Assembly (NCBI RefSeq): GCF_009192745.1
Contig: NZ_VTFV01000007.1
Location: 1 to 64,000 of the forward strand
Direction of reading: 5' to 3'
Length of the DNA stretch: 64,000 nucleotides
Origin: Arthrobacter citreus
Lineage (GTDB): Bacteria; Actinomycetota; Actinomycetes; Actinomycetales; Micrococcaceae
Shown in pieces: positions 1 through 64,000 of the stretch. A program made the position numbers and the translations under genes. Positions within the stretch are counted from its first letter, which is position 1. Every line of letters starts with the position of its first letter. Under the pieces are notes generated by a model. That model was not told the origin of the DNA. It did no database searches and worked only from the letters and a program-made list of their open reading frames with translations.

Positions 1-368
1 CGCCCCAGCTGTCCGGAGGGAACACCGGCCCGGGACTGCGCCCGGCGCTGGGACGCGTCAAACACAGCCGCAGCACGGGCCTGCACCGCCGCAGCAGCAG
101 ACTTCAACTCCTCCAACACCCGCATCACATCAACAAGCTGTGAATCGGCCGCCTCCGGAAGCTCGGCAGCTGCGAGCGCGGCAGAGAACGTCCGAACCCT
201 TGCTGCCAGCTGCCGCCCTCTTTCGCCTGAGCCATCTTCCCTGGCCGCACGACCAGGCACTGGATACATACCTGCACGACCAGAGCCGACAGACATGCCC
301 TCTGGACTCTCTGCCGGTGGTGCCGGTGGTGTCGGTGGTGCCGGTGCCTCACTGAATGATTCGAACAT
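1..368 (-). CDS. DUF222 (13E12-type) HNH endonuclease-family protein, 5' part only
   Basis: Reading leftwards from the ATG at 366-368 the frame stays open to the window edge (122 codons). The protein starts MFESFSEAPAP, runs through a Pro/Ala-rich stretch, then a helical segment (GRQLAARVRTFSAALAAAEL and on through LVDVMRVLEELKSAAAAVQ) typical of the DUF222 N-terminus in Arthrobacter and mycobacteria. The HNH nuclease domain normally at the C-terminus lies outside the window. Family members are multicopy in actinobacteria, and some mycobacterial ones are LexA-controlled. The start has no Shine-Dalgarno but sits 7 nt after a TAGACT -10 box, so the mRNA is probably leaderless. Partial because of the window edge, not because of damage. 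Confidence 0.75.
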   Translation of the reverse strand, partial: MFESFSEAPAPPTPPAPPAESPEGMSVGSGRAGMYPVPGRAAREDGSGERGRQLAARVRTFSAALAAAELPEAADSQLVDVMRVLEELKSAAAAVQARAAAVFDASQRRAQSRAGVPSGQLG

Positions 369-376
369 GTGTTCGA
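361..376 (-). promoter_or_regulatory. LexA (SOS) box over the start codon of the DUF222 gene
   Basis: TCGAACATGTGTTCGA is a perfect match to the Gram-positive/actinobacterial LexA operator form TCGAAC-N4-GTTCGA. It covers the ATG at 366-368 and abuts the -10 box, where a bound repressor would block initiation. Confidence 0.75.
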
Positions 377-404
377 GTCTAGGGTCTGCCACGGCGCCTC
401 GAAA
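376..404 (-). promoter_or_regulatory. Promoter of the DUF222 gene
   Basis: On the minus strand TTTCGA (399-404) and TAGACT (376-381) are separated by 17 nt. The -10 ends 7 nt before the ATG, so a start near the A of ATG would give a leaderless transcript. Confidence 0.55.
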
Positions 405-739
405 GAGCGCTTCTACGGGTTCTATTACCCTCCTCGAACACCTGCGAGCGCTAGCGTTCTCCGCACTCGCAGCCCGGAAAATGCGGGCACAGTATCTTCT
501 GAATCCGGGGATAACTCATCCGGCAGAAAGCACACCCCAATACTGTGGAGGAGAAGACCCGTACTGTGGAGGAGGACAATGGCAGGCACGAACTCCCCAG
601 CGGTTCCGCGGGGAACGAGTCCCGTCCGTCAGCTCGTCCGGCATCGGACAGTTCGGACAGTTCGGACAGCACCAACCTGCACATCCACCAGGCACATCCA
701 GCAGGCTTCAGTCCCCCGCACGCCCGTACCGCCCCGGCT
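382..739. other. Intergenic stretch with short direct repeats
   Basis: No convincing gene. The stretch holds a 13-nt direct repeat TACTGTGGAGGAG (541-553 and 562-574) and three copies of TTCGGACAG near 650-668. The open frames here are Arg/Thr/Ser-rich and look non-coding. Confidence 0.4.
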
Positions 740-1396
740 TCAGACCTGGTTCCGGCGCACTCGCCAACCTCCCGCAAACGCCGCAATAGCCACCAGGCCG
801 AGCATAGGGAGGACAACCCACGAGTCGGCGAAGAAAGTCCCCATATAGGCAGCCAAGGCCATCACGCCGGTAACCACAGTCAGTGTCTCCCGGGTCCGTA
901 GAGCCAGCGCCAAGAGTGCCACGCCGTACACCCCGCTATAGGTCATGCTCCACAGTGGGAGCGCCAGGAGCGGTGCCGCGAAACCAAGCAGCGCCAGGGC
1001 ACCGCGCTGACGGCGCACGTTCAAACGGCTCTCCGTCCTGGCGACGAAAAAGTACGCACCGAATATCACCAGTGCAGGGACTACCAGCGGCAGGAGAACA
1101 CGGAGCGGATACAGCACCCCCGGAAAGAGGAAAGACAGATCGACGGGCTCCCACGGCGTCCTGAATGCAGCGTTGCCGCTCAGGACGTACAAGAGGGACA
1201 GCACCGTACCGGCGCCGACGGCGAACATCAGCGCGGCACCGGCATAGACATCCGCGATAACTGCGGCAGCGGAACCGGCCGTTCCATCGGGAGCCTTATC
1301 GAAGCCTTTCGGGTCTGCACCCAGCTCGCTGCCGTCCGCGCCGGCATCTGGCCCGCTCACCGCGTTCTTATTCACCCGCCCCCCAAGGCTCTGCAT
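740..1396 (-). CDS. Hypothetical multi-pass membrane protein
   Basis: 218 aa with the ATG at 1394-1396, chosen because TAGATT (1404-1409) lies 7 nt upstream as a leaderless -10; a GTG at 1441 would add 15 residues. After a polar, Asp/Gly-rich N-terminus of about 40 residues come five or six hydrophobic segments (for example VYAGAALMFAVGAGTVLSLL and LLPLVVPALVIFGAYFFVA), ending in a short basic tail WRVRRNQV. I do not recognise a family. It faces the same way as the DUF222 gene and the DUF1304 gene, with gaps of more than 170 nt on both sides, so it is probably transcribed alone. Confidence 0.55.
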   Translation of the reverse strand: MQSLGGRVNKNAVSGPDAGADGSELGADPKGFDKAPDGTAGSAAAVIADVYAGAALMFAVGAGTVLSLLYVLSGNAAFRTPWEPVDLSFLFPGVLYPLRVLLPLVVPALVIFGAYFFVARTESRLNVRRQRGALALLGFAAPLLALPLWSMTYSGVYGVALLALALRTRETLTVVTGVMALAAYMGTFFADSWVVLPMLGLVAIAAFAGGWRVRRNQV

Positions 1397-1574
1397 GGGG
1401 GGAAATCTAGCACGGGCGGTATTGGTGCCCGACGGCGGCACCAGCGGACACGGCCGTCTGCACGAACGCTTGGCAAAAATGTCCAGCTATGGGAACCCGT
1501 CTGGCGAACAGGGCCGGAGACCGGCAGAATAACCCGGCAATACCCCGGAGAGAGACCCGGAAACGAGACCCGTC

Positions 1575-1958
1575 TCAAAGCCCCGCAATAAGGAACACCA
1601 GCGCCAGCAGTGCAGGACCAGCCTGGATGAGGGCCGGGCGGAGCATGCGGGAATCTTTCAGCAGGAGCACCGCGCCGGCGAGCATCATGGACGCGGCCGC
1701 AAAGCCGACCAGGGTCGCACCTACGGCGATGTTCCCCACCCCCAGCAGGAGGACGCCCAGGATGGCGCCCACGGCAAGGAAGAGATTGTAGAAGCCCTGG
1801 TTGTAGGCGAGCGCCTGGGTGTGGGCCGCCTGCTCACGGTTCGGGATCTGGAACAGTGCCATGGTTGCGGGGGCCGTCCAGCGGATTGACTCGAGCACAA
1901 AGATGTACACGTGGATGGCAGCAGCAATGAGCGCGAAGACCGAGGCGACGACGAGCAT
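1575..1958 (-). CDS. DUF1304 family membrane protein
   Basis: 127 aa with four hydrophobic helices, matching the DUF1304 layout: a first helix with HVYIFVLESIRW, then the polar loop with FQIPNREQAAHTQALAYNQGFYNLFLA, then two more helices. Length is normal for the family (about 120 aa). Function is unknown. An AGGAGG Shine-Dalgarno lies just upstream of the ATG (CAT at 1956-1958). It follows the alpha/beta hydrolase on the same strand after about 160 nt. Confidence 0.85.
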   Translation of the reverse strand: MLVVASVFALIAAAIHVYIFVLESIRWTAPATMALFQIPNREQAAHTQALAYNQGFYNLFLAVGAILGVLLLGVGNIAVGATLVGFAAASMMLAGAVLLLKDSRMLRPALIQAGPALLALVFLIAGL

Positions 1959-2118
1959 GGTTCCTCCTGCCTGTACCTGGTACCGGCCACGGCAGACACC
2001 GGGGACAGCTGCCCGGGTGTGGTTTCCGGGCTTGCCTCATGCTCGCATCCGGCACCGCAGGCCACAATGAGCCGTTGGAAACGCGATCCTCGCAGGACAG
2101 GAACGGCCGGGTAAGACC

Positions 2119-3366
2119 CTAGCGGTGCTCAGCCGGACGGCGGGTGCGGCCGATGGCTGTCTGCAGCCATCCGGCCACGGTGTCCTCCCACTGTGCGGGG
2201 TCAACGTTGTATTCCCGGGTGTGCCCGCCCTGCGGGAAGCGGACAAAAGTAACCAGGTCCGGGTTCTTTTCCGCCAGGTCGGCAGACGGACCCACCGGAA
2301 CAAACTCGTCTCTCTCACTGTGGACGATCAGCACCGGAGTCCGGATCTCCTCCGCGCGCGAAACCCAGTCCATGCTGCGCAGGTCCAGCGGTGCGGCAAG
2401 GCCGGTCAGCGTCCGCCCGGCTGCGTTGGAGATCAGCCACTGGCCGAGCCGGCCAACCTGCGCGGGAATCCTGTTCAGCCGCGCATGGTGGGCCAGGACC
2501 TCCACCCAGTTCACCACCGGACCGTCGAGCACCAGTGCCCGAATATGCCGCTTCAGCGGCGAAAGGTCGGCGGTCTGCAGCGCGATCGCTCCTCCCATGG
2601 ACCAGCCGAAGAGCACGACGTCGCGTGCACCGTTCTCAAGTGCATAGCGGATGGCGGCTTCGACGTCGCGCCATTCCGTGAGTCCCAGGCCATACCGGCC
2701 GTCTGAAGCGTAGGGAGCTTCGCCGTCGTTGCGGTAGGAAATCAGCAGGCTCGTCATTCCAGCGCGCCGGGCCGCTCCCAGGCCGCGGATCGTTTCGGTG
2801 CGCTGGGCGCCGCGGCCGTGGACCATGATGGCCCAGGTGCCCGAATCGTCCAGCGAGCGCACCAGCCAGGCCGGCGCCTTGCCGTTCTCGACGTCGATCT
2901 CCACGTCCTCCTGCGGGAAACCGGCGGCCGAGGGCGAGGGGTGCATGGCACCGGACCACCATCCCCGGACAGCAGTGGCAATGTCTCCGGAGTAGACCTG
3001 TTCGACGTCGCGCTGCACGGTCCCTTCCCGCGGCACGTAGGAACGGATCTCCCCGATCCGCGCATGCCCGGCACCGCGGTTCCAGTACAGCCCGTACGTT
3101 CCGGGAACAGTCGTGTCCTCATTCGCGGGCAGGATCACCTGCAGCCCGTCCGGTGAATCGATGACCGCAAGGATTTCCAGGTTCTCCTCCCGATCCTTGC
3201 GGGGCGTGACGATTTGCCGCGCGAAGTAGACGGCGAGTCCCGACGTCGCAGCGAGGACAGCCGTGGACGCCGCAACGCCCATGCCGGCGCCGAAAGCGGT
3301 CCATTTGACCCACGGCGGAGTCAGCGCGGAGGCGGACTCGGTCACTTCGGAAGGAGAGAGAACCAT
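2119..3366 (-). CDS. Membrane-anchored alpha/beta hydrolase
   Basis: 415 aa. One transmembrane segment lies near residues 22-48 (GAGMGVAASTAVLAATSGLAV), then a domain of about 100 residues of unknown role, then an alpha/beta hydrolase fold. The nucleophile elbow is GWSMGG near residue 256; the likely acid is the Asp of HSERDEFVP near 355 and the likely base the His of GGHTREYN near 385. The Ser-Asp-His order fits serine esterases or peptidase-like hydrolases; the substrate cannot be told. The catalytic domain would be held at the membrane by the N-terminal anchor. The ATG at 3364-3366 has no clear ribosome site. The neighbouring gene at 3461 diverges from it across 94 nt. Confidence 0.8.
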   Translation of the reverse strand: MVLSPSEVTESASALTPPWVKWTAFGAGMGVAASTAVLAATSGLAVYFARQIVTPRKDREENLEILAVIDSPDGLQVILPANEDTTVPGTYGLYWNRGAGHARIGEIRSYVPREGTVQRDVEQVYSGDIATAVRGWWSGAMHPSPSAAGFPQEDVEIDVENGKAPAWLVRSLDDSGTWAIMVHGRGAQRTETIRGLGAARRAGMTSLLISYRNDGEAPYASDGRYGLGLTEWRDVEAAIRYALENGARDVVLFGWSMGGAIALQTADLSPLKRHIRALVLDGPVVNWVEVLAHHARLNRIPAQVGRLGQWLISNAAGRTLTGLAAPLDLRSMDWVSRAEEIRTPVLIVHSERDEFVPVGPSADLAEKNPDLVTFVRFPQGGHTREYNVDPAQWEDTVAGWLQTAIGRTRRPAEHR

Positions 3367-3448
3367 GTCTTTATTGTTACCGACTTTCCTGTCGGCAAGC
3401 TAAACGCACCTTCGCTGCGTTCCTTGTGGCGCTGACGCCCGGAAAAGC

Positions 3449-3454
3449 TAGGCT
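3449..3454 (+). promoter_or_regulatory. -10 box for leaderless gene at 3461
   Basis: TAGGCT ends 6 nt before the ATG, and no Shine-Dalgarno is present; TTGTGG at 3424-3429 is a weak -35 candidate with a 19-nt spacer. Confidence 0.4.
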
Positions 3455-3460
3455 GGCGGG

Positions 3461-3952
3461 ATGAACCCAACGATTCTGGTGCTTACGGAAGAAACGCTGA
3501 ACGAAGCCGACGCCCGCAACCTGGGCTATCTGGCGGAGGACAACCCGGTACGGTTCGAGGTCCTTGTGCCGGCGGATCCCGGTCGGAACATGCTGGTGGA
3601 CGTACTGGACAACCTGAGCCTGCTGGATTTCGCCGCCGCGTACCGCAACATCGCGGGCCCGCACCTGAGCGAGAAGCAGGAGGTAAAGGCAGCTGAGCAG
3701 GAGCTCGCCGAATCGCTGGACCTGCTGCGCGGCCTGGGGTTCGACGCCGACGGCCGGGTCACGGGGCAGAATCCCGTTGAAGCGGTAGTCGAGGAAGCCG
3801 GGCGCTCGCAGGCGCAGCAGGTAGTGGTGATCACCACCCCGCACGCGGTGGAAGACACGTTCGGCACCGACTGGGCCAACGAGGCGCAGGACCGGCTGGG
3901 AGTACCGGTACTGCACCTGTACTCGGGATCAACCTTCATCGGGGACTCCTAG
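3461..3952 (+). CDS. Hypothetical protein, possibly universal-stress-like
   Basis: 163 aa and acidic. It starts with a beta strand (PTILVLTEETL) and alternates strands and helices (RFEVLVPAD, QQVVVITTP, PVLHLYSG), suggesting an alpha/beta nucleotide-binding fold like UspA, but the ATP-binding signature G-2X-G-9X-G of classical Usp proteins is absent. There is no signal peptide or membrane segment. It is predicted to be translated from a leaderless mRNA. It stands alone between the divergent hydrolase and msrB. Function unknown; the Usp comparison is only a fold-level guess. Confidence 0.6.
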   Translation: MNPTILVLTEETLNEADARNLGYLAEDNPVRFEVLVPADPGRNMLVDVLDNLSLLDFAAAYRNIAGPHLSEKQEVKAAEQELAESLDLLRGLGFDADGRVTGQNPVEAVVEEAGRSQAQQVVVITTPHAVEDTFGTDWANEAQDRLGVPVLHLYSGSTFIGDS

Positions 3953-4046
3953 GCACCGGCCCGCGGAATCCGGAGGCGGGATTTATTGGCCGCCTCCGGA
4001 CGTTGTGGCGAACATGAGCACGACAGGAACGAACAGTGAGGCGGCA

Positions 4047-4487
4047 ATGAACAGCACCAATGACACCGGTACCCAGTTCCCGGTCCAGAAGTCCGACGAC
4101 GAGTGGCGGGCCGAGCTGACTCCTGCTGAGTACCAGGTCCTCCGCAAGGCAGGCACGGAACGCCCGTACACCGGAGAGTACTGGGACACCAAGACTGAAG
4201 GCGTGTACGCCTGCCGAGCCTGCGGGGCCGAACTGTTTACCAGCAGCGAGAAGTTCGACTCGCACTGCGGCTGGCCCTCTTTCTTCGCGCCGCTGGCCGA
4301 AGGAAAGGTGCGCTACCTGCACGACCGCAGCATGGGCATGGACCGCGTTGAAGTCCGCTGCGCGAACTGCGACTCCCACATGGGACACCTGTTCGAAGGC
4401 GAGGGCTTTGACACCCCCACCGACCAGCGGTACTGCATCAATTCGATTTCCATCAAGCTGGTTCCCAAGGCCGCAGACGGGAACTGA
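4047..4487 (+). CDS. msrB: Peptide-methionine (R)-S-oxide reductase
   Basis: Reduces methionine-R-sulfoxide residues in oxidised proteins in the cytosol. The 146-aa form starts at the ATG preceded by GTGAGG; an in-frame ATG at 4015 would add 11 residues. The two zinc-binding CxxC pairs (ACRACG and CANCD), the GWPSFF motif, SHMGHLFEG and the catalytic cysteine in RYCINSISI are all present, so the enzyme should be active. A strong hairpin with a T-run follows at 4534-4595 and probably ends this transcript. Confidence 0.95.
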   Translation: MNSTNDTGTQFPVQKSDDEWRAELTPAEYQVLRKAGTERPYTGEYWDTKTEGVYACRACGAELFTSSEKFDSHCGWPSFFAPLAEGKVRYLHDRSMGMDRVEVRCANCDSHMGHLFEGEGFDTPTDQRYCINSISIKLVPKAADGN

Positions 4488-4533
4488 CCCCCGACGGGCA
4501 CAGTTGCCGTCCGGCCATTGTGCCTCCTGATAG

Positions 4534-4595
4534 CCCGCCGTACGCTCGAATAACGCGCCGAACCCGTTTTCGGCCCAGCGTACGGCGGGTTTTTT
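4534..4595 (+). terminator. Intrinsic terminator after msrB (or attenuator of the ATPase operon)
   Basis: CCCGCCGTACGCT (4534-4546) pairs perfectly with AGCGTACGGCGGG (4577-4589), followed by six T residues. The 30-nt loop can fold further (CCGAA/TTCGG). It lies between msrB and the ferritin-like gene, only 38 nt before the latter's ATG. Confidence 0.8.
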
Positions 4596-4633
4596 GCTGC
4601 CCGCGCGCCCGACTGGACAGCCAGGGAGCTGCA

Positions 4634-4957
4634 ATGGGAACAGACCAGTATCACGAGCCGCCGGCAGAGCTGTCGGCCGAAACCCGGACATTCGCCAGGA
4701 TGTGCGCCAGCCTGAGTGAGGAGGCCGAAGCGATCGGCTGGTACGTGCAGCGCATCTCCGTGGAACCCGACGCCGCTTCCCGCGCCATCATGCAGGACTC
4801 CCTCGGCGAGGAGTTCAAGCACTTTTCCATGGAACTTGAATTCCTGCTTCGCAAAACGCCTGAATGGCGGGAAATGGCACGCGGCATTCTCTTCACCGAC
4901 GGCGACATCGTTGCCCACGGTGAAGCCTCAGAGGCGGCTGCGGCCGAGAACGAGTAG
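4634..4957 (+). CDS. EncFtn-like (encapsulated ferritin family) protein without nearby encapsulin
   Basis: 107 aa, two-helix ferritin-like protein. The pattern EEAEAIGWYVQR (residues 29-40) and EEFKHFSM (59-66) keeps the residues known in Rhodospirillum rubrum EncFtn as ferroxidase or metal-channel residues, with a constant offset of two: E29, E30, E32, W36, Y37, E60 and H63. The family motif RKTPEWREMARGILFTDGDI follows. The C-terminus (EASEAAAAENE) is Ala/Glu-rich and lacks the usual encapsulin-targeting peptide, and no shell gene is in the window. An AGGGAG ribosome site lies 6 nt before the ATG. The first ATPase gene begins 50 nt downstream on the same strand, so co-transcription is likely. 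Iron oxidation is inferred from the family, not shown. Confidence 0.75.
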   Translation: MGTDQYHEPPAELSAETRTFARMCASLSEEAEAIGWYVQRISVEPDAASRAIMQDSLGEEFKHFSMELEFLLRKTPEWREMARGILFTDGDIVAHGEASEAAAAENE

Positions 4958-5007
4958 GTCCCGGCCCGACAGCTTCACCCTGCCGAACCCCCGGAGGTGA
5001 ATGAGCA

Positions 5008-5499
5008 ATGGCACGGCCAACCATCCTGGACCGGTTCCGCCCGGTCGGCGCTCCCGGCCCCTCCGGGCCCGTAGGAGTTCCCTCCACGGACCAGGAAGGT
5101 CCCGACGCCGAACTGCTTCCAGTCTTCGCGTCGCTCCAGCCGGACACCGCTGAAGGCAGAAGCCAGGTCGAGGCGGCAGCAGCGCGGGCACGGGACCTGC
5201 TGGCTGAAGCGCGGCGGCAGGCTGACGCCGAAGTGGCGCAGGCGCGGCTGGACTCCGGCTCCGTCCGCGCCCGTGCAGCCGAAGAGGTATCCCAGCAGGC
5301 CGCAGCCCAGGAGAAGGAACTCATGTCGCAGGCCCGGAACCGGGCCGAGCAGCTCGGACAGGCGGCCCGGGAGCGGATTCCGCAGCTTGCGGAGAGAATC
5401 GCCGCCTCCATCACCCGGGACTACCTCGGCGGGGGCTCCCCCAACGGTTCAGACGGTGCCGGAGACGGTGCCGGACCAAACACCGGGAACCGGCAATGA
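5008..5499 (+). CDS. V/A-type ATPase peripheral-stalk subunit (G/H-like)
   Basis: 163 aa. A Pro/Gly-rich N-terminus of about 40 residues is followed by a long Ala/Arg/Glu coiled coil (residues about 50-135, for example AAARARDLLAEARRQADAEVAQ), then a Gly/Asp-rich tail. This is the make-up of the stalk subunit that pairs with subunit E to hold A3B3 against subunit I. Assignment rests mainly on composition and on position at the head of the ATPase genes. GGAGG lies about 10 nt upstream of the ATG. Its stop overlaps the start of the next gene in ATGA, suggesting coupled translation. Confidence 0.75.
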   Translation: MARPTILDRFRPVGAPGPSGPVGVPSTDQEGPDAELLPVFASLQPDTAEGRSQVEAAAARARDLLAEARRQADAEVAQARLDSGSVRARAAEEVSQQAAAQEKELMSQARNRAEQLGQAARERIPQLAERIAASITRDYLGGGSPNGSDGAGDGAGPNTGNRQ

Positions 5500-6516
5500 G
5501 GTCCGACTGGGTGGCCGCGTCGGTACGTGCCAAGGCCATGGCTCGCAGGCGGGCCGGGGCAGGCCTGTGCCGGGACGCCGCAGCCCTGGGCTCCCTGCCG
5601 CGGGCCTTGGAGATCCTTGAACAGACCGGATACGGCCCGGAGCTCATCGCGGACGCGAATACCGCACGGGACGGGAATTCCGCACGGGACGGCGGTACCG
5701 GGCCGGAAGCCGACCTGGCAGCGGCGCAGCACGCAACGCGCCGCAGCGTCCTGTGGCAGCTGAGGGTGCTTGCGGGCTGGCTGCCGGTCTCCGGTGCGCG
5801 GATGGTCCGGGCCGCCGGAGCTGCGTTCGAACTCGAGAACATCACGGTGCTTTCCCGCCGGCTGCAGGGAGCCGCAGCGGCGGAAACGGGTGACGGGCTG
5901 CGGCGCAGTGCAGTGCTCCCGGAGTACTTTGACCTCGGCGGGCTGGCCACCGCCTGGCCGAGACTGTCACAGGCTGGGACCTTCTCCGACCTCGCGGAGG
6001 CGCTGCGGACGAGTCCCTGGGGAGACCCCGGTTCTCCGCAGGACCTCGCTGACACCCTAACGGTCGTCTGGTTCCGCAGGCTGGCCGCTGCAGCACCGCA
6101 AACCCGCCGCTGGATGGTGGCAGGGGCTGCCCTGCTGGCTGCACGCCGGGTGCTTGCCATGCCAGGCACTGAAGGCGGCGCCGGAGTCCGGCCTGAACCC
6201 GGGAACCGGGTGCACGCACTGCTGCAGCCGATGATCGGCAGCAGCTGGACGGAAGCGCAGGATGTGGCGTCCTTTCGGGCGGCACTGCCCGCTGCAGCTG
6301 CTCCCGTGCTGGACGGGATTGAGGACCCCGGTGACCTCTGGCGGGCCGAAGCGGCACTGCGGGCACGGGTTGAAGATGACGCGTTCTCCCTGCTGCGCTC
6401 CGGCCTGCCCGGACCGGACATCGCAGTCGGGGCCATCACCGTGCTGGCCATGGATGCCTGGCGTGTACGTGCGGCGCTCGCAGCTGCCGCCACCGGCGGA
6501 GGAAGCGAGGTGCTTG

Positions 6517-6530
<14 letters not shown>
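5496..6530 (+). CDS. V/A-type ATPase subunit C (V0 d-like)
   Basis: 344 aa, all-helical and Ala/Arg-rich. Subunit C is the funnel-shaped socket that joins the central stalk (D/F) to the K ring. Recognisable pieces are the N-terminal helical bundle, the WQLRVLAGWLP and ELENITVLSRRLQG segments that match the family's conserved N-x-L-x-x-L-R-G motif, and a repeat of that pattern (RAEAALRARVEDDAFSLLRSG) near the end. Length matches other subunit C proteins (320-360 aa). It overlaps the upstream gene by 4 nt and subunit I by 14 nt. Confidence 0.85.
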
Positions 6531-8505
<1,975 letters not shown>

Positions 8506-8509
<4 letters not shown>

Positions 8510-9030
8510 GCAGCCTTCCGCGCGCTGCCGCGCCCGCCCTGGTACCCATCCGCGAAGCCATCCGCTCCGGTGCCGCAGCCCAGGCGCAAACCATCCTGGA
8601 CACCGCCGAGCGGCAGGCTGCTGAAATCCGGGAACGCGGCCGCGCAGAGGCCGAGCAGATCCGCAGCCGCGCCGAGGCCGACGGCCGCGAGGCAGCGCGG
8701 GCCGAAGCCGTGCTGCGCTCCGCCCGGGCGCGGCGCGCTGCCGGCGGGACGGTCCTGGCCCGCGAGGAGGAACTTCGCGCAGAGCTGCGGCGCCGGGTCC
8801 TGGCCGAGGCAGCCACGCTCCGCACGGATCCGCGCTATCCGGCCCTCCTGGACGCGCTGCGGGAGCAGGCGCGTGAGCTCCTGGGCCCCCAGGCGCAGAC
8901 CAGGGAAGCCCCCGACGGCGGAATCACAGCCAGCCTGGGCTCCCGGAGCGTCGACCTGTCCCTGCCTGCGCTGGGCAACGCAGCCCTTGAACGCTATGCC
9001 GGGGAGGTGCGGGACCTGTGGCAGGAGTAG
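8506..9030 (+). CDS. V/A-type ATPase subunit E
   Basis: 174 aa. Residues about 15-100 form a charged Ala/Arg/Glu coiled coil (AQTILDTAERQAAEIRERGR and onward), followed by a compact alpha/beta domain (ALREQARELLG, GGITASLGSRSVDLSLPAL, ALERYAGEVRDLW). This is the layout of the peripheral-stalk subunit E, which pairs with G/H and caps subunit B. The start overlaps the F stop in ATGA, and its end overlaps the GTG of subunit A by 13 nt. Confidence 0.88.
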
Positions 9031-10790
9031 AAACCGGAGGGGCCGCGCGCGAGCCGCAGGCCGGCGGGGCAGGCAGGATCCGGCGGGTCAGCGGACCGCT
9101 GGTGGAAATCAGCGGCCTGCCGGACATCTCCATGCTGGAAGTGGTTGCGCTGGGGCCCGAGCGGATCTCGGCGGAAACAATCGCCGTCAACGGCGCAGAC
9201 GCAACGCTTCAGGCCTACGAATACACCGGCGGGCTCAAGGCAGGGGATGCCGCCGAAGGAACCGGACACCAGCTCTCCGCTCTGCTGGGCCCGCACCTGC
9301 TGGGACAGGTCTTTGACGGCCTGCTCCGGCCGCTCTCCTCCGCTCCGCTGTGGCTGAGCGCGGACCGGGAAGACGCCGCGGAAGACCGCCTGGTGCTGGA
9401 CCGGCAGTGGAAGTTCGAGCCGCAGGCCGCGGTCGGTGACACCGTCAGCCCGGGGCAGGTGCTCGGTATCGTGCCGGAAGCGGGCAGCGTGCCGTTCCGG
9501 GTGACGGTTCCCCCCGGCGTCGAGGGTGAACTGACCTGGCTCGGGAACGGCCTGCTGCGCCCGCTGGAACGCGCCGCAGTGGTGGACGGCATTGAAATCA
9601 GCCTGGCCCAGCGCTGGCCGGTCCACCGGCCCCGCCCGGTCTCGTCCCGGCTCTCCGATGCGGTGCCGATGCACACCGGGCAGCGGGTCCTGGATTTGAT
9701 GTTCCCACTCCCCCGCGGAGCCGCCGCCGCTGTTCCGGGAGGTTTCGGCACCGGCAAGACGCTGCTGCTGCAGCAGATCGCCAAATGGTCCGACGCCGAT
9801 GTGATCGTCTACGTGGGCTGCGGCGAGCGCGGCAATGAGATGGCCGACGTCCTCGACGGGCTGAGCAGCCTGGAGGATCCGCGCACCGGAGGCGCCCTGC
9901 TGGACCGCACCGTGATCATTGCCAACACCTCCAACATGCCCATGATGGCCAGGGAGGCCAGCATCAACACGGGGGTCACCGTCGCAGAGTTCTTCCGTGA
10001 CATGGGCTACCACGCGGTGGTGATCGCCGACTCAACCTCGCGCTGGGCCGAAGCACTGCGCGAGTTCGCCAACCGCAACGGGGACCTGCCCGCCGAAGAG
10101 GGGTATCCGGCGTCGCTGGCCTCGGAACTTGCCGCCTTCTACGAACGAGCCTCCCTGGCCATCACGCTGGGCGGCGGGACGGCGTCCGTCACGGTCATCG
10201 GCGCCGTCTCTCCCCCGGGCGGTGACATGAGCGAGCCCGTGACCACCGGCACCCAGCGCTTCGTCCGGTCCCTGTGGCAGCTGGACCGGGAGCTCGCCTA
10301 CTCACGGCACTATCCGGCAGTGAGCTGGCGCGGGTCCTTCTCCCGGGACGCCGACGCCCTGGGACGCTGGCATGCGGCCAACGGCGACCCGGAATGGGCC
10401 TCCCGCCGGGCCCGCGCCAGCCTGATCCTGGCGGAAGCGGACCGGCTCGCCGCCCTGGCGGAAATCATCGGGGCGAATTCCCTGCCGGGCCACGAACAGA
10501 TGGTGCTGCTGGGCGGGCGGCTGCTGCGTGACGGCGTGCTGGTGCAGAACGCCCTCAGCGCCAACGACGGCTACTGCTCCGCGGCCAAGGGCGCCGCGCT
10601 GCTGCAGGCCGTACTGGACACCGTGGACATCTGCCAGGAGCTGGTTGCCCGCGGGGTTCCGCCGGCCACCGTTGACGCGTTCGATTTCTCCACTCTGCTG
10701 CGCCTGCGCGAGTCCGCCGGTCCGTCCGACGCCGAGGGCGTTTCCGAGCGCGCCGCGGCTTTCCTGGCCGGACTGAAGGAGCTGCAATGA
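9018..10790 (+). CDS. V/A-type ATPase catalytic subunit A
   Basis: 590 aa nucleotide-hydrolysing or -synthesising subunit. In order: N-terminal beta barrel (GRIRRVSGPLVEISGL), the A-type non-homologous insertion (about 120-190), Walker A GGFGTGKT near residues 241-248, the catalytic Glu in GCGERGNEM, Walker B region VVIADSTSRWAEALRE, and YPASLASELAAFYERA. The P-loop differs from the common GPFGSGKT and GAFGCGKT forms but keeps GKT. GTG start with GGGGAGG 8 nt upstream, overlapping subunit E. Ends in a 4-nt overlap with subunit B. Confidence 0.96.
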   Translation: MAGVETGGAAREPQAGGAGRIRRVSGPLVEISGLPDISMLEVVALGPERISAETIAVNGADATLQAYEYTGGLKAGDAAEGTGHQLSALLGPHLLGQVFDGLLRPLSSAPLWLSADREDAAEDRLVLDRQWKFEPQAAVGDTVSPGQVLGIVPEAGSVPFRVTVPPGVEGELTWLGNGLLRPLERAAVVDGIEISLAQRWPVHRPRPVSSRLSDAVPMHTGQRVLDLMFPLPRGAAAAVPGGFGTGKTLLLQQIAKWSDADVIVYVGCGERGNEMADVLDGLSSLEDPRTGGALLDRTVIIANTSNMPMMAREASINTGVTVAEFFRDMGYHAVVIADSTSRWAEALREFANRNGDLPAEEGYPASLASELAAFYERASLAITLGGGTASVTVIGAVSPPGGDMSEPVTTGTQRFVRSLWQLDRELAYSRHYPAVSWRGSFSRDADALGRWHAANGDPEWASRRARASLILAEADRLAALAEIIGANSLPGHEQMVLLGGRLLRDGVLVQNALSANDGYCSAAKGAALLQAVLDTVDICQELVARGVPPATVDAFDFSTLLRLRESAGPSDAEGVSERAAAFLAGLKELQ

Positions 10791-12190
10791 CCGTCCCCAA
10801 CCGGAACCTGGTTTCCCACCGCGACGTGCGTGAACTGCGCGGGCCGCTCATGGTTGTAGGTGATGCCGATGGCGTGGGCTGGGACGAGTTTGCCGGCGTC
10901 GACGTGGAGGGCGGGGCGGAACGGCATGCCCTGGTGCTGGAAGTCAACGGCGACCAGGCCCTGCTGCAGGTCCTGGAAGGCACTGAGGGAATGCGCCTGG
11001 GCGGCATATCGGTGCGTTTCCAAGGCAGGCCGCTGCACATCCCGGTGGGACCGGAGTGGCTGGGCCGGGTCTGCAACGGACGCGGTGAGCCGCTTGACGG
11101 GGGTCCGCCGATTACCGCGGATACCGTGGAACCGGTGAGCGGGTGGCCGCTGAACCCGGTCTACCGGATCCCACCCCAGGAAGCGGTCATCACGGGGATC
11201 TCCGCCATCGATGCGCTGACCACCCTGGTCCGCGGGCAGAAACTCCCCATCTTCTCCGTGGCCGGACTGCCGCATCTGACCCTCGCCACGCAGATCGCCG
11301 CCCAGTCCCGCACCGGGGGCCGGAACTTCCGGGTGGTCTTCGCGGCCATGGGCATGACCCACGCGGACATTGCCTACATCCGGGACCGGCTGGAGGAACG
11401 CTCCGCGGCCGGGGAGCTGGTGCTGCTGCTCAACGCCGCCGACGACCCGGTCATTGAACGTATCCTGACCCCGCGGATCGCCCTGAGCATTGCCGAGCAC
11501 CTGGCATATGAGGAAGGCAGCGACGTGCTGGTGGTCATGAGCGACATGACCAGCTACGCCGAAGCCGTCCGGGAAGTCTCAGCGGCCCGCAAGGAAATCC
11601 CGGCCCGCCGCGGCTACCCCGGCTACCTCTACAGCGACCTGGCGACCCTGTACGAACGCTGCGGACGGGTCCAGGGCCGGGAGGGTTCAGTGACGATCGT
11701 TCCGGTGCTGACCATGCCGTCGGGGGACATGACCCATCCGGTCCCGGACCTGACCGGCTACATCACCGAAGGGCAGATCGTGCTCTCCCCTGACATCAGC
11801 GCACGGGACATCTATCCCCCGGTGGACGTCCTGTCCTCCCTCTCCCGGCTGATGCGCTCCGGGGCGGGCAAGGGACGGACCCGGGAGGACCACCTGGACG
11901 TGGCGGCGCAGGTGCTGGCGGCCATGGCCAGGGCACGGCAGGCCTCGGAGCTGGCCGAACTCGTTGGAGAGGATGCCCTGGGCGAGGCGGACCGCGCCTA
12001 CATCGCGTTCCGCTCCGCGGTGGAGGAGAAACTGCTGAACCAGGGCGTGGACGAGTACCGTTCCCTGGAACAGACCCTGGGCCTGGCCTGGGAAGCCCTC
12101 GGCCTGCTGCCGCGCCGTGAGCTGAGCATGCTCTCCCCCGAACTGCTGGACAAATACCTTCCGGGCCCGGTTGGCGGGGCACGGCTGTGA
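10787..12190 (+). CDS. V/A-type ATPase regulatory subunit B
   Basis: 467 aa. It has the ATPase alpha/beta fold without a Walker A motif, as expected for the non-catalytic subunit. Typical stretches are GLPHLTLATQIAAQS, VFAAMGMTHADIAYI, VVMSDMTSYAEAVREVSAAR and RRGYPGYLYSDLATLYERCG, and the late PPVDVLSSLSRLM with the conserved Arg region. Length is normal for the family (about 460). The stop TGA is inside the GTGA that starts subunit D. Confidence 0.96.
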   Translation: MTVPNRNLVSHRDVRELRGPLMVVGDADGVGWDEFAGVDVEGGAERHALVLEVNGDQALLQVLEGTEGMRLGGISVRFQGRPLHIPVGPEWLGRVCNGRGEPLDGGPPITADTVEPVSGWPLNPVYRIPPQEAVITGISAIDALTTLVRGQKLPIFSVAGLPHLTLATQIAAQSRTGGRNFRVVFAAMGMTHADIAYIRDRLEERSAAGELVLLLNAADDPVIERILTPRIALSIAEHLAYEEGSDVLVVMSDMTSYAEAVREVSAARKEIPARRGYPGYLYSDLATLYERCGRVQGREGSVTIVPVLTMPSGDMTHPVPDLTGYITEGQIVLSPDISARDIYPPVDVLSSLSRLMRSGAGKGRTREDHLDVAAQVLAAMARARQASELAELVGEDALGEADRAYIAFRSAVEEKLLNQGVDEYRSLEQTLGLAWEALGLLPRRELSMLSPELLDKYLPGPVGGARL

Positions 12191-12774
12191 GCGGGAACGG
12201 CCGGGCAGCACGGGCCGAAACCGAACGGCGGCTTGAAACGGCGCGGCGCGGGGCGGAACTGCTGGACCGCAAGCAGCAGATCCTGCGCATCGCCATCGGG
12301 AACCGGGCCGAACGGTCGGAGCAGAGCCTGCAGCGGTTCCATGAGGCCGCTGCCGGTGCGTCCCTCTGGCTGGGGAGGGCGCTGGCGCTGGACGGCTTGG
12401 GGCACATCCGCGAGGCGGTCCCGGACACCCTTGCCGAAGCCGAGATCCGCTGGGGCGGGGCTATGGGCATCTCCTATCCGGAGGACGCCGCCGTGAACCT
12501 GCCTGCCCAAATGCCCTCCTCAGGTTCCTCAGCGCTGGCCTACGCCGCCGCGGCGCACCGGGAGGCGCTCGCCGCCGCCGTCGTCCATGCCGCCGATGCA
12601 CGGGCCGTGCTGCTTCTCAGCCGCGAACTCGCCGCGACCCGCACCCGCCAGCGCGCCGTCGAGCACCGCTGGATACCGAAGCTGGAAGCGGAACTGGAGC
12701 GGATCCTGCGCAGCCTCGCCGAACAGGAACTGGAAGAGAGCCTGCGCCTGCGGTGGGCGGCGGGTGCCATCTAG
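12187..12774 (+). CDS. V/A-type ATPase subunit D (central rotor shaft)
   Basis: 195 aa, GTG start overlapping subunit B. Two long helices flank a short central region: N-terminal LETARRGAELLDRKQQILRI carries the family motif of subunit D, and the C-terminal helix runs through REALAAAVVHAADARAVLLL to the end. It forms the rotating shaft inside A3B3 with subunit F. Last gene of the operon; the thiolase on the other strand ends 15 nt further on, with no obvious hairpin between. Confidence 0.93.
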   Translation: MSGNGRAARAETERRLETARRGAELLDRKQQILRIAIGNRAERSEQSLQRFHEAAAGASLWLGRALALDGLGHIREAVPDTLAEAEIRWGGAMGISYPEDAAVNLPAQMPSSGSSALAYAAAAHREALAAAVVHAADARAVLLLSRELAATRTRQRAVEHRWIPKLEAELERILRSLAEQELEESLRLRWAAGAI

Positions 12775-12789
12775 GAGACGCGGCGGCGT

Positions 12790-13941
12790 TCAGCCGAGGC
12801 GTTCAATGATCGTGACGTTCGCCTGGCCGCCGCCCTCGCACATGGTCTGCAGCCCGTAGCGGCCGCCCGTTCGTTCCAGTTCGTGAAGCAGAGTGGTCAT
12901 CAAGCGGGCTCCGGTGGCGCCGATGGGATGGCCCAGGGAGATCCCGCCGCCGTTCACATTGACCGTGGACATGTCCGCTTCCAGCTCACGCTGCCAGGCC
13001 AGGACCACGGAGGCGAACGCCTCGTTGATTTCGATGAGGTCCATCTGGTGCAGGGTCATGCCGGTGCGCTTGAGTGCGTGCCGGGTGGCTTCGATGGGTG
13101 CGCTGAGCATCATGACCGGGTCGTCCCCGCGGGCGGAGATGTGGTGGATGCGGGCACGCGGTGTGAGGCCGTACCGGCGCACGGCGTCTTCCGAGGCCAG
13201 CAGCAGCACGGCGGCGGCGTCTGAAATCTGGGACGACGTCGCCGCGGTCAGCTTCCCGCCGTCGCGCAGCGGTGCCAGGGATTCGATCTTCTCCCGGTTG
13301 GGAACCCGCGGACCTTCGTCGGCCGTGATCCCGGCAACGGGAAGGATCTCGCTCTCAAAGCGGCCCTGGGCCTGGGCTGCGAGCGCCCGTTCATGGGAGC
13401 CGACGGCGAAGTCCTCCATTTCCCGGCGGCTCAGGTTCCAGCGGTCCACCATCATTTCCGCGCCGATGAACTGCGAGATGGGCTGCGTGCCGTACCTGGC
13501 TTCCCATCCGGCGGAACCGGCGAACGGGTTGGGAAAGCCGAGTTCCGCCGCAGCGGTGTTCGCATAGCCAATGGGCACCGCGGACATGTTCTGCACGCCG
13601 CCGGCAACCACCAGGTCGCTCGTGCCGCTCATCACGGCCTGCGCGGCATAGGAGACGGCCTGCTGGCCCGAACCGCACTGGCGCTCAACCGTGGTTCCCG
13701 GCACCCGTTCCGAGAGCCCGGCGGCCAGCCAGGCAGTGCGGGCTATGTCCATGGCCTGCGGACCAACCTGGTCAATGGATCCCAGGATCACCTCGTCGAA
13801 CTCATCGGAATCTATGCCCGTGCGCCGTACCGTTTCACCGATGACGGCGGCGGCAAGGTCCGCCGGGTGCATCCCGCTCAGTCCCCCGCCGCGCCGTCCC
13901 ACCGGAGTGCGCAGCGCGTCGATAATGAATGCTTCAGCCAT
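12790..13941 (-). CDS. Acetyl-CoA C-acyltransferase (thiolase)
   Basis: 383 aa, type II thiolase: cleaves 3-ketoacyl-CoA or condenses two acetyl-CoA. The acylated cysteine is C89 in VERQCGSGQQAV; INEAFASV, GHPIGATGARLM and the second catalytic cysteine in MCEGGGQAN are all present. The ATG at 13939-13941 gives the usual length (380-400). It is separate from the fadA thiolase at 27.4 kb and has no partner dehydrogenase beside it, so its pathway is open. It converges with the ATPase operon and diverges from prfC. Confidence 0.92.
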   Translation of the reverse strand: MAEAFIIDALRTPVGRRGGGLSGMHPADLAAAVIGETVRRTGIDSDEFDEVILGSIDQVGPQAMDIARTAWLAAGLSERVPGTTVERQCGSGQQAVSYAAQAVMSGTSDLVVAGGVQNMSAVPIGYANTAAAELGFPNPFAGSAGWEARYGTQPISQFIGAEMMVDRWNLSRREMEDFAVGSHERALAAQAQGRFESEILPVAGITADEGPRVPNREKIESLAPLRDGGKLTAATSSQISDAAAVLLLASEDAVRRYGLTPRARIHHISARGDDPVMMLSAPIEATRHALKRTGMTLHQMDLIEINEAFASVVLAWQRELEADMSTVNVNGGGISLGHPIGATGARLMTTLLHELERTGGRYGLQTMCEGGGQANVTIIERLG

Positions 13942-14027
13942 GGCTGGCCCCTTTGCCGGTTGTCTGCCTGTGTCCTGCACCACGTTAGGCGATGCCGCCG
14001 GCTGCGGGGGTCCGCCACGGGACCGGC

Positions 14028-14033
14028 TAGAAT
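14028..14033 (+). promoter_or_regulatory. -10 box upstream of prfC
   Basis: TAGAAT lies about 80 nt before the GTG of prfC in the gap shared with the divergent thiolase. No good -35 hexamer is visible. Confidence 0.3.
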
Positions 14034-14112
14034 GGAAAGGCTGCCATTGCTGGCAGCACTGCCGCGAGTGTCCAGCCCTGCGGCCCTTCCCACCACACGT
14101 GAAAGCAGCGGA

Positions 14113-15741
14113 GTGTCCCAACAGGTTTCCACCACCGTCAGCGCCACCGCCACCAAGGAGATCCTCAAGGAGTCCGCCCGGCGGCGTACCTTTGCCGTCA
14201 TCTCCCACCCCGACGCCGGCAAGTCCACGCTCACTGAAGCGCTTGCCCTGCACGCCAGGGTGATCGGCACGGCAGGCGCCACCAACGGCAAGGAGAACCG
14301 CCGCGAAACGGTCTCCGACTGGATGCAGATGGAAAAGGACCGCGGCATCTCCATCAGCTCCACGGCCCTGCAGTTCGCCTACCGCGACACCGTGATCAAC
14401 CTGCTGGACACCCCGGGACACGCCGACTTCTCCGAGGACACCTACCGTGTCCTCGCGGCGGTGGACTGCGCGGTCATGCTGGTGGACGCCGCCAAGGGCC
14501 TGGAAACCCAGACCATGAAGCTTTTTGAAGTCTGCCGTGCGCGCAACCTGCCGATCATCACCGTGATCAACAAATGGGACCGCCCCGGCCTGGACCCGCT
14601 GGCACTCATGGACGAAATCACCGAGCGCACCGGCCTGGCCCCCATGCCGCTGACCTGGGCCATCGGCATCGCCGGTGACTTCCGCGGAGTCTGGGACCTG
14701 CAGAAGGACGAATACGTCCACTTCGAGCGGCAGAACTCCGGCGCCTCCCTGGCCAAGGAAGAGCACTTCACCCCGGAACAGGCCCTTGAACGCGAAGGCG
14801 ATGCCTGGAGCGATTCCCTGGACGAGGCAGAACTGGTCATCGACGGCCGGGAATTCGACCGGGATGCCTTCCTGGACGCCAAGGCCACCCCCATCCTCTT
14901 CTCCTCCGCCGCCCTCAACTTCGGCGTCAAGCAGATCCTGGACGCCCTGGTGGACCTGGCCCCGTCAGCATCCCCGCGCGAGGACAAGGACGGCGGGCTC
15001 CGTCCCGTGGAGGCACCCTTCTCCGGGTTCGTCTTCAAAGTCCAGGCCGGCATGAACCGCGCCCACCGCGACCACGTGGCCTTCATCCGCGTCTGCTCCG
15101 GAATCTTTGAGCGCGGCATGGTGGTGACACATTCCAACACCGGCAAGACGTTCGCCACCAAGTACGCCCAGCACCTGTTCGGGCGTGAACGCGAAGTAAT
15201 TGACCAGGCGTACCCGGGCGACGTCGTCGGGCTGGTCAATGCCTCGGCGCTGCGTGTGGGTGACAGCCTCTATGTGGAGGAGCCGGTGGAGTATCCGCCC
15301 ATCCCGTTCTTCTCCCCCGAGCACTTCCGGGTGGCCCGCTCCCAGGATCCCAGCCGGTACAAGCAGTTCCGGCGCGGCATCGACCAGCTTGAACACGAAG
15401 GCATCATCCAGGTGCTGCGCTCGGACCGCCGAGGTGACCAGGCACCGGTCCTGGCTGCCGTCGGACCGATGCAGTTCGAGGTGGTGGAAGACCGCATGAC
15501 GCAGGACTTCAACGCGCCCATGCGCTACGAGCAGCTTTCCTACTCATTGGCCCGGCTGACGTCGGCCGGCGCTGCTGAGATCCTCTCCAACGTCCACGGT
15601 GCCGAGGTGCTGGTGCGCACCGACGGCGCGTATGTGGCGGTCTTCAATGACATCTGGGCGCTGCGCCGCGTGGAGAAGAACCACCCCGAGGTTCCGCTGG
15701 CAGTTATTGGCACGGAGTCACCAAACAGCCGCGGCTACTAG
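14113..15741 (+). CDS. prfC: Peptide chain release factor 3
   Basis: 542-aa translational GTPase that recycles RF1/RF2 from the ribosome after termination. G1 SHPDAGKST, the switch region DRGISISS, G3 DTPGHADF and G4 NKWD are intact; domain II begins near GFVFKVQAGM and the RF3-specific C-terminal domain follows. The GTG at 14113 gives the normal family length (about 530-550); further in-frame upstream codons exist but would add unconserved sequence. It stands alone between the thiolase and the TetR gene. Confidence 0.95.
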   Translation: MSQQVSTTVSATATKEILKESARRRTFAVISHPDAGKSTLTEALALHARVIGTAGATNGKENRRETVSDWMQMEKDRGISISSTALQFAYRDTVINLLDTPGHADFSEDTYRVLAAVDCAVMLVDAAKGLETQTMKLFEVCRARNLPIITVINKWDRPGLDPLALMDEITERTGLAPMPLTWAIGIAGDFRGVWDLQKDEYVHFERQNSGASLAKEEHFTPEQALEREGDAWSDSLDEAELVIDGREFDRDAFLDAKATPILFSSAALNFGVKQILDALVDLAPSASPREDKDGGLRPVEAPFSGFVFKVQAGMNRAHRDHVAFIRVCSGIFERGMVVTHSNTGKTFATKYAQHLFGREREVIDQAYPGDVVGLVNASALRVGDSLYVEEPVEYPPIPFFSPEHFRVARSQDPSRYKQFRRGIDQLEHEGIIQVLRSDRRGDQAPVLAAVGPMQFEVVEDRMTQDFNAPMRYEQLSYSLARLTSAGAAEILSNVHGAEVLVRTDGAYVAVFNDIWALRRVEKNHPEVPLAVIGTESPNSRGY

Positions 15742-15800
15742 GCGCCTTTCCTCGCCCGAAAAATTTACCGGAGACTCTGTTCCTGCTTACCTGTGCGGCG

Positions 15801-15824
15801 TAGTTTTTACCCATGCAGGTAAAA
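15801..15824 (+). promoter_or_regulatory. TetR promoter and palindromic operator over the start codon
   Basis: TAGTTT (15801-15806) is a -10 box 6 nt before the ATG at 15813. TTTTACCCATGCAGGTAAAA (15805-15824) has 7-nt perfect arms around 6 nt and contains the ATG. A second inverted pair, TTACCTG (15787-15793) and CAGGTAA (15816-15822), overlaps it. This fits autorepression. Confidence 0.5.
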
Positions 15825-16424
15825 GAGCCGTCCTTCACTGGTTCGGCACGGCGGGCGCAAATCGTCGACGCCACGCTCTCCGTCATTGCCGAACAGGGCT
15901 ATGACCGCGCTTCCTATGCCCGCATAGCGGAGCAGGCACGGCTCTCCAGTACCCGGCTGATCTCCTACCACTTTGCCGGCAAGGCTGATCTGATCAGCGC
16001 CTGTGCCGCCCAGGTGATCGAGCGGATCGGAGCCTGGACCGGCTCTGCAGTGCATGCCGAGGAAACAGCGGCGGGTGCCCTGCAGGCGTACATCACGGCG
16101 ACAATCCGGTTCATAGATGACAACCGGGCTGCCATGACTGCCCTGACCCGCATTGTGCTGGCCGGAGCACTGAAGTACACAACCGCCGACGACGCCGCGG
16201 CCGCCGCCCCGCTCGAGGACCTGCTTCGGCGGGGCCAGGAAAGCGGAGAGTTCCGTTCCTTCGATCCCGCGGTGATGGCCCACGCCGTCCAGCGCAGCAT
16301 CGACGGACTGCCGTTTGTGCTTGAGCGGGCACCCGAAACGGACTGCGCAGCCTACGGACGCGAGCTCGGCGCCCTGTTCGAACTCGCCACGCGGCTGGAC
16401 GCACGGAAACCCGTTTCCAACTGA
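15813..16424 (+). CDS. TetR/AcrR family transcriptional regulator
   Basis: 203 aa. The N-terminal helix-turn-helix spans about residues 12-60 (RRAQIVDATLSVIAEQGYDR, then ARIAEQARLSSTRLISYHFAGKADLI); the C-terminal ligand domain is helical and unassigned. The mRNA is probably leaderless, and a palindrome over the start suggests autoregulation. The next gene, a membrane protein, begins 35 nt downstream on the same strand and may be its target. The ligand is unknown. Confidence 0.9.
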   Translation: MQVKEPSFTGSARRAQIVDATLSVIAEQGYDRASYARIAEQARLSSTRLISYHFAGKADLISACAAQVIERIGAWTGSAVHAEETAAGALQAYITATIRFIDDNRAAMTALTRIVLAGALKYTTADDAAAAAPLEDLLRRGQESGEFRSFDPAVMAHAVQRSIDGLPFVLERAPETDCAAYGRELGALFELATRLDARKPVSN

Positions 16425-16459
16425 GAGCTTCAGCGGAACTCCATGCCGGGAGGCAGGAT

Positions 16460-17215
16460 ATGCGCAGGATCAACGCACACCGGATAGTGCCGGCCGGCAC
16501 CGGTGCCGCCCGCAGGAAATCCCCAGCTGCCCGGATCCTCCGCGCAGCCATCGAGTTCCTCGTCCCGGTAGGACTGTTCTACGGACTTCGGGCAGCAGGT
16601 GTCAGCGCCTACGCCGCACTGCTGGCAGGCACGGCCATCTCGGCAGCCGGGTCACTCGCGGACCTGCTCCGATCCCGGAAGGTTTCGCCTTTTGGCCTCT
16701 ACGCGCTGTCCCTGATGGTGCTCAGCACAGTGGTCAGCCTGGTTCCGGGCGACGAACGGTTCCTCCTGGCCCGCGGCGCCGTGGTTGTTGGCGTGTCCGG
16801 ACTGTGGTTCCTCATCAGCGCGGCCACGCGCAAGCCGCTGGTCTACGTCATGAGCAGGCCCATCCTCGAAGGACGCTTTGGCTGGCCGGGCCAGTGGGAC
16901 AGCCTCTGGTCGCTGCTGCCGCGCTTCCGCAGGATCTGGCGCGCCACGAGCATCCTGTGGGGTGCGGGCCTCTGTGCGGACGCCGCGGTTCGCGTGTATA
17001 TGGCCTGGAATCTTCCGGTAGACGCCGTTCCGGGTTTGGCGACGGCGCTGACAACCGCGACTACGGCAGGCCTGATCGTACTTGCCAACATCTATTACCA
17101 GGCGTCCGGGGCGGCCCGCGCGTGGTCCCCGTTCTACGCCGGCATCCCCCGGGCGGCTGACGGCTACCCGAAGCGGCACTGGGCCAAATCCAACAGCCGG
17201 AAGCGGGAAGCATAA
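16460..17215 (+). CDS. VC0807-like multi-pass membrane protein
   Basis: 251 aa, with about six hydrophobic segments from residue 27 onward (FLVPVGLFYGLRAAGVSAYA, AALLAGTAISAAGSLADLL, LYALSLMVLSTVVSLVPG, and others) and a basic C-terminus. The pattern, with a conserved SRPILEGRFGW loop and a final IYYQASG segment, resembles actinobacterial proteins annotated as VC0807 family. Function unknown. It sits 35 nt behind the TetR gene and is a plausible member of the same transcript. Confidence 0.7.
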   Translation: MRRINAHRIVPAGTGAARRKSPAARILRAAIEFLVPVGLFYGLRAAGVSAYAALLAGTAISAAGSLADLLRSRKVSPFGLYALSLMVLSTVVSLVPGDERFLLARGAVVVGVSGLWFLISAATRKPLVYVMSRPILEGRFGWPGQWDSLWSLLPRFRRIWRATSILWGAGLCADAAVRVYMAWNLPVDAVPGLATALTTATTAGLIVLANIYYQASGAARAWSPFYAGIPRAADGYPKRHWAKSNSRKREA

Positions 17216-17325
17216 GGATCGCTTACTCGAACCGGCATCAAGGCTAAGCTGGCTTGATTTGTGGCTACGCTGGGGCCATCACATCTTCCCGGCCCGGGAG
17301 TTCGTGCAACCGGAAGGTCTCAGCT

Positions 17326-18699
17326 ATGTCATCCACTGCTTTCTCCTCCCCCGCAGGCCAGCTCGCTGCACCTGAGGACTCCGCCGCGTGGCTGCGGCTG
17401 AAGGACGCGGCCACCGGGTTCGCCCAGCTCCAGGAACAGGACGGCTCCGTACCGGCGGAACACCGCACTGCTGCAGCCCCGCTGCTGCAGACCGCGCGCG
17501 ACGCCGTTGCCGAGCTGGCCCCGGCCTTTCCGCATGATGCCCGGTACCTGGACCTGGTGGTACGGGACATGGACCGCTGGCTTGAAGCAGGGCTCGGCGT
17601 ACCGGACTTCCTCGATTCACTGCTGGCCTTCCAGCCGCAGCTGGACCGCACCGACGGCCTGCTCCATCTGGTGGTCTTCCCCATGTACACGCAGAACGGC
17701 TCACGCTCCCGGCTCCTGGAGGCAGTGCTGGTTGAGGTGATCTGGCCGGACTTCATCGCTGAACTGGAAGCCGGCGAGTACTCGAACAAGCTCTTCGTGC
17801 CGATCCGCTTCCGTGACTTCACCCCGGGCTACGACACCAACTCGGCTGTCCTTTTCCCTGAAACCGTAGCCGTCCGTGAAACCCCGTCCTTCACCTGGGG
17901 CGCCATCTTCGCTGACCGGGAAGCCGCACGCTTCCGCCGCGTCCTGCGGGCAGCAGCGGAGATCACCTCCCTCGAGCTTCCCGAGGCTGCCGCCGAGCTG
18001 CTGGAGAACCAGCAGCTCACCGAAGAAACCTTCGTGATGTGGGACCTCATCCACGACCGCACCCACATGCGCGGAGACCTGCCCTTTGATCCGTTCATGA
18101 TCAAGCAGCGCATGCCGTATTTCCTGTACTCGCTGGAAGAACTCCGCTGCGACCTCACCGCGTTCCGCGAGTCGGTGAAGATCCAAAAGGACGACGACGC
18201 CGATCCCAAGGCCCGCAGCACCGCCGCGCTGGTGCAGTACGCGGTCATCTTCGACCGGATTTTCCGCTTCGCCATCACCGGCTCCCGGGTGCGCAACTAC
18301 GACGGCCTCGGCGGCCAGCTGCTTTTCGCCTGGATGCACCAGCACCGTGTGCTGCACTGGACCGACGGCAAGCTCAGCATCGACTGGGACGAGGCACCCG
18401 CCGTCGTCGTCAAGCTCGGCGAGGAAATCGAGGAGCTGTACTGGCGTTCCATCGACCGCCCCAAGACAGCCCACTGGCTCGCCGCGTACGCTTTGGTTTC
18501 AGGCACGCTGACGCCCCACCCTGCTTCCCGCTGGGCCAAGGGACCGGACGCGCTGCCGCTCGAGGGACCGCCCCGGGCTCTGACGGACCAGGTGCTCGAC
18601 GACGAATTCCCGCTGTCAATGTTCTACGAGGCGCTGTCGAAGAAAATGGCACCGGTCATCGAATCGACCGCCGGAATCACTGGGAGCAGCACACTATGA
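17326..18699 (+). CDS. DUF6421-like protein
   Basis: 457 aa, soluble, no signal peptide. The start is the ATG preceded by GGAAGG at 8 nt spacing. Features include VVFPMYTQNGSRSRLLEAVLVEVIWPDFI, a central HDRTHMRGDLPFDPFMI with several His/Asp residues that could bind metal, and a C-terminal AYALVSGTLTPHPASRWA. To my recollection this matches an uncharacterised actinobacterial family (DUF6421) found next to an SDR gene, as here: the SDR start overlaps the stop by 4 nt. The two probably act together, but the reaction is unknown. TAAGCT near 17243 or TACGCT near 17262 could be the -10. Confidence 0.7.
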   Translation: MSSTAFSSPAGQLAAPEDSAAWLRLKDAATGFAQLQEQDGSVPAEHRTAAAPLLQTARDAVAELAPAFPHDARYLDLVVRDMDRWLEAGLGVPDFLDSLLAFQPQLDRTDGLLHLVVFPMYTQNGSRSRLLEAVLVEVIWPDFIAELEAGEYSNKLFVPIRFRDFTPGYDTNSAVLFPETVAVRETPSFTWGAIFADREAARFRRVLRAAAEITSLELPEAAAELLENQQLTEETFVMWDLIHDRTHMRGDLPFDPFMIKQRMPYFLYSLEELRCDLTAFRESVKIQKDDDADPKARSTAALVQYAVIFDRIFRFAITGSRVRNYDGLGGQLLFAWMHQHRVLHWTDGKLSIDWDEAPAVVVKLGEEIEELYWRSIDRPKTAHWLAAYALVSGTLTPHPASRWAKGPDALPLEGPPRALTDQVLDDEFPLSMFYEALSKKMAPVIESTAGITGSSTL

Positions 18700-19421
18700 G
18701 CGCAGCCGGAGCAGGGGAAGAATCCGCACTTGAAGGCCTCAGGGTCCTCGTGGCCGGAGCGTCCTCTGCCTCCGGAACGGCCGTCTGTAAGGCCCTGGCC
18801 GCCGCCGGAGCCCGCGTGGTGGCAGTAGGCTCCAGTGCAGGACGGCTGGCTGAGGCCCTGGAGAATGTTCCCGGCGTCGAGCTTCGCACCTGCGACCTCA
18901 GCCGGCAGGGCGACGTTGACGCCCTGGCGCGGGACCTGCAGGACGAAGGCGGCGTGGACGGCCTGATCCATCTGGTGGGCGGCTGGCGCGGCGGTGGAAC
19001 CCTCGCGGACCAGAGCGATGACGACTGGGATTTCCTGCAGCAGAACATCCTGACCACGCTGCGCAATGTCAGCCGGAGTTTCATCAGCCAGCTGGCAGTG
19101 TCCCCGCACGGCCGCCTGGCCATAGTCTCGTCCACCGCGGTGGAGGCACCCACGGCCGGCAACGCCGGATACGCTGCGGCCAAGGCTGCCGCCGAAGCGT
19201 GGGTACAGGCCATCGCCTCTCATTTCAGCGGCACACAGGCCGCCGCCGCCGTTTTCGTAGTGAAGGCCCTGGTGAACGATTCAATGCGGGCGGCCGCGCC
19301 GGAGCGGAAGTTCCCCGGTTACACCGGCGTGGACGAGCTTGCCGCAGCGTCCGTGCGGCTCTTCACGACGGACGCCGCGCAGATCAACGGAAAACGGCTC
19401 AGCCTGGTGCCCCGCACCTGA
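18696..19421 (+). CDS. SDR family oxidoreductase
   Basis: 241-aa short-chain dehydrogenase/reductase. The cofactor motif is VAGASSASGTAV (a variant of TGxxxGxG) near residue 12, and the catalytic triad is Ser in SSTAVEAP, then Tyr and Lys in GYAAAKAAAE. LVGGWRGGG takes the place of the NNAG motif. It overlaps the DUF6421-like gene in ATGA, so the two are coupled. The substrate is unknown. The stop codon is inside a hairpin (19391-19429). Confidence 0.88.
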   Translation: MSAAGAGEESALEGLRVLVAGASSASGTAVCKALAAAGARVVAVGSSAGRLAEALENVPGVELRTCDLSRQGDVDALARDLQDEGGVDGLIHLVGGWRGGGTLADQSDDDWDFLQQNILTTLRNVSRSFISQLAVSPHGRLAIVSSTAVEAPTAGNAGYAAAKAAAEAWVQAIASHFSGTQAAAAVFVVKALVNDSMRAAAPERKFPGYTGVDELAAASVRLFTTDAAQINGKRLSLVPRT

Positions 19422-19429
19422 GCCGTTTT
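19391..19429 (+). terminator. Intrinsic terminator overlapping the SDR stop codon
   Basis: AAAACGGCTCAG (19391-19402) and CTGAGCCGTTTT (19418-19429) are perfect 12-nt arms, with GTGC/GCAC pairing inside the loop. The A-run and T-run make it usable in both directions. The SDR stop TGA (19419-19421) is in the right arm. Confidence 0.75.
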
Positions 19430-19463
19430 CACCAATGACCGACCTTGAGGAATACTGACACCC

Positions 19464-20528
19464 GTGACTGATACCGCCTCCCTGCATGATCCTGCCCTGC
19501 GAGCCTTTGCCTCGGACAACTACTCCGGAGTGCACCCGGAAATCCTTGATGCGCTCACGGCGGCCAACCTTGGCCACCAGGTTGCCTATGGCGAAGACGT
19601 CTACACCGCCAAGCTCCGCGAGGTTTTCACCGACCACTTCGGCAACCGCATGCGTGCGTTCCCGGTCTTCAACGGCACCGGCGCGAACGTCATCAGCCTG
19701 CAGTCACTGCTTCCCCGCTGGGGCGCTGTTATCTGTGCCTCCACCGCCCACATCAACGTGGACGAAAACGGCGCCCCCGAACGTGTGGGCGGCATGAAGC
19801 TGCTCACCGTTCCCACCCCGGACGGCAAGCTCACCCCCGAGCTGATCGACCGCGAGGCCTGGGGCTGGGGCGATGAGCACCGTGCCCAGCCGCTGGCAGT
19901 CTCCATTACCCAGTCGACCGAGCTGGGCACCCTGTACACGGTGGACGAAATCCAGGCCATCGCCGACCACATCCACGCGCGCGGCATGAAGCTGCACATG
20001 GACGGGGCCCGGCTGGGCAACGCGGCCGCCGCACTGGGCGTGCCGCTGCGCGCGATTACCGCCGACGCCGGTGTGGACATCCTCTCCCTGGGCGGCACCA
20101 AGAACGGCATGATGTACGGCGAATGCATCGTGGCCCTTGATCCGGACGCCGCTCCCGGCCTGGACTACCTGCGCAAGATGAACATGCAGCTGGCCTCCAA
20201 GATGCGCTTTGTCTCGGCCCAGTTCATCGCCCTCTACGGCACGGACCTGTGGCAGCGCTCAGCATCCACTGCCAATGCCATGGCAGCGCGGCTGCGGGCC
20301 GCGGTGGAGAAGATCGAGGGCATCACCCTTACCCAGCCCACCCAGTCCAATGCAGTGTTCGCGACGCTGCCTGCCGGGGTGGCGGACAAGCTGCGGGACA
20401 AGTTCCGGTTCTACGACTGGGACCAGGCCACCGGAGAGGTGCGCTGGATGTGCACCTTCGACACCACTGAGGCCGACGTGGACGCCTTCGCTGCGGCCAT
20501 CGCCGAGGAGGTTTCGGCAGCACGCTGA
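19464..20528 (+). CDS. ltaE: Low-specificity L-threonine aldolase
   Basis: 354-aa PLP enzyme that splits L-threonine or L-allo-threonine to glycine and acetaldehyde. Family signatures: FASDNYSGVHPEIL at the start, FNGTGANV, HMDGARLGNAAAALG with the cofactor-binding Asp and Arg, and LSLGGTKNGMMYGE with the PLP lysine. GTG start. It follows a terminator hairpin by 34 nt, so it either has its own promoter inside that gap or depends on read-through. Confidence 0.93.
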   Translation: MTDTASLHDPALRAFASDNYSGVHPEILDALTAANLGHQVAYGEDVYTAKLREVFTDHFGNRMRAFPVFNGTGANVISLQSLLPRWGAVICASTAHINVDENGAPERVGGMKLLTVPTPDGKLTPELIDREAWGWGDEHRAQPLAVSITQSTELGTLYTVDEIQAIADHIHARGMKLHMDGARLGNAAAALGVPLRAITADAGVDILSLGGTKNGMMYGECIVALDPDAAPGLDYLRKMNMQLASKMRFVSAQFIALYGTDLWQRSASTANAMAARLRAAVEKIEGITLTQPTQSNAVFATLPAGVADKLRDKFRFYDWDQATGEVRWMCTFDTTEADVDAFAAAIAEEVSAAR

Positions 20529-20629
20529 ATCTTCGTACTGTCGGTGCCGGGCCGTACCTGCGTAAGGTGTAGCCACGTAACGAATTGGACACACCGGCGA
20601 GCCTGCATTCCCTGCACGCAGGACAGCCG

Positions 20630-20635
20630 TAACCT
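20630..20635 (+). promoter_or_regulatory. -10 box for leaderless DUF3000 gene
   Basis: TAACCT lies 6 nt before the GTG at 20642; no Shine-Dalgarno is present. Confidence 0.4.
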
Positions 20636-20641
20636 TCGAGG

Positions 20642-21277
20642 GTGAGTGCGATTGGTGACCTGTCAGAGGTGCCCCCGGATTTCCTGACAGCCCTGGGGGC
20701 TCTGCGCCGGGCGAAGTGCCGTCCGGAACTGCGGCTGGAAGAAATTCCGGCCCCCACCAGGCTGGCTCCGTTTGCCGTTTCTCTGGCCGCGGACGTTACG
20801 GCGTCCGGCCCCCAGCCGGTAGGCGGAACCTTCCACGGTCCCGTGGGCCCCGTCCTGCCCGAAAGCAGGGAACTGGCAACCGGCCGGTTCATCCTGCTGC
20901 ACGATCCGGACGGAAGCGACGTCTGGAACGGCACCTTCCGGATCGTGACCTACATCCGCGCTGAACTTGAACCGGACATGGGTAATGACCAGATGCTTGG
21001 CTCAGTCGCGTGGACATGGCTGGTGGATGCCCTGCAGGAGCACGGCGCGCGCTACTCCTCTGCCGGAGGCACCGCAACACGGATCCTCTCCGAGAGTTAC
21101 GGCACGCTTGCCGGACGCAGCGACGCAATCGATATTGAGCTCCGCGCCTCCTGGACACCGGCCGACGCCGATGTGCAGGCGCACCTCGAAGCCTGGTCGG
21201 ACATGGTGTGCACTTTTGCCGGCCTTCCGCCACTGCCCGACGGCGTGTCCCCGCTGCCGCGGAGGCGGCTGAACTAG
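20642..21277 (+). CDS. DUF3000 family protein
   Basis: 211 aa, found almost only in actinobacteria and usually beside ribonuclease D, as here. Conserved features seen are PPDFLTALGALRRAKCRPEL, GRFILLHDPDGSDVWNGTFR, VAWTWLVDAL and RASWTP. No known catalytic motif. The GTG start follows a -10 box by 6 nt. RNase D begins 56 nt downstream. Role unknown; the steady neighbourhood hints at RNA metabolism. Confidence 0.92.
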   Translation: MSAIGDLSEVPPDFLTALGALRRAKCRPELRLEEIPAPTRLAPFAVSLAADVTASGPQPVGGTFHGPVGPVLPESRELATGRFILLHDPDGSDVWNGTFRIVTYIRAELEPDMGNDQMLGSVAWTWLVDALQEHGARYSSAGGTATRILSESYGTLAGRSDAIDIELRASWTPADADVQAHLEAWSDMVCTFAGLPPLPDGVSPLPRRRLN

Positions 21278-21318
21278 CCGCAACCAGCCAGGAAAACAGG
21301 TATACCGCCAGTTCTCGA

Positions 21319-21324
21319 TAGACT
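21319..21324 (+). promoter_or_regulatory. -10 box upstream of ribonuclease D
   Basis: TAGACT lies 9 nt before the ATG at 21334, with no clear ribosome site; the transcript would be nearly leaderless. Confidence 0.35.
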
Positions 21325-21333
21325 GAAGTTCTT

Positions 21334-22617
21334 ATGACCGCGCAAACTTCCGGCAATCCGGCTTCAGAGCTGTCCACAGACGAACCTGTTGCTGCACCGC
21401 TTCCCGTCCTTGATGCTCCGCGTGAGGGCGTCCCGCTTGTTATCGACTCCTTCAGCGGGCTCGAGCGTGCTGCCCGCGCGCTGGCCGCCGGCACCGGCCC
21501 GGCAGGCGTCGACGCCGAACGCGCCTCCGGCTTCCGCTACGGGCAACGGGCCTTCCTGGTCCAGATTCGCCGCGAAGGTGCAGGAACCTGGCTCATCGAC
21601 CCGGAACCCCTGCGGGACCTGAGCATCATCAACGATGCCCTAAGCGGCGTCGAATGGATCCTGCACGCTTCCACCCAGGACCTGCCCTGCCTGTCCGAAC
21701 TGGGCATGTGGCCGGACAAGCTCTTCGACACCGAACTGGCTGCCCGGCTGGCGGGCCTTCCCCGCGTCGGACTCGCCGCCGTGATCGAGAACCTGCTCGG
21801 CTTCAGCCTGGCCAAGGAACACTCCGCGGCGGACTGGTCCACCCGTCCCCTGCCTGAGCCGTGGCTGCGCTACGCGGCGCTGGACGTGGAAGTGCTGGCC
21901 GAACTCCGCGAGGAACTGATCAAGCTCCTCGAAGCAGACGGCAAGCTCGCGTTCGCGGAAGAAGAGTTCGAGGCTATCCGGACGGCTGATCCGGCACCGC
22001 CGCGCACCGACCCCTGGCGCCGCACGTCCGGAATGCACCAGCTGCGCGACCGCCGCCAGCTCGCAGCAGTGCGCGAACTGTGGCAGGAACGCGAGCAGCT
22101 GGCCGAGCGCCGCGACACCGCGCCGGGACGGCTGATCCCGGATGCTGCCATTGTTGCCGCGGCCAGGGCGATGCCCTCCACTGTGCCGCAGCTTCTGTCC
22201 ACACCGGGATTCCACGGCCGGGCCGCCCACAAAGAGGCCCCCAGGTGGCTGCGCTGCATTGCCGCCGCCCGGGAAACCAAAGACCTCCCGCCGCTTCACA
22301 TTCCCACCAATTCCCCGCCGCCGCCGCGGGTCTGGGCCAGGAATGACCCGGCAGCCGCTGCCCGCCTGCACACCGCCAAACCGCGCCTCGCCGCCGTGGC
22401 GGACCGGCTGAACATGCCGGTGGAGAACCTGCTGACCCCCGATCACCTGCGCCGGCTGGCCTGGCGTCCGCCGGCGGTGATCGACCTGGATACGATCACG
22501 GCTGCACTGCGCGGGCTTGGTGCACGCGAGTGGCAGATCCAGCAGACCGCCGCGGTGCTTACCGTTGCGTTCCTGGATCCTGATCCCCTGCCGGAAAAGG
22601 AAACCGAAAAGGACTAG
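21334..22617 (+). CDS. rnd: Ribonuclease D (HRDC domain)
   Basis: 427-aa 3'-5' exoribonuclease for RNA maturation. The DEDDy exonuclease domain keeps its acidic residues: VDAERASGF (Exo I), HASTQDLPCL (Exo II) and RYAALDVEVL (Exo III, Tyr and Asp). An HRDC domain (LRDRRQLAAVRELWQERE region) and a C-terminal helical domain follow. It is read with DUF3000 and converges with the ECF sigma gene, whose stop is 5 nt away. Confidence 0.93.
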   Translation: MTAQTSGNPASELSTDEPVAAPLPVLDAPREGVPLVIDSFSGLERAARALAAGTGPAGVDAERASGFRYGQRAFLVQIRREGAGTWLIDPEPLRDLSIINDALSGVEWILHASTQDLPCLSELGMWPDKLFDTELAARLAGLPRVGLAAVIENLLGFSLAKEHSAADWSTRPLPEPWLRYAALDVEVLAELREELIKLLEADGKLAFAEEEFEAIRTADPAPPRTDPWRRTSGMHQLRDRRQLAAVRELWQEREQLAERRDTAPGRLIPDAAIVAAARAMPSTVPQLLSTPGFHGRAAHKEAPRWLRCIAAARETKDLPPLHIPTNSPPPPRVWARNDPAAAARLHTAKPRLAAVADRLNMPVENLLTPDHLRRLAWRPPAVIDLDTITAALRGLGAREWQIQQTAAVLTVAFLDPDPLPEKETEKD

Positions 22618-22621
22618 CCAA

Positions 22622-23545
22622 CTACTGCACCCGGTCGAGTTTGTCCGGGTTCCGCATGGCATATACCCCTGTGATCAGCCCGTCCTCCCGTTGCAGCTGG
22701 AAGACGGTTGTCACTGTGCCCTCCTCCCGGAAGGCTACGGCGGGCAGCCCGTTCAGCTCGATGAACTCCGGCGCCGCACCGGCACCAAACTTGGAAGCCA
22801 GCCCAAGGAGCAGGGCAGCAACCTTTTCCGGCCCGTAGACCGGCCGGCGGGCTGCGCTTACCTTTCCGCCGCCGTCGGAGTGCAGCACCACGTCCGGCGC
22901 CAGCACATCCAGCAGTGCCTGGGTCTGCCCGGTCAGCGCCGCCTCCAGGAAACGCTCGACGGCGGCACGGTGCTCGGCCTTGTCCGGCAGGCTGCGCGGC
23001 TGTGGTGTGCGCACCCGGCCCCTTGCGCGGTGGACCAGCTGCCGGACAGCGGGCTCGGAGGACTCCAGGACCGCTGCGACCTCCGAATACGCGAACCCAA
23101 AAACGTCCCGCAGCACCAGGGCCACGCGTTCGGATCCGCCCAGCTGCTGCAGCAGCACCAGCATGGCGGTGGATACTTCCGCCTCGGTCAGTGCTGCCGC
23201 CTCGGGGTTCAGCCTCCCGCCGGCGTCCGGTCCGGTTGGCAGCGGCTCGGGCAGCCATTCACCCTGATAGTCCTCGCGCCGCCGTGACGCGGCGCGGACT
23301 GCATTGAGGGCCTGCCTGGACGCTGCCCGCGCCAGGTATGCCCGCGGATGCGCCGGAGCCTGGGCAACGGCGGCATACCGCAGGTACGTTTCCTGAACCA
23401 CGTCCTCGGCGTCGGCTACCGAACCGGTGACGTTGTACGCGATGGTGAACACCATCCGGCGGTGCGCGAGGAACTCCTTACCGCGGTCTGCCCTCAGGCT
23501 TCCGCCAGTGCCGGTGCTGGGGTCATCCGGGGTCCGGCCGGCCAT
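22622..23545 (-). CDS. ECF RNA polymerase sigma factor, SigJ type with SnoaL-like C-terminus
   Basis: 307 aa. Region 2 spans about residues 25-95 (FLAHRRMVFTIAYNVTGSVADAEDVVQETYLRY), region 4 about 125-175 (GGSERVALVLRDVFGFAYSEVAAVL), and a C-terminal SnoaL/NTF2-like domain (about 185-300, with RPVYGPEKVAALL and NGLPAVAF) that in SigJ-type factors replaces a separate anti-sigma. The ATG at 23543-23545 has GGAG about 8 nt upstream and lies inside the 3' end of the flavoprotein gene, a 52-nt overlap. The two are almost certainly one operon. Confidence 0.88.
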   Translation of the reverse strand: MAGRTPDDPSTGTGGSLRADRGKEFLAHRRMVFTIAYNVTGSVADAEDVVQETYLRYAAVAQAPAHPRAYLARAASRQALNAVRAASRRREDYQGEWLPEPLPTGPDAGGRLNPEAAALTEAEVSTAMLVLLQQLGGSERVALVLRDVFGFAYSEVAAVLESSEPAVRQLVHRARGRVRTPQPRSLPDKAEHRAAVERFLEAALTGQTQALLDVLAPDVVLHSDGGGKVSAARRPVYGPEKVAALLLGLASKFGAGAAPEFIELNGLPAVAFREEGTVTTVFQLQREDGLITGVYAMRNPDKLDRVQ

Positions 23546-24615
23546 GTGTACGCTCCGCTTCTCTTGGCTTCGCCGCGGATCCACTTCAGAGTCATGCGGC
23601 ACAGTACTTCTTTTAGCATTGCGGCAGCCCTCCCGTGCAGGTGGATTCTGCGTGGGGTGTAGCCGGGGTGCAGGAATTGCAAAGCGCCGTCCTGCCGTCC
23701 GAGTGAGACACACTGCCCCTGGAAGCCGCTGTTGTGAGGCGGGAGCGGTTCCCCTGCCAGCGTGCGCAGGATGTTCGACGCCGCTTCGGCGCCCATCGGC
23801 ATGGCCGTGGCACAGGTCTGCGGCAGGTATGAGTAACCGGGGTCGGTGATGACCGCGGCGTCGCCGGCTCCGAAGATCCGTTCCCGGCCCACCGCCCGCA
23901 GGCGTGAATCAACCGCCAGCCGGCCTGCGGCGTCAACCGCTAGTCCGCTTCGTGCTGCCAGGTCCGGGACCCCAAAACCCGTGCACCACAGCACTGCTGC
24001 TGCTTCGGGCAGGCGGTCCGCCTCCACCATCTCCTGCCGCACGGAAATTCCGGCGCGCTCCAGGCTGCGGAGCACACCACGCCTGGTACTGCCCGAAAAG
24101 TGTTGAATCACCGGCCCGGCGGCGTAGATCGTCACGGGGTTGTGCGGATAGGCGTGCGCCGTTTCCGCAGCCACTTCGACGGCGGTCAGTCCGCCTCCCA
24201 CCACCGCTACCGGGTCCCCGGGCTTTAGGCTTCGCAGTTTCTCCCGCGCTGGGCCGGCACCGGAGAGACAGCTCGGTGCTTCAGCTCCGGCGGGCACGGA
24301 GCCGTTTCCGCTTCCCACGGCGTAGACCAGCCAGTCGTAGTCCAGCACCGCCTCATTGGAAAGCGCGACGCGGCGCGAAGCTGCGTCGATGTTCTCCGCA
24401 ACGCCGTACACCATCTCAATGTCCGGATGCAGCAGGCTGCTGAAGGGAACGGTCGGGTCAGCCCTGGTGCCGGCGGTGAACTCATGGAGCCGGATACGCT
24501 CCGTAAAGCGCCGTTCGGGACTGACCAGACGCACCCGCACCCCCTGCCCTGCCAGCCTGTTAGCTGCCATGACGCCGGCGTAGCCGGCGCCAAGAATTAC
24601 TGCTGTCGTGTCCAC
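23494..24615 (-). CDS. FAD-dependent pyridine nucleotide oxidoreductase (NDH-2-like)
   Basis: 373 aa from the GTG at 24613-24615, chosen because AGGAGG lies about 6 nt upstream; an ATG at 24645 would add 10 residues without a ribosome site. FAD-binding GAGYAGVMAANRL, NAD(P)-binding GGGLTAVEVAAETA and the second FAD motif FGAGDAAVI are in the right order for type II NADH dehydrogenase-like enzymes. No membrane-anchor helix stands out. In actinobacteria such flavoproteins often pair with SigJ-type sigma genes, and here the reading frames overlap by 52 nt. The electron acceptor is unknown. Confidence 0.85.
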   Translation of the reverse strand: MDTTAVILGAGYAGVMAANRLAGQGVRVRLVSPERRFTERIRLHEFTAGTRADPTVPFSSLLHPDIEMVYGVAENIDAASRRVALSNEAVLDYDWLVYAVGSGNGSVPAGAEAPSCLSGAGPAREKLRSLKPGDPVAVVGGGLTAVEVAAETAHAYPHNPVTIYAAGPVIQHFSGSTRRGVLRSLERAGISVRQEMVEADRLPEAAAVLWCTGFGVPDLAARSGLAVDAAGRLAVDSRLRAVGRERIFGAGDAAVITDPGYSYLPQTCATAMPMGAEAASNILRTLAGEPLPPHNSGFQGQCVSLGRQDGALQFLHPGYTPRRIHLHGRAAAMLKEVLCRMTLKWIRGEAKRSGAYTWPAGPRMTPAPALAEA

Positions 24616-24746
24616 GGATCTTCCTCCTGCTTTTGGGTGCCGCACCGTATTTGCGGTTGCACATAAGACACCGCCGGCAGCCGTTTTGTGACAGCAGGCA
24701 CGCGGGGTTTTCAGGATCAGGCGCTCTGGCTAGGGCTTATCAGGAT

Positions 24747-24758
24747 TTTCCTAGGAAA
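24747..24758. promoter_or_regulatory. 12-bp palindrome in the CNNM operon promoter
   Basis: TTTCCTAGGAAA is a perfect palindrome ending 6 nt before TAAGCT (24765-24770), the likely -10 box. Its place in the promoter spacer suggests an operator; the regulator is unknown. Confidence 0.4.
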
Positions 24759-24764
24759 TAACCG

Positions 24765-24770
24765 TAAGCT
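24765..24770 (+). promoter_or_regulatory. -10 box of the CNNM operon
   Basis: TAAGCT lies 10 nt before the ATG of the 28-codon upstream ORF, so the mRNA would start at or within a few bases of that ATG. Confidence 0.35.
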
Positions 24771-24780
24771 CATTGCTACT

Positions 24781-24867
24781 ATGGACGACCCTTCTCATAA
24801 ACCCATGCCCTCCCCTGACCCAGATGAAGTTCTGGATGATTTGGTTCGAGGAGGGCACCCCAAGTGA
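24781..24867 (+). CDS. 28-codon upstream ORF, candidate Mg2+-responsive leader peptide
   Basis: ATG to TGA, 28 codons, ending in a GTGA overlap with the first CNNM gene. The peptide is Pro/Asp-rich: MDDPSHKPMPSPDPDEVLDD and then LVRGGHPK. Alternating Pro and acidic residues (SPDPDE) are the kind of nascent chain known from E. coli MgtL to destabilise ribosomes when Mg2+ is low. The Shine-Dalgarno of the transporter gene (GAGGAGGG, 24848-24855) lies inside this ORF, so its translation must affect the next gene. No homologue search was possible. Confidence 0.55.
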   Translation: MDDPSHKPMPSPDPDEVLDDLVRGGHPK

Positions 24868-26234
24868 ACGACTGGTATGAATGGCTGATGATCGGCGTCG
24901 GCCTTGTGCTGACGGTCGGTACCGGCCTGTTCGTTGCTTCTGAATTCGCCCTGGTCAACCTCGACCGCAGTGACCTCGAGGCCCGCCAGGCCGCCGGGGA
25001 GAAGCGTCTTGGTCCCACGATCAAGGCCCTGAAGATCACTTCCACCCATCTCTCAGGTGCCCAGCTGGGCATCACCCTGACCACCCTGCTTTCCGGTTAC
25101 ACCTTTGAGCCGGCCATCAGCTCCCTGCTGCGCGGCCCGCTCACGTCGGCAGGAGTGCCCGAAGCTTTCGTCGGCGGCACCGGAGCGGTCATCGCCATCG
25201 CGGTGGCCACCCTGCTCTCGATGATCATCGGTGAACTTGTCCCGAAGAACTTCGCCCTGGCACTCCCAAAGGCCACCGCAAAGGTGGTTGTGCCTTTCCA
25301 GGCCCTGTTCACCACCGTTTTCAAGCCCGTCATCCTGCTGTGCAACAACACCGCCAACAAGGTGATCCGCTCCTTCGGCATCGAACCGAAGGAAGAACTC
25401 TCCGGCGCCCGCAGTGCCGAGGAACTGAGCTTCCTGGTCCGCCGGTCCGCCCTGGAAGGCGTGCTGGACCAGGACCATGCCGAGCTGCTGCACCGAACCC
25501 TGCGGTTCTCCGACCACACGGCCGAAGACGTCATGACCCCGCGCGTGCGGATGGTCGGCGTCCAGGCCACGGACACTGCTGAGGACATCATCGCCATTGC
25601 CGTCTCCACCGGCTACTCCCGCTTCCCTGTCCTTGGCAGGGACTCCGATGACATCCTTGGTGTGCTGCACGTGAAGCAGGCGTTCGCCCTGCCGCTGGAC
25701 CAGCGTGCCACCACAACCGCGGCAGACGTCATGGTCCCGCCGCTGCGGGTCCCCGAATCCATGGGCGTTGACTCCCTGCTGGCCATCCTGCGTTCCCAGG
25801 GGCTGCAGATCGCTGTGGTGACCGACGAACACGGCGGAACCGCCGGCGTCGTCACCCTGGAAGACCTCGTCGAGGAAATCGTCGGCGAGCTGGAGGATGA
25901 ACACGACCGCGCGCGCGTCGGCGTCGTCCGCACCGGACGCGCGGTCACCTTCGATGCTTCCCTGCGCCCGGATGAACTGCTCGACCGTGCCGGCATTACC
26001 GTGCCGGAAGGCGAGGACTATGAAACCCTCGCCGGCTTCGTCACGCACTGCCTGGACCGGATGCCTGAACTCGGCGACGAAGTGGAGGTTGACGACGGCG
26101 TCCTGCGCGTCGAGCGCGTGGTGGGCACGCATGTCGAGCGCCTGCGCTTCACCCCCAACCCCGGTTCGGAATCACCGCGCAGCGCGCACGACCGCCTGGT
26201 CGACACCCTGACGAAGGAAGCCATCCATGAGTGA
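24864..26234 (+). CDS. CNNM/CorC-type ion transporter with CBS pair and CorC_HlyC domain
   Basis: 456 aa, GTG start. The CNNM membrane domain occupies about residues 1-200 (FVASEFALVNLDRSDLEAR, the HLSGAQLGITLTTLLSGY motif, GELVPKNFALALP). Two CBS modules follow (DVMTPRVRMVGV, then TGYSRFPVLG, then AVVTDEHGGTAGVVTLEDLVEEIVGE), then a C-terminal CorC_HlyC domain (DRAGITVPEGEDYETLAGFV). Family members move Mg2+ (often efflux) and sense ATP/Mg through the CBS pair. Upstream ORF, this gene and the second CNNM gene overlap in series. Confidence 0.93.
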   Translation: MNDWYEWLMIGVGLVLTVGTGLFVASEFALVNLDRSDLEARQAAGEKRLGPTIKALKITSTHLSGAQLGITLTTLLSGYTFEPAISSLLRGPLTSAGVPEAFVGGTGAVIAIAVATLLSMIIGELVPKNFALALPKATAKVVVPFQALFTTVFKPVILLCNNTANKVIRSFGIEPKEELSGARSAEELSFLVRRSALEGVLDQDHAELLHRTLRFSDHTAEDVMTPRVRMVGVQATDTAEDIIAIAVSTGYSRFPVLGRDSDDILGVLHVKQAFALPLDQRATTTAADVMVPPLRVPESMGVDSLLAILRSQGLQIAVVTDEHGGTAGVVTLEDLVEEIVGELEDEHDRARVGVVRTGRAVTFDASLRPDELLDRAGITVPEGEDYETLAGFVTHCLDRMPELGDEVEVDDGVLRVERVVGTHVERLRFTPNPGSESPRSAHDRLVDTLTKEAIHE

Positions 26235-27267
26235 GTACCTGCCCGGCATTATCTGGCTGTTTGTACTGCTTGCCGTCAACGCCTTCTTTGTGGGTGCCGA
26301 ATTCGCCGTCATCTCTGCCCGCCGGTCCCAGATTGAGCCCAAGGCCGCCCAAGGCAGCAAGGCAGCCAAGACCACGCTGTGGGCCATGGAACATGCCACC
26401 CTGATGCTGGCCACCAGCCAGCTGGGCATCACCGTATGTTCGCTGCTGATCCTGAACGTCTCCGAACCGGCCATCCACCACCTGCTGGAAATCCCCCTGG
26501 CCGGCACTCCACTGACTCCGGAGGCAATCAGCATCACCGCCTTCGTCGTGGCGCTGCTGCTGGTGACCTTCCTGCACGTGGTGGTAGGCGAGATGATCCC
26601 GAAGAACATCTCCTTCTCGGTGCCGACCCGTGCGGCGCTGCTGCTGGCTCCCCCGCTGGTGCTCGTGGCAAGGATCTTCAAGCCCGTGATCTGGAGCCTG
26701 AACTCCATCGCGAACGGCGTGCTGCGCCTGTTCAAGGTGGAGCCCAAGGACGAAGCGACCAGCGCCTACACCCTGGATGAAGTGGCGACGATTGTGGAGC
26801 AGTCCACCCGCGAGGGCGTCCTGGATGACACAACCGGCGCCCTGACGAACGCCTTCGAGTTCACGTCCAAGACCGTTGCCGATGTTGAAGTTCCCCTGGC
26901 CGAGATGGTGCTTGTGCCTGCTGAACCCACCCCCGCGGATATTCAGGCGGCGGTAGGCAGCCACGGCTTCTCCCGGTACATTCTGGCCGATGCGGACGGC
27001 GGGCTGACCGGCTACCTTCACCTGAAGGACGTCATGGACCTGAATACTGCGGAGAAGTTCAATGCTCCGGTTCCGGCCAAGCGGATCCGCCGCCTCGCCT
27101 CCGCGTTCCGCGGCAGCGAGCTTGAGGACGCCCTGGACACCATGCGGCGGACCGGAGCGCACGTTGCCCGCGTGTTTGACGCCGAGGGCAACACCACCGG
27201 TGTGCTCTTCCTGGAGGACATCATCGAGGAATTGGTCGGCGAAGTTCAGGACGCCACCAGCGTCTAG
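26227..27267 (+). CDS. Second CNNM-type transporter, lacking CorC_HlyC domain
   Basis: 346 aa, overlapping the first CNNM gene by 8 nt. The membrane domain is intact (FFVGAEFAVISARRSQIEP, MLATSQLGITVCSLLI, GEMIPKNISFSVPTRAALLL), followed by two CBS modules (PLAEMVLVP, GFSRYILAD, VARVFDAEGNTTGVLFLEDIIEELVGE). It stops right after the second CBS module, so the CorC_HlyC domain of its neighbour is missing. Paired long and short CNNM proteins may form a hetero-oligomer. A very stable hairpin follows 17 nt after the stop. Confidence 0.92.
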   Translation: MSEYLPGIIWLFVLLAVNAFFVGAEFAVISARRSQIEPKAAQGSKAAKTTLWAMEHATLMLATSQLGITVCSLLILNVSEPAIHHLLEIPLAGTPLTPEAISITAFVVALLLVTFLHVVVGEMIPKNISFSVPTRAALLLAPPLVLVARIFKPVIWSLNSIANGVLRLFKVEPKDEATSAYTLDEVATIVEQSTREGVLDDTTGALTNAFEFTSKTVADVEVPLAEMVLVPAEPTPADIQAAVGSHGFSRYILADADGGLTGYLHLKDVMDLNTAEKFNAPVPAKRIRRLASAFRGSELEDALDTMRRTGAHVARVFDAEGNTTGVLFLEDIIEELVGEVQDATSV

Positions 27268-27283
27268 CTCCTCCGTCCGGTCA

Positions 27284-27322
27284 CAAGACCCGGAATCCGC
27301 GACTCGCGGGTTCCGGGTCTTG
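27284..27322 (+). terminator. Stable hairpin terminator after the CNNM operon
   Basis: CAAGACCCGGAA (27284-27295) pairs with TTCCGGGTCTTG (27311-27322), with CCGCG/CGCGG continuing the stem across one mismatch and a 3-nt loop. There is no T-run; this is the hairpin-only type common in actinobacteria. Confidence 0.7.
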
Positions 27323-27379
27323 CCGTATCTGCCGGAATTTGCTGGGCTGGAGGCGGCCTGCGCCACGCGGCGGCAACCC

Positions 27380-27408
27380 TTGCAGCCTAAGTTACTCGCT
27401 AGTAACAT
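27380..27408 (+). promoter_or_regulatory. fadA-fadB promoter with embedded operator
   Basis: TTGCAG (27380-27385) and TAACAT (27403-27408) are 17 nt apart. An inverted repeat GTTACT-N4-AGTAAC (27391-27406) fills the spacer and reaches the -10, the normal place for a repressor such as a TetR-type fatty-acid regulator. The GTG follows about 40 nt later behind AGAGGAG. Confidence 0.6.
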
Positions 27409-27447
27409 TGAGCGTGAGCTAATCCACATCTCAAAGAGGAGCAGTAC

Positions 27448-28689
27448 GTGAGCCCACAGAGCCGAGCACGGCAGATCAGGGACGTAGTTTTCGTCGACGG
27501 CGTCCGCACGCCTTTCGGACGCGCCGGCGAGAAGGGCATGTACGCCGACACCCGTGCCGATGACCTGGTGGTCAAGTGCATCCGCGAACTCCTGCGCCGC
27601 AACCCTTCACTGCCGCCCGAGCGGGTGGATGAGGTAGCGATTGCTGCCACCACCCAGACCGGAGACCAGGGCCTGACCATCGGGCGCACCGCCGCCCTGC
27701 TGGCCGGACTCCCCCGCAGCGTTCCCGGCTTCGCCATCGACCGTATGTGCGCCGGCGCCATGACGGCCGTGACCACTACGGCGTCGGGCATCGGTTTCGG
27801 TGCCTACGACGTCGTGATTGCCGGCGGCGTGGAGCACATGGGCCACCACCCAATGGGGGCGGACGCAGATCCCAACCCGCGATTCGTCACCGAGCGCCTG
27901 GTGGACCCCGCCGCCCTGAACATGGGCAACACCGCCGAGAACCTGCACGACCGCTTCCCGGACATCACCAAGGAGCGCACCGACGCGTACGCCGCCGCCA
28001 GCCAGGAGAAACTGGCCAAGGCCTACGCCGGCAACCAGATCCAGCCGGACCTGGTTCCCGTTGCCACCAAGAAGGCCGGCGCCGGGTGGACCCTCAGCAC
28101 CGTTGATGAAGGGCCCCGCCCGGGAACCACGGTCGAGGACCTCGCGACCCTGCGCACCCCCTTCCGCCCGCACGGCCGCGTCACCGCGGGCAACGCCTCC
28201 GGCCTGAACGACGGCGCCACCACGGCCCTGCTCGCTTCCGCCGACGCCGCCGAGGAACTCGGCCTCCCGGTCAAGATGCGCATGGTCGGCTACGCCTTCG
28301 CCGGCGTCGAGCCGGAGGTGATGGGCATTGGCCCGGTGCCGGCCACGGAGAAGGCGCTGAAGCAGACGGGCCTGTCCATCGAGGACATCGGCCTGTTCGA
28401 AATCAATGAGGCCTTCGCCGTGCAGGTACTCTCCTTCCTGGACCACTTCGGCATTGCGGACGACGATCCCCGGGTGAACCGCTACGGCGGTGCAATCGCC
28501 GTCGGGCACCCGCTGGCGTCCTCGGGCGTTCGCCTGATGACCCAGCTGGCCCGCCAGTTCGAGGAAGACCCCTCGGTGCGCTACGGCATGACCACCATGT
28601 GCATTGGCCTGGGCATGGGCGCCACCGTCATTTGGGAAAACCCCAACCACCCCGACTACAACACCGAGTCCACGGAGGCTTCGAAGTAA
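27448..28689 (+). CDS. fadA: Acetyl-CoA C-acyltransferase (beta-oxidation thiolase)
   Basis: 413 aa, GTG start with AGAGGAG 6 nt upstream. Last step of fatty-acid beta-oxidation: thiolytic cleavage of 3-ketoacyl-CoA. Catalytic cysteine in [11 protein letters not shown] (about residue 95), [12 protein letters not shown], the histidine in GHPLASSG and the second cysteine in [10 protein letters not shown]. It ends immediately before fadB, giving the two-gene unit that encodes the trifunctional activity. Confidence 0.95.
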
Positions 28690-30828
28690 ATGACTGCCAC
28701 TGATTTCCAGCGCCTCGCCGGGCTCTTCCCCAACGAGGTTGTCACCCACTCCTACGTCTCCGACGTCGAGCTGCCCGGCGGTGCCGGCACCTTCGCGCTG
28801 ATCACGCTGGACAACGACGTCGACCACTCCCGTCCCACCACGCTGGGCCCGAACACACTGCTGGAACTGGGCGGTGTCCTTGATGCGCTCAAGGAGCGCG
28901 CAGACAAGGGCGAGATCGTAGGCGTCGGCGTCACCGGCAAGCCGCACTATTTGGTGGCCGGTGCAGACCTGTCCGCAGTGAAGACCCTCGGTGAGTACGA
29001 GGACGGGGTAGCCATGGCGGCATTGGGCCACGAGGTCTACGCCAAGCTCGGCAACCTTGGGGTCCCCAGCTTCGCCTTCATCAACGGTGTTGCACTGGGC
29101 GGCGGACTCGAGATTGCCCTGCAGTCCGATTACCGCACGGTATCGACGGGCGCGGGTGCCCTCGCCCTGCCCGAGGCATTCATCGGCTTGGTTCCGGGCT
29201 GGGGCGGCGTCTACCTGCTCCCGCGCCTGATCGGTCCGGAGAATGCCGTCAAGGTGATGATCGAGAACCCGCTGAGCAACAACCGGACCCTTTCCGGTCC
29301 GGCTGCCTACAAGCTCGGCGTCGCCGATGCTTTGTTCGAACCGGCCGACTTCCTGGAACAGTCCCTCGCCTGGGCCTCCCGGGTGATCACCGGTGCTGAG
29401 AGCGTGAACCGTCCCAACGCCGTCGAGCCTTCCGAAGTTGCGGACCGCTGGGACGCCGCCGTTGCCGCCGGGCGTGCCTTCGTTGAAGCGCGCACCTCCA
29501 ACGCCGCACCGGCTCCGGCCAAGGTGCTGCACCTGCTCGAAGCGGGCAAGGACTGGACCCGTGAGCAGTCCCGGGAAGCCGAATGCGATGCACTGGCAGA
29601 ACTGATGCAGACCCCGCAGTTCCAGTCCACCGTGTACGCGTTCCTGGATCTGGTGCAGAAGCGGGGCAAGCGCCCCGCCGGAGCCCCGGACAAGAAGCTG
29701 GCCCGTCCGGTCACCAAGGTCGGCGTCGTCGGCGCAGGCCTGATGGCCAGCCAGCTCGCCCTGCTGTTCGCCAAGCAGCTCAAGGTGCCGGTGGTCATGA
29801 CGGACATCGACCAGGAGCGTGTGGACAAGGGCGTGGGCTACGTACATGCCGAGGTGGACAAACTGCTGGGCAAGGGCCGCATCTCCCCCGACGCCGCGAA
29901 CCGCACCAAGGCTCTGGTCACAGGATCCGTGTCCAAGGAAGCGTTCTCGGATGCCGACTTCGTGATTGAGGCCGTCTTCGAGGAAATGTCCGTGAAGAAG
30001 CAGGTCTTTGCCGAGGTGGAGGCCGTCGTCTCCCCCGAGTGCATCCTGGCCACGAACACCTCCTCGCTGTCGGTGACGGAAATGGCTGCTGACCTGCAGC
30101 ACCCCGAGCGCGTTGTAGGTTTCCACTTCTTCAACCCGGTTGCCGTTATGCCGCTGCTGGAGATCGTGCGCGCGCCGAAGACCGACGATGCCGTGCTGGC
30201 TACCGCTTTTGTCCTCGCCAAGCAGCTGAAGAAGACCGCCGTACTGGTGAAGGATGCTGCTGCGTTTGTGGTGAACCGGATCCTGGGGCGTATGTTCGGC
30301 GAGATCACGAAGGTGTTTGACGAGGGGACCGACGCCGCCACGGCGGACAACGCACTGCGCCCCATGGGCCTGCCCATGACACCGTTCAACCTGCTGGCCC
30401 TGGTGGGCCTGCCGGTGGGACAGCACGTGCAGGAATCCCTGCACACTGCCTTTGGTGACCGGTTCTACGTCTCGGAGAACTCGCAGAAGCTCATCGATGC
30501 CGGCATCAAGTCGCTGTGGCAGAAGGACGGGGACGGCAAGCCGTACGTGCCGCAGGAAACCCTGGACATGCTGACGTTCGGTGACTCGCCGTCCACTTCC
30601 GAGGAAGTCCTGCGCCGCACACAGGACGCCCTCGCCGAGGAGATCGGCAAGATGCTGGATGAAGGCGTTGTGGCTGGTCCGGAGGACATTGACCTCTGCG
30701 TCATCCTCGGCGCCGGCTGGCCGATGCACCTGGGCGGAATCACTCCGTACCTGGACCGTGTTGGAGCCTCGGACCGCGTGAACGGAAAGCTGTTCAACGC
30801 CGGTGCTGTTCCGGTGGCTGCTGCCTAG
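28690..30828 (+). CDS. fadB: Fatty-acid oxidation multifunctional protein (enoyl-CoA hydratase / 3-hydroxyacyl-CoA dehydrogenase)
   Basis: 712 aa. The N-terminal hydratase domain (about 20-230) has the oxyanion-hole segments LVAGADLSAVKTL and FINGVALGGGLEIALQSD. The NAD-binding domain starts near residue 340 with GVVGAGLMASQLALLFA and carries FHFFNPVAVMPLLEIV; C-terminal 3HCDH domains complete it. Usual length for the family. Directly abuts fadA. The 3' flank has no classical terminator; a 9-nt minisatellite starts 16 nt after the stop. Confidence 0.95.
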   Translation: MTATDFQRLAGLFPNEVVTHSYVSDVELPGGAGTFALITLDNDVDHSRPTTLGPNTLLELGGVLDALKERADKGEIVGVGVTGKPHYLVAGADLSAVKTLGEYEDGVAMAALGHEVYAKLGNLGVPSFAFINGVALGGGLEIALQSDYRTVSTGAGALALPEAFIGLVPGWGGVYLLPRLIGPENAVKVMIENPLSNNRTLSGPAAYKLGVADALFEPADFLEQSLAWASRVITGAESVNRPNAVEPSEVADRWDAAVAAGRAFVEARTSNAAPAPAKVLHLLEAGKDWTREQSREAECDALAELMQTPQFQSTVYAFLDLVQKRGKRPAGAPDKKLARPVTKVGVVGAGLMASQLALLFAKQLKVPVVMTDIDQERVDKGVGYVHAEVDKLLGKGRISPDAANRTKALVTGSVSKEAFSDADFVIEAVFEEMSVKKQVFAEVEAVVSPECILATNTSSLSVTEMAADLQHPERVVGFHFFNPVAVMPLLEIVRAPKTDDAVLATAFVLAKQLKKTAVLVKDAAAFVVNRILGRMFGEITKVFDEGTDAATADNALRPMGLPMTPFNLLALVGLPVGQHVQESLHTAFGDRFYVSENSQKLIDAGIKSLWQKDGDGKPYVPQETLDMLTFGDSPSTSEEVLRRTQDALAEEIGKMLDEGVVAGPEDIDLCVILGAGWPMHLGGITPYLDRVGASDRVNGKLFNAGAVPVAAA

Positions 30829-30843
30829 TTCTTCACCTGTTTT

Positions 30844-30912
30844 GCCCGCTTAGCCCGCTTGGCCCGCTTGGCCCGCTTGGCCCGCTTGGCACGCTTGGCA
30901 CGCTTGGCACGC
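30844..30912. repeat. 9-nt minisatellite after fadB
   Basis: Seven full tandem 9-nt units (five of form GCCCGCTTR, then two of GCACGCTTG) run from 30844 to 30906, with a partial eighth to 30912. On the minus strand it reads as repeated Arg-Ala-Lys in an open frame that has no start codon. Confidence 0.85.
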
Positions 30913-30941
30913 GCCGGGCGGACCGGAACGGCGGCAACGAA

Positions 30942-30971
30942 ACTCCTTTGCTCGCAGAGCTCGCAAGGAGT
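30942..30971. repeat. Extragenic palindrome
   Basis: ACTCCTT (30942-30948) and AAGGAGT (30965-30971) flank a GC-rich core that can add a few pairs. It lies between the minisatellite and the 41-nt repeats and could serve as a weak terminator for fadB. Confidence 0.45.
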
Positions 30972-31064
30972 ATTAAAGCCGCCTAACCCGGTCCGTCCGG
31001 CGCTGTTGCGTTCGCTAAGCCTTGGTGCGTGCCATTCACGGCCGCCGAGGTTCGCCCGACATCG

Positions 31065-31252
31065 CCGATCCTTCGGGGAGATAACGCTGCTATCGGTCTC
31101 TCGTGCCGATCCTTCGGGGAGATAACGCTGCTATGGGTCTCTCGTGCCCAACCTTCGGGGAGTTGACGCCGGAATACGGCTCCCATAAGGGCGGTATCTC
31201 ACCGAAGGTTGCGCCGGAGCGTCCCTAAAGGCCGTTATCTCCCCAGAGGATG
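31065..31252. repeat. Cluster 1 of 41-nt periodic repeats
   Basis: The core CCTTCGGGGAGATAACGC appears in direct orientation in units starting at 31065, 31106 and 31147 (period exactly 41 nt; the first two nearly identical, the third diverged to GGGGAGTTGACGCC). Inverted copies follow at about 31191-31215 (GCGGTATCTCACCGAAGGTT) and 31231-31252 (GCCGTTATCTCCCCAGAGGA). The cluster lies between the convergent fadB and arsenic flavoprotein genes. The same element recurs at 38.3 kb. Confidence 0.8.
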
Positions 31253-31409
31253 ATGGGCAATCGCTTTGAGCCGCTGAGGTGTTGCCTCGACCCGGGCGGA
31301 CAGCCCGATCGAGGGCATCCTGCGGCCGGTGGAGCTGGCGATATGCAAGGGGAAGCCGATGAAAACAAAGCCGGGCCTGCTGCTGGGTCCCGCCCGCAAA
31401 GCTGCGCCC
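31253..31409. other. Non-coding stretch between repeat cluster 1 and the arsenic genes
   Basis: About 157 nt in which I see no gene or clear signal. Confidence 0.4.
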
Positions 31410-32816
31410 TTAGCTCTCCTCACGGGCGGAGCGCCCGTGCGCCAAGCCAGTGGGTATACCCAGGAAAGCCGGCTCCGGTGCAGCACAGCAGGATGCCTCG
31501 GCTTCCTCCTCAGCCGCAGGCGCATCACAGCAGCTGCCGCCGAGGTCCATAGAGCAGACACCGGTTTCCGGCAGGACAAGCTCCACCCTCTCCGCAGCTT
31601 CCCGGTCTCCCGCCAAGGCTGCGGCGATGGAGCGGACCTGCTCATAGCCGGTGGCCATCAGGAACGTGGGAGCGCGTCCGTAGGACTTCATGCCCACAAT
31701 GTAGAAGTCCTTTTCGGGATGGCTCAGGAGCCTGGCACCGTGCGGCTCCACGGTGCCGCAGCTGTGGAACTCGGGGTCGATGAGCGGCCCGAGCTGCCGC
31801 GGAGCTTCCACCGCCGGATCAAGGTCCAGCCGCACTTCGCGCAGCATGTCCAGGTTGGGACGGAAGCCGGTGGCGGGCACCAGCAGGTCCACGTTCAGCT
31901 GCACTTCCCCGGCCGGGGTACTTCCCACAATGGTGAGGCTGTCCGACGTCTTGAACCCGGTGATCCGGAACGAAGTGTGCAGCTCAATTCGTCCCGCCTC
32001 TACGAGGGCACGCAGCCGGCTTCCCAGGACGCCGCGGGCGGGCAGGCCGTCCAAGTCGCCGCCACCATAGACCCCGGCGGGCGAGCTGCTGCGGATGGCC
32101 CAGCTGATCCGGGTAGCCGGCTCCAGTTCAGCCAGCTCCCCCAGGGCCAGAAGCGTATTGGCAGCAGAGTGGCCGGCGCCCACCACCAGGACATGCCTGC
32201 CCGCAAACCGGTCACGCTCACGGCCGGCTACATCAGGAAGCGGGGCAGTGATGACGCCAGCAGCATAGGCCTCCGCTTCGCCGGCGGCAGGGAGTCCCGC
32301 CTGACCGAGCGGGTTAGGTGTGTTCCACGTACCGGAGGCATCGATGACTGCGCGGACCCGGTGGTCAGTCACACTGCCGGATGCATCCCGGACCCGGAGC
32401 AGGAACGGGGTACTTTCCCGTCCGCCGGTTCGGGTCTTGTCCAGTCCTTCCCGGGTGACGGCCAGGACTTCACTGTTCAACCGCAGAGCGGCCCTGAGTG
32501 CAGGAACAGCGGCCAGCGGGCGCAGGTACTGCTCCACGAGTTCGTTCCCGGTGGGCAGCGCCTGCGCATCGGGTTCCTGCCAGCCGGTACCGGCGAGCAG
32601 GCGGCGGGCGGCGGCGTCGACGTCGTACTGCCAGGGTGAGAACAACCGGACGTGCCCCCAGGCACTAACGGCGGCGGCTGGTGAACTGCCGGCCTCGAAG
32701 ATGACGGGATTCAGTCCGCGTTCGAGCAGGTGCGCGGCGGCAGCCAAGCCCACCGGGCCGGAGCCGATGACTGCGACGGGAAGCCGGGATGGTGCGGTGT
32801 CGGTGTTCTTCGACAT
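31410..32816 (-). CDS. Arsenic-operon FAD/NAD(P)-dependent monooxygenase-like flavoprotein (ArsO-like) with Cys-pair tail
   Basis: 468 aa from the ATG at 32814-32816. FAD motif VIGSGPVGLAAAAHLLERG at the N-terminus, a second dinucleotide motif VVGAGHSAANTLLAL near residue 200, and ATGFRPNLDMLR typical of thioredoxin-reductase/flavin-monooxygenase relatives. The C-terminal about 45 residues hold GVCSMD, GGSCCD and ASCCAA: five cysteines including two CC pairs, well suited to bind As(III), and not part of the catalytic fold. It is the last gene of the acr3-arsC-flavoprotein transcript, 8 nt after arsC. Function in arsenical or organoarsenical handling is inferred from context. Confidence 0.8.
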   Translation of the reverse strand: MSKNTDTAPSRLPVAVIGSGPVGLAAAAHLLERGLNPVIFEAGSSPAAAVSAWGHVRLFSPWQYDVDAAARRLLAGTGWQEPDAQALPTGNELVEQYLRPLAAVPALRAALRLNSEVLAVTREGLDKTRTGGRESTPFLLRVRDASGSVTDHRVRAVIDASGTWNTPNPLGQAGLPAAGEAEAYAAGVITAPLPDVAGRERDRFAGRHVLVVGAGHSAANTLLALGELAELEPATRISWAIRSSSPAGVYGGGDLDGLPARGVLGSRLRALVEAGRIELHTSFRITGFKTSDSLTIVGSTPAGEVQLNVDLLVPATGFRPNLDMLREVRLDLDPAVEAPRQLGPLIDPEFHSCGTVEPHGARLLSHPEKDFYIVGMKSYGRAPTFLMATGYEQVRSIAAALAGDREAAERVELVLPETGVCSMDLGGSCCDAPAAEEEAEASCCAAPEPAFLGIPTGLAHGRSAREES

Positions 32817-32824
32817 GGGATTCC

Positions 32825-33262
32825 TTAGGCGAAAGGGTTGGGTCGGGTTGAGTCGCCGGGGAGCAGTTCGGCAACCAGGGCTTCGATGCGGGACCGGATG
32901 CTGTCGCGGATCGGGCGGACGGCCTCGAGGCCCTGTCCCGCGGGATCGTCGAGTTTCCAGTCTTCGTAGCGTTTGCCGGGAAAGATCGGGCAGGTATCCC
33001 CGCAGCCCATAGTGATGACGACGTCGGATTCCCGCACGGCGTCGGTGGTCAGGACCTTCGGCAGCTCGGCGGACATGTCGATGCCGTCTTCGGCCATCGC
33101 TGCAACGGCGGCCGGGTTGATTCGGTCCGCGGGCTCCGATCCGGCAGAACGGACGTCGATCCGCCCTTCGCCAAGGACCCGGAGGTAGGCGGCGGCCATC
33201 TGCGACCGGCCGGCGTTGTGGACGCAGACGAACAGGACGGATGGTTTGGCTGCGGGGGTCAT
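32825..33262 (-). CDS. arsC: Arsenate reductase, low-molecular-weight phosphatase type
   Basis: 145 aa. Reduces arsenate to arsenite. The P-loop CVHNAGRS (CX5R) is near residue 13, and the general-acid region is MGCGDTCPIFPGKRYEDWKLDDPAGQ, with Cys residues and the DDP loop. Actinobacterial enzymes of this type use mycothiol/mycoredoxin or thioredoxin; which one applies cannot be read from the sequence. It overlaps the pump gene by 4 nt (ATGA), so the two are translationally coupled. Confidence 0.93.
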   Translation of the reverse strand: MTPAAKPSVLFVCVHNAGRSQMAAAYLRVLGEGRIDVRSAGSEPADRINPAAVAAMAEDGIDMSAELPKVLTTDAVRESDVVITMGCGDTCPIFPGKRYEDWKLDDPAGQGLEAVRPIRDSIRSRIEALVAELLPGDSTRPNPFA

Positions 33263-34371
33263 CGGCGTGCCTTTTCTGCCGGAGCTGCGGGGGTTGGTGT
33301 AGCAGCAGGCCAGAATTTCTTCTGCGCCCACAGTGCTGCGTAGACAAGGGCTACGAGGACGGGAACTTCGATCAGCGGCCCGACGACGCCGGCCAGCGCC
33401 TGGCCGGAGGCCGCCCCGTAGGTTCCGATCGTCACGGCAATCGCCAGTTCGAAGTTGTTTCCGGCAGCAGTGAAAGCCAGCGTGGTGGTGCGCGGGTAGC
33501 CCATCTTCAGGATCCGGCCGAGCAGCATGCCGGCACCGAACACCACCACGAAGTAGACCAGCAGCGGCAGGGCAATGCGTGCGACGTCGAGCGGGTTCGC
33601 GGCAATCTCGTCGCCCTGCATCGCGAACAGCACCACGATGGTGAACAGGAGCCCGTAGAGTGCCCACGGGCCGATCTTCGGCAGGAACCGGTCCTCGTAC
33701 CAGGCGCGCCCCCTGGCCCGTTCACCGAACGTACGGGTGAGGAATCCGGCCAGGAGCGGAATGCCGAGGAATATGAGCACACTGAGCGTGATGGCCCAGA
33801 AGGAGAAGTCCGTGCTGGTTGTCTCCAGGCCCAGCCAGCCGGGCAGGACCTGCAGGTAGAACCAGCCCAGCGCTCCGAACGCGAGGACCTGGAAAACCGA
33901 GTTGATGGCCACCAGCACCGCCGCGGCTTCCCGGTCTCCACAGGCGAGGTCGTTCCAGATCATCACCATCGCGATGCAGCGGGCCAACCCCACGATGATC
34001 AGCCCGGTGCGGTATTCGGGCAGGTCCGGGAGGAAGATCCACGCGAGGGCAAACATAAAGGCAGGCGCGGCCACCCAGTTCATGATCAGGGACGTGACCA
34101 TGAGTTTGCGGTCAGCCACCACCTTGCCGGTCTCGCTGTAACGGACCTTCGCCAGCACCGGGTACATCATCATCAGGAGCCCGACGGCGATGGGCAGGGA
34201 TACGTCTGCGACCTTCACTGAGTCCAGCGCGGCTCCAATACCTGGGACGAAACGGCCCAGCAGCAGCCCTGCTGCCATGGCGGCGACGATCCAGACTGGC
34301 AGGAACCGGTCAAGGGTGGAAAGCCGTGCGGCGGCCTGGGCGGCTGCTGGTGCGGCGGCGGGGTTGGGCAC
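33259..34371 (-). CDS. acr3: ACR3-family arsenite efflux permease
   Basis: 370 aa, GTG start at 34369-34371. About ten membrane helices. The conserved cysteine is in GLARCIAMVMIWNDLACGD, and AFTAAGNNFELAIAVTIG matches the ACR3 signature late in the protein. Exports As(OH)3 or arsenite across the cell membrane using the proton gradient. First gene of the minus-strand arsenic operon, divergent from arsR across 122 nt that hold two direct repeats. Confidence 0.95.
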   Translation of the reverse strand: MPNPAAAPAAAQAAARLSTLDRFLPVWIVAAMAAGLLLGRFVPGIGAALDSVKVADVSLPIAVGLLMMMYPVLAKVRYSETGKVVADRKLMVTSLIMNWVAAPAFMFALAWIFLPDLPEYRTGLIIVGLARCIAMVMIWNDLACGDREAAAVLVAINSVFQVLAFGALGWFYLQVLPGWLGLETTSTDFSFWAITLSVLIFLGIPLLAGFLTRTFGERARGRAWYEDRFLPKIGPWALYGLLFTIVVLFAMQGDEIAANPLDVARIALPLLVYFVVVFGAGMLLGRILKMGYPRTTTLAFTAAGNNFELAIAVTIGTYGAASGQALAGVVGPLIEVPVLVALVYAALWAQKKFWPAATPTPAAPAEKARR

Positions 34372-34421
34372 AGTGCTCCTCAGCGGAAAGGGGTTTGGCG
34401 CGGCCGGGCGCGGCCGGGACC

Positions 34422-34475
34422 TATATCGATATCTGTCAATGTCGACTATCCCGCCTTATATCGAAGGATGTCAAT
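34422..34475. promoter_or_regulatory. ArsR operator: two 19-nt direct repeats in the divergent ars promoter
   Basis: TATATCGATATCTGTCAAT (34422-34440) and TATATCGAAGGATGTCAAT (34457-34475) share 16 of 19 bases, 35 nt apart. On the minus strand TTGACA (34469-34474) with GATAGT (34445-34450) could drive acr3; on the plus strand CATAAT (34482-34487) ends 6 nt before the arsR GTG. Confidence 0.55.
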
Positions 34476-34493
34476 CTCAGGCATAATGGTTCG

Positions 34494-34847
34494 GTGGACA
34501 CTGCCCAGAGAGCTCCCGAGCCCGTTGCCGATGCCTGCTGCCCGTCCGTGACCCAAGAGATACTCAGCGCCGAGGACGCGCAGCGCTTCGCCCAGCTCCT
34601 CAAGGCCGTGGCGGAGCCAACTCGGCTGCGCCTGGTGTCCATCATTGCCGCGCAGGAGAACAAAGAGGCCTGCGTCTGCGATCTCACGGAACCCGTTGGC
34701 CTGGGACAGCCCACTGTCTCCCACCACCTGAAGATCCTGGTGGACGCCGGAATCCTGCGCCGCGAGAAGCGCGGAGTGTGGGCGTATTACGCCATCATCC
34801 CGGGCGCCCTGGAGAGGGCTGCGGCTGTCCTGTCCCCTGCTTCCTGA
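34494..34847 (+). CDS. arsR: ArsR-family arsenite-responsive repressor
   Basis: 117 aa from the GTG 6 nt after a CATAAT -10 box (leaderless). Winged helix: LLKAVAEPTRLRLVSIIAA, then QPTVSHHLKILVDAGILRREKRGVW. Cysteines that could bind As(III) are C15-C16 (ADACCPS) and C60/C62 (EACVCDL). The adjacent pair at exactly 15-16 recalls Corynebacterium glutamicum ArsR1, which uses Cys15, Cys16 and Cys55; here the third ligand would be C60 or C62. Divergent from acr3 with the operator repeats between them. Confidence 0.93.
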   Translation: MDTAQRAPEPVADACCPSVTQEILSAEDAQRFAQLLKAVAEPTRLRLVSIIAAQENKEACVCDLTEPVGLGQPTVSHHLKILVDAGILRREKRGVWAYYAIIPGALERAAAVLSPAS

Positions 34848-34893
34848 GCCTGGGAGCCGGGGTCACACGGGCCGGATTCATCAGCATCCTTGC

Positions 34894-34899
34894 TAGACT
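34894..34899 (+). promoter_or_regulatory. -10 box for small ORF upstream of nhaA
   Basis: TAGACT lies 7 nt before the ATG at 34907, the same leaderless layout as the DUF222 gene at the left end of the window. Confidence 0.4.
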
Positions 34900-34906
34900 G
34901 GACGCC

Positions 34907-35077
34907 ATGACTGCCCGCCGCCTCCTGTTCACCCGTGCTTCCGCACAGGTGCTGACGGCGTACCTGAAGCGGCTGCTGCTGGCCAAGCGGGCCAGCGGGA
35001 CCAACGGCTGGATGAGTTCCTGGGGCACCAACGCGCACGGCGAGATTGCCGGCTGCCCGCCGCCACGCACCTGCTAA
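34907..35077 (+). CDS. Small ORF between arsR and nhaA
   Basis: 56 aa, basic, starting MTARRLLFTRASAQVLTAYL, with two Trp close together (NGWMSSWG) and a C-terminus GCPPPRTC. I do not recognise it. Support for coding comes from the -10 box exactly 7 nt before the ATG. A stem-loop begins at the first base after the stop codon, and nhaA starts about 75 nt further, so it may be a regulatory leader peptide rather than a functional protein. Low certainty. Confidence 0.4.
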   Translation: MTARRLLFTRASAQVLTAYLKRLLLAKRASGTNGWMSSWGTNAHGEIAGCPPPRTC

Positions 35078-35111
35078 GCACCTGCGTTCTGATCTGAGGA
35101 CGGACAGGTGC
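35078..35111 (+). promoter_or_regulatory. Stem-loop in the nhaA leader
   Basis: GCACCTG-CGTTCT (35078-35090) pairs with AGGACG (35097-35102) and CAGGTGC (35105-35111) across a 2-nt bulge and a 6-nt loop: 13 bp with one G-T pair. There is no T-run. It may be a terminator of the small ORF or a control element of nhaA. Confidence 0.5.
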
Positions 35112-35151
35112 ACTCTGCCCTGCCCCGGTACCCCGCGTGAAAGAACCAGCC

Positions 35152-36414
35152 ATGTCCCACTCTTCCCCTGCCCTACCCGAAAACCAGCAGCCGCACTCAA
35201 TTTGGCGCGGTGTCCACCAAACCCTCAGCAAGGACACAACAGGAGGTGCCCTGCTGCTGGGCGCCACCGTGATTGCCCTTATCCTGGCTAACTCGCCCCT
35301 GGCTGACTTTTACGAGTCAGTACGGGAGTTTTCCTTCGGCCCCGAAGCCCTGCACCTGAATCTCAGCGTTGCTGCCTGGGCGGCGGATGGCCTGCTTGCC
35401 GTCTTCTTCTTTGTTGTAGGCCTTGAGCTGAAGGAGGAGTTCGTCGCCGGCAAGCTGCGGGACCCGCGCACCGCCGTCGTTCCTATTGTCGCCGCCGTGG
35501 GCGGAGTCGCCATCCCGGCGCTGATCTTCACGCTGATCAACCTCAATGCCGGCGGAGACGCCCTCAATGGCTGGGCGATCCCGGCCGCCACGGACATTGC
35601 GTTTGCAGTGGCCGTCATCGCAGTGGTGGGCAGGATGCTGCCGCCGGCCCTGCGGACTTTCCTGCTGACCCTGGCCGTCGTCGATGACCTGCTGGCAATC
35701 TCCATCATCGCCGTCTTCTATACCGACGACATTGCGTTCCTGCCGCTGCTGGCTGCCCTGCTGCCGCTGGCGGTCTTCGCTGTGCTGGTCCAGCGCGGCG
35801 TCCGGACCTGGTGGGTGCTGATTCCCCTGGGTGTGTGTGTCTGGGCCCTGATCCATGCCTCCGGCATCCACGCTACGGTGGCCGGCGTCCTGCTTGGCTT
35901 TATGGTTCCCGTTATTGCGAAGGGCCGTGCCAGGGTTCCGGCCGGCACGCGGGAAGACGGTACCCCGCTCTTCGAGGGCCTGGCCGCCCATTTTGCGGAC
36001 AAGTGGTCCGTGTTCTCCAGCGCCGTCGCTGTACCGGTCTTCGCATTCTTCTCCGCCGGGGTTACGGTGGGCGGCTTCAGCGGACTGCTCGAGTCCCTCG
36101 GAGACAGCATCGCGCTCGGCATCATCGGCGGGCTGGTCCTCGGCAAGGCGATCGGGATCACCGGAGGTACGTTCCTGATCACGAGACTGCACGGAATCAC
36201 CATAGACAAGTCCCTGGCCTGGATCGACATCGTGGGGATGTCCTTCATCGCCGGCATCGGGTTCACCGTATCCCTGCTCGTCGGCGAACTTTCCTACGAT
36301 CCCTCCGGCGCGGCCTCGGACCACATGAAGGTGGGCGTGATTGTGGGGTCGATGATTTCCGCGACGATCGGCGCCGTGATCCTAACCGCCCGGAACCGTC
36401 ATTACCGCCACTAG
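35152..36414 (+). CDS. nhaA: Na+/H+ antiporter NhaA
   Basis: 420 aa from the ATG; an in-frame GTG at 35137 would add 5 residues. Electrogenic Na+(Li+)/H+ exchange for salt and alkali tolerance. About twelve helices; the paired ion-binding aspartates are in TLAVVDDLLAISII, preceded by AIPAATDIAFAVAVIAVVG, and KAIGITGGTFLI and IAGIGFTVSLLV match the family's later helices including the Lys helix region. It converges with the RibD-like gene, overlapping its stop by 4 nt. Confidence 0.95.
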   Translation: MSHSSPALPENQQPHSIWRGVHQTLSKDTTGGALLLGATVIALILANSPLADFYESVREFSFGPEALHLNLSVAAWAADGLLAVFFFVVGLELKEEFVAGKLRDPRTAVVPIVAAVGGVAIPALIFTLINLNAGGDALNGWAIPAATDIAFAVAVIAVVGRMLPPALRTFLLTLAVVDDLLAISIIAVFYTDDIAFLPLLAALLPLAVFAVLVQRGVRTWWVLIPLGVCVWALIHASGIHATVAGVLLGFMVPVIAKGRARVPAGTREDGTPLFEGLAAHFADKWSVFSSAVAVPVFAFFSAGVTVGGFSGLLESLGDSIALGIIGGLVLGKAIGITGGTFLITRLHGITIDKSLAWIDIVGMSFIAGIGFTVSLLVGELSYDPSGAASDHMKVGVIVGSMISATIGAVILTARNRHYRH

Positions 36415-37022
36415 TCACCGGCGTCGAGCCCCGTCACCGGAATCCCCGAACGTTCGTAGACCAGGCGGACAACGCCGGATGGGAAAGCCTGCGGTTCTGC
36501 GGCAAGGGTGAAGGCAGCGGGAACACCGGAACCGTTGGCGAAAACGCGTTTCCCTGAGCCGAGCGTTATGGGATAGAGGAACAGGTTCAGCCGGTCCAGG
36601 ATTCCTGCCGCCAGGAGCGAACCGGCCAGTGCCCCGCTGCCCACGACATGAATGTCCTCATGGCGTTCCTTCAGCTGCGCCGCCTTGTCCGCGGCGGACA
36701 GGACCGTGGTCCCGTCCCAGCCGGCGCCTTCCAGTGTCCGGGACACCACGTACTTGTCCATCGAGTTGAACTTCTCCGCGATCGGGTTGGAATTCACGCG
36801 CTGAGGCCAGTACCGGGCGAAGATGTCGTAGGTCCGCCGTCCCAGCAGGAGGGCGTCCATGTCATTGATTCCCTCCATGATCGCGGCGCCGGATTCAGCA
36901 TCGGCGAAGGCAGCCTGCCAGCCGCCGAGGGAGAACCCTCCCGAGGGGTCCTCATCCGCTCCGCCGGGGCCCTGGTAAACGCCGTCCAGTGTGAGAAACA
37001 GGTCAAGGGATATCGTTCCCAT
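36411..37022 (-). CDS. Dihydrofolate reductase-like (RibD C-terminal domain) protein
   Basis: 203 aa with the RibD_C/DHFR-like fold: MGTISLDLFLTLDGVYQGPGG at the start, DALLLGRRTYDIFARYWP, and HVVGSGALAGSLLAAGILDRLNLFLYPITLGSGKRVF at the NADPH site. Many such proteins exist in actinobacteria, mostly uncharacterised; it is not a true folA. It follows the AlkD-like gene by 3 nt on the same strand (operon DUF2975 - AlkD-like - this gene). Confidence 0.88.
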   Translation of the reverse strand: MGTISLDLFLTLDGVYQGPGGADEDPSGGFSLGGWQAAFADAESGAAIMEGINDMDALLLGRRTYDIFARYWPQRVNSNPIAEKFNSMDKYVVSRTLEGAGWDGTTVLSAADKAAQLKERHEDIHVVGSGALAGSLLAAGILDRLNLFLYPITLGSGKRVFANGSGVPAAFTLAAEPQAFPSGVVRLVYERSGIPVTGLDAGD

Positions 37023-37025
37023 GGT

Positions 37026-37709
37026 TCACACCCCTGCCTGCCGGCGGACGATCTCCGTAATCCAGACTGGTGCGTAGGGTGAGGTGCAGTTAGGCGGCGT
37101 GGGATAGTCCTTGAGCACTTCCAGCCGTTCGCCGATGGCTATGGCGCGGGAGCGAAACTGGGGGTGAGCGATCCCGATCTGGGCGAGGCAGGTGTTCATA
37201 GCCCACTGCAGCCGGCTGGGTGCGTCCTGCATGTGCGCCTCTATTGTGTCCAGCAGGGCTGGCAGGTCCAGGCCATCGGCGTTTTTGGCCACCCGATCGC
37301 TGGTCAGCGCCCAGCCGGCGCTTGCCACCACGGGGTCGGGGTCGGTGAACCAGGTGCGGCGCAGGTCTTCGACGTGCTGATTCTTCTTGACGACATAGTT
37401 CACCAGCCAGTCCTGCACCTTTGGACTACGTGCCTCGCGCAGCATGGAATCCAGTTCGTCCTGGGTGAAGGACTTGGGCCTGCAGATCAGCAGCGCCAGC
37501 AGGCGAGCCGCGGTGTCACCGGTTTGCCAGAGCTGACGGGACAGCTCCTGCTGCGCCTTCAGCTCCTTGGCGACGGCGCGAAGCCGGGTCAGGTTCACCC
37601 CGTGGTCGTCACCGTGCCTCTCGTTGATCGCCCGCATCTTCGGGTCCTCAAGGGAGGCCAGCTGGTCCATCACCTCATTCACCGTGGTTCCGGTGCTTGT
37701 TACGGGCAT
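37026..37709 (-). CDS. AlkD-like DNA alkylation repair (HEAT-repeat) protein
   Basis: 227 aa, all-helical. The stretch KELKAQQELSRQLWQTGDTAARLLALLI and later HVEDLRRTWFTDPDPVVASAGWAL match the HEAT-like repeats of small AlkD-family proteins. Canonical AlkD glycosylases use Trp, Asp and Arg residues to trap alkylated bases; several Trp and Asp are present, but I cannot align the active site by eye. The ATG is at 37707-37709. A glycosylase role is inferred from the fold only. Confidence 0.75.
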   Translation of the reverse strand: MPVTSTGTTVNEVMDQLASLEDPKMRAINERHGDDHGVNLTRLRAVAKELKAQQELSRQLWQTGDTAARLLALLICRPKSFTQDELDSMLREARSPKVQDWLVNYVVKKNQHVEDLRRTWFTDPDPVVASAGWALTSDRVAKNADGLDLPALLDTIEAHMQDAPSRLQWAMNTCLAQIGIAHPQFRSRAIAIGERLEVLKDYPTPPNCTSPYAPVWITEIVRRQAGV

Positions 37710-37723
37710 GCTGCTGTTTCCTC

Positions 37724-38200
37724 TCACGTCCAGTGGGCGGGCCCGGGGATCTCTGCGGTGCCGCTGCTGCCTCGCAGGACCCTGTTCCGCAGCGCAACCG
37801 CAGCAGGAACGAGCGCCAGCCCGGCAAGAAGCCCCATGAGCATCAGCGGGCCGCCCACGGAGGCTACGGACCCGGCGTGTGCGCAAATCCCGGCAACGGT
37901 TATGCCGGACAGACCGAGAGACGCTGCGATGACGTTTGCCGGTTCGGCTGCACCGAGAGTTAGTCCGCCTTCTGCCACCACGATGCTGAGTATCCGCCAC
38001 GCCGCCAGCAGCGCCGCTTCAAGGCAGGCTACCGCCACAATCGCCGCAATCGCGTACGGGACGGCGAGATGTGCGGCCTGCGGATACGCCGCGGCGTACT
38101 CGCCCGCAAGGCGCGGCAGCAGCACTGTCTGCGACAACAGGGCCAGGAGTCCCAGGGTCACCAGGACAAAACGGAGTGGCAGTGCTTCCTGCTTGGTCAT
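37724..38200 (-). CDS. DUF2975 family membrane protein
   Basis: 158 aa with four hydrophobic segments (VLVTLGLLALLSQTVLL, AVPYAIAAIVAVACLEAALLAAW, VIAASLGLSGITVAGICAH, LMLMGLLAGLALVPAAVAL), the DUF2975 layout. An in-frame upstream start at 38260 would add 20 residues that look unrelated. These genes are often followed by a small XRE regulator; here the AlkD-like gene follows instead after 14 nt. The 41-nt repeat cluster 2 begins about 70 nt upstream. Function unknown. Confidence 0.75.
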   Translation of the reverse strand: MTKQEALPLRFVLVTLGLLALLSQTVLLPRLAGEYAAAYPQAAHLAVPYAIAAIVAVACLEAALLAAWRILSIVVAEGGLTLGAAEPANVIAASLGLSGITVAGICAHAGSVASVGGPLMLMGLLAGLALVPAAVALRNRVLRGSSGTAEIPGPAHWT

Positions 38201-38272
38201 AGCGCAATGCTCGTCAGGTCCGTTCGTACTGTCAACCACACGTTTGTGGGCCCTGCTCATTCGTTCGGGCCA

Positions 38273-38425
38273 GCAACCTTCGGGGAGATAACGCTGGAAA
38301 GCGGCATCCGGGTTTAACCTTCGTGGAGATAACGCTCGTATGGCGCTCCCAATACGGCGTTATCTCCCCAAACGTTTCGCGGAACCCGCTCCAAAGAGCG
38401 TCAAGTCACCGAAGGTTATTGTGCC
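38273..38425. repeat. Cluster 2 of 41-nt periodic repeats
   Basis: Direct copies AACCTTCGGGGAGATAACGC at 38275 and AACCTTCGTGGAGATAACGC at 38316 (41 nt apart), then inverted copies GCGTTATCTCCCCAAACGTT at 38357 and GCGTCAAGTCACCGAAGGTT at 38398 (again 41 nt apart). The middle pair can fold into a 16-bp stem around a 10-nt loop. Same element and same period as the cluster at 31.1 kb. Confidence 0.8.
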
Positions 38426-38518
38426 GACCGTATTGCCGGCGATCTCTACGGCAGGAGGGCTTGGGCCAGGCGGCACGCCGGTTGCCGATCCGCCGGTCCG
38501 TTCCTTCCGGCCGCCCTG
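38426..38518. other. Spacer after UvrA2
   Basis: No gene or clear signal seen between repeat cluster 2 and the uvrA2 stop codon. Confidence 0.35.
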
Positions 38519-41065
38519 TCAGAGTCTCTTCAACGCAGCAGCCAGGTACGGCGCCGTCCGGCTCGCTTCACAGGCAGCAACTTCCTCGGCGGGTCCGGCA
38601 CAGATGATCCGGCCGCCGTCGCCGCCGCCTGCCGGACCCATGTCGATCACCCAGTCAGCAGACGCCACCACGTTCATCGAGTGCTCAACGACCACCACCG
38701 TATCGCCGGCCTCCACCAGCCGGTTCAGCTGGGCCAGCAGAAGCTGCACATCCTGCGGGTGCAGGCCGGTAGTTGGCTCGTCCAGCAGGTAGAGGGTGTG
38801 CCCGCGCCGGGCGCGCTGCAGTTCGGTGGCCAGTTTAATGCGCTGCGCTTCGCCGCCGGAGAGCTCCGTGGCGGGCTGGCCGAGCCTCAGGTAACCGAGG
38901 CCGACGTCGAGCAGGGTGTTCAGGCTGCGGGCTGCGGCCGGAAGGTCGGACAGGAACTCCGCCGCGGTTTCCACCCGCATGCCAAGGACATCCGCAATGG
39001 ATTTGCCCCGGTAGGTGATTTCCAGGGTCTCGTCGTTGTACCGGGCACCGTGGCAGTCGGGGCAGGGGCCGTAGGTGCCGGGAAGGAACAACAGTTCGAC
39101 GGCGAGGAAGCCCTCACCCTGGCAGGTTTCACAACGGCCGCCGGCAACGTTAAAGGAGAACCGCCCGGCGTTGTAGCCGCGTGCCCGTGCTTCGTCCGTG
39201 CCGGCGTAGAGCTTGCGGACGTGGTCGAACAGGCCGGTATAGGTGGCCAGGTTCGAGCGCGGCGTCCGGCCGATGGGCCGCTGGTCTACCTTCACCAGCC
39301 GGTCAAGGTGTTCCAGCCCGCTGATGTCCCGCACCTGGACACCGGGATCCTCACTGCCCGCTTCCATGGTCTCGTCCTCGTCCTCGGCTTCCGGCGGCGC
39401 GCCGTTGACCTGGGTGCCTACGGCTTCGGCGAGGACCTGGCTGACCAGGGTGGACTTGCCGGACCCGGACACGCCGGTGACGGCGGTAAGCACACCCAGC
39501 GGAATGTCGGCGTCGAGCTCCCGCAGGTTATGCCGCGAGATGCCCTTCAGGGACAGCCAGCGCTCAGCCCTGCGCCGGGCAGGAGCGGTTTCCTCCTCCT
39601 CGCCGAAGAGGAAGGGACGGGTAGCGCTCTCAGCCACATTGGCAAGGCCCTCCACCGGGCCGCTGTAGAGCACGGTTCCGCCGCCGTCGCCCGCCTGCGG
39701 GCCGACGTCGACGATCCATTCGGCGCTGCGCACCACGTCCATGTTGTGCTCGACGACGAACACCGAGTTCCCTGCGTCCTTGAGCTCCTGCAGCACGGCC
39801 AACAGCGGTTCGGCGTCGGCCGGATGCAGTCCGGCGGACGGTTCGTCCAGCACGTAGACCACGCCGAACAGGCCCGACCGAAGCTGGGTGGCGATGCGCA
39901 GCCGCTGCATCTCCCCCGGTGAGAGCGTCGGAGTGGCACGGGACAGGCTGAGGTAGCCCAGGCCAAGCGAGATCAGGATCTCGAGGCGGGACAGAAGGTC
40001 ACGCGTGATGGTGACGGCAACCTCGGTGTCCTCGTTCGACGCCGCTGACCGGGAGGCCGTGCCGGCAGCCTTGAGTTCCGCCGTCGGCCGGATGATCTCG
40101 GCCAGCTCGCCCAGGGTTGCTCCGTTGAGTTCAGCGATGTTGTGGCCGGCGAAAGTGACGGCCAGTGCCTCCGGACGCAGGCCCGCTCCTCCACAGACCG
40201 GGCAGGGGCCGGAGACCATGTACTCCAGGACCCGTTCCCGCATCTTCGAACTGCCGGAATCGGCCAGGGTGTGCAGCACGTAGCTGCGGGCGCTCCAGAA
40301 ACGGCCCTTGTAGGGCTTGGCGACGCGGTCGCGCTGCGGTGTGATGGTGACCACGGGCTGTTCCTCGGTGAAGAGGATCCAGTCGCGGTCCTTCTTCGGG
40401 AGCTTCCGCCAGGGCACATCGACGTCGTAGCCCAGGTGAATCAGGATGTCCCGCAGGTTCTTGCCCTGCCAGGCACCCGGCCAGGCAGCGATGGCACCCT
40501 CGCGGATGGTCCGGGACGGATCAGGGACCAGGGACTCTTCGGTCACGGTGTGAGCGATGCCCAGGCCGGAGCATTCGCGGCACGCGCCCGCGGCAGTGTT
40601 GGGTGAGAAGGCATCCGAATCCAGGCTGCCGGGCTCGGCGTCGGCCGGATAGGTGCCGCCGCGGGAGAAGAGCATCCGCATCGAGTTTGAAAGCGTGGTG
40701 AGCGTGCCAACCGTCGACCGCGAACTGGCCGTGCCTCGGCGCTGCTGGAGCGCGACGGCGGGGGGCAGGCCCGTGATGGCCTCCACCTTGGGATTGTGGC
40801 CCTGGGAGATCAGGCGCCGCGCATACGGCGCAACCGATTCGAAGTACCGCTTCTGTGCCTCGGCGTAGATGGTTCCGAACGCCAGGGACGACTTGCCTGA
40901 GCCGGAGATTCCAGTGAACGCAACGATCGCGTCACGGGGAATGTCGACGTCTACGCTGCGCAGGTTGTTTTCCTGGGCGCCGCGGACACGGACCATGCCG
41001 TTGCCCTCGGGGTCGGAGGAGGAGCTGGGAGCGGGCTGGGCAGCAGATACGGGTTTAGTGCTCAC
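38519..41065 (-). CDS. uvrA2: UvrA2-type ABC excinuclease subunit
   Basis: 848-aa twin ABC ATPase. First Walker A GISGSGKSSLAFGTIYAEAQ, second GVSGSGKSTLVSQVL; two signature motifs (LSPGEMQRLRIATQL and LSGGEAQRIKLATEL); zinc-type cysteines in CRECSGLG, CPVCGGAG, CETCQGEG and CPDCHGA. It is about 100 residues shorter than canonical UvrA and appears to lack the UvrB-binding and insertion regions, as UvrA2 paralogues do. Such proteins are linked to DNA-intercalating-drug tolerance in Streptomyces and Deinococcus. A MarR regulator diverges from it 96 nt away. Confidence 0.9.
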   Translation of the reverse strand: MSTKPVSAAQPAPSSSSDPEGNGMVRVRGAQENNLRSVDVDIPRDAIVAFTGISGSGKSSLAFGTIYAEAQKRYFESVAPYARRLISQGHNPKVEAITGLPPAVALQQRRGTASSRSTVGTLTTLSNSMRMLFSRGGTYPADAEPGSLDSDAFSPNTAAGACRECSGLGIAHTVTEESLVPDPSRTIREGAIAAWPGAWQGKNLRDILIHLGYDVDVPWRKLPKKDRDWILFTEEQPVVTITPQRDRVAKPYKGRFWSARSYVLHTLADSGSSKMRERVLEYMVSGPCPVCGGAGLRPEALAVTFAGHNIAELNGATLGELAEIIRPTAELKAAGTASRSAASNEDTEVAVTITRDLLSRLEILISLGLGYLSLSRATPTLSPGEMQRLRIATQLRSGLFGVVYVLDEPSAGLHPADAEPLLAVLQELKDAGNSVFVVEHNMDVVRSAEWIVDVGPQAGDGGGTVLYSGPVEGLANVAESATRPFLFGEEEETAPARRRAERWLSLKGISRHNLRELDADIPLGVLTAVTGVSGSGKSTLVSQVLAEAVGTQVNGAPPEAEDEDETMEAGSEDPGVQVRDISGLEHLDRLVKVDQRPIGRTPRSNLATYTGLFDHVRKLYAGTDEARARGYNAGRFSFNVAGGRCETCQGEGFLAVELLFLPGTYGPCPDCHGARYNDETLEITYRGKSIADVLGMRVETAAEFLSDLPAAARSLNTLLDVGLGYLRLGQPATELSGGEAQRIKLATELQRARRGHTLYLLDEPTTGLHPQDVQLLLAQLNRLVEAGDTVVVVEHSMNVVASADWVIDMGPAGGGDGGRIICAGPAEEVAACEASRTAPYLAAALKRL

Positions 41066-41148
41066 CCATCGACGCTAACAGGCAGCCTGCTTCCCAATCA
41101 GTGAATCCGGCTGGGTTTCACCAACGGCGTGATCAGCGCACAAACGGA

Positions 41149-41154
41149 TAGGTT
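41149..41154 (+). promoter_or_regulatory. -10 box for the leaderless MarR gene
   Basis: TAGGTT ends 7 nt before the ATG at 41162; no ribosome site is present. Confidence 0.4.
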
Positions 41155-41161
41155 GGAATCT

Positions 41162-41653
41162 ATGAAGGACCAGATAGAGCAGATCCTGGCTCAGTGGACA
41201 ACGGAACGGCCGGATCTTGATGCCTCTCCCATGGCTGTCATCGGGCGGATCTCCCGGGTGTCCCGGAAGGTGGATACCCGGCTGGCGGCAACCTTCGCGA
41301 GGCATGGTCTCGACGCCGCTGCTTTTGATGTCCTGGCGACCCTGCGCCGCTCCGGTGCTCCGTACACCCTGAGCCCGTCAGAGCTGACGGCCAGCACCAT
41401 GGTCACCTCCGCGGCAATTGCCCAGCGGCTGAACCGGCTGGAGGAACGGGGTTTGGTGTCCCGTACCAAAAACTCCTCGGACGGGCGGGGAAAGAAGGTG
41501 GCGCTCACAGCTGACGGACTTGCGCTGGTTGAGCGGGTGCTGCCGGATCATCTGGCGACTGAGGAGAGCATCCTGGCGGGCCTCAGCTCCGAGGAGCGGA
41601 AGGCTCTCGCCGGACTGCTGGCTCGCATCGAGGGAACCCTGGACCGGAAATAG
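41162..41653 (+). CDS. MarR family transcriptional regulator
   Basis: 163 aa. Winged-helix core LSPSELTASTMVTSAAIAQRLNRLEERGLVSRTKNSSDGRGKKVALT, flanked by dimerisation helices, as in MarR repressors. The ATG at 41162 follows a -10 box by 7 nt; a further upstream in-frame ATG (41129) is unlikely. Divergent from uvrA2 and probably its regulator; the mycothiol-dependent protein downstream (38 nt) may belong to the same unit. Confidence 0.9.
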   Translation: MKDQIEQILAQWTTERPDLDASPMAVIGRISRVSRKVDTRLAATFARHGLDAAAFDVLATLRRSGAPYTLSPSELTASTMVTSAAIAQRLNRLEERGLVSRTKNSSDGRGKKVALTADGLALVERVLPDHLATEESILAGLSSEERKALAGLLARIEGTLDRK

Positions 41654-41691
41654 TCTGTACAACCTCCGCCCGCGCTGGTTGAGTACCGAAC

Positions 41692-42333
41692 ATGGCTCCC
41701 CGAAGCAGCTCTTCCGTCTGGCCGGCAGTGCACGAGGAACGCCGCGCGCTGATTGCGGATCTGGAGGACCTTCCGGAAGATGCGTGGCAGAGGCCGTCTC
41801 TGTGTCCCGGCTGGAGTGTCCACGATGTCCTTGCCCATCTGGTGGACACCGCACGAACCACCCGGCTGGGTTTCCTGCGCGGCATGGTGAGGGCTCGCTT
41901 CGACTTTGACCGCAGCAATGCCGACGGCGTCCGAAAGCACCGCGGAAGCAGCCCGGCTGAAACCCTGGAGGCGTTTCGCTCGGTTCAGCACCGGACCAGC
42001 GGACCGCCGGCACCACGTGCCACCCGCCTGGTTGAAGCAGTGGTTCACGGCGAGGACATCCGGCGACCGCTCGGGATTGTCCGCGCCTATCCCCCTGCGT
42101 CTGTGCTCGCGGCGCTGCGGCATCAGGTGGAGACATCAGTGAAGCTGGGCGGCGGCAAGGAGCGGGCGAACGGACTGCGGCTGATTGCCTCCGACATGAC
42201 TTTCGAACATGGCAGCGCTGACCTGGTGGGCGGTCCTGCAGTGGCACTGCTGCTGGCGGTGTCCGGCCGCCCGGTCCGCGAGGGCGAGCTCAACGGCAGC
42301 AGCACCGCAGTGCTGCGGCTGATGCGGACGTGA
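41692..42333 (+). CDS. Mycothiol-dependent maleylpyruvate isomerase-family protein (TIGR03083)
   Basis: 213 aa. N-terminal DinB-like helical domain with RPSLCPGWSVHDVLAHLVDT, and a later VVHGEDIRRPLG, the two places that supply the metal ligands in the family; the C-terminal part is MDMPI-like. Family members use mycothiol as cofactor, fitting an actinomycete. The exact reaction is unknown. It follows the MarR gene on the same strand, suggesting a detoxification unit together with uvrA2. Confidence 0.85.
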   Translation: MAPRSSSSVWPAVHEERRALIADLEDLPEDAWQRPSLCPGWSVHDVLAHLVDTARTTRLGFLRGMVRARFDFDRSNADGVRKHRGSSPAETLEAFRSVQHRTSGPPAPRATRLVEAVVHGEDIRRPLGIVRAYPPASVLAALRHQVETSVKLGGGKERANGLRLIASDMTFEHGSADLVGGPAVALLLAVSGRPVREGELNGSSTAVLRLMRT

Positions 42334-42411
42334 TGGCTGCACGGGACCGATCCCCATTTTCTCCGGTTCACTAGCCAGCGTGTCATCCTGCACAAAACCG
42401 CGCACAAGATC

Positions 42412-42960
42412 CTAGTCGTGGAAATGCATCAGTCTCCAGCGGCCACCCAGTTCTGCCTGCAGCTGGTCCTGCAGATCAGCAGCCAGCGCTCTAATGTCGG
42501 GCTCCAGATACACGTCGCCGAAGATTACTGCAAAGGAGCAGACAGCGAGTGAGGCACTGATGTCCCAATCACCCCACAGCGCATGCCAGTCACAGTTTGG
42601 GCAGGTGAGACTGGGTTCAAGACGGCTCGCGAGCCAGTCCGCGGCAAGGGGGACTGTGCCGTCAAAGTCAGTTTCCGTGCCGCACCGCCGGCACACCGGT
42701 CCCAGTGGGCCGCCCCCTGGGAAATACAGGTCATGCCCGGCGACGAACGAGATGGCGAAGTGGTTCTTCGGAGGCACCAGCTCCCGTAGGCGCGGTCCCA
42801 GAGCATCCGCAGGATGCTTGGAATACATGTCGTCACTGGCATTCGGGTCCGGGGAACTCAAGCCGTTGGCCCGGAACCACGCCCGTACGTCCCGCATGCG
42901 CTCGTCAGCATGGGCGTTCTCCACTGACAGGTCCAGCAGTATTTCCCGGCGGTCTCCCAT
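42412..42960 (-). CDS. Hypothetical protein with a CxxC-CxxC zinc site
   Basis: 182 aa, acidic. Two CxxC pairs (PVCRRCGTE and LTCPNCDWH), about 35 residues apart, probably bind one zinc. The rest is mixed alpha/beta with SWWAL-type aromatics (NCDWHALWGDWDISAS). No family recognised. The ATG at 42958-42960 has AGGG about 9 nt upstream. It diverges from the Imm52-like gene; both lie in the accessory block, so an effector-immunity or sensing role is possible but unsupported. Confidence 0.55.
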   Translation of the reverse strand: MGDRREILLDLSVENAHADERMRDVRAWFRANGLSSPDPNASDDMYSKHPADALGPRLRELVPPKNHFAISFVAGHDLYFPGGGPLGPVCRRCGTETDFDGTVPLAADWLASRLEPSLTCPNCDWHALWGDWDISASLAVCSFAVIFGDVYLEPDIRALAADLQDQLQAELGGRWRLMHFHD

Positions 42961-43047
42961 TGCCACACCCTAACCCAGGCGGGCGATTCCAGGGCGTGCG
43001 TCCTGCCCCGCCAATCCCGGGAGTCCCCCACCATCGCATCGATTCGA

Positions 43048-43053
43048 TAGGTT
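43048..43053 (+). promoter_or_regulatory. -10 box for the leaderless Imm52-like gene
   Basis: TAGGTT ends 7 nt before the ATG at 43061. Confidence 0.4.
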
Positions 43054-43060
43054 GGGCCGC

Positions 43061-43837
43061 ATGACTTTGACAGTGACTGATGCCCTGGCCCTCAGCGGGC
43101 ACCAATGGGCGTGGATAGATCTGTACTGGGGAAACCGGCAAGAAACGGCACATGAGGTGGCGGAACGCATCCTGCCAACCCTGGGGCTGGTCCGGGCCCG
43201 GTTTCCGGCAGCGGAGGCCCAGTGGCTGATACGCACTGGGAGAACCTTCGGGCTAATGGAGGAGCTACCCGTCCCGGAGGATCCCAACGAACTGGGTGCC
43301 CTCATCGCAAGCCCCCGGCAAAAAGATGCCGCCGACGGGCTGTCCGTGCAGGGGACGCTGGAAGCGCGTTACACCTTGTATGAGGGGCATGATCCCGAAG
43401 CCGGCAGAATTTTCGATTTCTCAGCCGAAGCAGGCGCGGGGTACAACGGTATTTCGCTCCGGCTCCCGGGAGGTTTCCTGCTCGGCACCCCGGAGGAAGC
43501 TGCAGAATGGTTCCGCAGGCTGGTAGCCATCTGGGAACCGGGATTCGCCGCAGTAGGATCCACGGTGGCTCAGGCTGCGATGATGGACCGGGGAGTACAG
43601 CTGGACACCCGTTTCCTTGAGAAGCTTCCCGTCGGATACCTCAACTGGTTTTCTCTGGCCGCATACGGACGCCCGTCTCCTCCCTCTCAGCATCAGCATG
43701 AGTATCCGGACGGAACGCTGGTAGCCGTCAGTAAATGGTCAACAGCGGCTGCCGTGGAGCTCGGCGTCGAAATGGAGGGCCGTGGAATGCTGCACTGGCC
43801 GCCGCGGGACACGCCGGCGCCCGGCCCGATCCCCTAG
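43061..43837 (+). CDS. Imm52-like immunity protein
   Basis: 258 aa. Resembles the Imm52 immunity family: LYWGNRQETAHEVAERIL near the start, NGISLRLPGG in the middle, WFRRLVAIWEPGFAAVGS and then VGYLNWFSLA. Such proteins normally neutralise polymorphic toxins delivered by secretion systems. No toxin gene is next to it, so it would be an orphan immunity gene guarding against other strains. The match is from memory of the family pattern and is moderate. It converges with the decayed NmrA gene, overlapping by 4 nt. Confidence 0.5.
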   Translation: MTLTVTDALALSGHQWAWIDLYWGNRQETAHEVAERILPTLGLVRARFPAAEAQWLIRTGRTFGLMEELPVPEDPNELGALIASPRQKDAADGLSVQGTLEARYTLYEGHDPEAGRIFDFSAEAGAGYNGISLRLPGGFLLGTPEEAAEWFRRLVAIWEPGFAAVGSTVAQAAMMDRGVQLDTRFLEKLPVGYLNWFSLAAYGRPSPPSQHQHEYPDGTLVAVSKWSTAAAVELGVEMEGRGMLHWPPRDTPAPGPIP

Positions 43838-44388
43838 CTGTTCGGTGTCCACTGGACGTGCCGGATCCAGCCGGGAAGATCCAGAGGACCGTCCCCGCCG
43901 ACCAGTGCCCGAGTGGCCTCAAAGTCTGCCTGGTAGGCCGGGGTTTCGGCGAACCAGCGGAACATGGCCGCCATGTCGCTGTCTGCGCCGACTGCTTCCA
44001 GGGGAAGGGCTTCGTAGCGGGCAGGAAGTCCGGCCGCTTCCCCGAACGCTTCAGCGATCTGGCTGCCGGTTCGTTTATCGCCGCCGATCTCGACGGCCCC
44101 GCCCGGAACCTCAGCGCCAAGCAGAACTGATGCCGCAGCCCGGCCGAGATCCCGGACAGCGAGCATCTCAAGCGGGATGCCGTCGGGAAACGGCAGGCGG
44201 CGTTCCTCAACCTTCCGCTTGCTCTCAAAATGCGGCACCCCTGATTCCCTTTCGGCCCCTCCTCCATCGGATAGGGGGATTGCCGCTCGGACGTCGAACC
44301 TGCGGTACCGGGTAACCGCGATATGTACATTTCCGGGCCTTGGGGCAAGAATCGCTCCATCATCTTCCGCCCACCAAGCGAGGAACAC
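43834..44388 (-). pseudogene. Decayed NmrA-family NAD(P)-binding protein
   Basis: An open frame of 184 codons with only parts of an NmrA-like protein. The N-terminal Rossmann motif is absent. AERESGVPHFESKRKVEE matches the middle of the family, but is followed directly by LPFPDGIPLEMLAVRDLGRAAASVLL, so the roughly 40 residues usually between them (with the LRP-x-F-F-M-x-N-L region) are missing. The C-terminal half then reads normally to the end. The product would lack the cofactor site. The DUF4287 gene starts just beyond its 5' end on the other strand. Confidence 0.65.
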
Positions 44389-44389
44389 A

Positions 44390-44680
44390 ATGTCATTTCA
44401 GGCGTACCTGGACACTATCGAGAAAAAGACGGGGCGAACTCCCCGCCAGCTCGCGGACGAAGCCCGGGCAAAGGGTTTCGACGGGCCTGACGTTAAAGCC
44501 GGTGAAATCCTTGAGTGGCTGAAAACGGACTACGGACTGGGCCGCGGCCACGGGATGGCGCTGGTGTATGTGATCCGCAATGGTCCCTCGATCGATGCCA
44601 GGCATGTGGGGACCTCCGGACCGCACCGGGACGAATCAGACACGCTCTGGCTGGACGGGAACGCGACCAAACCGTCGTGA
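44390..44680 (+). CDS. DUF4287 domain protein
   Basis: 96 aa. MSFQAYLDTIEKKTGRTPRQ, then VKAGEILEWLKTDYGLGRGHGMAL, is the full DUF4287 domain (about 55 residues), followed by an unconserved tail. Often annotated beside DUF5655; function unknown. The start is 1 nt past the 5' end of the decayed NmrA frame. Confidence 0.88.
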   Translation: MSFQAYLDTIEKKTGRTPRQLADEARAKGFDGPDVKAGEILEWLKTDYGLGRGHGMALVYVIRNGPSIDARHVGTSGPHRDESDTLWLDGNATKPS

Positions 44681-44749
44681 GGTCCGAAGGATCCGAAGAA
44701 GCGGGGATTCACCACCGCAGTCCCGGACCCTCCGGCCTCCACTCCGGAA

Positions 44750-45727
44750 CTAGAACAAGGCAACCTTCGGCGTCTGCGGGAAGATCCGGTCCAGTTCCTC
44801 AAGATCCTTCTCGGACGGCACCCAGGAAGCGGCTTCGGCGTTCTGCTGAACCTGTTCCGGCTTCGTGGCACCCGCGATCACGGAGGCAACCGACGGACGG
44901 GACGCCAGCCATGAGAACGCCACCTGCACCTCGGTCAGGCCGCGGTCGCGGGCGAAGTCACCGAACTCGCGCAGCTGGTCGAAGTCGGCGTTCTGCAGCA
45001 GGTTGGTGCGCGAGTGGGTCAGCCGGCTTCCCTCGGGAGCCTGGCCGGAGCTGTACTTCCCGGTGAGCAGGCCGTTGGCCAGCGGGAAGTAGGGCAGCAC
45101 ACCCAGTCCGTAGGCTTCCGCAGCGGGAGTGACTTCCAGTTCGGCCCGGCGGTCCAGCAGGTTGTAGTGGTTCTGTGCCGAGATGAACCGGGTGCTGCCC
45201 TTCATGCGGGCAGTGAACTCAGCCTCCGCGATCTGCCAGCCGGTGCGGTTTGAGTGGCCGATGTAGCGCACCTTGCCGCTGGTCACCAGATCGTCCAGAG
45301 CCGCGAGGGTCTCGTCGATCGGAGTCAGCGGGTCCGGTGTGTGGAACTGGTACAAGTCAATCCAGTCCGTTCCAAGCCGGCGCAGGGACGCCTCGACGGC
45401 AGCGACGATATAGCGGCGGGATCCGCGCGCGCCGAAATCAGGACCGTTGGCCCCCTGCATGTCCATGCCGAACTTGGTCGCCAGGACAATATCTGCGCGG
45501 CGTGCACCCAGTGCCTTGCCCAGCCGGATTTCGCTCAGTCCGGGTTCGGCGCCGTAGATATCGGCAGTATCGAAGAGGGTTATCCCTGCGTCGATAGCGG
45601 CGTGGACGACGGCGTCCGTTCCCTCCTGGGATTCGGTTGCCGTGCCTGCACGGCCCAGGTTGTTGCAGCCGAGGCCAACCGTGGAAACGGTCAGTCCGGA
45701 ATTGCCAAGTCTGTTGTAGGTGGTCAT
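44750..45727 (-). CDS. Aldo/keto reductase
   Basis: 325 aa, (beta/alpha)8 NADPH-dependent reductase. Catalytic tetrad: Asp and Tyr in FDTADIYGAE, Lys in VLATKFG, His in LYQFHTPDP. The C-terminal NADPH segment is SVIAGATKPEQVQQNAEAAS. It resembles the AKR subfamily that includes potassium-channel beta-like and YghZ-like proteins. The substrate is unknown. Single gene with about 50 nt to the next one on the same strand. Confidence 0.93.
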   Translation of the reverse strand: MTTYNRLGNSGLTVSTVGLGCNNLGRAGTATESQEGTDAVVHAAIDAGITLFDTADIYGAEPGLSEIRLGKALGARRADIVLATKFGMDMQGANGPDFGARGSRRYIVAAVEASLRRLGTDWIDLYQFHTPDPLTPIDETLAALDDLVTSGKVRYIGHSNRTGWQIAEAEFTARMKGSTRFISAQNHYNLLDRRAELEVTPAAEAYGLGVLPYFPLANGLLTGKYSSGQAPEGSRLTHSRTNLLQNADFDQLREFGDFARDRGLTEVQVAFSWLASRPSVASVIAGATKPEQVQQNAEAASWVPSEKDLEELDRIFPQTPKVALF

Positions 45728-45775
45728 CCTGCCACGCTATCAACTACCGCTGCCCGCATGCGGTAATCCGCCCCG

Positions 45776-46093
45776 CTAGGGGCCGAAGGCGCTCATTGGC
45801 CCATTGAGGCTTGGAGGCTTGTCCGTCTCCAGGATGTACTGGACGGGAATGGGCCCGGTGGGAAGCAGGCCCGGATAGATGCTCTCATGGTTGCGGCGGC
45901 GCGGTTGGTTCCCGCTCTCCTTCAACCGGCGGGAAAACGCCGGCGAGGAAACCGGGTCCAGCCCGGCCTGCTCGCACCAGATGATGTAAATGCCGTACAA
46001 GTCCGCCGTCGGCGTGGCCTCGTCTTCGCTGAGGCCGGTGATGGTGCATTCCCGCAAAAAGTCCGTCACGGGACCGGATTGTGCCTGTTCCAT
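45776..46093 (-). CDS. Stand-alone D5-type primase C-terminal-like domain protein
   Basis: 105 aa. TDFLRECTITGLSEDEATPTADLYGIYIIWCEQAGLDPVSSPAFSRRLKESG followed by RRRNHESIYPGLL resembles the small winged-helix domain at the C-terminus of phage/plasmid D5-like primase-helicases. Here it stands alone without helicase. It could be a phage remnant or a small DNA-binding protein. A GTG at 46111 would add six residues. Confidence 0.6.
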   Translation of the reverse strand: MEQAQSGPVTDFLRECTITGLSEDEATPTADLYGIYIIWCEQAGLDPVSSPAFSRRLKESGNQPRRRNHESIYPGLLPTGPIPVQYILETDKPPSLNGPMSAFGP

Positions 46094-46135
46094 ACTGCCG
46101 ACACTAGCCACGCGCCCCTCCGGTGGGAAGAGCCG

Positions 46136-46999
46136 CTAAGGTGAACTTTTACCTTCGCTGCGCAAATAGTCTTCAAAGCTCAGCGGCGCCGCACCGGTGA
46201 GTTCAGCGACGTCGTCACTAACCCGGGCCATTTGCCCGGCTGCGATGGCCGCGTAGCTGGTGGCCCACGCCACCGCCTGCCACTGCGTGGCGCCCGTGGC
46301 CAGCCGGGATTCGACCGCTTCGTCCAGGGATTCGGCATGGTAGGTGATGTTCTCACCGGTGACGCGGGAAAGAATCTCCGCTACCTCGGCCATGGTCAGG
46401 GCCTCGGGCCCGGTCAGTGTGTAGGTCCGGTGGGCATGAGGCACGGGATCGGCCAGGATCCGTGCTGCTGAACGAGCGACGTCGGTCCGCGCCACCGGGG
46501 CAAACCGGCCGTCCGCTGCGGGACCGCGGATCACGCCGTCGCGCCCTACAAAGGAAGGCAGGATGTCCTGGTAGAAGGCATCGCGCAGGAACGTAAACTC
46601 CAGTCCGCGTTCCCGGATGTACTGCTCGGTGTCCCAGTGGTCACGTCCCAGGGTGAACACATCATTCTCCGAGGCCCCCATGAACGAAGTGTAGACAATG
46701 TGCCTTACCCCGGCGTCAACGGCCGCGTCGACGAACGTGCGCTGGTCCTGGGCGCGGTATGGATTCTCCGCTGCCGACACCATAAAGAGGGTCTGCGTTC
46801 CCCGGAGCGCACGCTCAGCGTGTTCCTTGTCCGCGTAGGACACCGCGAAGGTGGGCGTGTCCGGCTGCTGCGGAACCCGGGCGGTATGCCGCGCCAGCAG
46901 GCGCAGCGGTACGCCCTGCCCTGCCAGCAGACGTGCGACCATACCGCCAAGTGCACCGGTGGCTCCCGTGACGGCGAGAGGAGGGAGGTCGTTCGGCAT
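46136..46999 (-). CDS. NmrA-type SDR oxidoreductase (atypical short-chain dehydrogenase)
   Basis: 287 aa with an intact N-terminal Rossmann motif AVTGATGALGGMVARLLAGQG, the atypical-SDR stretch FVDAAVDAGVRHIVYTSFMGAS and C-terminal LTGPEALTMAEVAEILSRVTG. Relatives are NAD(P)H sensors or quinone reductases (QorB-like). The ATG at 46997-46999 was preferred over a GTG three codons upstream. It lies 41 nt after dxs on the same strand. Confidence 0.88.
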   Translation of the reverse strand: MPNDLPPLAVTGATGALGGMVARLLAGQGVPLRLLARHTARVPQQPDTPTFAVSYADKEHAERALRGTQTLFMVSAAENPYRAQDQRTFVDAAVDAGVRHIVYTSFMGASENDVFTLGRDHWDTEQYIRERGLEFTFLRDAFYQDILPSFVGRDGVIRGPAADGRFAPVARTDVARSAARILADPVPHAHRTYTLTGPEALTMAEVAEILSRVTGENITYHAESLDEAVESRLATGATQWQAVAWATSYAAIAAGQMARVSDDVAELTGAAPLSFEDYLRSEGKSSP

Positions 47000-47040
47000 T
47001 GGCGCCACCTGCTTTCCTTGCCCCGCCGGGGCTGCGGAGC

Positions 47041-49014
47041 TTACTTGATCTTCGGTATCTGTCCTGTGGGTGCCTGCTGACCCGGCAGCGGCCGGGCGAA
47101 GGGAACCTTAGTTCCCAGCACCTGGGCGACGACGTCGTTGGCCACCTGGCGGGCCGTAAGGCCCACGCGCTCCATGACTTCGGCACGGGTGCCGTGGTCC
47201 AGGAACTCGACCGGTAGGCCCACTTCATTCAGGGCGGTGTCCACGCCTGCCGCCCTCATCTCCTGGCGGATCCGGGATCCGACTCCCCCGGCCCGCACAC
47301 CGTCCTCAATGACGATCACGATCCGGTGCTCGGCCGCCATGCAGACGATCGACCGCGGAACCGGCAGCACCCAGCGCGGATCCACCACGGTGGAACTTAT
47401 CCCCTGGTCGCCGAGGCGGTCGGCGACTTCCAGCGCCATCTCCGCCATGGCTCCAACACTGACGATCAGGACGTCGTTGCTGGCATCACCGGAGGGGCGG
47501 CGGGCCAGGATGTCCACGCCGTCCTCGGTGCGTTCCTCAGCTTCAACGTCCGGTCCTACGGTTCCCTTGGAGAAACGGACCACGCTGGGCGCGTCGGAGA
47601 TCGCGACAGCCTCCCGAAGTTCTTCCCGGAGCCGGGTGGCATCTCGGGGAGCTGCCAGGTGCAGTCCGGGCACAATCTGCAGCATGGACATGTCCCACAT
47701 GCCGTGGTGGCTGGCGCCGTCCGGCCCGGTAACCCCGGCGCGGTCAAGGACGATCGTCACGCCGGCCTTGTGCAGGGCCACGTCCATGAGCAGCTGGTCG
47801 AATGCCCGGTTCAGGAAGGTGGCGTAGAGCGCGACCACGGGATGCAGTCCCCCGTAGGCCATACCGGCCGCGGAGGTGAGGGCATGCTGCTCGGCGATGC
47901 CGACGTCGAACACCCGTTCCGGATGCTTCTCAGCCATGCGGTGCAGGCCCACGGGGATGAGCATGGCACCGGTGATACCGACGATGTCCTTCCGTTCGTC
48001 GGCGATGTCTGCGATTTCGGTGGCGAAGACGGAGGTCCAGGACTGCTTGCCGCCGGCGGCTACGGGGGCACCGGTTTCGGGATCGATCACTCCCACTGCA
48101 TGGAATTGGTCTTCCACGTGCGCCCGCGCAGGGGCGTAGCCGTGGCCCTTTTCGGTGATCGCGTGGACGATCACCGGTCCGGCGAAATTCTTGGCCTTTT
48201 CCAGCGCCTGTTCCACAGCCTCAAGGTCATGGCCGTCGACCGGCCCGACGTACTTCATTCCGAGGTCTTCGAAGAGACCCTGGGGTGCCCACCAGTCCTT
48301 GACGCCCTTCTTGGCTGCGTGGAGGCTGTGGTACGCGAACCGGCCCACGGGTCCCCCGTTCTGCAGGCGGCCCTTCCACCAGTCCATGGTGTTTTCGTAC
48401 ATGTGGTGTGTGCGCACGGCGTCGATGGTCGGCCGCAGCGAGGCAAGGTAATCCGCCACGCCGCCGATGGTGGGCGCGTAGGAACGGCCGTTGTCGTTGA
48501 CCACGATCACCACACGCCGCTTTTGGTCGGCAGCGATGTTGTTCAGGGCTTCCCAGGCCATGCCCCCGGTGAGGGCACCGTCGCCCACCATGACAACCGT
48601 GTACCGGTCGCCTTCACCGTTGAGCTGCCGGGCGCGGGAGATGCCGTCAGCCCAGGACAGGGAGGAAGAAGCGTGCGAGCTCTCCACGATGTCGTGGACA
48701 GATTCTGCCCGTGAGGGGTAGCCGGAGAGGCCGCCCTGCTGGCGCAGGGTCGAGAAGTCCTGGCGGCCGGTGAGCATCTTGTGCACGTAGGACTGGTGGC
48801 CTGTGTCAAAGACGATGCTGTCCCGCGGTGAGTCGAACACCCGGTGGATGCCCATGGTTAGTTCAACGACGCCCAGGTTAGGTCCCAGATGCCCGCCGGT
48901 CTGGGCCACATTCGTGATGAGGAATGAGCGGATTTCCTCGGCGAGGGCTGAGAGCTGGGAGCTGCTCAGCTTACTGAGGTCCCGCGGATCACGGATGGTT
49001 TCCAGAAGTCCCAA
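47041..49014 (-). CDS. dxs: 1-deoxy-D-xylulose-5-phosphate synthase
   Basis: 657 aa. First step of the MEP isoprenoid pathway: pyruvate plus glyceraldehyde-3-phosphate to DXP. ThDP site: [51 protein letters not shown] and NDNGRSYAP; the pyrimidine-binding domain has [20 protein letters not shown]. The start is inferred as TTG at 49012-49014 because GGGAGG lies 7 nt upstream and the protein begins there at the conserved [11 protein letters not shown]; no ATG or GTG is suitable. Confidence 0.95.
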
Positions 49015-49111
49015 GAGGGCGCCTCCCTTGCGTCTTAGGCAACGGGCAAATGCACCGTCACAGCTTTTAACTCTAACGCCTGCCCCGCACCCCCGGTTTC
49101 CACAGAAGCGC

Positions 49112-49151
49112 AAAACGCCCCGTTTCCTTCCATCCGGAAGAAAACGGGGCG
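49112..49151 (-). terminator. Intrinsic terminator of acnA
   Basis: CGCCCCGTTT (49116-49125) pairs with AAACGGGGCG (49142-49151), with inner CTTCC/GGAAG pairs; on the minus strand it is followed by TTTT (49112-49115). It lies 23 nt after the acnA stop. Confidence 0.8.
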
Positions 49152-49174
49152 CTGTGCTCAGGCGCTGTGCAGCC

Positions 49175-52000
49175 CTACTTTGCCGAGATCTGGCGAAGCA
49201 CGTACTGCAGGATGCCGCCGTTGCGGTAGTAGTCGGCCTCACCCGGGGTATCGATGCGCAGGACCGCATCGAAGGTGATGGCCTCACCGTTCTCGGGCAC
49301 CGCGGTGACCTTGACGGTCTTCGGGGTGGTGCCGTTGTTGAGCTCGGTAACGCCCTCAACCGAGAAGGTCTCGGTACCGGTCAGGCCCAGGGACTCAGCG
49401 TTGACGCCGGCCGGGTACTGCAGCGGAAGGACGCCCATGCCAATGAGGTTGGAGCGGTGGATGCGCTCGTAGCTCTCGGCGATGACTGCCTTGACGCCCA
49501 GCAGTGCGGTGCCCTTGGCAGCCCAGTCACGCGAGGAGCCCGAACCGTATTCCTTGCCGGCCAGGACAACCAGCGGAGTGCCTGCGGCCTGGTAGTTCAT
49601 CGCGGCATCGTAAACAGCAGCCTGCGGTGCGTCGGCCTGGGTGAAGTCGCGGGTGAAGCCGCCTTCAACGCCGTCGAGCAGCTGGTTCTTGATGCGGATG
49701 TTGGCGAAGGTGCCGCGGATCATGACTTCGTGGTTTCCACGGCGGGAACCGTAGGAGTTGAAGTCCTTGCGGGCCACACCGTGCTCCAGCAGGTACTTGC
49801 CTGCGGGGGTGTCGGACTTGAAGGAACCGGCCGGGGAAATGTGGTCGGTGGTGACCGAGTCGCCCAGCTTCAGCAACACGCGGGCACCTTCGATGTTCTC
49901 GACGGGCTCGGGCTGTGCCTTCATGCCCTCGAAGTACGGGGGCTTCCGGACGTACGTGGACTCCGAATCCCATTCGAAGGTTGCGCCTTCGGGGGTGGGC
50001 AGGGACTTCCAGCGGTCGTCGCCTTCGAAGATGGTGCCGTAGCTGTCGGTGAACATCTTCTTGTCGATGGAGGCATCGATGATCTCCTGGACCTCGACCG
50101 GGTTCGGCCAGATGTCCTTCAGGAAGATGTCGTTGCCTTCGGCGTCCTGACCCAGGGCGTCGTTCTCGAAGTCGAAGTCCATGGAACCGGCCAGTGCGTA
50201 GGCCACTACCAGCGGCGGGGACGCCAGGTAGTTCATCTTCACGTCCGGGTTGATGCGGCCTTCGAAGTTGCGGTTGCCGGAGAGCACTGCGGTAACCGCA
50301 AGGTCGGCTTCGTTGATCGCCGTGGAGATTTCCTCTTCCAGCGGACCGGAGTTGCCGATGCAGGTGGCGCAGCCGTAGCCAACCACGAAGAAGCCGAGCT
50401 TCTCCAGGTACGGGATCAGGCCGGACTTCTCGTAGTAGTCGGTGACTACCTTGGAGCCCGGTGCGATCGAGGTCTTGACCCACGGCTGGGCGACGAGGCC
50501 CTTTTCGACGGCGTTGCGTGCCAGTACGGCAGCGGCCATCATCACCGAGGGGTTGGACGTGTTGGTGCAGGAGGTGATCGAGGCGATCGTCACGGCACCG
50601 TGGTCCAGCTCGAAGCTGCGGCCGTCCGGCATGGTGACGGGAACCTTGTTCACCGAACGCTCGGCGGGAGCATCGGATTCCTTGACCAGGTCGTGCTGGA
50701 CGTCCTTGATCTTGGTGCTGCCCTCGGCGAAGGACGGAGCGTCCGAAGCGGGGAAGGTTTCTTCCAGCGCTTCATCCACGGTGCCGTTCTGGGCCTCTAC
50801 GGTCTCGTGGACGTAGTTCTTCAGGTCGGCACGGAACTGCTGCTTGGCGTTCGTGAGCTCCACGCGGTCCTGCGGGCGCTTCGGGCCGGCGATCGAGGGA
50901 ACCACGGTGGAGAGGTCCAGCTCGAGGTACTCGGAGTACTTGATTTCCTTCGAGGGATCGTGCCAGAGGCCCTGTTCCTTGGCGTAGGCCTCCACGAGGG
51001 CTACGTTTTCCTCGGAGCGGCCGGTAAGGCGCAGGTAGTCCAGGGTCACGTCGTCGATCGGGAAGATCGCGGCGGTGGAACCGAACTCCGGGCTCATGTT
51101 GCCGATGGTGGCGCGGTTGGCCAGCGGCACGGAGGCAACGCCCTCGCCGTAGAACTCCACGAACTTGCCGACGACGCCGTGCTTGCGCAGCATCTCGGTG
51201 ATCGTCAGGACGACGTCCGTGGCGGTGGCGCCGGCCGGGATCTCACCGGTGAGCTTGAAGCCGACAACGCGCGGGATCAGCATGGAGACGGGCTGGCCGA
51301 GCATTGCTGCTTCGGCTTCGATGCCGCCAACGCCCCAGCCGAGCACACCCAGGCCGTTGACCATGGTGGTGTGGGAGTCGGTGCCGACGCAGGTGTCCGG
51401 GTAGGCACGCAGGACGCCGTCAACTTCACGGGTCATAACGGTGCGCGCCAGGTACTCGATGTTGACCTGGTGGACAATGCCCATTCCCGGGGGGACAACC
51501 TTGAAGTCATCGAATGCGGTCTGGCCCCAGCGCAGGAACTGGTAACGCTCACCGTTGCGCTGGTACTCGATTTCCATGTTGCGCTCGAGTGCGCCGGCGT
51601 TGCCGAAAGCATCGATCTGCACGGAGTGGTCAATGACCATTTCGGCCGGTGCCAGCGGGTTGACGCGCTTGGGGTCGCCGCCAAGGTCGGCCACTGCTTC
51701 ACGCATGGTCGCCAGGTCAACGATGCAGGGAACACCGGTGAAGTCCTGCATGATCACGCGGGCAGGCGTGAACTGGATTTCGGTGCTGGGCTCTGCGTTT
51801 GCGTCCCACTTGGCCAGGGCACGGACGTGGTCCGCGGTGATGTTGGCACCATCTTCGGTGCGCAGCAGGTTCTCCAGCAGGACCTTGAGGCTGAACGGAA
51901 GGCTCTGGGCGCCTTCGACGGAATTCAGCCGGAAAATTTCATATTCGTTTCCGTTGACGTCAAGGACGCCTTTGGATCCGAAGCTGTCCACATTACTCAT
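49175..52000 (-). CDS. acnA: Aconitate hydratase A
   Basis: 941 aa [4Fe-4S] enzyme of the TCA cycle (citrate to isocitrate); IRP-like members can also bind RNA. Iron-sulfur cysteines: [11 protein letters not shown] and [14 protein letters not shown]. Other marks: [21 protein letters not shown], and the swivel domain [21 protein letters not shown] and [18 protein letters not shown] region rich in charged residues (about 385-445) is an insertion typical of actinobacterial AcnA. AGGAG lies 8 nt before the ATG. Confidence 0.97.
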
Positions 52001-52287
52001 AACAGGACTCCTCTCGCCACCGTTTTATCTTTGTCCAGTGATCCGCCGCACGCTAGTTAGGATTTCCTAACCGGCACAGCTGTTGGGCCCGGCCGGGAAA
52101 TGGTGGGTGATTTCCCGGGCTGGCTAGTCCCCCCTGCCGTGCAAACGTATGGCGGGAATCCCTTCGGCACGGAGCCGGACAACTGTTCCCATCCTAGCCG
52201 GATGCGCGTCCGCTGGACCGTTCACCGCGCCGGATACCGGTATATGGCCCGCCACACACCGGCCCGGCGGCTCGTGCAGGGGCAGCG
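52001..52287. promoter_or_regulatory. acnA upstream region with an inverted repeat
   Basis: The gap holds GTTAGGA-TT-TCCTAAC (52056-52071), a perfect 7-nt inverted repeat 56-71 nt before the acnA ATG. It resembles, but is not, a full DtxR/IdeR box. No other gene or clear signal was seen. Confidence 0.45.
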
Positions 52288-53640
52288 CTACGGGCGGCGG
52301 AGGACGGCGAAGGACTCCATGTGGTGGGTATGGGGGTACAGGTCAAAGACGCGCAGCACGTCCAGCTCCCAGCCGGCTTCGCGGAACCAGGCCAGGTCCC
52401 TCGCGAAGGAAGCGGGGTCGCAGGACACATAGCCAACCGCACGCGGGGCGGCGGCGCTGATCTGGTCCACGACCACACGGCCCGCTCCGGTCCGCGGCGG
52501 GTCCAGGAGGACGGCGTCCAGGCGGCCTTCGTGGCTTCGCAGCACGCGGTCCACCCGGCCCTGGACAACCTCAACCTGGGGCAGGGCAAACAGGTTCTTG
52601 CGGGCATCGCGGCTGGTGCCGGGCGAACCTTCCACGGAGAGGACGTGCCCTTCGGTGCCGGCAGCTGCAGCGAGCGGTGCGGTGAACAGGCCGGCGCCGG
52701 CAAAGAGGTCGGCGGCCCGCTCACCCGGCTGGATATCGAGGCCCTGCAGGACTGCCTGCACGAGTGTTTCGGGGGCACTGCGGTGGATCTGCCAGAACCC
52801 TGCTCCGGTAACCCGGTACTCGTGTCCGGCGGCCTGTTCCCGGACCCAGGTCCGCCCGCGCAGCCGGGTTAGTTCATGGCTTTCGGGATCCCAGGCTGCC
52901 ACCGAGACAGTCTCTCCGGCGCCGGGATCCGCGGCGGCACCAACTTCGGAGGCAATGCGGGCCAGCGTCCGCGGATGGGTTCCCTCAGAAGGAATGAGAA
53001 GAACCAGGGGCGGGCCCCCGGCAGCGGGTGCGGCAACCTCAACGCGTCCGGCTCCGGTGAAGTCCACATCCCAGAGCTTCAGTGCGTTGATCGCGGCGGA
53101 GGCCAGCGGCATTTCCTGGACCGGGATGAGGTCTTCGGAACGGTGCGGGTGCATGGCCAGGCGGCCCCCGGGAGCTACGGAGAAGCTGGCCCTGGTCCGC
53201 CATCCCAGGCCGTCAGGACTCTCATCCGCCGCCGCTTCAACGGTGACTTCACGGTCAACGCCGCCAAGGCGCCTGAGCTGCTCGGCAAAGATCCCGGCCT
53301 TCAACCGGCGCTGTTCGGCCAGTTCGATGTGTCCGAATTCGGCTCCCCCCACCGGTAGCCTGCCGCGGGATGCTGCCTTGAGCGCGTCTGCCGGCGCCCA
53401 GAAATGCGGCACCCGGGCGGCCGAGGGCTCCAGGACCTCGACGACGTCGGCACGCCAGAACTTTGCCTTCTCACCCGCATCGGTGAGCCTGGCCCGTACA
53501 CGCTCCCCCGGCAGGCCGTGCCGGACGAAGACGACGCGGCCTTCGTGCCGGGCAACGAAGTGCCCTCCGTGGGCGGCCGGGCCGATGGTCAGTTCAAGAT
53601 CGCTGGGAGGATTTGTGCCCTGCGGGGTTTCGGGGGTCAT
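52288..53640 (-). CDS. Class I SAM-dependent RNA methyltransferase (TrmA/RumA family)
   Basis: 450 aa. The N-terminal TRAM/OB domain (about 10-70) probably binds RNA. The methyltransferase has DLFAGAGLFTAPLAAAAG (SAM motif), VLLDPPRTGAGR and the catalytic cysteine in GYVSCDPASFARDLAWF, placing it among 5-methyluridine RNA methyltransferases. The CxxxxC iron-sulfur motif of true RlmD is not apparent. It likely modifies rRNA or tRNA; the site is unknown. It diverges from the TrkA pair. Confidence 0.92.
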   Translation of the reverse strand: MTPETPQGTNPPSDLELTIGPAAHGGHFVARHEGRVVFVRHGLPGERVRARLTDAGEKAKFWRADVVEVLEPSAARVPHFWAPADALKAASRGRLPVGGAEFGHIELAEQRRLKAGIFAEQLRRLGGVDREVTVEAAADESPDGLGWRTRASFSVAPGGRLAMHPHRSEDLIPVQEMPLASAAINALKLWDVDFTGAGRVEVAAPAAGGPPLVLLIPSEGTHPRTLARIASEVGAAADPGAGETVSVAAWDPESHELTRLRGRTWVREQAAGHEYRVTGAGFWQIHRSAPETLVQAVLQGLDIQPGERAADLFAGAGLFTAPLAAAAGTEGHVLSVEGSPGTSRDARKNLFALPQVEVVQGRVDRVLRSHEGRLDAVLLDPPRTGAGRVVVDQISAAAPRAVGYVSCDPASFARDLAWFREAGWELDVLRVFDLYPHTHHMESFAVLRRP

Positions 53641-53782
53641 AGTGCGTTCGGACTTCCGTGTTGGAGCTAAAACACCATCACATCACGATTTCGCCGGTGC
53701 ACCCGACTATGCTTTCCTTTGGCCCGGAGCGGGATACGGCAGCACGCGGGAAATCCCGGTAGAGAACATGAGGTAGGACACG

Positions 53783-54457
53783 GTGGCGCATTACGTGATC
53801 ATGGGGTGCGGAAGGGTGGGAGCCATGCTGGCACACACCCTGGACAACGCCGGACATTCCGTGGCGGTCATAGACCAGGATCCGCGGGCTTTCCGTCGCC
53901 TGAGGCCTGCTTTTACCGGCACCCGGGTGACCGGCGTCGGATTTGACCGTGCCACTTTGGAACAGGCCGGAATCGAAGGCGCCTACGCTTTCGCCGCTGT
54001 TTCCAGCGGCGACAATTCAAACATTCTCTCGACCCGGGTGGCACGGGAAACCTTCCATGTGCCCCACGTCGTGGCACGGATCTATGATCCGGGGCGCGCC
54101 GAAATCTACCAGCGGCTGGGTATCCCCACCGTGGCGGCCGTGCGCTGGAGCGCTGACCAGGTTCTGCGCAGGATCCTGCCCGAACAAAGCATCAACGGCG
54201 ACTTCCGGGAATCCTCCGGCAGGCTCATCCTGGGTGAACTGTCGCTGGACCCGTCGTGGCTGGGCCGCCCGCTGCACGAGGTGGAGGCCGCGGCCGGGGT
54301 ACGGATTGCGTACCTGACCCGCTTCGGAGAAGGCGTGCTCCCCCGCGCCGACACGAGCTACCAGCAGGGTGACGTCCTGCACGCAATGATGCATGTTGAA
54401 CGAACCGCGGAAATCAGCAGGGTCCTGTCTGCTCCGCCTGCAAAGGAGAACCCGTGA
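53783..54457 (+). CDS. TrkA-type K+ channel/transporter regulatory protein (first)
   Basis: 224 aa, GTG start behind GAGGTAGGA. RCK/TrkA-N Rossmann domain GCGRVGAMLAHTLDNAGH with VIDQD marking the nucleotide site, and a TrkA-C domain from about residue 140 (GELSLDPSWLGRPLHEVEAA). It gates K+ uptake by binding NAD(H) or ATP/ADP. The second TrkA gene overlaps its end by 4 nt. No TrkH or KtrB membrane subunit is in the window, so its partner is encoded elsewhere. Confidence 0.93.
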   Translation: MAHYVIMGCGRVGAMLAHTLDNAGHSVAVIDQDPRAFRRLRPAFTGTRVTGVGFDRATLEQAGIEGAYAFAAVSSGDNSNILSTRVARETFHVPHVVARIYDPGRAEIYQRLGIPTVAAVRWSADQVLRRILPEQSINGDFRESSGRLILGELSLDPSWLGRPLHEVEAAAGVRIAYLTRFGEGVLPRADTSYQQGDVLHAMMHVERTAEISRVLSAPPAKENP

Positions 54458-55116
54458 AGGTTGTAATTGCCGGAGCCGGCAGTGTGGGGTCCTCGATTGC
54501 CCGCGAGCTGCTGTCCCACGGACACGAGGTGCTCCTCATCGACGAGAAGCCCGAGACCGAGGCCCGGAGCGAACTTGCCGGCGCGGCGTGGCTGATCGGG
54601 GATGCCTGCGAACTGACCACCCTGAAGGATGCCAGGCTGGACGCCGCTGACGTGGTGGTCTCCGCCACTGGCGATGACAAGGTGAACCTGGTGGTCTCCC
54701 TGCTCGCGAAGACCGAGTTCGGAGTGGCCCGGACCGTGGGGCGCGTCAATAATCCAAAGAACGACTGGATGTTCGATGACTCCTGGGGTGTGGACGTCGC
54801 GGTCAACACCCCCCGCCTCATGACTGCCCTGGTGGAGGAAGCCGTGGAGGTCGGCGACCTTGTGCGTCTGCTGACCCTGCAGACAGGGGTGTCCTCGATG
54901 GTCGAATTCACCGTCCCGGCGGCCTCCCCGATGCTGGGAGCGCGCGTAGGTTCCGTTCCGTGGCCGCAGGATTCGACCCTGGTTGCGATCCTGCGCGACG
55001 ATGCGCCCATCACTCCGAGCAGCGACGACGTCATAGAAGGCGGCGACGAACTGTTCTTCGTCACCACCATCGCTGCGGAGGACGAGCTGCGGGCCCTGCT
55101 GGCCCCGAAGGACTAG
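54454..55116 (+). CDS. TrkA-type K+ channel/transporter regulatory protein (second)
   Basis: 220 aa. N-terminal GAGSVGSSIARELLSHGHEVLLIDEKPE, central VVSATGDDKVNLVVSLLAKTEFG, C-terminal TrkA-C domain. It starts in GTGA overlap with the first TrkA gene, so the two are made together and probably act as a pair, as in other actinobacteria with tandem trkA genes. It converges with DUF3159, with the stops overlapping by 4 nt. Confidence 0.93.
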   Translation: MKVVIAGAGSVGSSIARELLSHGHEVLLIDEKPETEARSELAGAAWLIGDACELTTLKDARLDAADVVVSATGDDKVNLVVSLLAKTEFGVARTVGRVNNPKNDWMFDDSWGVDVAVNTPRLMTALVEEAVEVGDLVRLLTLQTGVSSMVEFTVPAASPMLGARVGSVPWPQDSTLVAILRDDAPITPSSDDVIEGGDELFFVTTIAAEDELRALLAPKD

Positions 55117-55817
55117 GGTTCGCGGACTGCTGCGGGACGGGAAACCATCCAGGCCAGCCAGAGTCCCAGCGCGTACAGCGGCACGCCCATGGCCAGCCTC
55201 ATGGTGCCCAGGGCTGCAACATTGTCTGCCAGGTAGAGGGGCAGCTGCACCGCGAGCCGCAGCGCGAAGACAGAGATGATGATCCAGGTGGCCAGGGTAT
55301 AGGCACGCAGCCGCTTAGGTTCGCTGCGCCAGGAGAGGTTCTCGCCGCGGATAAAGCCAAACAGCAGCCCTGCGACGGGCCATTTGACCGCCACGGAGAC
55401 GGCAAAGGCCAGGATGTAGGCACCATTGAGGTAGAAACCCGGAAGGAAGAACTCGGTGCCGCTGCCGCTTCGGAGCGCGAATATTGCACAGATCGCAACA
55501 CCGATGACGCCGGTCAGCGACTGCACCAGCGGCCGCTTCTGAATGAGGTTGGCGACGGCGAAGCCTCCGGCGGCCACCACGGCAGCTCCCAGGGACAGAT
55601 AGAGGGCCGTGGTGATCGTGTAAATCAGCGTGAACAGCAGCCCGGGGAGGATCGCCTCCGCCAGTCCGCGCACACCGCCGACGGATTTCAGGACGTCGAT
55701 CTGCCCGTCGTCGCCGCGTTCGACGCCGGAGCGGGCAGCATATTGTCCGGCCAGCTCGCTCATCGAAGGCTGGCCGTCGGGGCGGCCTTTGCCTTCGGGT
55801 TCTGGGCTGGTGCTCAT
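55113..55817 (-). CDS. DUF3159 family membrane protein
   Basis: 234 aa. A polar N-terminus (about 1-45) is followed by five or six hydrophobic segments with family features VGGVRGLAEAILPGLLFTLIYTIT, NLIQKRPLVQSLTGVIGV and GENLSWRSEPKRLRAYTLATW. Actinobacterial family of unknown function, regularly beside the OB-fold and DUF3710 genes, as here (overlapping the former by 4 nt). Confidence 0.92.
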   Translation of the reverse strand: MSTSPEPEGKGRPDGQPSMSELAGQYAARSGVERGDDGQIDVLKSVGGVRGLAEAILPGLLFTLIYTITTALYLSLGAAVVAAGGFAVANLIQKRPLVQSLTGVIGVAICAIFALRSGSGTEFFLPGFYLNGAYILAFAVSVAVKWPVAGLLFGFIRGENLSWRSEPKRLRAYTLATWIIISVFALRLAVQLPLYLADNVAALGTMRLAMGVPLYALGLWLAWMVSRPAAVREP

Positions 55818-56158
55818 AATTCGCCTTCCGGACGTCCAATGATTTCGTACCGCGGGTTGAAGATGGTGGGCTGGCCGCCAACACTGCTCACCATGCCCTC
55901 GAACGCCACCTGGGTTCCGGCAACTATTCCGGGGATGCGGCGCTGCCCAATCCAGATGAGCCGTACCCGCTGCCGGGTCTGCGCTGCGGCGGGATCCCGG
56001 TAGGCGCCCTGCAGGTCCGCCAGGACGGCGGTGAACCGGGGCGCGGAGTCTGCCGGAACCAGGGTGACCGATTCAACGTAGCCGCTGCTGTGAGCGCGGC
56101 CCCGGCCCGGCAGGTCGGCGATGCGCAGCCGGGCGGAAGCTCCGGCCGCCGGGGGCAT
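55814..56158 (-). CDS. OB-fold nucleic acid-binding protein
   Basis: 114 aa. Beta-rich: HSSGYVESVTLVPADSAPRFTAVLADL, then RVRLIWIGQRRIPGIVAGTQVAFEGMV, as in the small OB-fold proteins that sit between DUF3710 and DUF3159 in actinobacteria. The ATG at 56156-56158 begins 4 nt after the DUF3710 stop codon. It probably binds single-stranded nucleic acid; no experimental role is known to me. Confidence 0.85.
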   Translation of the reverse strand: MPPAAGASARLRIADLPGRGRAHSSGYVESVTLVPADSAPRFTAVLADLQGAYRDPAAAQTRQRVRLIWIGQRRIPGIVAGTQVAFEGMVSSVGGQPTIFNPRYEIIGRPEGEL

Positions 56159-56162
56159 CTGC

Positions 56163-56870
56163 TTAGCCAATGGTGGTGATTTCCGGTCCGCGCTGCGGCG
56201 GCTCCGGCTTGGCTGAGTCTTCACCGCGCTTGGGCAGCGGAGAAGCGTCACGGGGCAGGTTCAGCTGCAGCAGGTCGCGAGGGGGCAGCGGAGCGTCCCC
56301 GCGGACCACCACAACGTTGCGGAAGACTTCTTCCAGCGGACCGGCCGCATCGGGGTTCATGGCCGCCGGACCGCCGAACACGCCGCGCAGGAACCAGCGG
56401 GGACCGTCCACTCCTACGAACCGTGCCACACGGTAGCCCTTGGAACCGTCCTGTGCCTGCGCAGGCACACGCGCCAGCAGCTCGGTGCCCAGGCGTCCCT
56501 CAAGTTCGTCTGCGGTGCCGCCCTGGGAAGAAACCGATTTGACGATCTGCGCGCGGATTTCGTCCCAGAGGGTCTCCGACTTCGGTGCGGCGAAGGCCTG
56601 CAGCTGGAGGCTGGATCCGTCCATGTCCAGGGTGACGGCAACTACCCGTTTGGTCTTCTCTTCGACTTCCAGGCGCAGCGCCAGGCCCTGCGTGGCGGCA
56701 ATGCGCAGCGCGCCAAGGTCCACGTAGCCTTCCTCCGAAGGCCGGTCGGCGACGTCGTACGGTCCCTGGGCGGGTCCCGCGGCGGCACCTGCAGCTTCAT
56801 CTGCCGTGTCCTGTTCCTTGGGAACGTACCCGGATTCCGCCCGGTCTTTCCTGCGGCGTCCAAATGCCAT
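56163..56870 (-). CDS. DUF3710 family protein
   Basis: 235 aa. A charged N-terminus, then the DUF3710 domain: GYVDLGALRIAATQGLALRLEVE, QLQAFAAPKSETLWDEIR and RWFLRGVFGGPAAMNPDAAGPLEEVFRNVVVVRGDAPLPPRDLLQL. Function unknown. It follows dut by 56 nt and precedes the OB-fold gene, a standard actinobacterial order. Confidence 0.93.
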   Translation of the reverse strand: MAFGRRRKDRAESGYVPKEQDTADEAAGAAAGPAQGPYDVADRPSEEGYVDLGALRIAATQGLALRLEVEEKTKRVVAVTLDMDGSSLQLQAFAAPKSETLWDEIRAQIVKSVSSQGGTADELEGRLGTELLARVPAQAQDGSKGYRVARFVGVDGPRWFLRGVFGGPAAMNPDAAGPLEEVFRNVVVVRGDAPLPPRDLLQLNLPRDASPLPKRGEDSAKPEPPQRGPEITTIG

Positions 56871-56926
56871 CGCCTGGTCCTCTTTCCTTCTGTGGTGCCG
56901 GGCAAGTGAACCCGGGTTGTAGCGGC

Positions 56927-57397
56927 CTAGGCCGTTGCTGTGCCGAATCCGCCGGTGGAGCCGAATCCTCCGGCCCCGCGCACCGAGTCGGAGAGCTCAG
57001 CAACGGGTTCGAACTCAGCAGTCTCAACGCGCTGGATCACCATCTGCGCAATCCGGTCCCCGCGCTTGAGCCGAATGGGCTCGGCGGCGTCCGTGTTTAA
57101 CAGTGTGACGGAAATTTCACCGCGGTAACCCGCGTCCACGGTACCGGGCGCGTTGACGATCGTGAGCCCGTGCTTCGTGGCGAGCCCGGAGCGCGGATGG
57201 ATCAAGGCAACGTACCCGAAAGGCAGCGCGATGGAAACGCCGGTCGGCACCAGGGCCCGCTGGCCGGGTGCCAGTTCGACGTCGACGCGGGCACGCAGGT
57301 CTGCGCCCGCATCACCTGGGTGGGCGTAGGACGGCGCTTCGAGGCCGTCGTCGAGCATTTTCAGCTGGACTTTCACGCTGGGTCCTGCTTGCTGCAC
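56927..57397 (-). CDS. dut: dUTP diphosphatase
   Basis: 156-aa trimeric dUTPase, keeping uracil out of DNA and supplying dUMP. All five motifs are visible: [42 protein letters not shown] and the Gly-rich C-terminal arm [13 protein letters not shown]. The GTG at 57395-57397 is the likely start. It diverges from the DUF3093 gene across 191 nt. Confidence 0.96.
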
Positions 57398-57588
57398 AGC
57401 TGTCTCCGGGATCTTTCTGGAACTGTTTCTTCAATGACTTACGGCAGCTGCGGCCAGAGACCGGCAGCGCCTTGTTTACTTTAGCGCGTAGTGCCAGCCC
57501 CGCGCCGTCCCGCCGCGCGGGCCGGGACTGCGCCGGTCAGGGCCAAAGGCAAGATGAAATGCCGGAACAAAGATGGAAAGCTAGGAGT

Positions 57589-58062
57589 ATGTCAACGCCC
57601 GCTGCCCACAGCCCTGCCCAGACCGTGCTCTATTCGGAGAGGCTGCTGCCGGCATTCTGGATCTGGCTGGTTGTCGCCGGCCTGTCCGGGACCTTCGTCC
57701 TTGCGTTCATTCCCATCAGCCTGCTCGTGGGCATCCTGGTTGCCCTGGTGGCCGCGGTGGTCCTGACGGTACTGCTGCTGATATCCACACCGGTCATCCG
57801 GGTTACCGAGGAGACCGTGCAGGTGGGGCGCGCCCAGATTGAACGCAAGTGGATCGGCGCGGTGGAAGCCTACCGCGGTGAAGATGCAACCCAGCAGCGC
57901 GGGCCGGCATTGAACGGCACCGCGTACCTCTGCATCCGGGGCTGGATCAGCCCGGTCGTGAAGATGGAAATCACTGATCCCGCAGACCGCACCCCGTACT
58001 GGCTCACTTCCACCCGCCACCCGGAAAAGCTGGTGGCTGCCCTTCAGCCCGCAGGCAGCTAA
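57589..58062 (+). CDS. DUF3093 family membrane protein
   Basis: 157 aa with two close hydrophobic segments (FWIWLVVAGLSGTFVLAFIPI and LLVGILVALVAAVVLTVLLLI) and a soluble C-terminal part with VEAYRGEDATQQRGPALNGTAYLCIRGWISPVVKMEI, the DUF3093 signature. AGGAG lies very close to the ATG (1-2 nt), while GGAAAG is better spaced. Actinobacterial, function unknown; normally between dut and DUF4193. Confidence 0.9.
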   Translation: MSTPAAHSPAQTVLYSERLLPAFWIWLVVAGLSGTFVLAFIPISLLVGILVALVAAVVLTVLLLISTPVIRVTEETVQVGRAQIERKWIGAVEAYRGEDATQQRGPALNGTAYLCIRGWISPVVKMEITDPADRTPYWLTSTRHPEKLVAALQPAGS

Positions 58063-58079
58063 CCACCGCTGGCCCCGGC

Positions 58080-58379
58080 TTAGCCTTCGCAGTCGATGCA
58101 GTAATAAAGTCCGTCCTTCTCCTTGGCAATCTGCGAACGGTGCCGCACCAGGAAGCAGGAAGCACAGGTGAATTCGTCCTGCTGGGCGGGAAGCACCCGG
58201 ACCATCAGTTCTTCGCCGGAAAGGTCTGCTCCCGGCAGTTCGAAGCTGTCCGCTGCCTCGGCTTCGTCTTCGTCCACCACGGCCGACTGCACGTTTGTCC
58301 GCCGTGTCTTCAGTTCTTCGATTGATTCTTCGCTGGCGTCCTCGTCGGCCTTGCGCGGCGCGTCGTAGTCTGTCGCCAT
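58080..58379 (-). CDS. DUF4193 zinc-ribbon-like protein
   Basis: 99 aa. A very acidic middle (residues about 34-56), then FTCASCFLVRHRSQIA and YYCIDCEG: two CxxC pairs that should bind zinc. A near-universal small actinobacterial protein of unknown function in this neighbourhood. It diverges from sepH. Confidence 0.93.
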   Translation of the reverse strand: MATDYDAPRKADEDASEESIEELKTRRTNVQSAVVDEDEAEAADSFELPGADLSGEELMVRVLPAQQDEFTCASCFLVRHRSQIAKEKDGLYYCIDCEG

Positions 58380-58701
58380 AATTCACATCCCACCATCGGT
58401 GTCAGTACTTCACGGGTAAATCGAGGCACGTACTGCCGGTTCCGGGCGCCTGGCCTGAAACCGCAGCGCGGCTCGGAGTAGACAACGCCGCGGCCACTGC
58501 GTTTGTGCCCGCAGAAGAGAGATTTTTGTCCGCCCTGAACGAAATAGCCACGCCTCTGCCTCGGGGATCGTGTCCGCAGGGCAAGAATCATTGCCCGCCC
58601 AGGCCGTGGATCCGCGCCACACCGGGCTAAACGGTAGGAATTTGGGTGCCCGGATGGCATTGTTTCAAGAAGGAGTTGCTATCGATAGCGAGGATTTTTT
58701 C
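58380..58701. other. Divergent gap between DUF4193 and sepH
   Basis: 322 nt holding both promoters. An open frame continuous with sepH starts at 58570 but lacks support. Only the sepH ribosome site (AGCGAGGA, 58687-58694) is clear. Confidence 0.4.
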
Positions 58702-59916
58702 ATGCAGGATCTACGGCTCGTGGGTGTCCATGAGGGCGGCGAACATCTGCTGCTGAGCGGACGGGGCGGCGAAACGTTCCGGCTCCGCATCGACGAAGCC
58801 CTGCGCGTTGCTGCTTCCCGCCCCGCACGGCGTGCGGGACAGGCAGCCGAGCCCGAGGCCGGACCCACAATGACTCCCCGTGATATCCAGGCCCGGATCC
58901 GGTCCGGTGCCAGCGCCGAGGAAGTCGCGGAGCTCTCCGGCCACGACCTCGCCCATATCCGCCGCTACGAAGGCCCGGTGCTGGCTGAACGCGAGTACAT
59001 CGCGCGCCAGGCCCAGTCCGTTGAGGTGGAAGCGCCCATGAGCGCTGCGCAGGACAGCCACCGCTCAGCCTTTGGGGACTCTCCCGTCAACCTGGGCGAC
59101 ATGGTCAGCCACCGCCTCCGTGCCTTCGGCGTGGACCCCGAAACGGTGGTCTGGGACTCCTGGCGGCGCCCGGAGGGGTCCTGGGACGTAGTGGCCAGCT
59201 TCAGCCTGGGCGAGAACTCCCGGGTATCCGTGGGCGAGGAGCCTCCTGCCCGGTGGACTTACAGCCCGCTCCGCCGCCAGGTGACCAATGCCAACCGCTG
59301 GGCGCAGCTGCTCAGCGAACTCGCGCCGGTGGACTCCCCTGTCCCGGCACGCCGGCTGTCCGCAGTAGCCGACCGCGTCTTCGATTTCGAAACAGACACC
59401 GCCCCGGAGGAGCCCCTTCCCGTCTCGGACGAAGAGACAGATGAGCTGCTCAACGTCCTGCGTTCCCGTCGCGGGCAGCGCCTGGGCACAGATGAAGACG
59501 GCGACGACGCCCTGGCCGCCCTGCTCGCCAAGGGCAGTATTCCTGCAGCACACCCACGTGAAGGCCAGGCCGAACTTGAGGACGAGTCCGCGCACCGGCC
59601 GCGCACCGGCAAACTGAGCCTGGCGCCTGTGTTCCCGGGCGAACCGGAGGACACAGCAGAGCCCGAGGCGGAAGAGGGTCCTGCCGACCCGCTGCGCCTG
59701 GATGAGGGCGTAAGCACCTCGACGCGGGAAATCAGCATCCTTGCCCGGCCGCTTCGCGGATCGCGCGGTTCAGACACTCCGAAGGCCGCCGCTGAGCCCG
59801 AAGAGTCCGGAGAGACCCCGGAAGCCAAGGAACCGGTGACCGAACGCCGGATCAAGCCCAAGCGTTCCTCGGTGCCCAGCTGGGACGAAATCGTTTTTGG
59901 TACCAAGGGCGACTAG
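58702..59916 (+). CDS. sepH: Septation protein SepH
   Basis: 404 aa from the ATG 7 nt after AGCGAGGA. N-terminal DUF3071 region: MQDLRLVGVHEGGEHLLLSG, then a helix-turn-helix-like segment TPRDIQARIRSGASAEEVAELSGHDLAHIRRYEGPVLAERE. The middle and C-terminal parts are acidic and disordered, and the end SVPSWDEIVFGTKGD is a conserved family tail. SepH binds FtsZ and promotes its assembly at division sites in actinobacteria. Confidence 0.93.
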   Translation: MQDLRLVGVHEGGEHLLLSGRGGETFRLRIDEALRVAASRPARRAGQAAEPEAGPTMTPRDIQARIRSGASAEEVAELSGHDLAHIRRYEGPVLAEREYIARQAQSVEVEAPMSAAQDSHRSAFGDSPVNLGDMVSHRLRAFGVDPETVVWDSWRRPEGSWDVVASFSLGENSRVSVGEEPPARWTYSPLRRQVTNANRWAQLLSELAPVDSPVPARRLSAVADRVFDFETDTAPEEPLPVSDEETDELLNVLRSRRGQRLGTDEDGDDALAALLAKGSIPAAHPREGQAELEDESAHRPRTGKLSLAPVFPGEPEDTAEPEAEEGPADPLRLDEGVSTSTREISILARPLRGSRGSDTPKAAAEPEESGETPEAKEPVTERRIKPKRSSVPSWDEIVFGTKGD

Positions 59917-59924
59917 CCCGTTAC

Positions 59925-59951
59925 GGCGGTCCGGGCGCGCCACGGACCGCC
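59925..59951. terminator. Hairpin between convergent sepH and tdk
   Basis: GGCGGTCCG (59925-59933) and CGGACCGCC (59943-59951), perfect 9-bp stem with 9-nt loop, no T-run. It could serve both genes. Confidence 0.55.
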
Positions 59952-59967
59952 GCCGCGCAGGCTCTGC

Positions 59968-60684
59968 CTAGCTGCGGGCTATGTCCACGGCACAAATGTC
60001 CGGATCTTCGCCCGTTCCCGCATAGCGTGCAGCCTGCTGGGCGCCCATCCGGCGCATATAGTGGCGCCGGCAGAGCGTTTCGTATCCCACAACAGGCGGT
60101 GCTCCGGCTTCCTCCGGCTCAAAGAGCGCCTCCGGACCAGGGTCCGCTGACCGCTTGTCAACGTCACCCACCACAACCTGGTCACCGGTTACTACCATGA
60201 CTCCATCCACGGTGCGGGCGTTGTGGGTGGCCCGGCGTCCGCACCAGCACAGCGCACGGACCTGCAGTACTTCGATGCGGTCGGCCAGTTCGATCAGGCG
60301 CCGGGACCCCGGGAACAGCCGGGTGCGGAAATCCGTGGCAATGCCAAAGGCGAACACATCGATTTCCATCTCGTCCACAATCCGGGCGAGCTGTTCGATC
60401 TGTTCCTCGCTGTAGAACTGCGCTTCATCGCAGATGAGGTAGTCCACCCGGTCCCCCGCACTGCGGGTCCGGATTACCTCGTCCCAGAAATCCGTGTGGT
60501 CCTTCACCTCAACGGCCCGGGTCTTCAGCCCCAGCCTGCTGGAGATCATCGCGTTTCCGGCGCGGTCGTTGCGGCTGAAGAGTATTCCCCCGCGTCCGCG
60601 GGCGCTGTGGTTGTAGTCCATCTGCAGCGCCAGGGTGGACTTGCCGCAATCCATGGTCCCGGAGAAGAAAACGAGTTCAGCCAT
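59968..60684 (-). CDS. tdk: Thymidine kinase
   Basis: 238-aa type II thymidine kinase (thymidine salvage). P-loop GTMDCGKSTLALQ; the DEAQFYSEEQIEQL catalytic region; the FAFGIATDFRTRLFPGSRRLIELAD lasso; zinc ligands in LCWCGRRATHN and CRRHYMRR. It follows the phosphodiesterase gene by 3 nt, in the same minus-strand run. Confidence 0.95.
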   Translation of the reverse strand: MAELVFFSGTMDCGKSTLALQMDYNHSARGRGGILFSRNDRAGNAMISSRLGLKTRAVEVKDHTDFWDEVIRTRSAGDRVDYLICDEAQFYSEEQIEQLARIVDEMEIDVFAFGIATDFRTRLFPGSRRLIELADRIEVLQVRALCWCGRRATHNARTVDGVMVVTGDQVVVGDVDKRSADPGPEALFEPEEAGAPPVVGYETLCRRHYMRRMGAQQAARYAGTGEDPDICAVDIARS

Positions 60685-60687
60685 AAC

Positions 60688-61866
60688 CTACTTCCGCCCG
60701 CCCTTGGCCGGCCGGGCCAGCGTCAGCAGCGGGACTTCGCGCTCGGCGCGGGTCAGCGAGCCATGCTGGCCCACCATTTGCAGTGCCGACGGGCTGGCCC
60801 GCCGGGCATCGAAGAGTGCAATCGGTTCGCGGGCAGCAATCAGCAGGTCCCCAATGCGGGGCAGGATCTCCTCCCGGACGGGTCCGAACAGGCCTTGGGC
60901 AACTGCCTGGTCCCGGGTGAGTATCCAGGCCTTGGAGCCCAGGGCCTGCCGCCAGGAACCGGCGAGCCGTTCCAGGGTTCCGACCGGGGCATCCGGTTCC
61001 AGGTAAAGCTGCACCATGCGCGGATCTCCGGCCGTGTGGCGTACCCCGTCAACCAGGGCAGGGTTGGCAGAGTAGTCGATCCGGTCAGCCGGAGCGGTGT
61101 CTACCATGCCGTGGTCCGCAGTCAGGAGAACCAGGGTGTCCGGGGGCAGCTTGGCCGTGAACCGCTTCAGGGCGGAATCCAGTTCCTCCAGGGACCCACC
61201 CCATTCAGGGGACTGGGCACCATAGCGGTGTCCGGTCTTGTCCAGCTCGTTGAAGTAGAAGTACATCAGCATGCGCTTCTCGGCCGCCAGTGCCCCCGAA
61301 GCGGCCTCAACGCGCGCGTGGATGCCGGTGCCCGAGGCGTGGCTGCCGCCGCGCAGGGCAGCCCGGGTCATGGCGGAATCAGCGAACCTTGGCAGGCTGA
61401 CGGTCGTAACGGGAAGATGTTCGGATGCCTGTTCCAGGACAGTCGGGAAAGGCTGCCAGCGGCGCGGGTCCACTCCCGGGTCCCAGTTGCCCAGCATGTT
61501 CACCACTTTGTCCTGGGCAGGATCAAGGACGTCGTAGCCCACCATGCCGTGCTGTCCCGGGGGAAGGCCGGTGCCCAGCGACGCGAGGGACGCCGCCGTC
61601 GTGGTGGGAAAGGCCGCGGTGAGCGTGCGTCCGCCTTCCAGCATTGACCGCAGGAACGGCGCGTGTCCGGAACGCTGTTTGAGCAGGCTCCGGCCCAGTC
61701 CGTCCACCATCACCACGCAGACCCGCTTCGCGGCGGGCAGTCCAAGGGTGTTGGTGAAACCGGGAACCTTCAGGACCGCTGCGGCACTAGTGAGGACTTC
61801 CGCTACGGAACTGCGGCCGTAACCGGGCGCCTGCGGGAGGGGGTCAGCGGCGGGTGCTGCGTCCAT
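60688..61866 (-). CDS. Alkaline phosphatase superfamily / nucleotide pyrophosphatase-like protein
   Basis: 392 aa. Metal-dependent phosphodiester or phosphate hydrolase fold: VCVVMVDGLGRSLL (first metal site), AFPTTTAASLASLGTGLPPGQHGMVGY with the Thr nucleophile, and LLTADHGMVDTAP and TAGDPRMVQLY for later ligands. No signal peptide, so probably cytosolic. The ATG at 61864-61866 lies 5 nt after the DUF5998 stop. It sits in a conserved actinobacterial run with sepH. Confidence 0.88.
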   Translation of the reverse strand: MDAAPAADPLPQAPGYGRSSVAEVLTSAAAVLKVPGFTNTLGLPAAKRVCVVMVDGLGRSLLKQRSGHAPFLRSMLEGGRTLTAAFPTTTAASLASLGTGLPPGQHGMVGYDVLDPAQDKVVNMLGNWDPGVDPRRWQPFPTVLEQASEHLPVTTVSLPRFADSAMTRAALRGGSHASGTGIHARVEAASGALAAEKRMLMYFYFNELDKTGHRYGAQSPEWGGSLEELDSALKRFTAKLPPDTLVLLTADHGMVDTAPADRIDYSANPALVDGVRHTAGDPRMVQLYLEPDAPVGTLERLAGSWRQALGSKAWILTRDQAVAQGLFGPVREEILPRIGDLLIAAREPIALFDARRASPSALQMVGQHGSLTRAEREVPLLTLARPAKGGRK

Positions 61867-61871
61867 GCCCC

Positions 61872-62543
61872 TTACCGCTGGTGGTGGCCGCGGTTGAAAC
61901 GGCTGCCAATTCCCGGCATCCGCTGCCGGTCGAGGGCCGGCTCCATGGCACGGACATTCATGGTGTCGGTGTTGACTTTGCGCAGGGCACGGGCGAAGGC
62001 CTTTGCGTTCTGCACGGCCTGGATTCCGTCGGCTTCCGCAGACACGCGCAGGACGATATCTTCCTGGGCGATGGTTCCGGTATAGCCGTGATCGGCTTCG
62101 CACTGCGGATCGGCACAGCCGGCGGGGCCCATGTCCAGGCGCTGCCCGCCGGACCATGCGATTGCCAGGGTAAGTTCACGGGCCTGGTCGGACGGCTTGT
62201 AGTTCTGCGGCTGGGAGTACATGTAGCCAAGCACCACGGAGCGGATCTGGGTCACCGGGACCGACTCGGTGGAAACCTGCGCCATCATTTGCTCACCGGC
62301 TTCATCCAGCTGCTGGTCGTCCACATGGGTGATCACCAGCATGTCCTCGGTCAGCACCAGGACGGTTATGTGGCGGTGCACTTCGGTCCGGTCGAAATGC
62401 GTTTCAAGATGGATCAGGTGGGAGAGGGGCTCACGCCCGTCCAGGGCGTCATGCACAACGTCTGCCAGCAGCGTGGGGTAGAAGCCAGCGCGCTCGATGG
62501 AGGCGTCAAGGCTGCGGCGTTCAGCGGAAAGTAGCGGCGACAT
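61872..62543 (-). CDS. DUF5998 family protein
   Basis: 223 aa. The family pattern is clear: RRSLDASIERAGFYPTLLADVVHDALDG, HLIHLETHFDRTEVHRHITVLVLTEDML, GPAGCADPQCEADHGYTGT (possible metal site) and LRVSAEADG. Function unknown. The preferred ATG is at 62541-62543. Next gene upstream on the strand is the acyl-CoA synthetase-like protein. Confidence 0.92.
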   Translation of the reverse strand: MSPLLSAERRSLDASIERAGFYPTLLADVVHDALDGREPLSHLIHLETHFDRTEVHRHITVLVLTEDMLVITHVDDQQLDEAGEQMMAQVSTESVPVTQIRSVVLGYMYSQPQNYKPSDQARELTLAIAWSGGQRLDMGPAGCADPQCEADHGYTGTIAQEDIVLRVSAEADGIQAVQNAKAFARALRKVNTDTMNVRAMEPALDRQRMPGIGSRFNRGHHQR

Positions 62544-62623
62544 AAAACCAGTTTCCCCCAGATGCGCCCTGAGCACCTAAAAAGGCGCGCTGAGTGTGCA
62601 CAACTGTCTGGTCTGCAGCCGGG

Positions 62624-64000
62624 TTAATCGCGGAGGGCGCGGCGGGCACTGTCGGTGCGCTGCTGCGGGTTGCCCAGCCGGATATCCGCGCTCAGGACCG
62701 TGACGCCCTGTACCGAAACCAGCACCGGATTAATCTCCAGCAGTGCAATCTCGGGGTGTTCATCCTTCAGCAGCGCCACCCTGGCTATGAGGTCTTCAAG
62801 GGCGGCGACGTCAACCTTGGGCAGCCCCTGGTAGCCGAAGAGCCGCCGGGAGGTTCGCGGCGTGCGCACAAGGTCCGCAACGTCCACGCTCGTCAGCGGC
62901 GGAATGCCATGGGCCCAGTCATCGAGCAGGTTCACGGCGTCCCCGGCGATCCCGAAGGAGAGGACCGGACCAAGCAGCGGGTCCTCAATGGCCCGCAGCA
63001 CACATCCCTGGCCCGACGGCGCCATTGACTGCACCTCGAGTTCGAAGCGGCCGTACGGTTCCAGGGCGGAACGCATCTCGGAAATATTGCTCCGCAGTGA
63101 CTGCTCAGAGGAGATGTTCAGCCGCACTCCGCCCAGGTCCAGTCGGTGCCGCAGGTGCTCATCCATGGTTTTCAGCACTACCGGCCAGCCAAGCTGGTCG
63201 GCGGCCTGGACGGCCTCATCCTCCGTGCGGAAGGGCAGGGAAGGCAGGACGCTGATCCCGTAGAAGCCCAGCAGCCGGGACGTTTCGGCCGGGCCCAGGC
63301 GCAAGAGGTCGGTGTTGGCCACCCGCGCCATCTGTTCGTCGATGAAGGCCTGCGCGGCCTCGGTGTCCACACCGGCCGGCTCCGTGTAGTGGCCGTGTTC
63401 CCGCCCTGCCCATTCGCTGTAGCGGACCAGCGCCGAAAGTGCGCTGACCGCTGCGCCCGGGCTGGCGAAGCAGGGAAGGCCTGCCGGGAGTACTGCCGGC
63501 TCCGGGACCTGTGCATCATCCGTCGACGCGGCCGGCGGGACCTGTTCACGGGCGGCGAGTACGCCTTCGGTGAGCTGGCTGGGATCCATGATTCCGGTAA
63601 AGACCGCTACCACGGGCTTTCCGGCTTCGAGCGCACAGTCCAGCAGGGTTTCGGCAACCGCATCATTGTCCAGCCCCGGCGCCGGCAGCAGCGTCACCAC
63701 GGCGCTGTGCACGGCTTCATCCGCCAGGGCTTTCGCCACGGCCTCACGCAGTGCAGGCAGGGCAACGCTCTGGCCGCGGTCCAGGTCCAGGTCGGTGCGC
63801 AGGTGCACGGCGTCCAGGTCCAGCGGAACAGCGGCATCGGCGAGCACCCGTCCAAGTGCGGCGGAGTTGCTCAGCACTGCCAGCCCCCTGCCCTGGGGCA
63901 GCGGCTGGCTGCAGGCAATCTGGGCTACGTCCATGAGCTGCTCATTCGTGGCCACCCGGATCACGCCGGACTGGCGAAGCATTGCGTCCAGCGCTCCCTG
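62624..64000 (-). CDS. ADP-forming acyl-CoA synthetase-like protein (possibly GNAT-fused Pat), 3' part
   Basis: The frame runs in from beyond the right edge; 458 residues are visible. The first part is a CoA-ligase/CoA-binding domain (RGLAVLSNSAALGRVLADAA, PVVAVFTGIMDPSQL); the second is an ATP-grasp domain (RLLGFYGISVLPSLPFRTEDEAVQAADQLGWPVVLK, then FELEVQSMA and LLEINPVLV). In actinobacteria this pair of domains is usually fused to a GNAT acetyltransferase in proteins of about 900 aa that acetylate acetyl-CoA synthetase; whether the GNAT part exists here is outside the window. Confidence 0.85.
   Translation of the reverse strand, partial: QGALDAMLRQSGVIRVATNEQLMDVAQIACSQPLPQGRGLAVLSNSAALGRVLADAAVPLDLDAVHLRTDLDLDRGQSVALPALREAVAKALADEAVHSAVVTLLPAPGLDNDAVAETLLDCALEAGKPVVAVFTGIMDPSQLTEGVLAAREQVPPAASTDDAQVPEPAVLPAGLPCFASPGAAVSALSALVRYSEWAGREHGHYTEPAGVDTEAAQAFIDEQMARVANTDLLRLGPAETSRLLGFYGISVLPSLPFRTEDEAVQAADQLGWPVVLKTMDEHLRHRLDLGGVRLNISSEQSLRSNISEMRSALEPYGRFELEVQSMAPSGQGCVLRAIEDPLLGPVLSFGIAGDAVNLLDDWAHGIPPLTSVDVADLVRTPRTSRRLFGYQGLPKVDVAALEDLIARVALLKDEHPEIALLEINPVLVSVQGVTVLSADIRLGNPQQRTDSARRALRD

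Follow-up and report, generated by a model that had tools for sequence, protein, structure and literature searches.

Leader locus

The DNA analysed here (the window) is a 64-kb stretch from Arthrobacter citreus in which a short open reading frame (ORF) occupies the space that separates a two-gene CNNM operon from a divergently oriented, minus-strand gene for a pyridine-nucleotide-disulphide oxidoreductase. The leader ORF (24781..24867, plus strand) has 28 codons from the ATG at 24781 to the TGA at 24867, encodes the peptide MDDPSHKPMPSPDPDEVLDDLVRGGHPK and is conserved at orthologous loci of many related soil bacteria. A sequence-only reading of this DNA had recognized a 28-codon ORF upstream of the CNNM gene, and such an ORF indeed exists; its beginning had been set at 24765, 16 nt ahead of the ATG and on a TAAGCT box. 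This −10-like box (TANNNT; 24765..24770, plus strand) ends 10 nt before the leader ATG. The peptide opens with the conserved acidic/proline start ATG GAC GAC CCT (MDDP, or MDDPP in most relatives; 24781..24792, plus strand), which we propose to be a ribosome-destabilizing motif. The CNNM Shine–Dalgarno sequence GGAGGG (24850..24855, plus strand) is located inside the last third of the leader ORF, and the CNNM start codon (GTG at 24864) and the leader stop codon (TGA, 24865–24867) form a GTGA overlap (24864..24867, plus strand). Both features had been read correctly from the letters, as had the MDDP, PSPDPDE and VLDD runs, all of which are found in the window peptide. In the predicted fold, a 5′ arm, TGCCCTCC (24806..24813, plus strand), pairs with the CNNM ribosome site through a 3′ arm, GGAGGGCA (24850..24857, plus strand), that contains GGAGGG, and there is covariation in relatives.

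The downstream gene (24864..26234, plus strand) encodes a CNNM/CorC-type transporter of 456 amino acids with CNNM, CBS and CorC_HlyC domains (Pfam), the nearest solved chains of which include 7m1u/7m1t and the CorC entry 4hg0. A second CNNM protein (346 amino acids, Pfam; 26227..27267, plus strand) starts within the end of the first CNNM gene. The leader is a short ORF directly 5′ of a Mg2+ transporter-family gene; going by that family, the product of 24864..26234 would transport Mg2+ and is likely a Mg2+ exporter. The window CNNM protein is 99% identical to that of Arthrobacter sp. Edens01 (L037). Within the window, 73 ATG ORFs of 10–45 codons stop on the start of an ORF of at least 120 codons; the leader alone among them has a TANNNT box 8–11 nt upstream, and it alone combines at least two acidic residues in codons 2–6 with two prolines in codons 2–12. 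The pattern ATGGAYGAYCCYYCY, built from the first five codons of the window leader, occurs a single time in the window's genome. A riboswitch was rejected, given that neither the window nor seven related loci reached the gathering score of any Rfam covariance model; at E ≤ 5, the region 24400–25100 held merely two unrelated weak matches. Three leader peptides gave no match in Pfam and NCBIfam at E ≤ 1.

Conservation of the leader

A genome scan identified 430 places with a relative of the window CNNM protein, of which the best 80 were kept; these 80 loci are consequently close relatives. The sequence-only reading had made its proposal depend on conservation in relatives, and the ORF is kept in 79 of these 80 orthologues (best 80 of 430), the exception being Rathayibacter iranicus (L100), in which no leader was recognizable. 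With the window included, 77 of 80 leaders from this set (best 80 of 430) overlap the CNNM start by 4–13 nt—8 nt in 65, 4 nt in 6, 11 nt in 4 and 13 nt in 2—so that the GTGA overlap noted previously holds in the window but is one of several overlap types in relatives, among which 8 nt is the commonest. The three remaining leaders are those of L039 (for which the script chose another start), L085 (frameshifted) and L106 (which ends 28 nt into the gene). The frameshifted leader, at approximately position 2421 in one Arthrobacter genome, ends early (MDDPLHINPRPSML); no other of the 79 leaders has clearly lost its frame. In 56 further loci tested, some from the same genomes, the leader was found in 55, and this set (55/56) includes a second CNNM copy, approximately 62% identical, that occurs in the Cryobacterium-containing family.

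Leader peptides vary from MDDPPSHMPKPLRLLTGSPATTGEGRPNV to as few as 13 residues, as in MDDPPSRRIGSHV. In the set of 110 distinct leaders, codon 2 encodes an acidic residue in 110/110 (partly by construction, through an ATGGA filter), codon 3 encodes aspartate in 103, proline in 4, histidine in 2 and glutamate in 1, and proline is encoded by codon 4 in 102 and by codon 5 in 99; the four leaders with proline at codon 3 are of the Cryobacterium-type MDPDKPSP. In assembling these leaders, L169–L174 (other families, other ORFs) were left out, L168 (MDDHP) was kept, and L213 and L214 were included on account of their MDDP start. Both the 80 orthologues and the 56 further loci were required to carry ATGGA, and the 80 orthologues also GAY-CC or CCN-GA next; the loci lost to filters of this type were only L100 of the 80 and L190 of the 56.

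Because ATGGA was required in both sets, the search was repeated blind to sequence, accepting any ATG with TANNNT 6–11 nt upstream and an ORF ending on the CNNM start. This set comprised 131 loci (the window, the 80 orthologous loci and 50 further loci; the loci of one genome may occur twice), and exactly one leader was found in 123 of them. L190 has a leader by this search. The eight loci without one are L100, the frameshifted L085 and six that have a leader but no TANNNT box (L149 among them). Codon 2 is acidic in 123/123 of the sequence-blind leaders (aspartate in 116, glutamate in 7), codon 3 in 116 (aspartate in 115 and glutamate in 1, with proline in 5 and histidine in 2), and proline stands at codon 4 in 115 and at codon 5 in 110. 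In this set, acidic and proline residues of the MgtL kind are found in the first codons of the nascent chain. The conserved part is M-D-D-P(-P), with codons 2–5 following the start, and not the PSPDPDE run emphasized earlier; the PSPDPDE/VLDD stretch was rejected as a conserved sensor, since, of the window and the 79 orthologue leaders, no others than the window and L037 have it.

Start of the message

A TANNNT box lies 6–11 nt before the ATG in 106 of the 110 distinct leaders, compared with 6.3 expected in shuffled sequence, and its spacing is narrow (10 nt in 59 leaders and 9 nt in 31). Shine–Dalgarno-like sites precede the leader in only 4/110, and the CNNM gene in 92/110 (with a slightly wider motif list). 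The fixed-distance box and the absent ribosome site suggest that the transcript is leaderless or nearly leaderless.

Selection on the peptide and proline codon choice

Changes were counted by parsimony over a tree built from 104 CNNM protein sequences, with six fragment-only loci dropped and the four MDPDKP leaders set aside for leader sites. On this tree, the numbers of changes at positions 1, 2 and 3 were 0, 0 and 18 for codon 2 (the zeros being partly due to the ATGGA filter), 2, 0 and 6 for codon 3, 2, 2 and 12 for codon 4 and 1, 2 and 24 for codon 5, compared with means of 7.1, 4.4 and 24.2 for CNNM codons. Codons 6 and 7 are looser (14, 9 and 18, and 10, 6 and 23 changes, respectively), and the 30 nt upstream of the leader show 10–48 changes per site. 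Taken together, leader codons 2–5 have 9 first- and second-position changes against a mean of 45.6 for four-codon CNNM windows, 13% of which have as few; in the worst case, with L100 and L190 each adding one change at all eight sites, codons 2–5 reach 25 changes. Given that first and second positions are nearly fixed and third positions vary, the peptide itself is selected: by this substitution pattern, the leader start behaves as conserved coding sequence, and selection reaches beyond the RNA to the amino acids.

Where codons 4 and 5 form a Pro-Pro pair, Pro4 is CCT or CCC in 96/96 leaders, whereas in the CNNM genes these two codons account for 1,052 of 2,168 proline codons and stand first in 9 of 27 Pro-Pro pairs. 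Judged against the CNNM genes, the choice of CCT/CCC at Pro4 is a feature beyond the peptide sequence. According to the available text of one study, CCC and CCU are slow and avoided as first codons of Pro-Pro pairs in Escherichia coli, cause a greater delay in diproline synthesis than CCA and CCG do in that organism, and are disfavoured in proline pairs in 13 and 11 of 15 genomes, respectively (PMC8129111). A programmed frameshift at the proline pair, which would fuse leader and CNNM protein, was rejected, as the shifted frame is closed in 99/110 leaders and open in 11.

A predicted helix over the CNNM ribosome site

In the main group of leaders, a C-rich stretch around codons 9–12 is predicted to pair with the CNNM Shine–Dalgarno sequence, either as GCCCCUC with GAGGGGC or as GCCCUCC with GGAGGGC (the window type). 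In an alignment of 57 sequences, 95.3% of cells across the six pairs are paired, compared with 49–68% when the arms are slid by 1–3 columns, and 14 cells have changed on both sides versus 4.1 in shuffles (in the covariation controls, and likewise in the Wilcoxon and Fisher values, related sequences count as independent, the tree being used only for parsimony counts). Such two-sided changes are found in two of the pairs in this alignment, a number not above that in shuffles. On average, the ribosome site is predicted to be free with a probability of 0.048, versus 0.169 with synonymous codons, and it is less accessible than the mean of the synonymous-codon controls in 71/75 leaders. Taken as a whole, the window leader folds with no unusual stability (z −0.99).

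We modelled a translating ribosome as covering 15 nt from the P-site codon, with only downstream pairing allowed. For the window, the predicted unpaired probability of the ribosome site is 0.00, rising to 0.41 with the P site at codon 6. Across 69 main-type leaders, the site stays shut with the P site at codons 1–6 (mean 0.03–0.05) and opens from codon 7 (0.29, then 0.38–0.51), and the first opening falls at P-site codons 6–9 in 60/69; the DDPP codons stand before the point at which the modelled ribosome opens the helix. The picture is weaker for 40 leaders of other types (accessibility below 0.2 in 29), and several minimal leaders have no clear Shine–Dalgarno sequence or helix. For the main group, the model predicts that the CNNM Shine–Dalgarno sequence is hidden in a helix that is opened only once a ribosome passes the DDPP codons. 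When pairing across the ribosome is allowed, site accessibility drops again past approximately codon 9 in many folds. The DPP codons at 24786–24795 and in relatives, GACCCUCC(U), may have a second RNA role as the presumed pairing partner of the site; we take them to resemble the 16S 3′ end.

Distribution and other CNNM leaders

Among the loci examined, MDDPP is confined to two families, that of the window and that of Cryobacterium; MDDHP occurs in L168, which belongs to neither. Only L206, L213 and L214 among 54 loci of other families or paralogues (L203–L256) start with M-D/E-D/E/H-P; all three belong to the window's family and start with MDDP, none with PP. The pattern ATGGAYGAYCCYCCY was found in 73/150 genomes of the family that includes Cryobacterium, the reversed control giving one match among the matches listed. 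A CNNM start lies within 250 nt on the same strand in 30/30 loci among the matches listed, and on this basis—every one of these loci precedes CNNM—we rejected a leader shared with other genes. At least three ATGGAYGAYCCYCCY matches (G134, G698 and G701) are not near a listed CNNM gene, as judged from their positions. A looser class-wide pattern matched 29/394 genomes, and of the 30 loci listed only L118 and L119 have both CNNM and leader; most others (most of L120–L141) carry a recurrent MEDPPxH stretch inside long ORFs, which accounts for most class-wide matches and presumably belongs to cytochrome P450.

Elsewhere, CNNM genes are often overlapped by other ORFs. The other CNNM pair of the window's genome (L004, G000:C3, paralogue at 1297134) has a leader ORF of its own (MDSNSRRRP; MDSNSRRRPASTAV...EAGS) that ends at its start, and ORFs before such paralogue genes in other genomes start with MDSPSRGRLDAG or MDSHSLSRP. 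In a genus with large genomes, L302, L303, L305, L307, L310 and L312 have a different conserved overlapping CNNM leader that is MDGSSCSTC-like (MDGSSGSTC in L307); leaders of this type occur in 6/7 loci of their family (f26), and L309 of the same family has MGEPPSTGR. Another Actinomycetota family has an SDSPGRREAG-like overlapping CNNM leader. Pro/His-rich leaders, for example MTTVPDQLPDDPDDEPHHPG and MSSPPGPRGGPPHHPRP, precede CNNM in other families (L216, L224 and L171), with PPHH-bearing leaders in family f55 and one EPHH leader in f5. These overlapping ORFs of other families may be related or convergent, and in DNA as G+C-rich as this such overlaps commonly arise by chance.

A proposed translation gate

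We lean towards a reading in which the leader peptide is a cis-acting translation gate on a likely Mg2+-exporting CNNM operon, of the same ribosome-abort type as MgtL and mgtQ. Transcription would begin at or a few nucleotides before the leader ATG, as the conserved box and the missing ribosome site suggest, so that ribosomes would begin on the leader without a Shine–Dalgarno sequence. Two acidic residues followed by proline, or by Pro-Pro on slow CCU/CCC codons, would predispose the short nascent chain to stalling or drop-off; destabilization by such a start is argued by analogy with MgtL, mgtQ and work on IRD. When Mg2+ is scarce, drop-off at the leader start would leave the region of codons 9–12 paired with the CNNM Shine–Dalgarno sequence and no ribosome at the overlapping stop and start, and little exporter would be made. 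When Mg2+ is plentiful, the ribosome would pass approximately codon 7 and open the helix (a geometry that the computation supports), terminate on the CNNM start and reinitiate, and the exporter would be made. Minimal leaders of approximately 13–20 codons seem to depend on coupling alone, through ribosomes that finish the leader. A stall further on, at codons 7–11 (where prolines 9 and 11 lie), would open the helix and have the opposite effect.

Mg2+ is the putative signal, by analogy with MgtL and similar leaders and from the CNNM family; proline decoding, EF-P or the general state of translation could stand in its place. In the available texts, low Mg2+ favours ribosome drop-off at the EPDP of MgtL (PMC11282234), IRD in E. 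coli is suppressed by high Mg2+ (PMC9718836), and the same sign is proposed for CorC itself, through IRD in its own N terminus (discussion of PMC12421838). The earlier suggestion of an MgtL-like acidic/proline leader at which drop-off lowers CNNM translation is in part sustained—by conservation, selection on the amino acids, putatively destabilizing codons placed before the helix and the similarity to the MgtL start—but with a motif other than PSPDPDE.

A serious rival to Mg2+ as the signal, although we consider it unlikely, is proline decoding. The leader would then sense the speed at which CCU/CCC are read (through tRNA-Pro m1G37 made by the Mg2+-dependent TrmD, EF-P or the supply of prolyl-tRNA), the acidic residues would be mere context, and slow decoding would keep the exporter off. 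The uniform CCT/CCC at Pro4 of the PP pair (96/96) speaks for this sensor, as does the avoidance of such slow first codons by E. coli in the text available (PMC8129111); TrmD–m1G37, a reported Mg2+-linked route at MgtL, and EF-P also act through MgtL proline codons, according to the accessible parts of PMC8643618 and PMC6460261. Against it, the constant element of the sequence-blind leaders is the acidic codon 2 (123/123) and not proline (115 at codon 4, 110 at codon 5), the clade of the window has a single proline at codons 4–5 (MDDPS) and some Cryobacterium leaders read MDPDKP.

Somewhat less probable again is constitutive coupling, in which nothing is sensed, a leaderless mini-ORF simply loads ribosomes onto CNNM and MDDPP is a good context for leaderless initiation. 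The near-leaderless start signal fits this, as do the minimal leaders of 13–20 codons with little beyond MDDPP and the overlap; however, codons 2–5 are constrained by amino-acid type rather than as plain nucleotides, an acidic/proline start on slow codons would be odd for efficient loading, and the main group has a helix over the ribosome site with covariation. The constraint might instead lie in the nucleotides, with ATGGAYGACCCYCC, which we take to resemble the 16S 3′ end, being an operator, a start-site DNA signal or an internal anti-Shine–Dalgarno sequence and the peptide a by-product. This would account for third positions of codons 3 and 4 that are tighter than in a typical CNNM codon (5th and 13th percentiles) and for the renewed drop in site accessibility past codon 9, with GACCCUCC(U) as the presumed partner; it is very unlikely, given that codons 2 and 5 vary freely at their third positions and that GAA in place of GAC/GAT at codon 2, as well as the MDPDKP form, preserve residue types and not bases. 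A peptide that acts in trans on the transporter as a small protein, to which the conserved N terminus could point, is scarcely credible, given a C-terminal part unconstrained in length and sequence, with some peptides as short as 13 residues, and a stop tied to the CNNM start in 77/80 leaders (best 80 of 430).

Comparison with known systems

The proposed gating mechanism would place the leader beside MgtL and mgtQ, from which it departs in start mode, coupling, target and predicted sign. Like the MDDPP leader, MgtL (mgtA of E. coli and Salmonella) is a short ORF 5′ of a Mg2+ transporter gene with an acidic/proline start (MEPDP, compared with MDDPP and MDPDKP); the start of E. coli K-12 MgtL is very like the Cryobacterium-type MDPDKPSP, and 4/4 of its proline codons are CCT/CCC (L294). 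We do not claim sequence homology between the two. MgtL sits in a long leader RNA, whereas the MDDPP leader overlaps its gene and seems to lie near the mRNA 5′ end; the former works through Rho-dependent transcription termination, whereas the latter would act on translation; and drop-off turns the importer on in MgtL but is predicted to turn the exporter off here. In the accessible text on mgtQ (Salmonella mgtC–mgtB intergenic region), this tiny ORF likewise carries acidic residues, Asp2 and Glu5, which obstruct translation of mgtQ itself and govern access to the ribosome site of the Mg2+ transporter gene that follows (PMC8092293). It differs in that impeded translation frees the mgtB ribosome site and turns the importer on, the reverse of what the MDDPP geometry predicts, and in lying in a 219-nt intergenic region, overlap with mgtB not being described in that text (PMC8092293).

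CorC-domain genes of enterobacteria offer further parallels. In the available text of PMC12421838, the YoaL leader ORF overlaps the upstream region of mgpA (yoaE), loss of its start codon lowers MgpA translation, and CorC (YbeX) contains an IRD sequence in its own N terminus; MgpA differs in having a TerC membrane domain, and that text mentions no MDDPP leader. In animals, uORFs that respond to Mg2+ tune the Mg2+ homeostasis proteins PRL-1/2 and TRPM7, perhaps through the nascent peptide in the case of PRL, as far as the available text reports (PMC11855589). This likeness is drawn without sequence comparison; the systems are eukaryotic, and PRL regulation depends on AMPK/mTORC2 in the same text (PMC11855589).

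No earlier description of an MDDPP leader was found in the published literature covered, from which subscription papers were mostly absent. It is possible, and we put this tentatively, that leaderless MDDPP mini-ORFs constitute an independently evolved class of abort peptides in which ribosome stability is the Mg2+ sensor and an exporter is gated with a sign opposite to that of MgtL; they may be a branch of a wider rule in Actinomycetota, with lineage-specific overlapping CNNM leaders each being a nascent-chain gate. To our knowledge, little is known about how Mg2+ exporter expression is controlled in bacteria outside the enterobacteria. Here, a five-residue leader start is kept across two families, is apparently leaderless and is tied to a likely exporter, and the leader is a small, directly testable device made up of two aspartate codons and one helix. 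If its dependence on Mg2+ is true, ribosome destabilization by acidic/proline nascent chains would have been put to use in Mg2+ homeostasis on more than one occasion, with import and export controlled in opposite directions.
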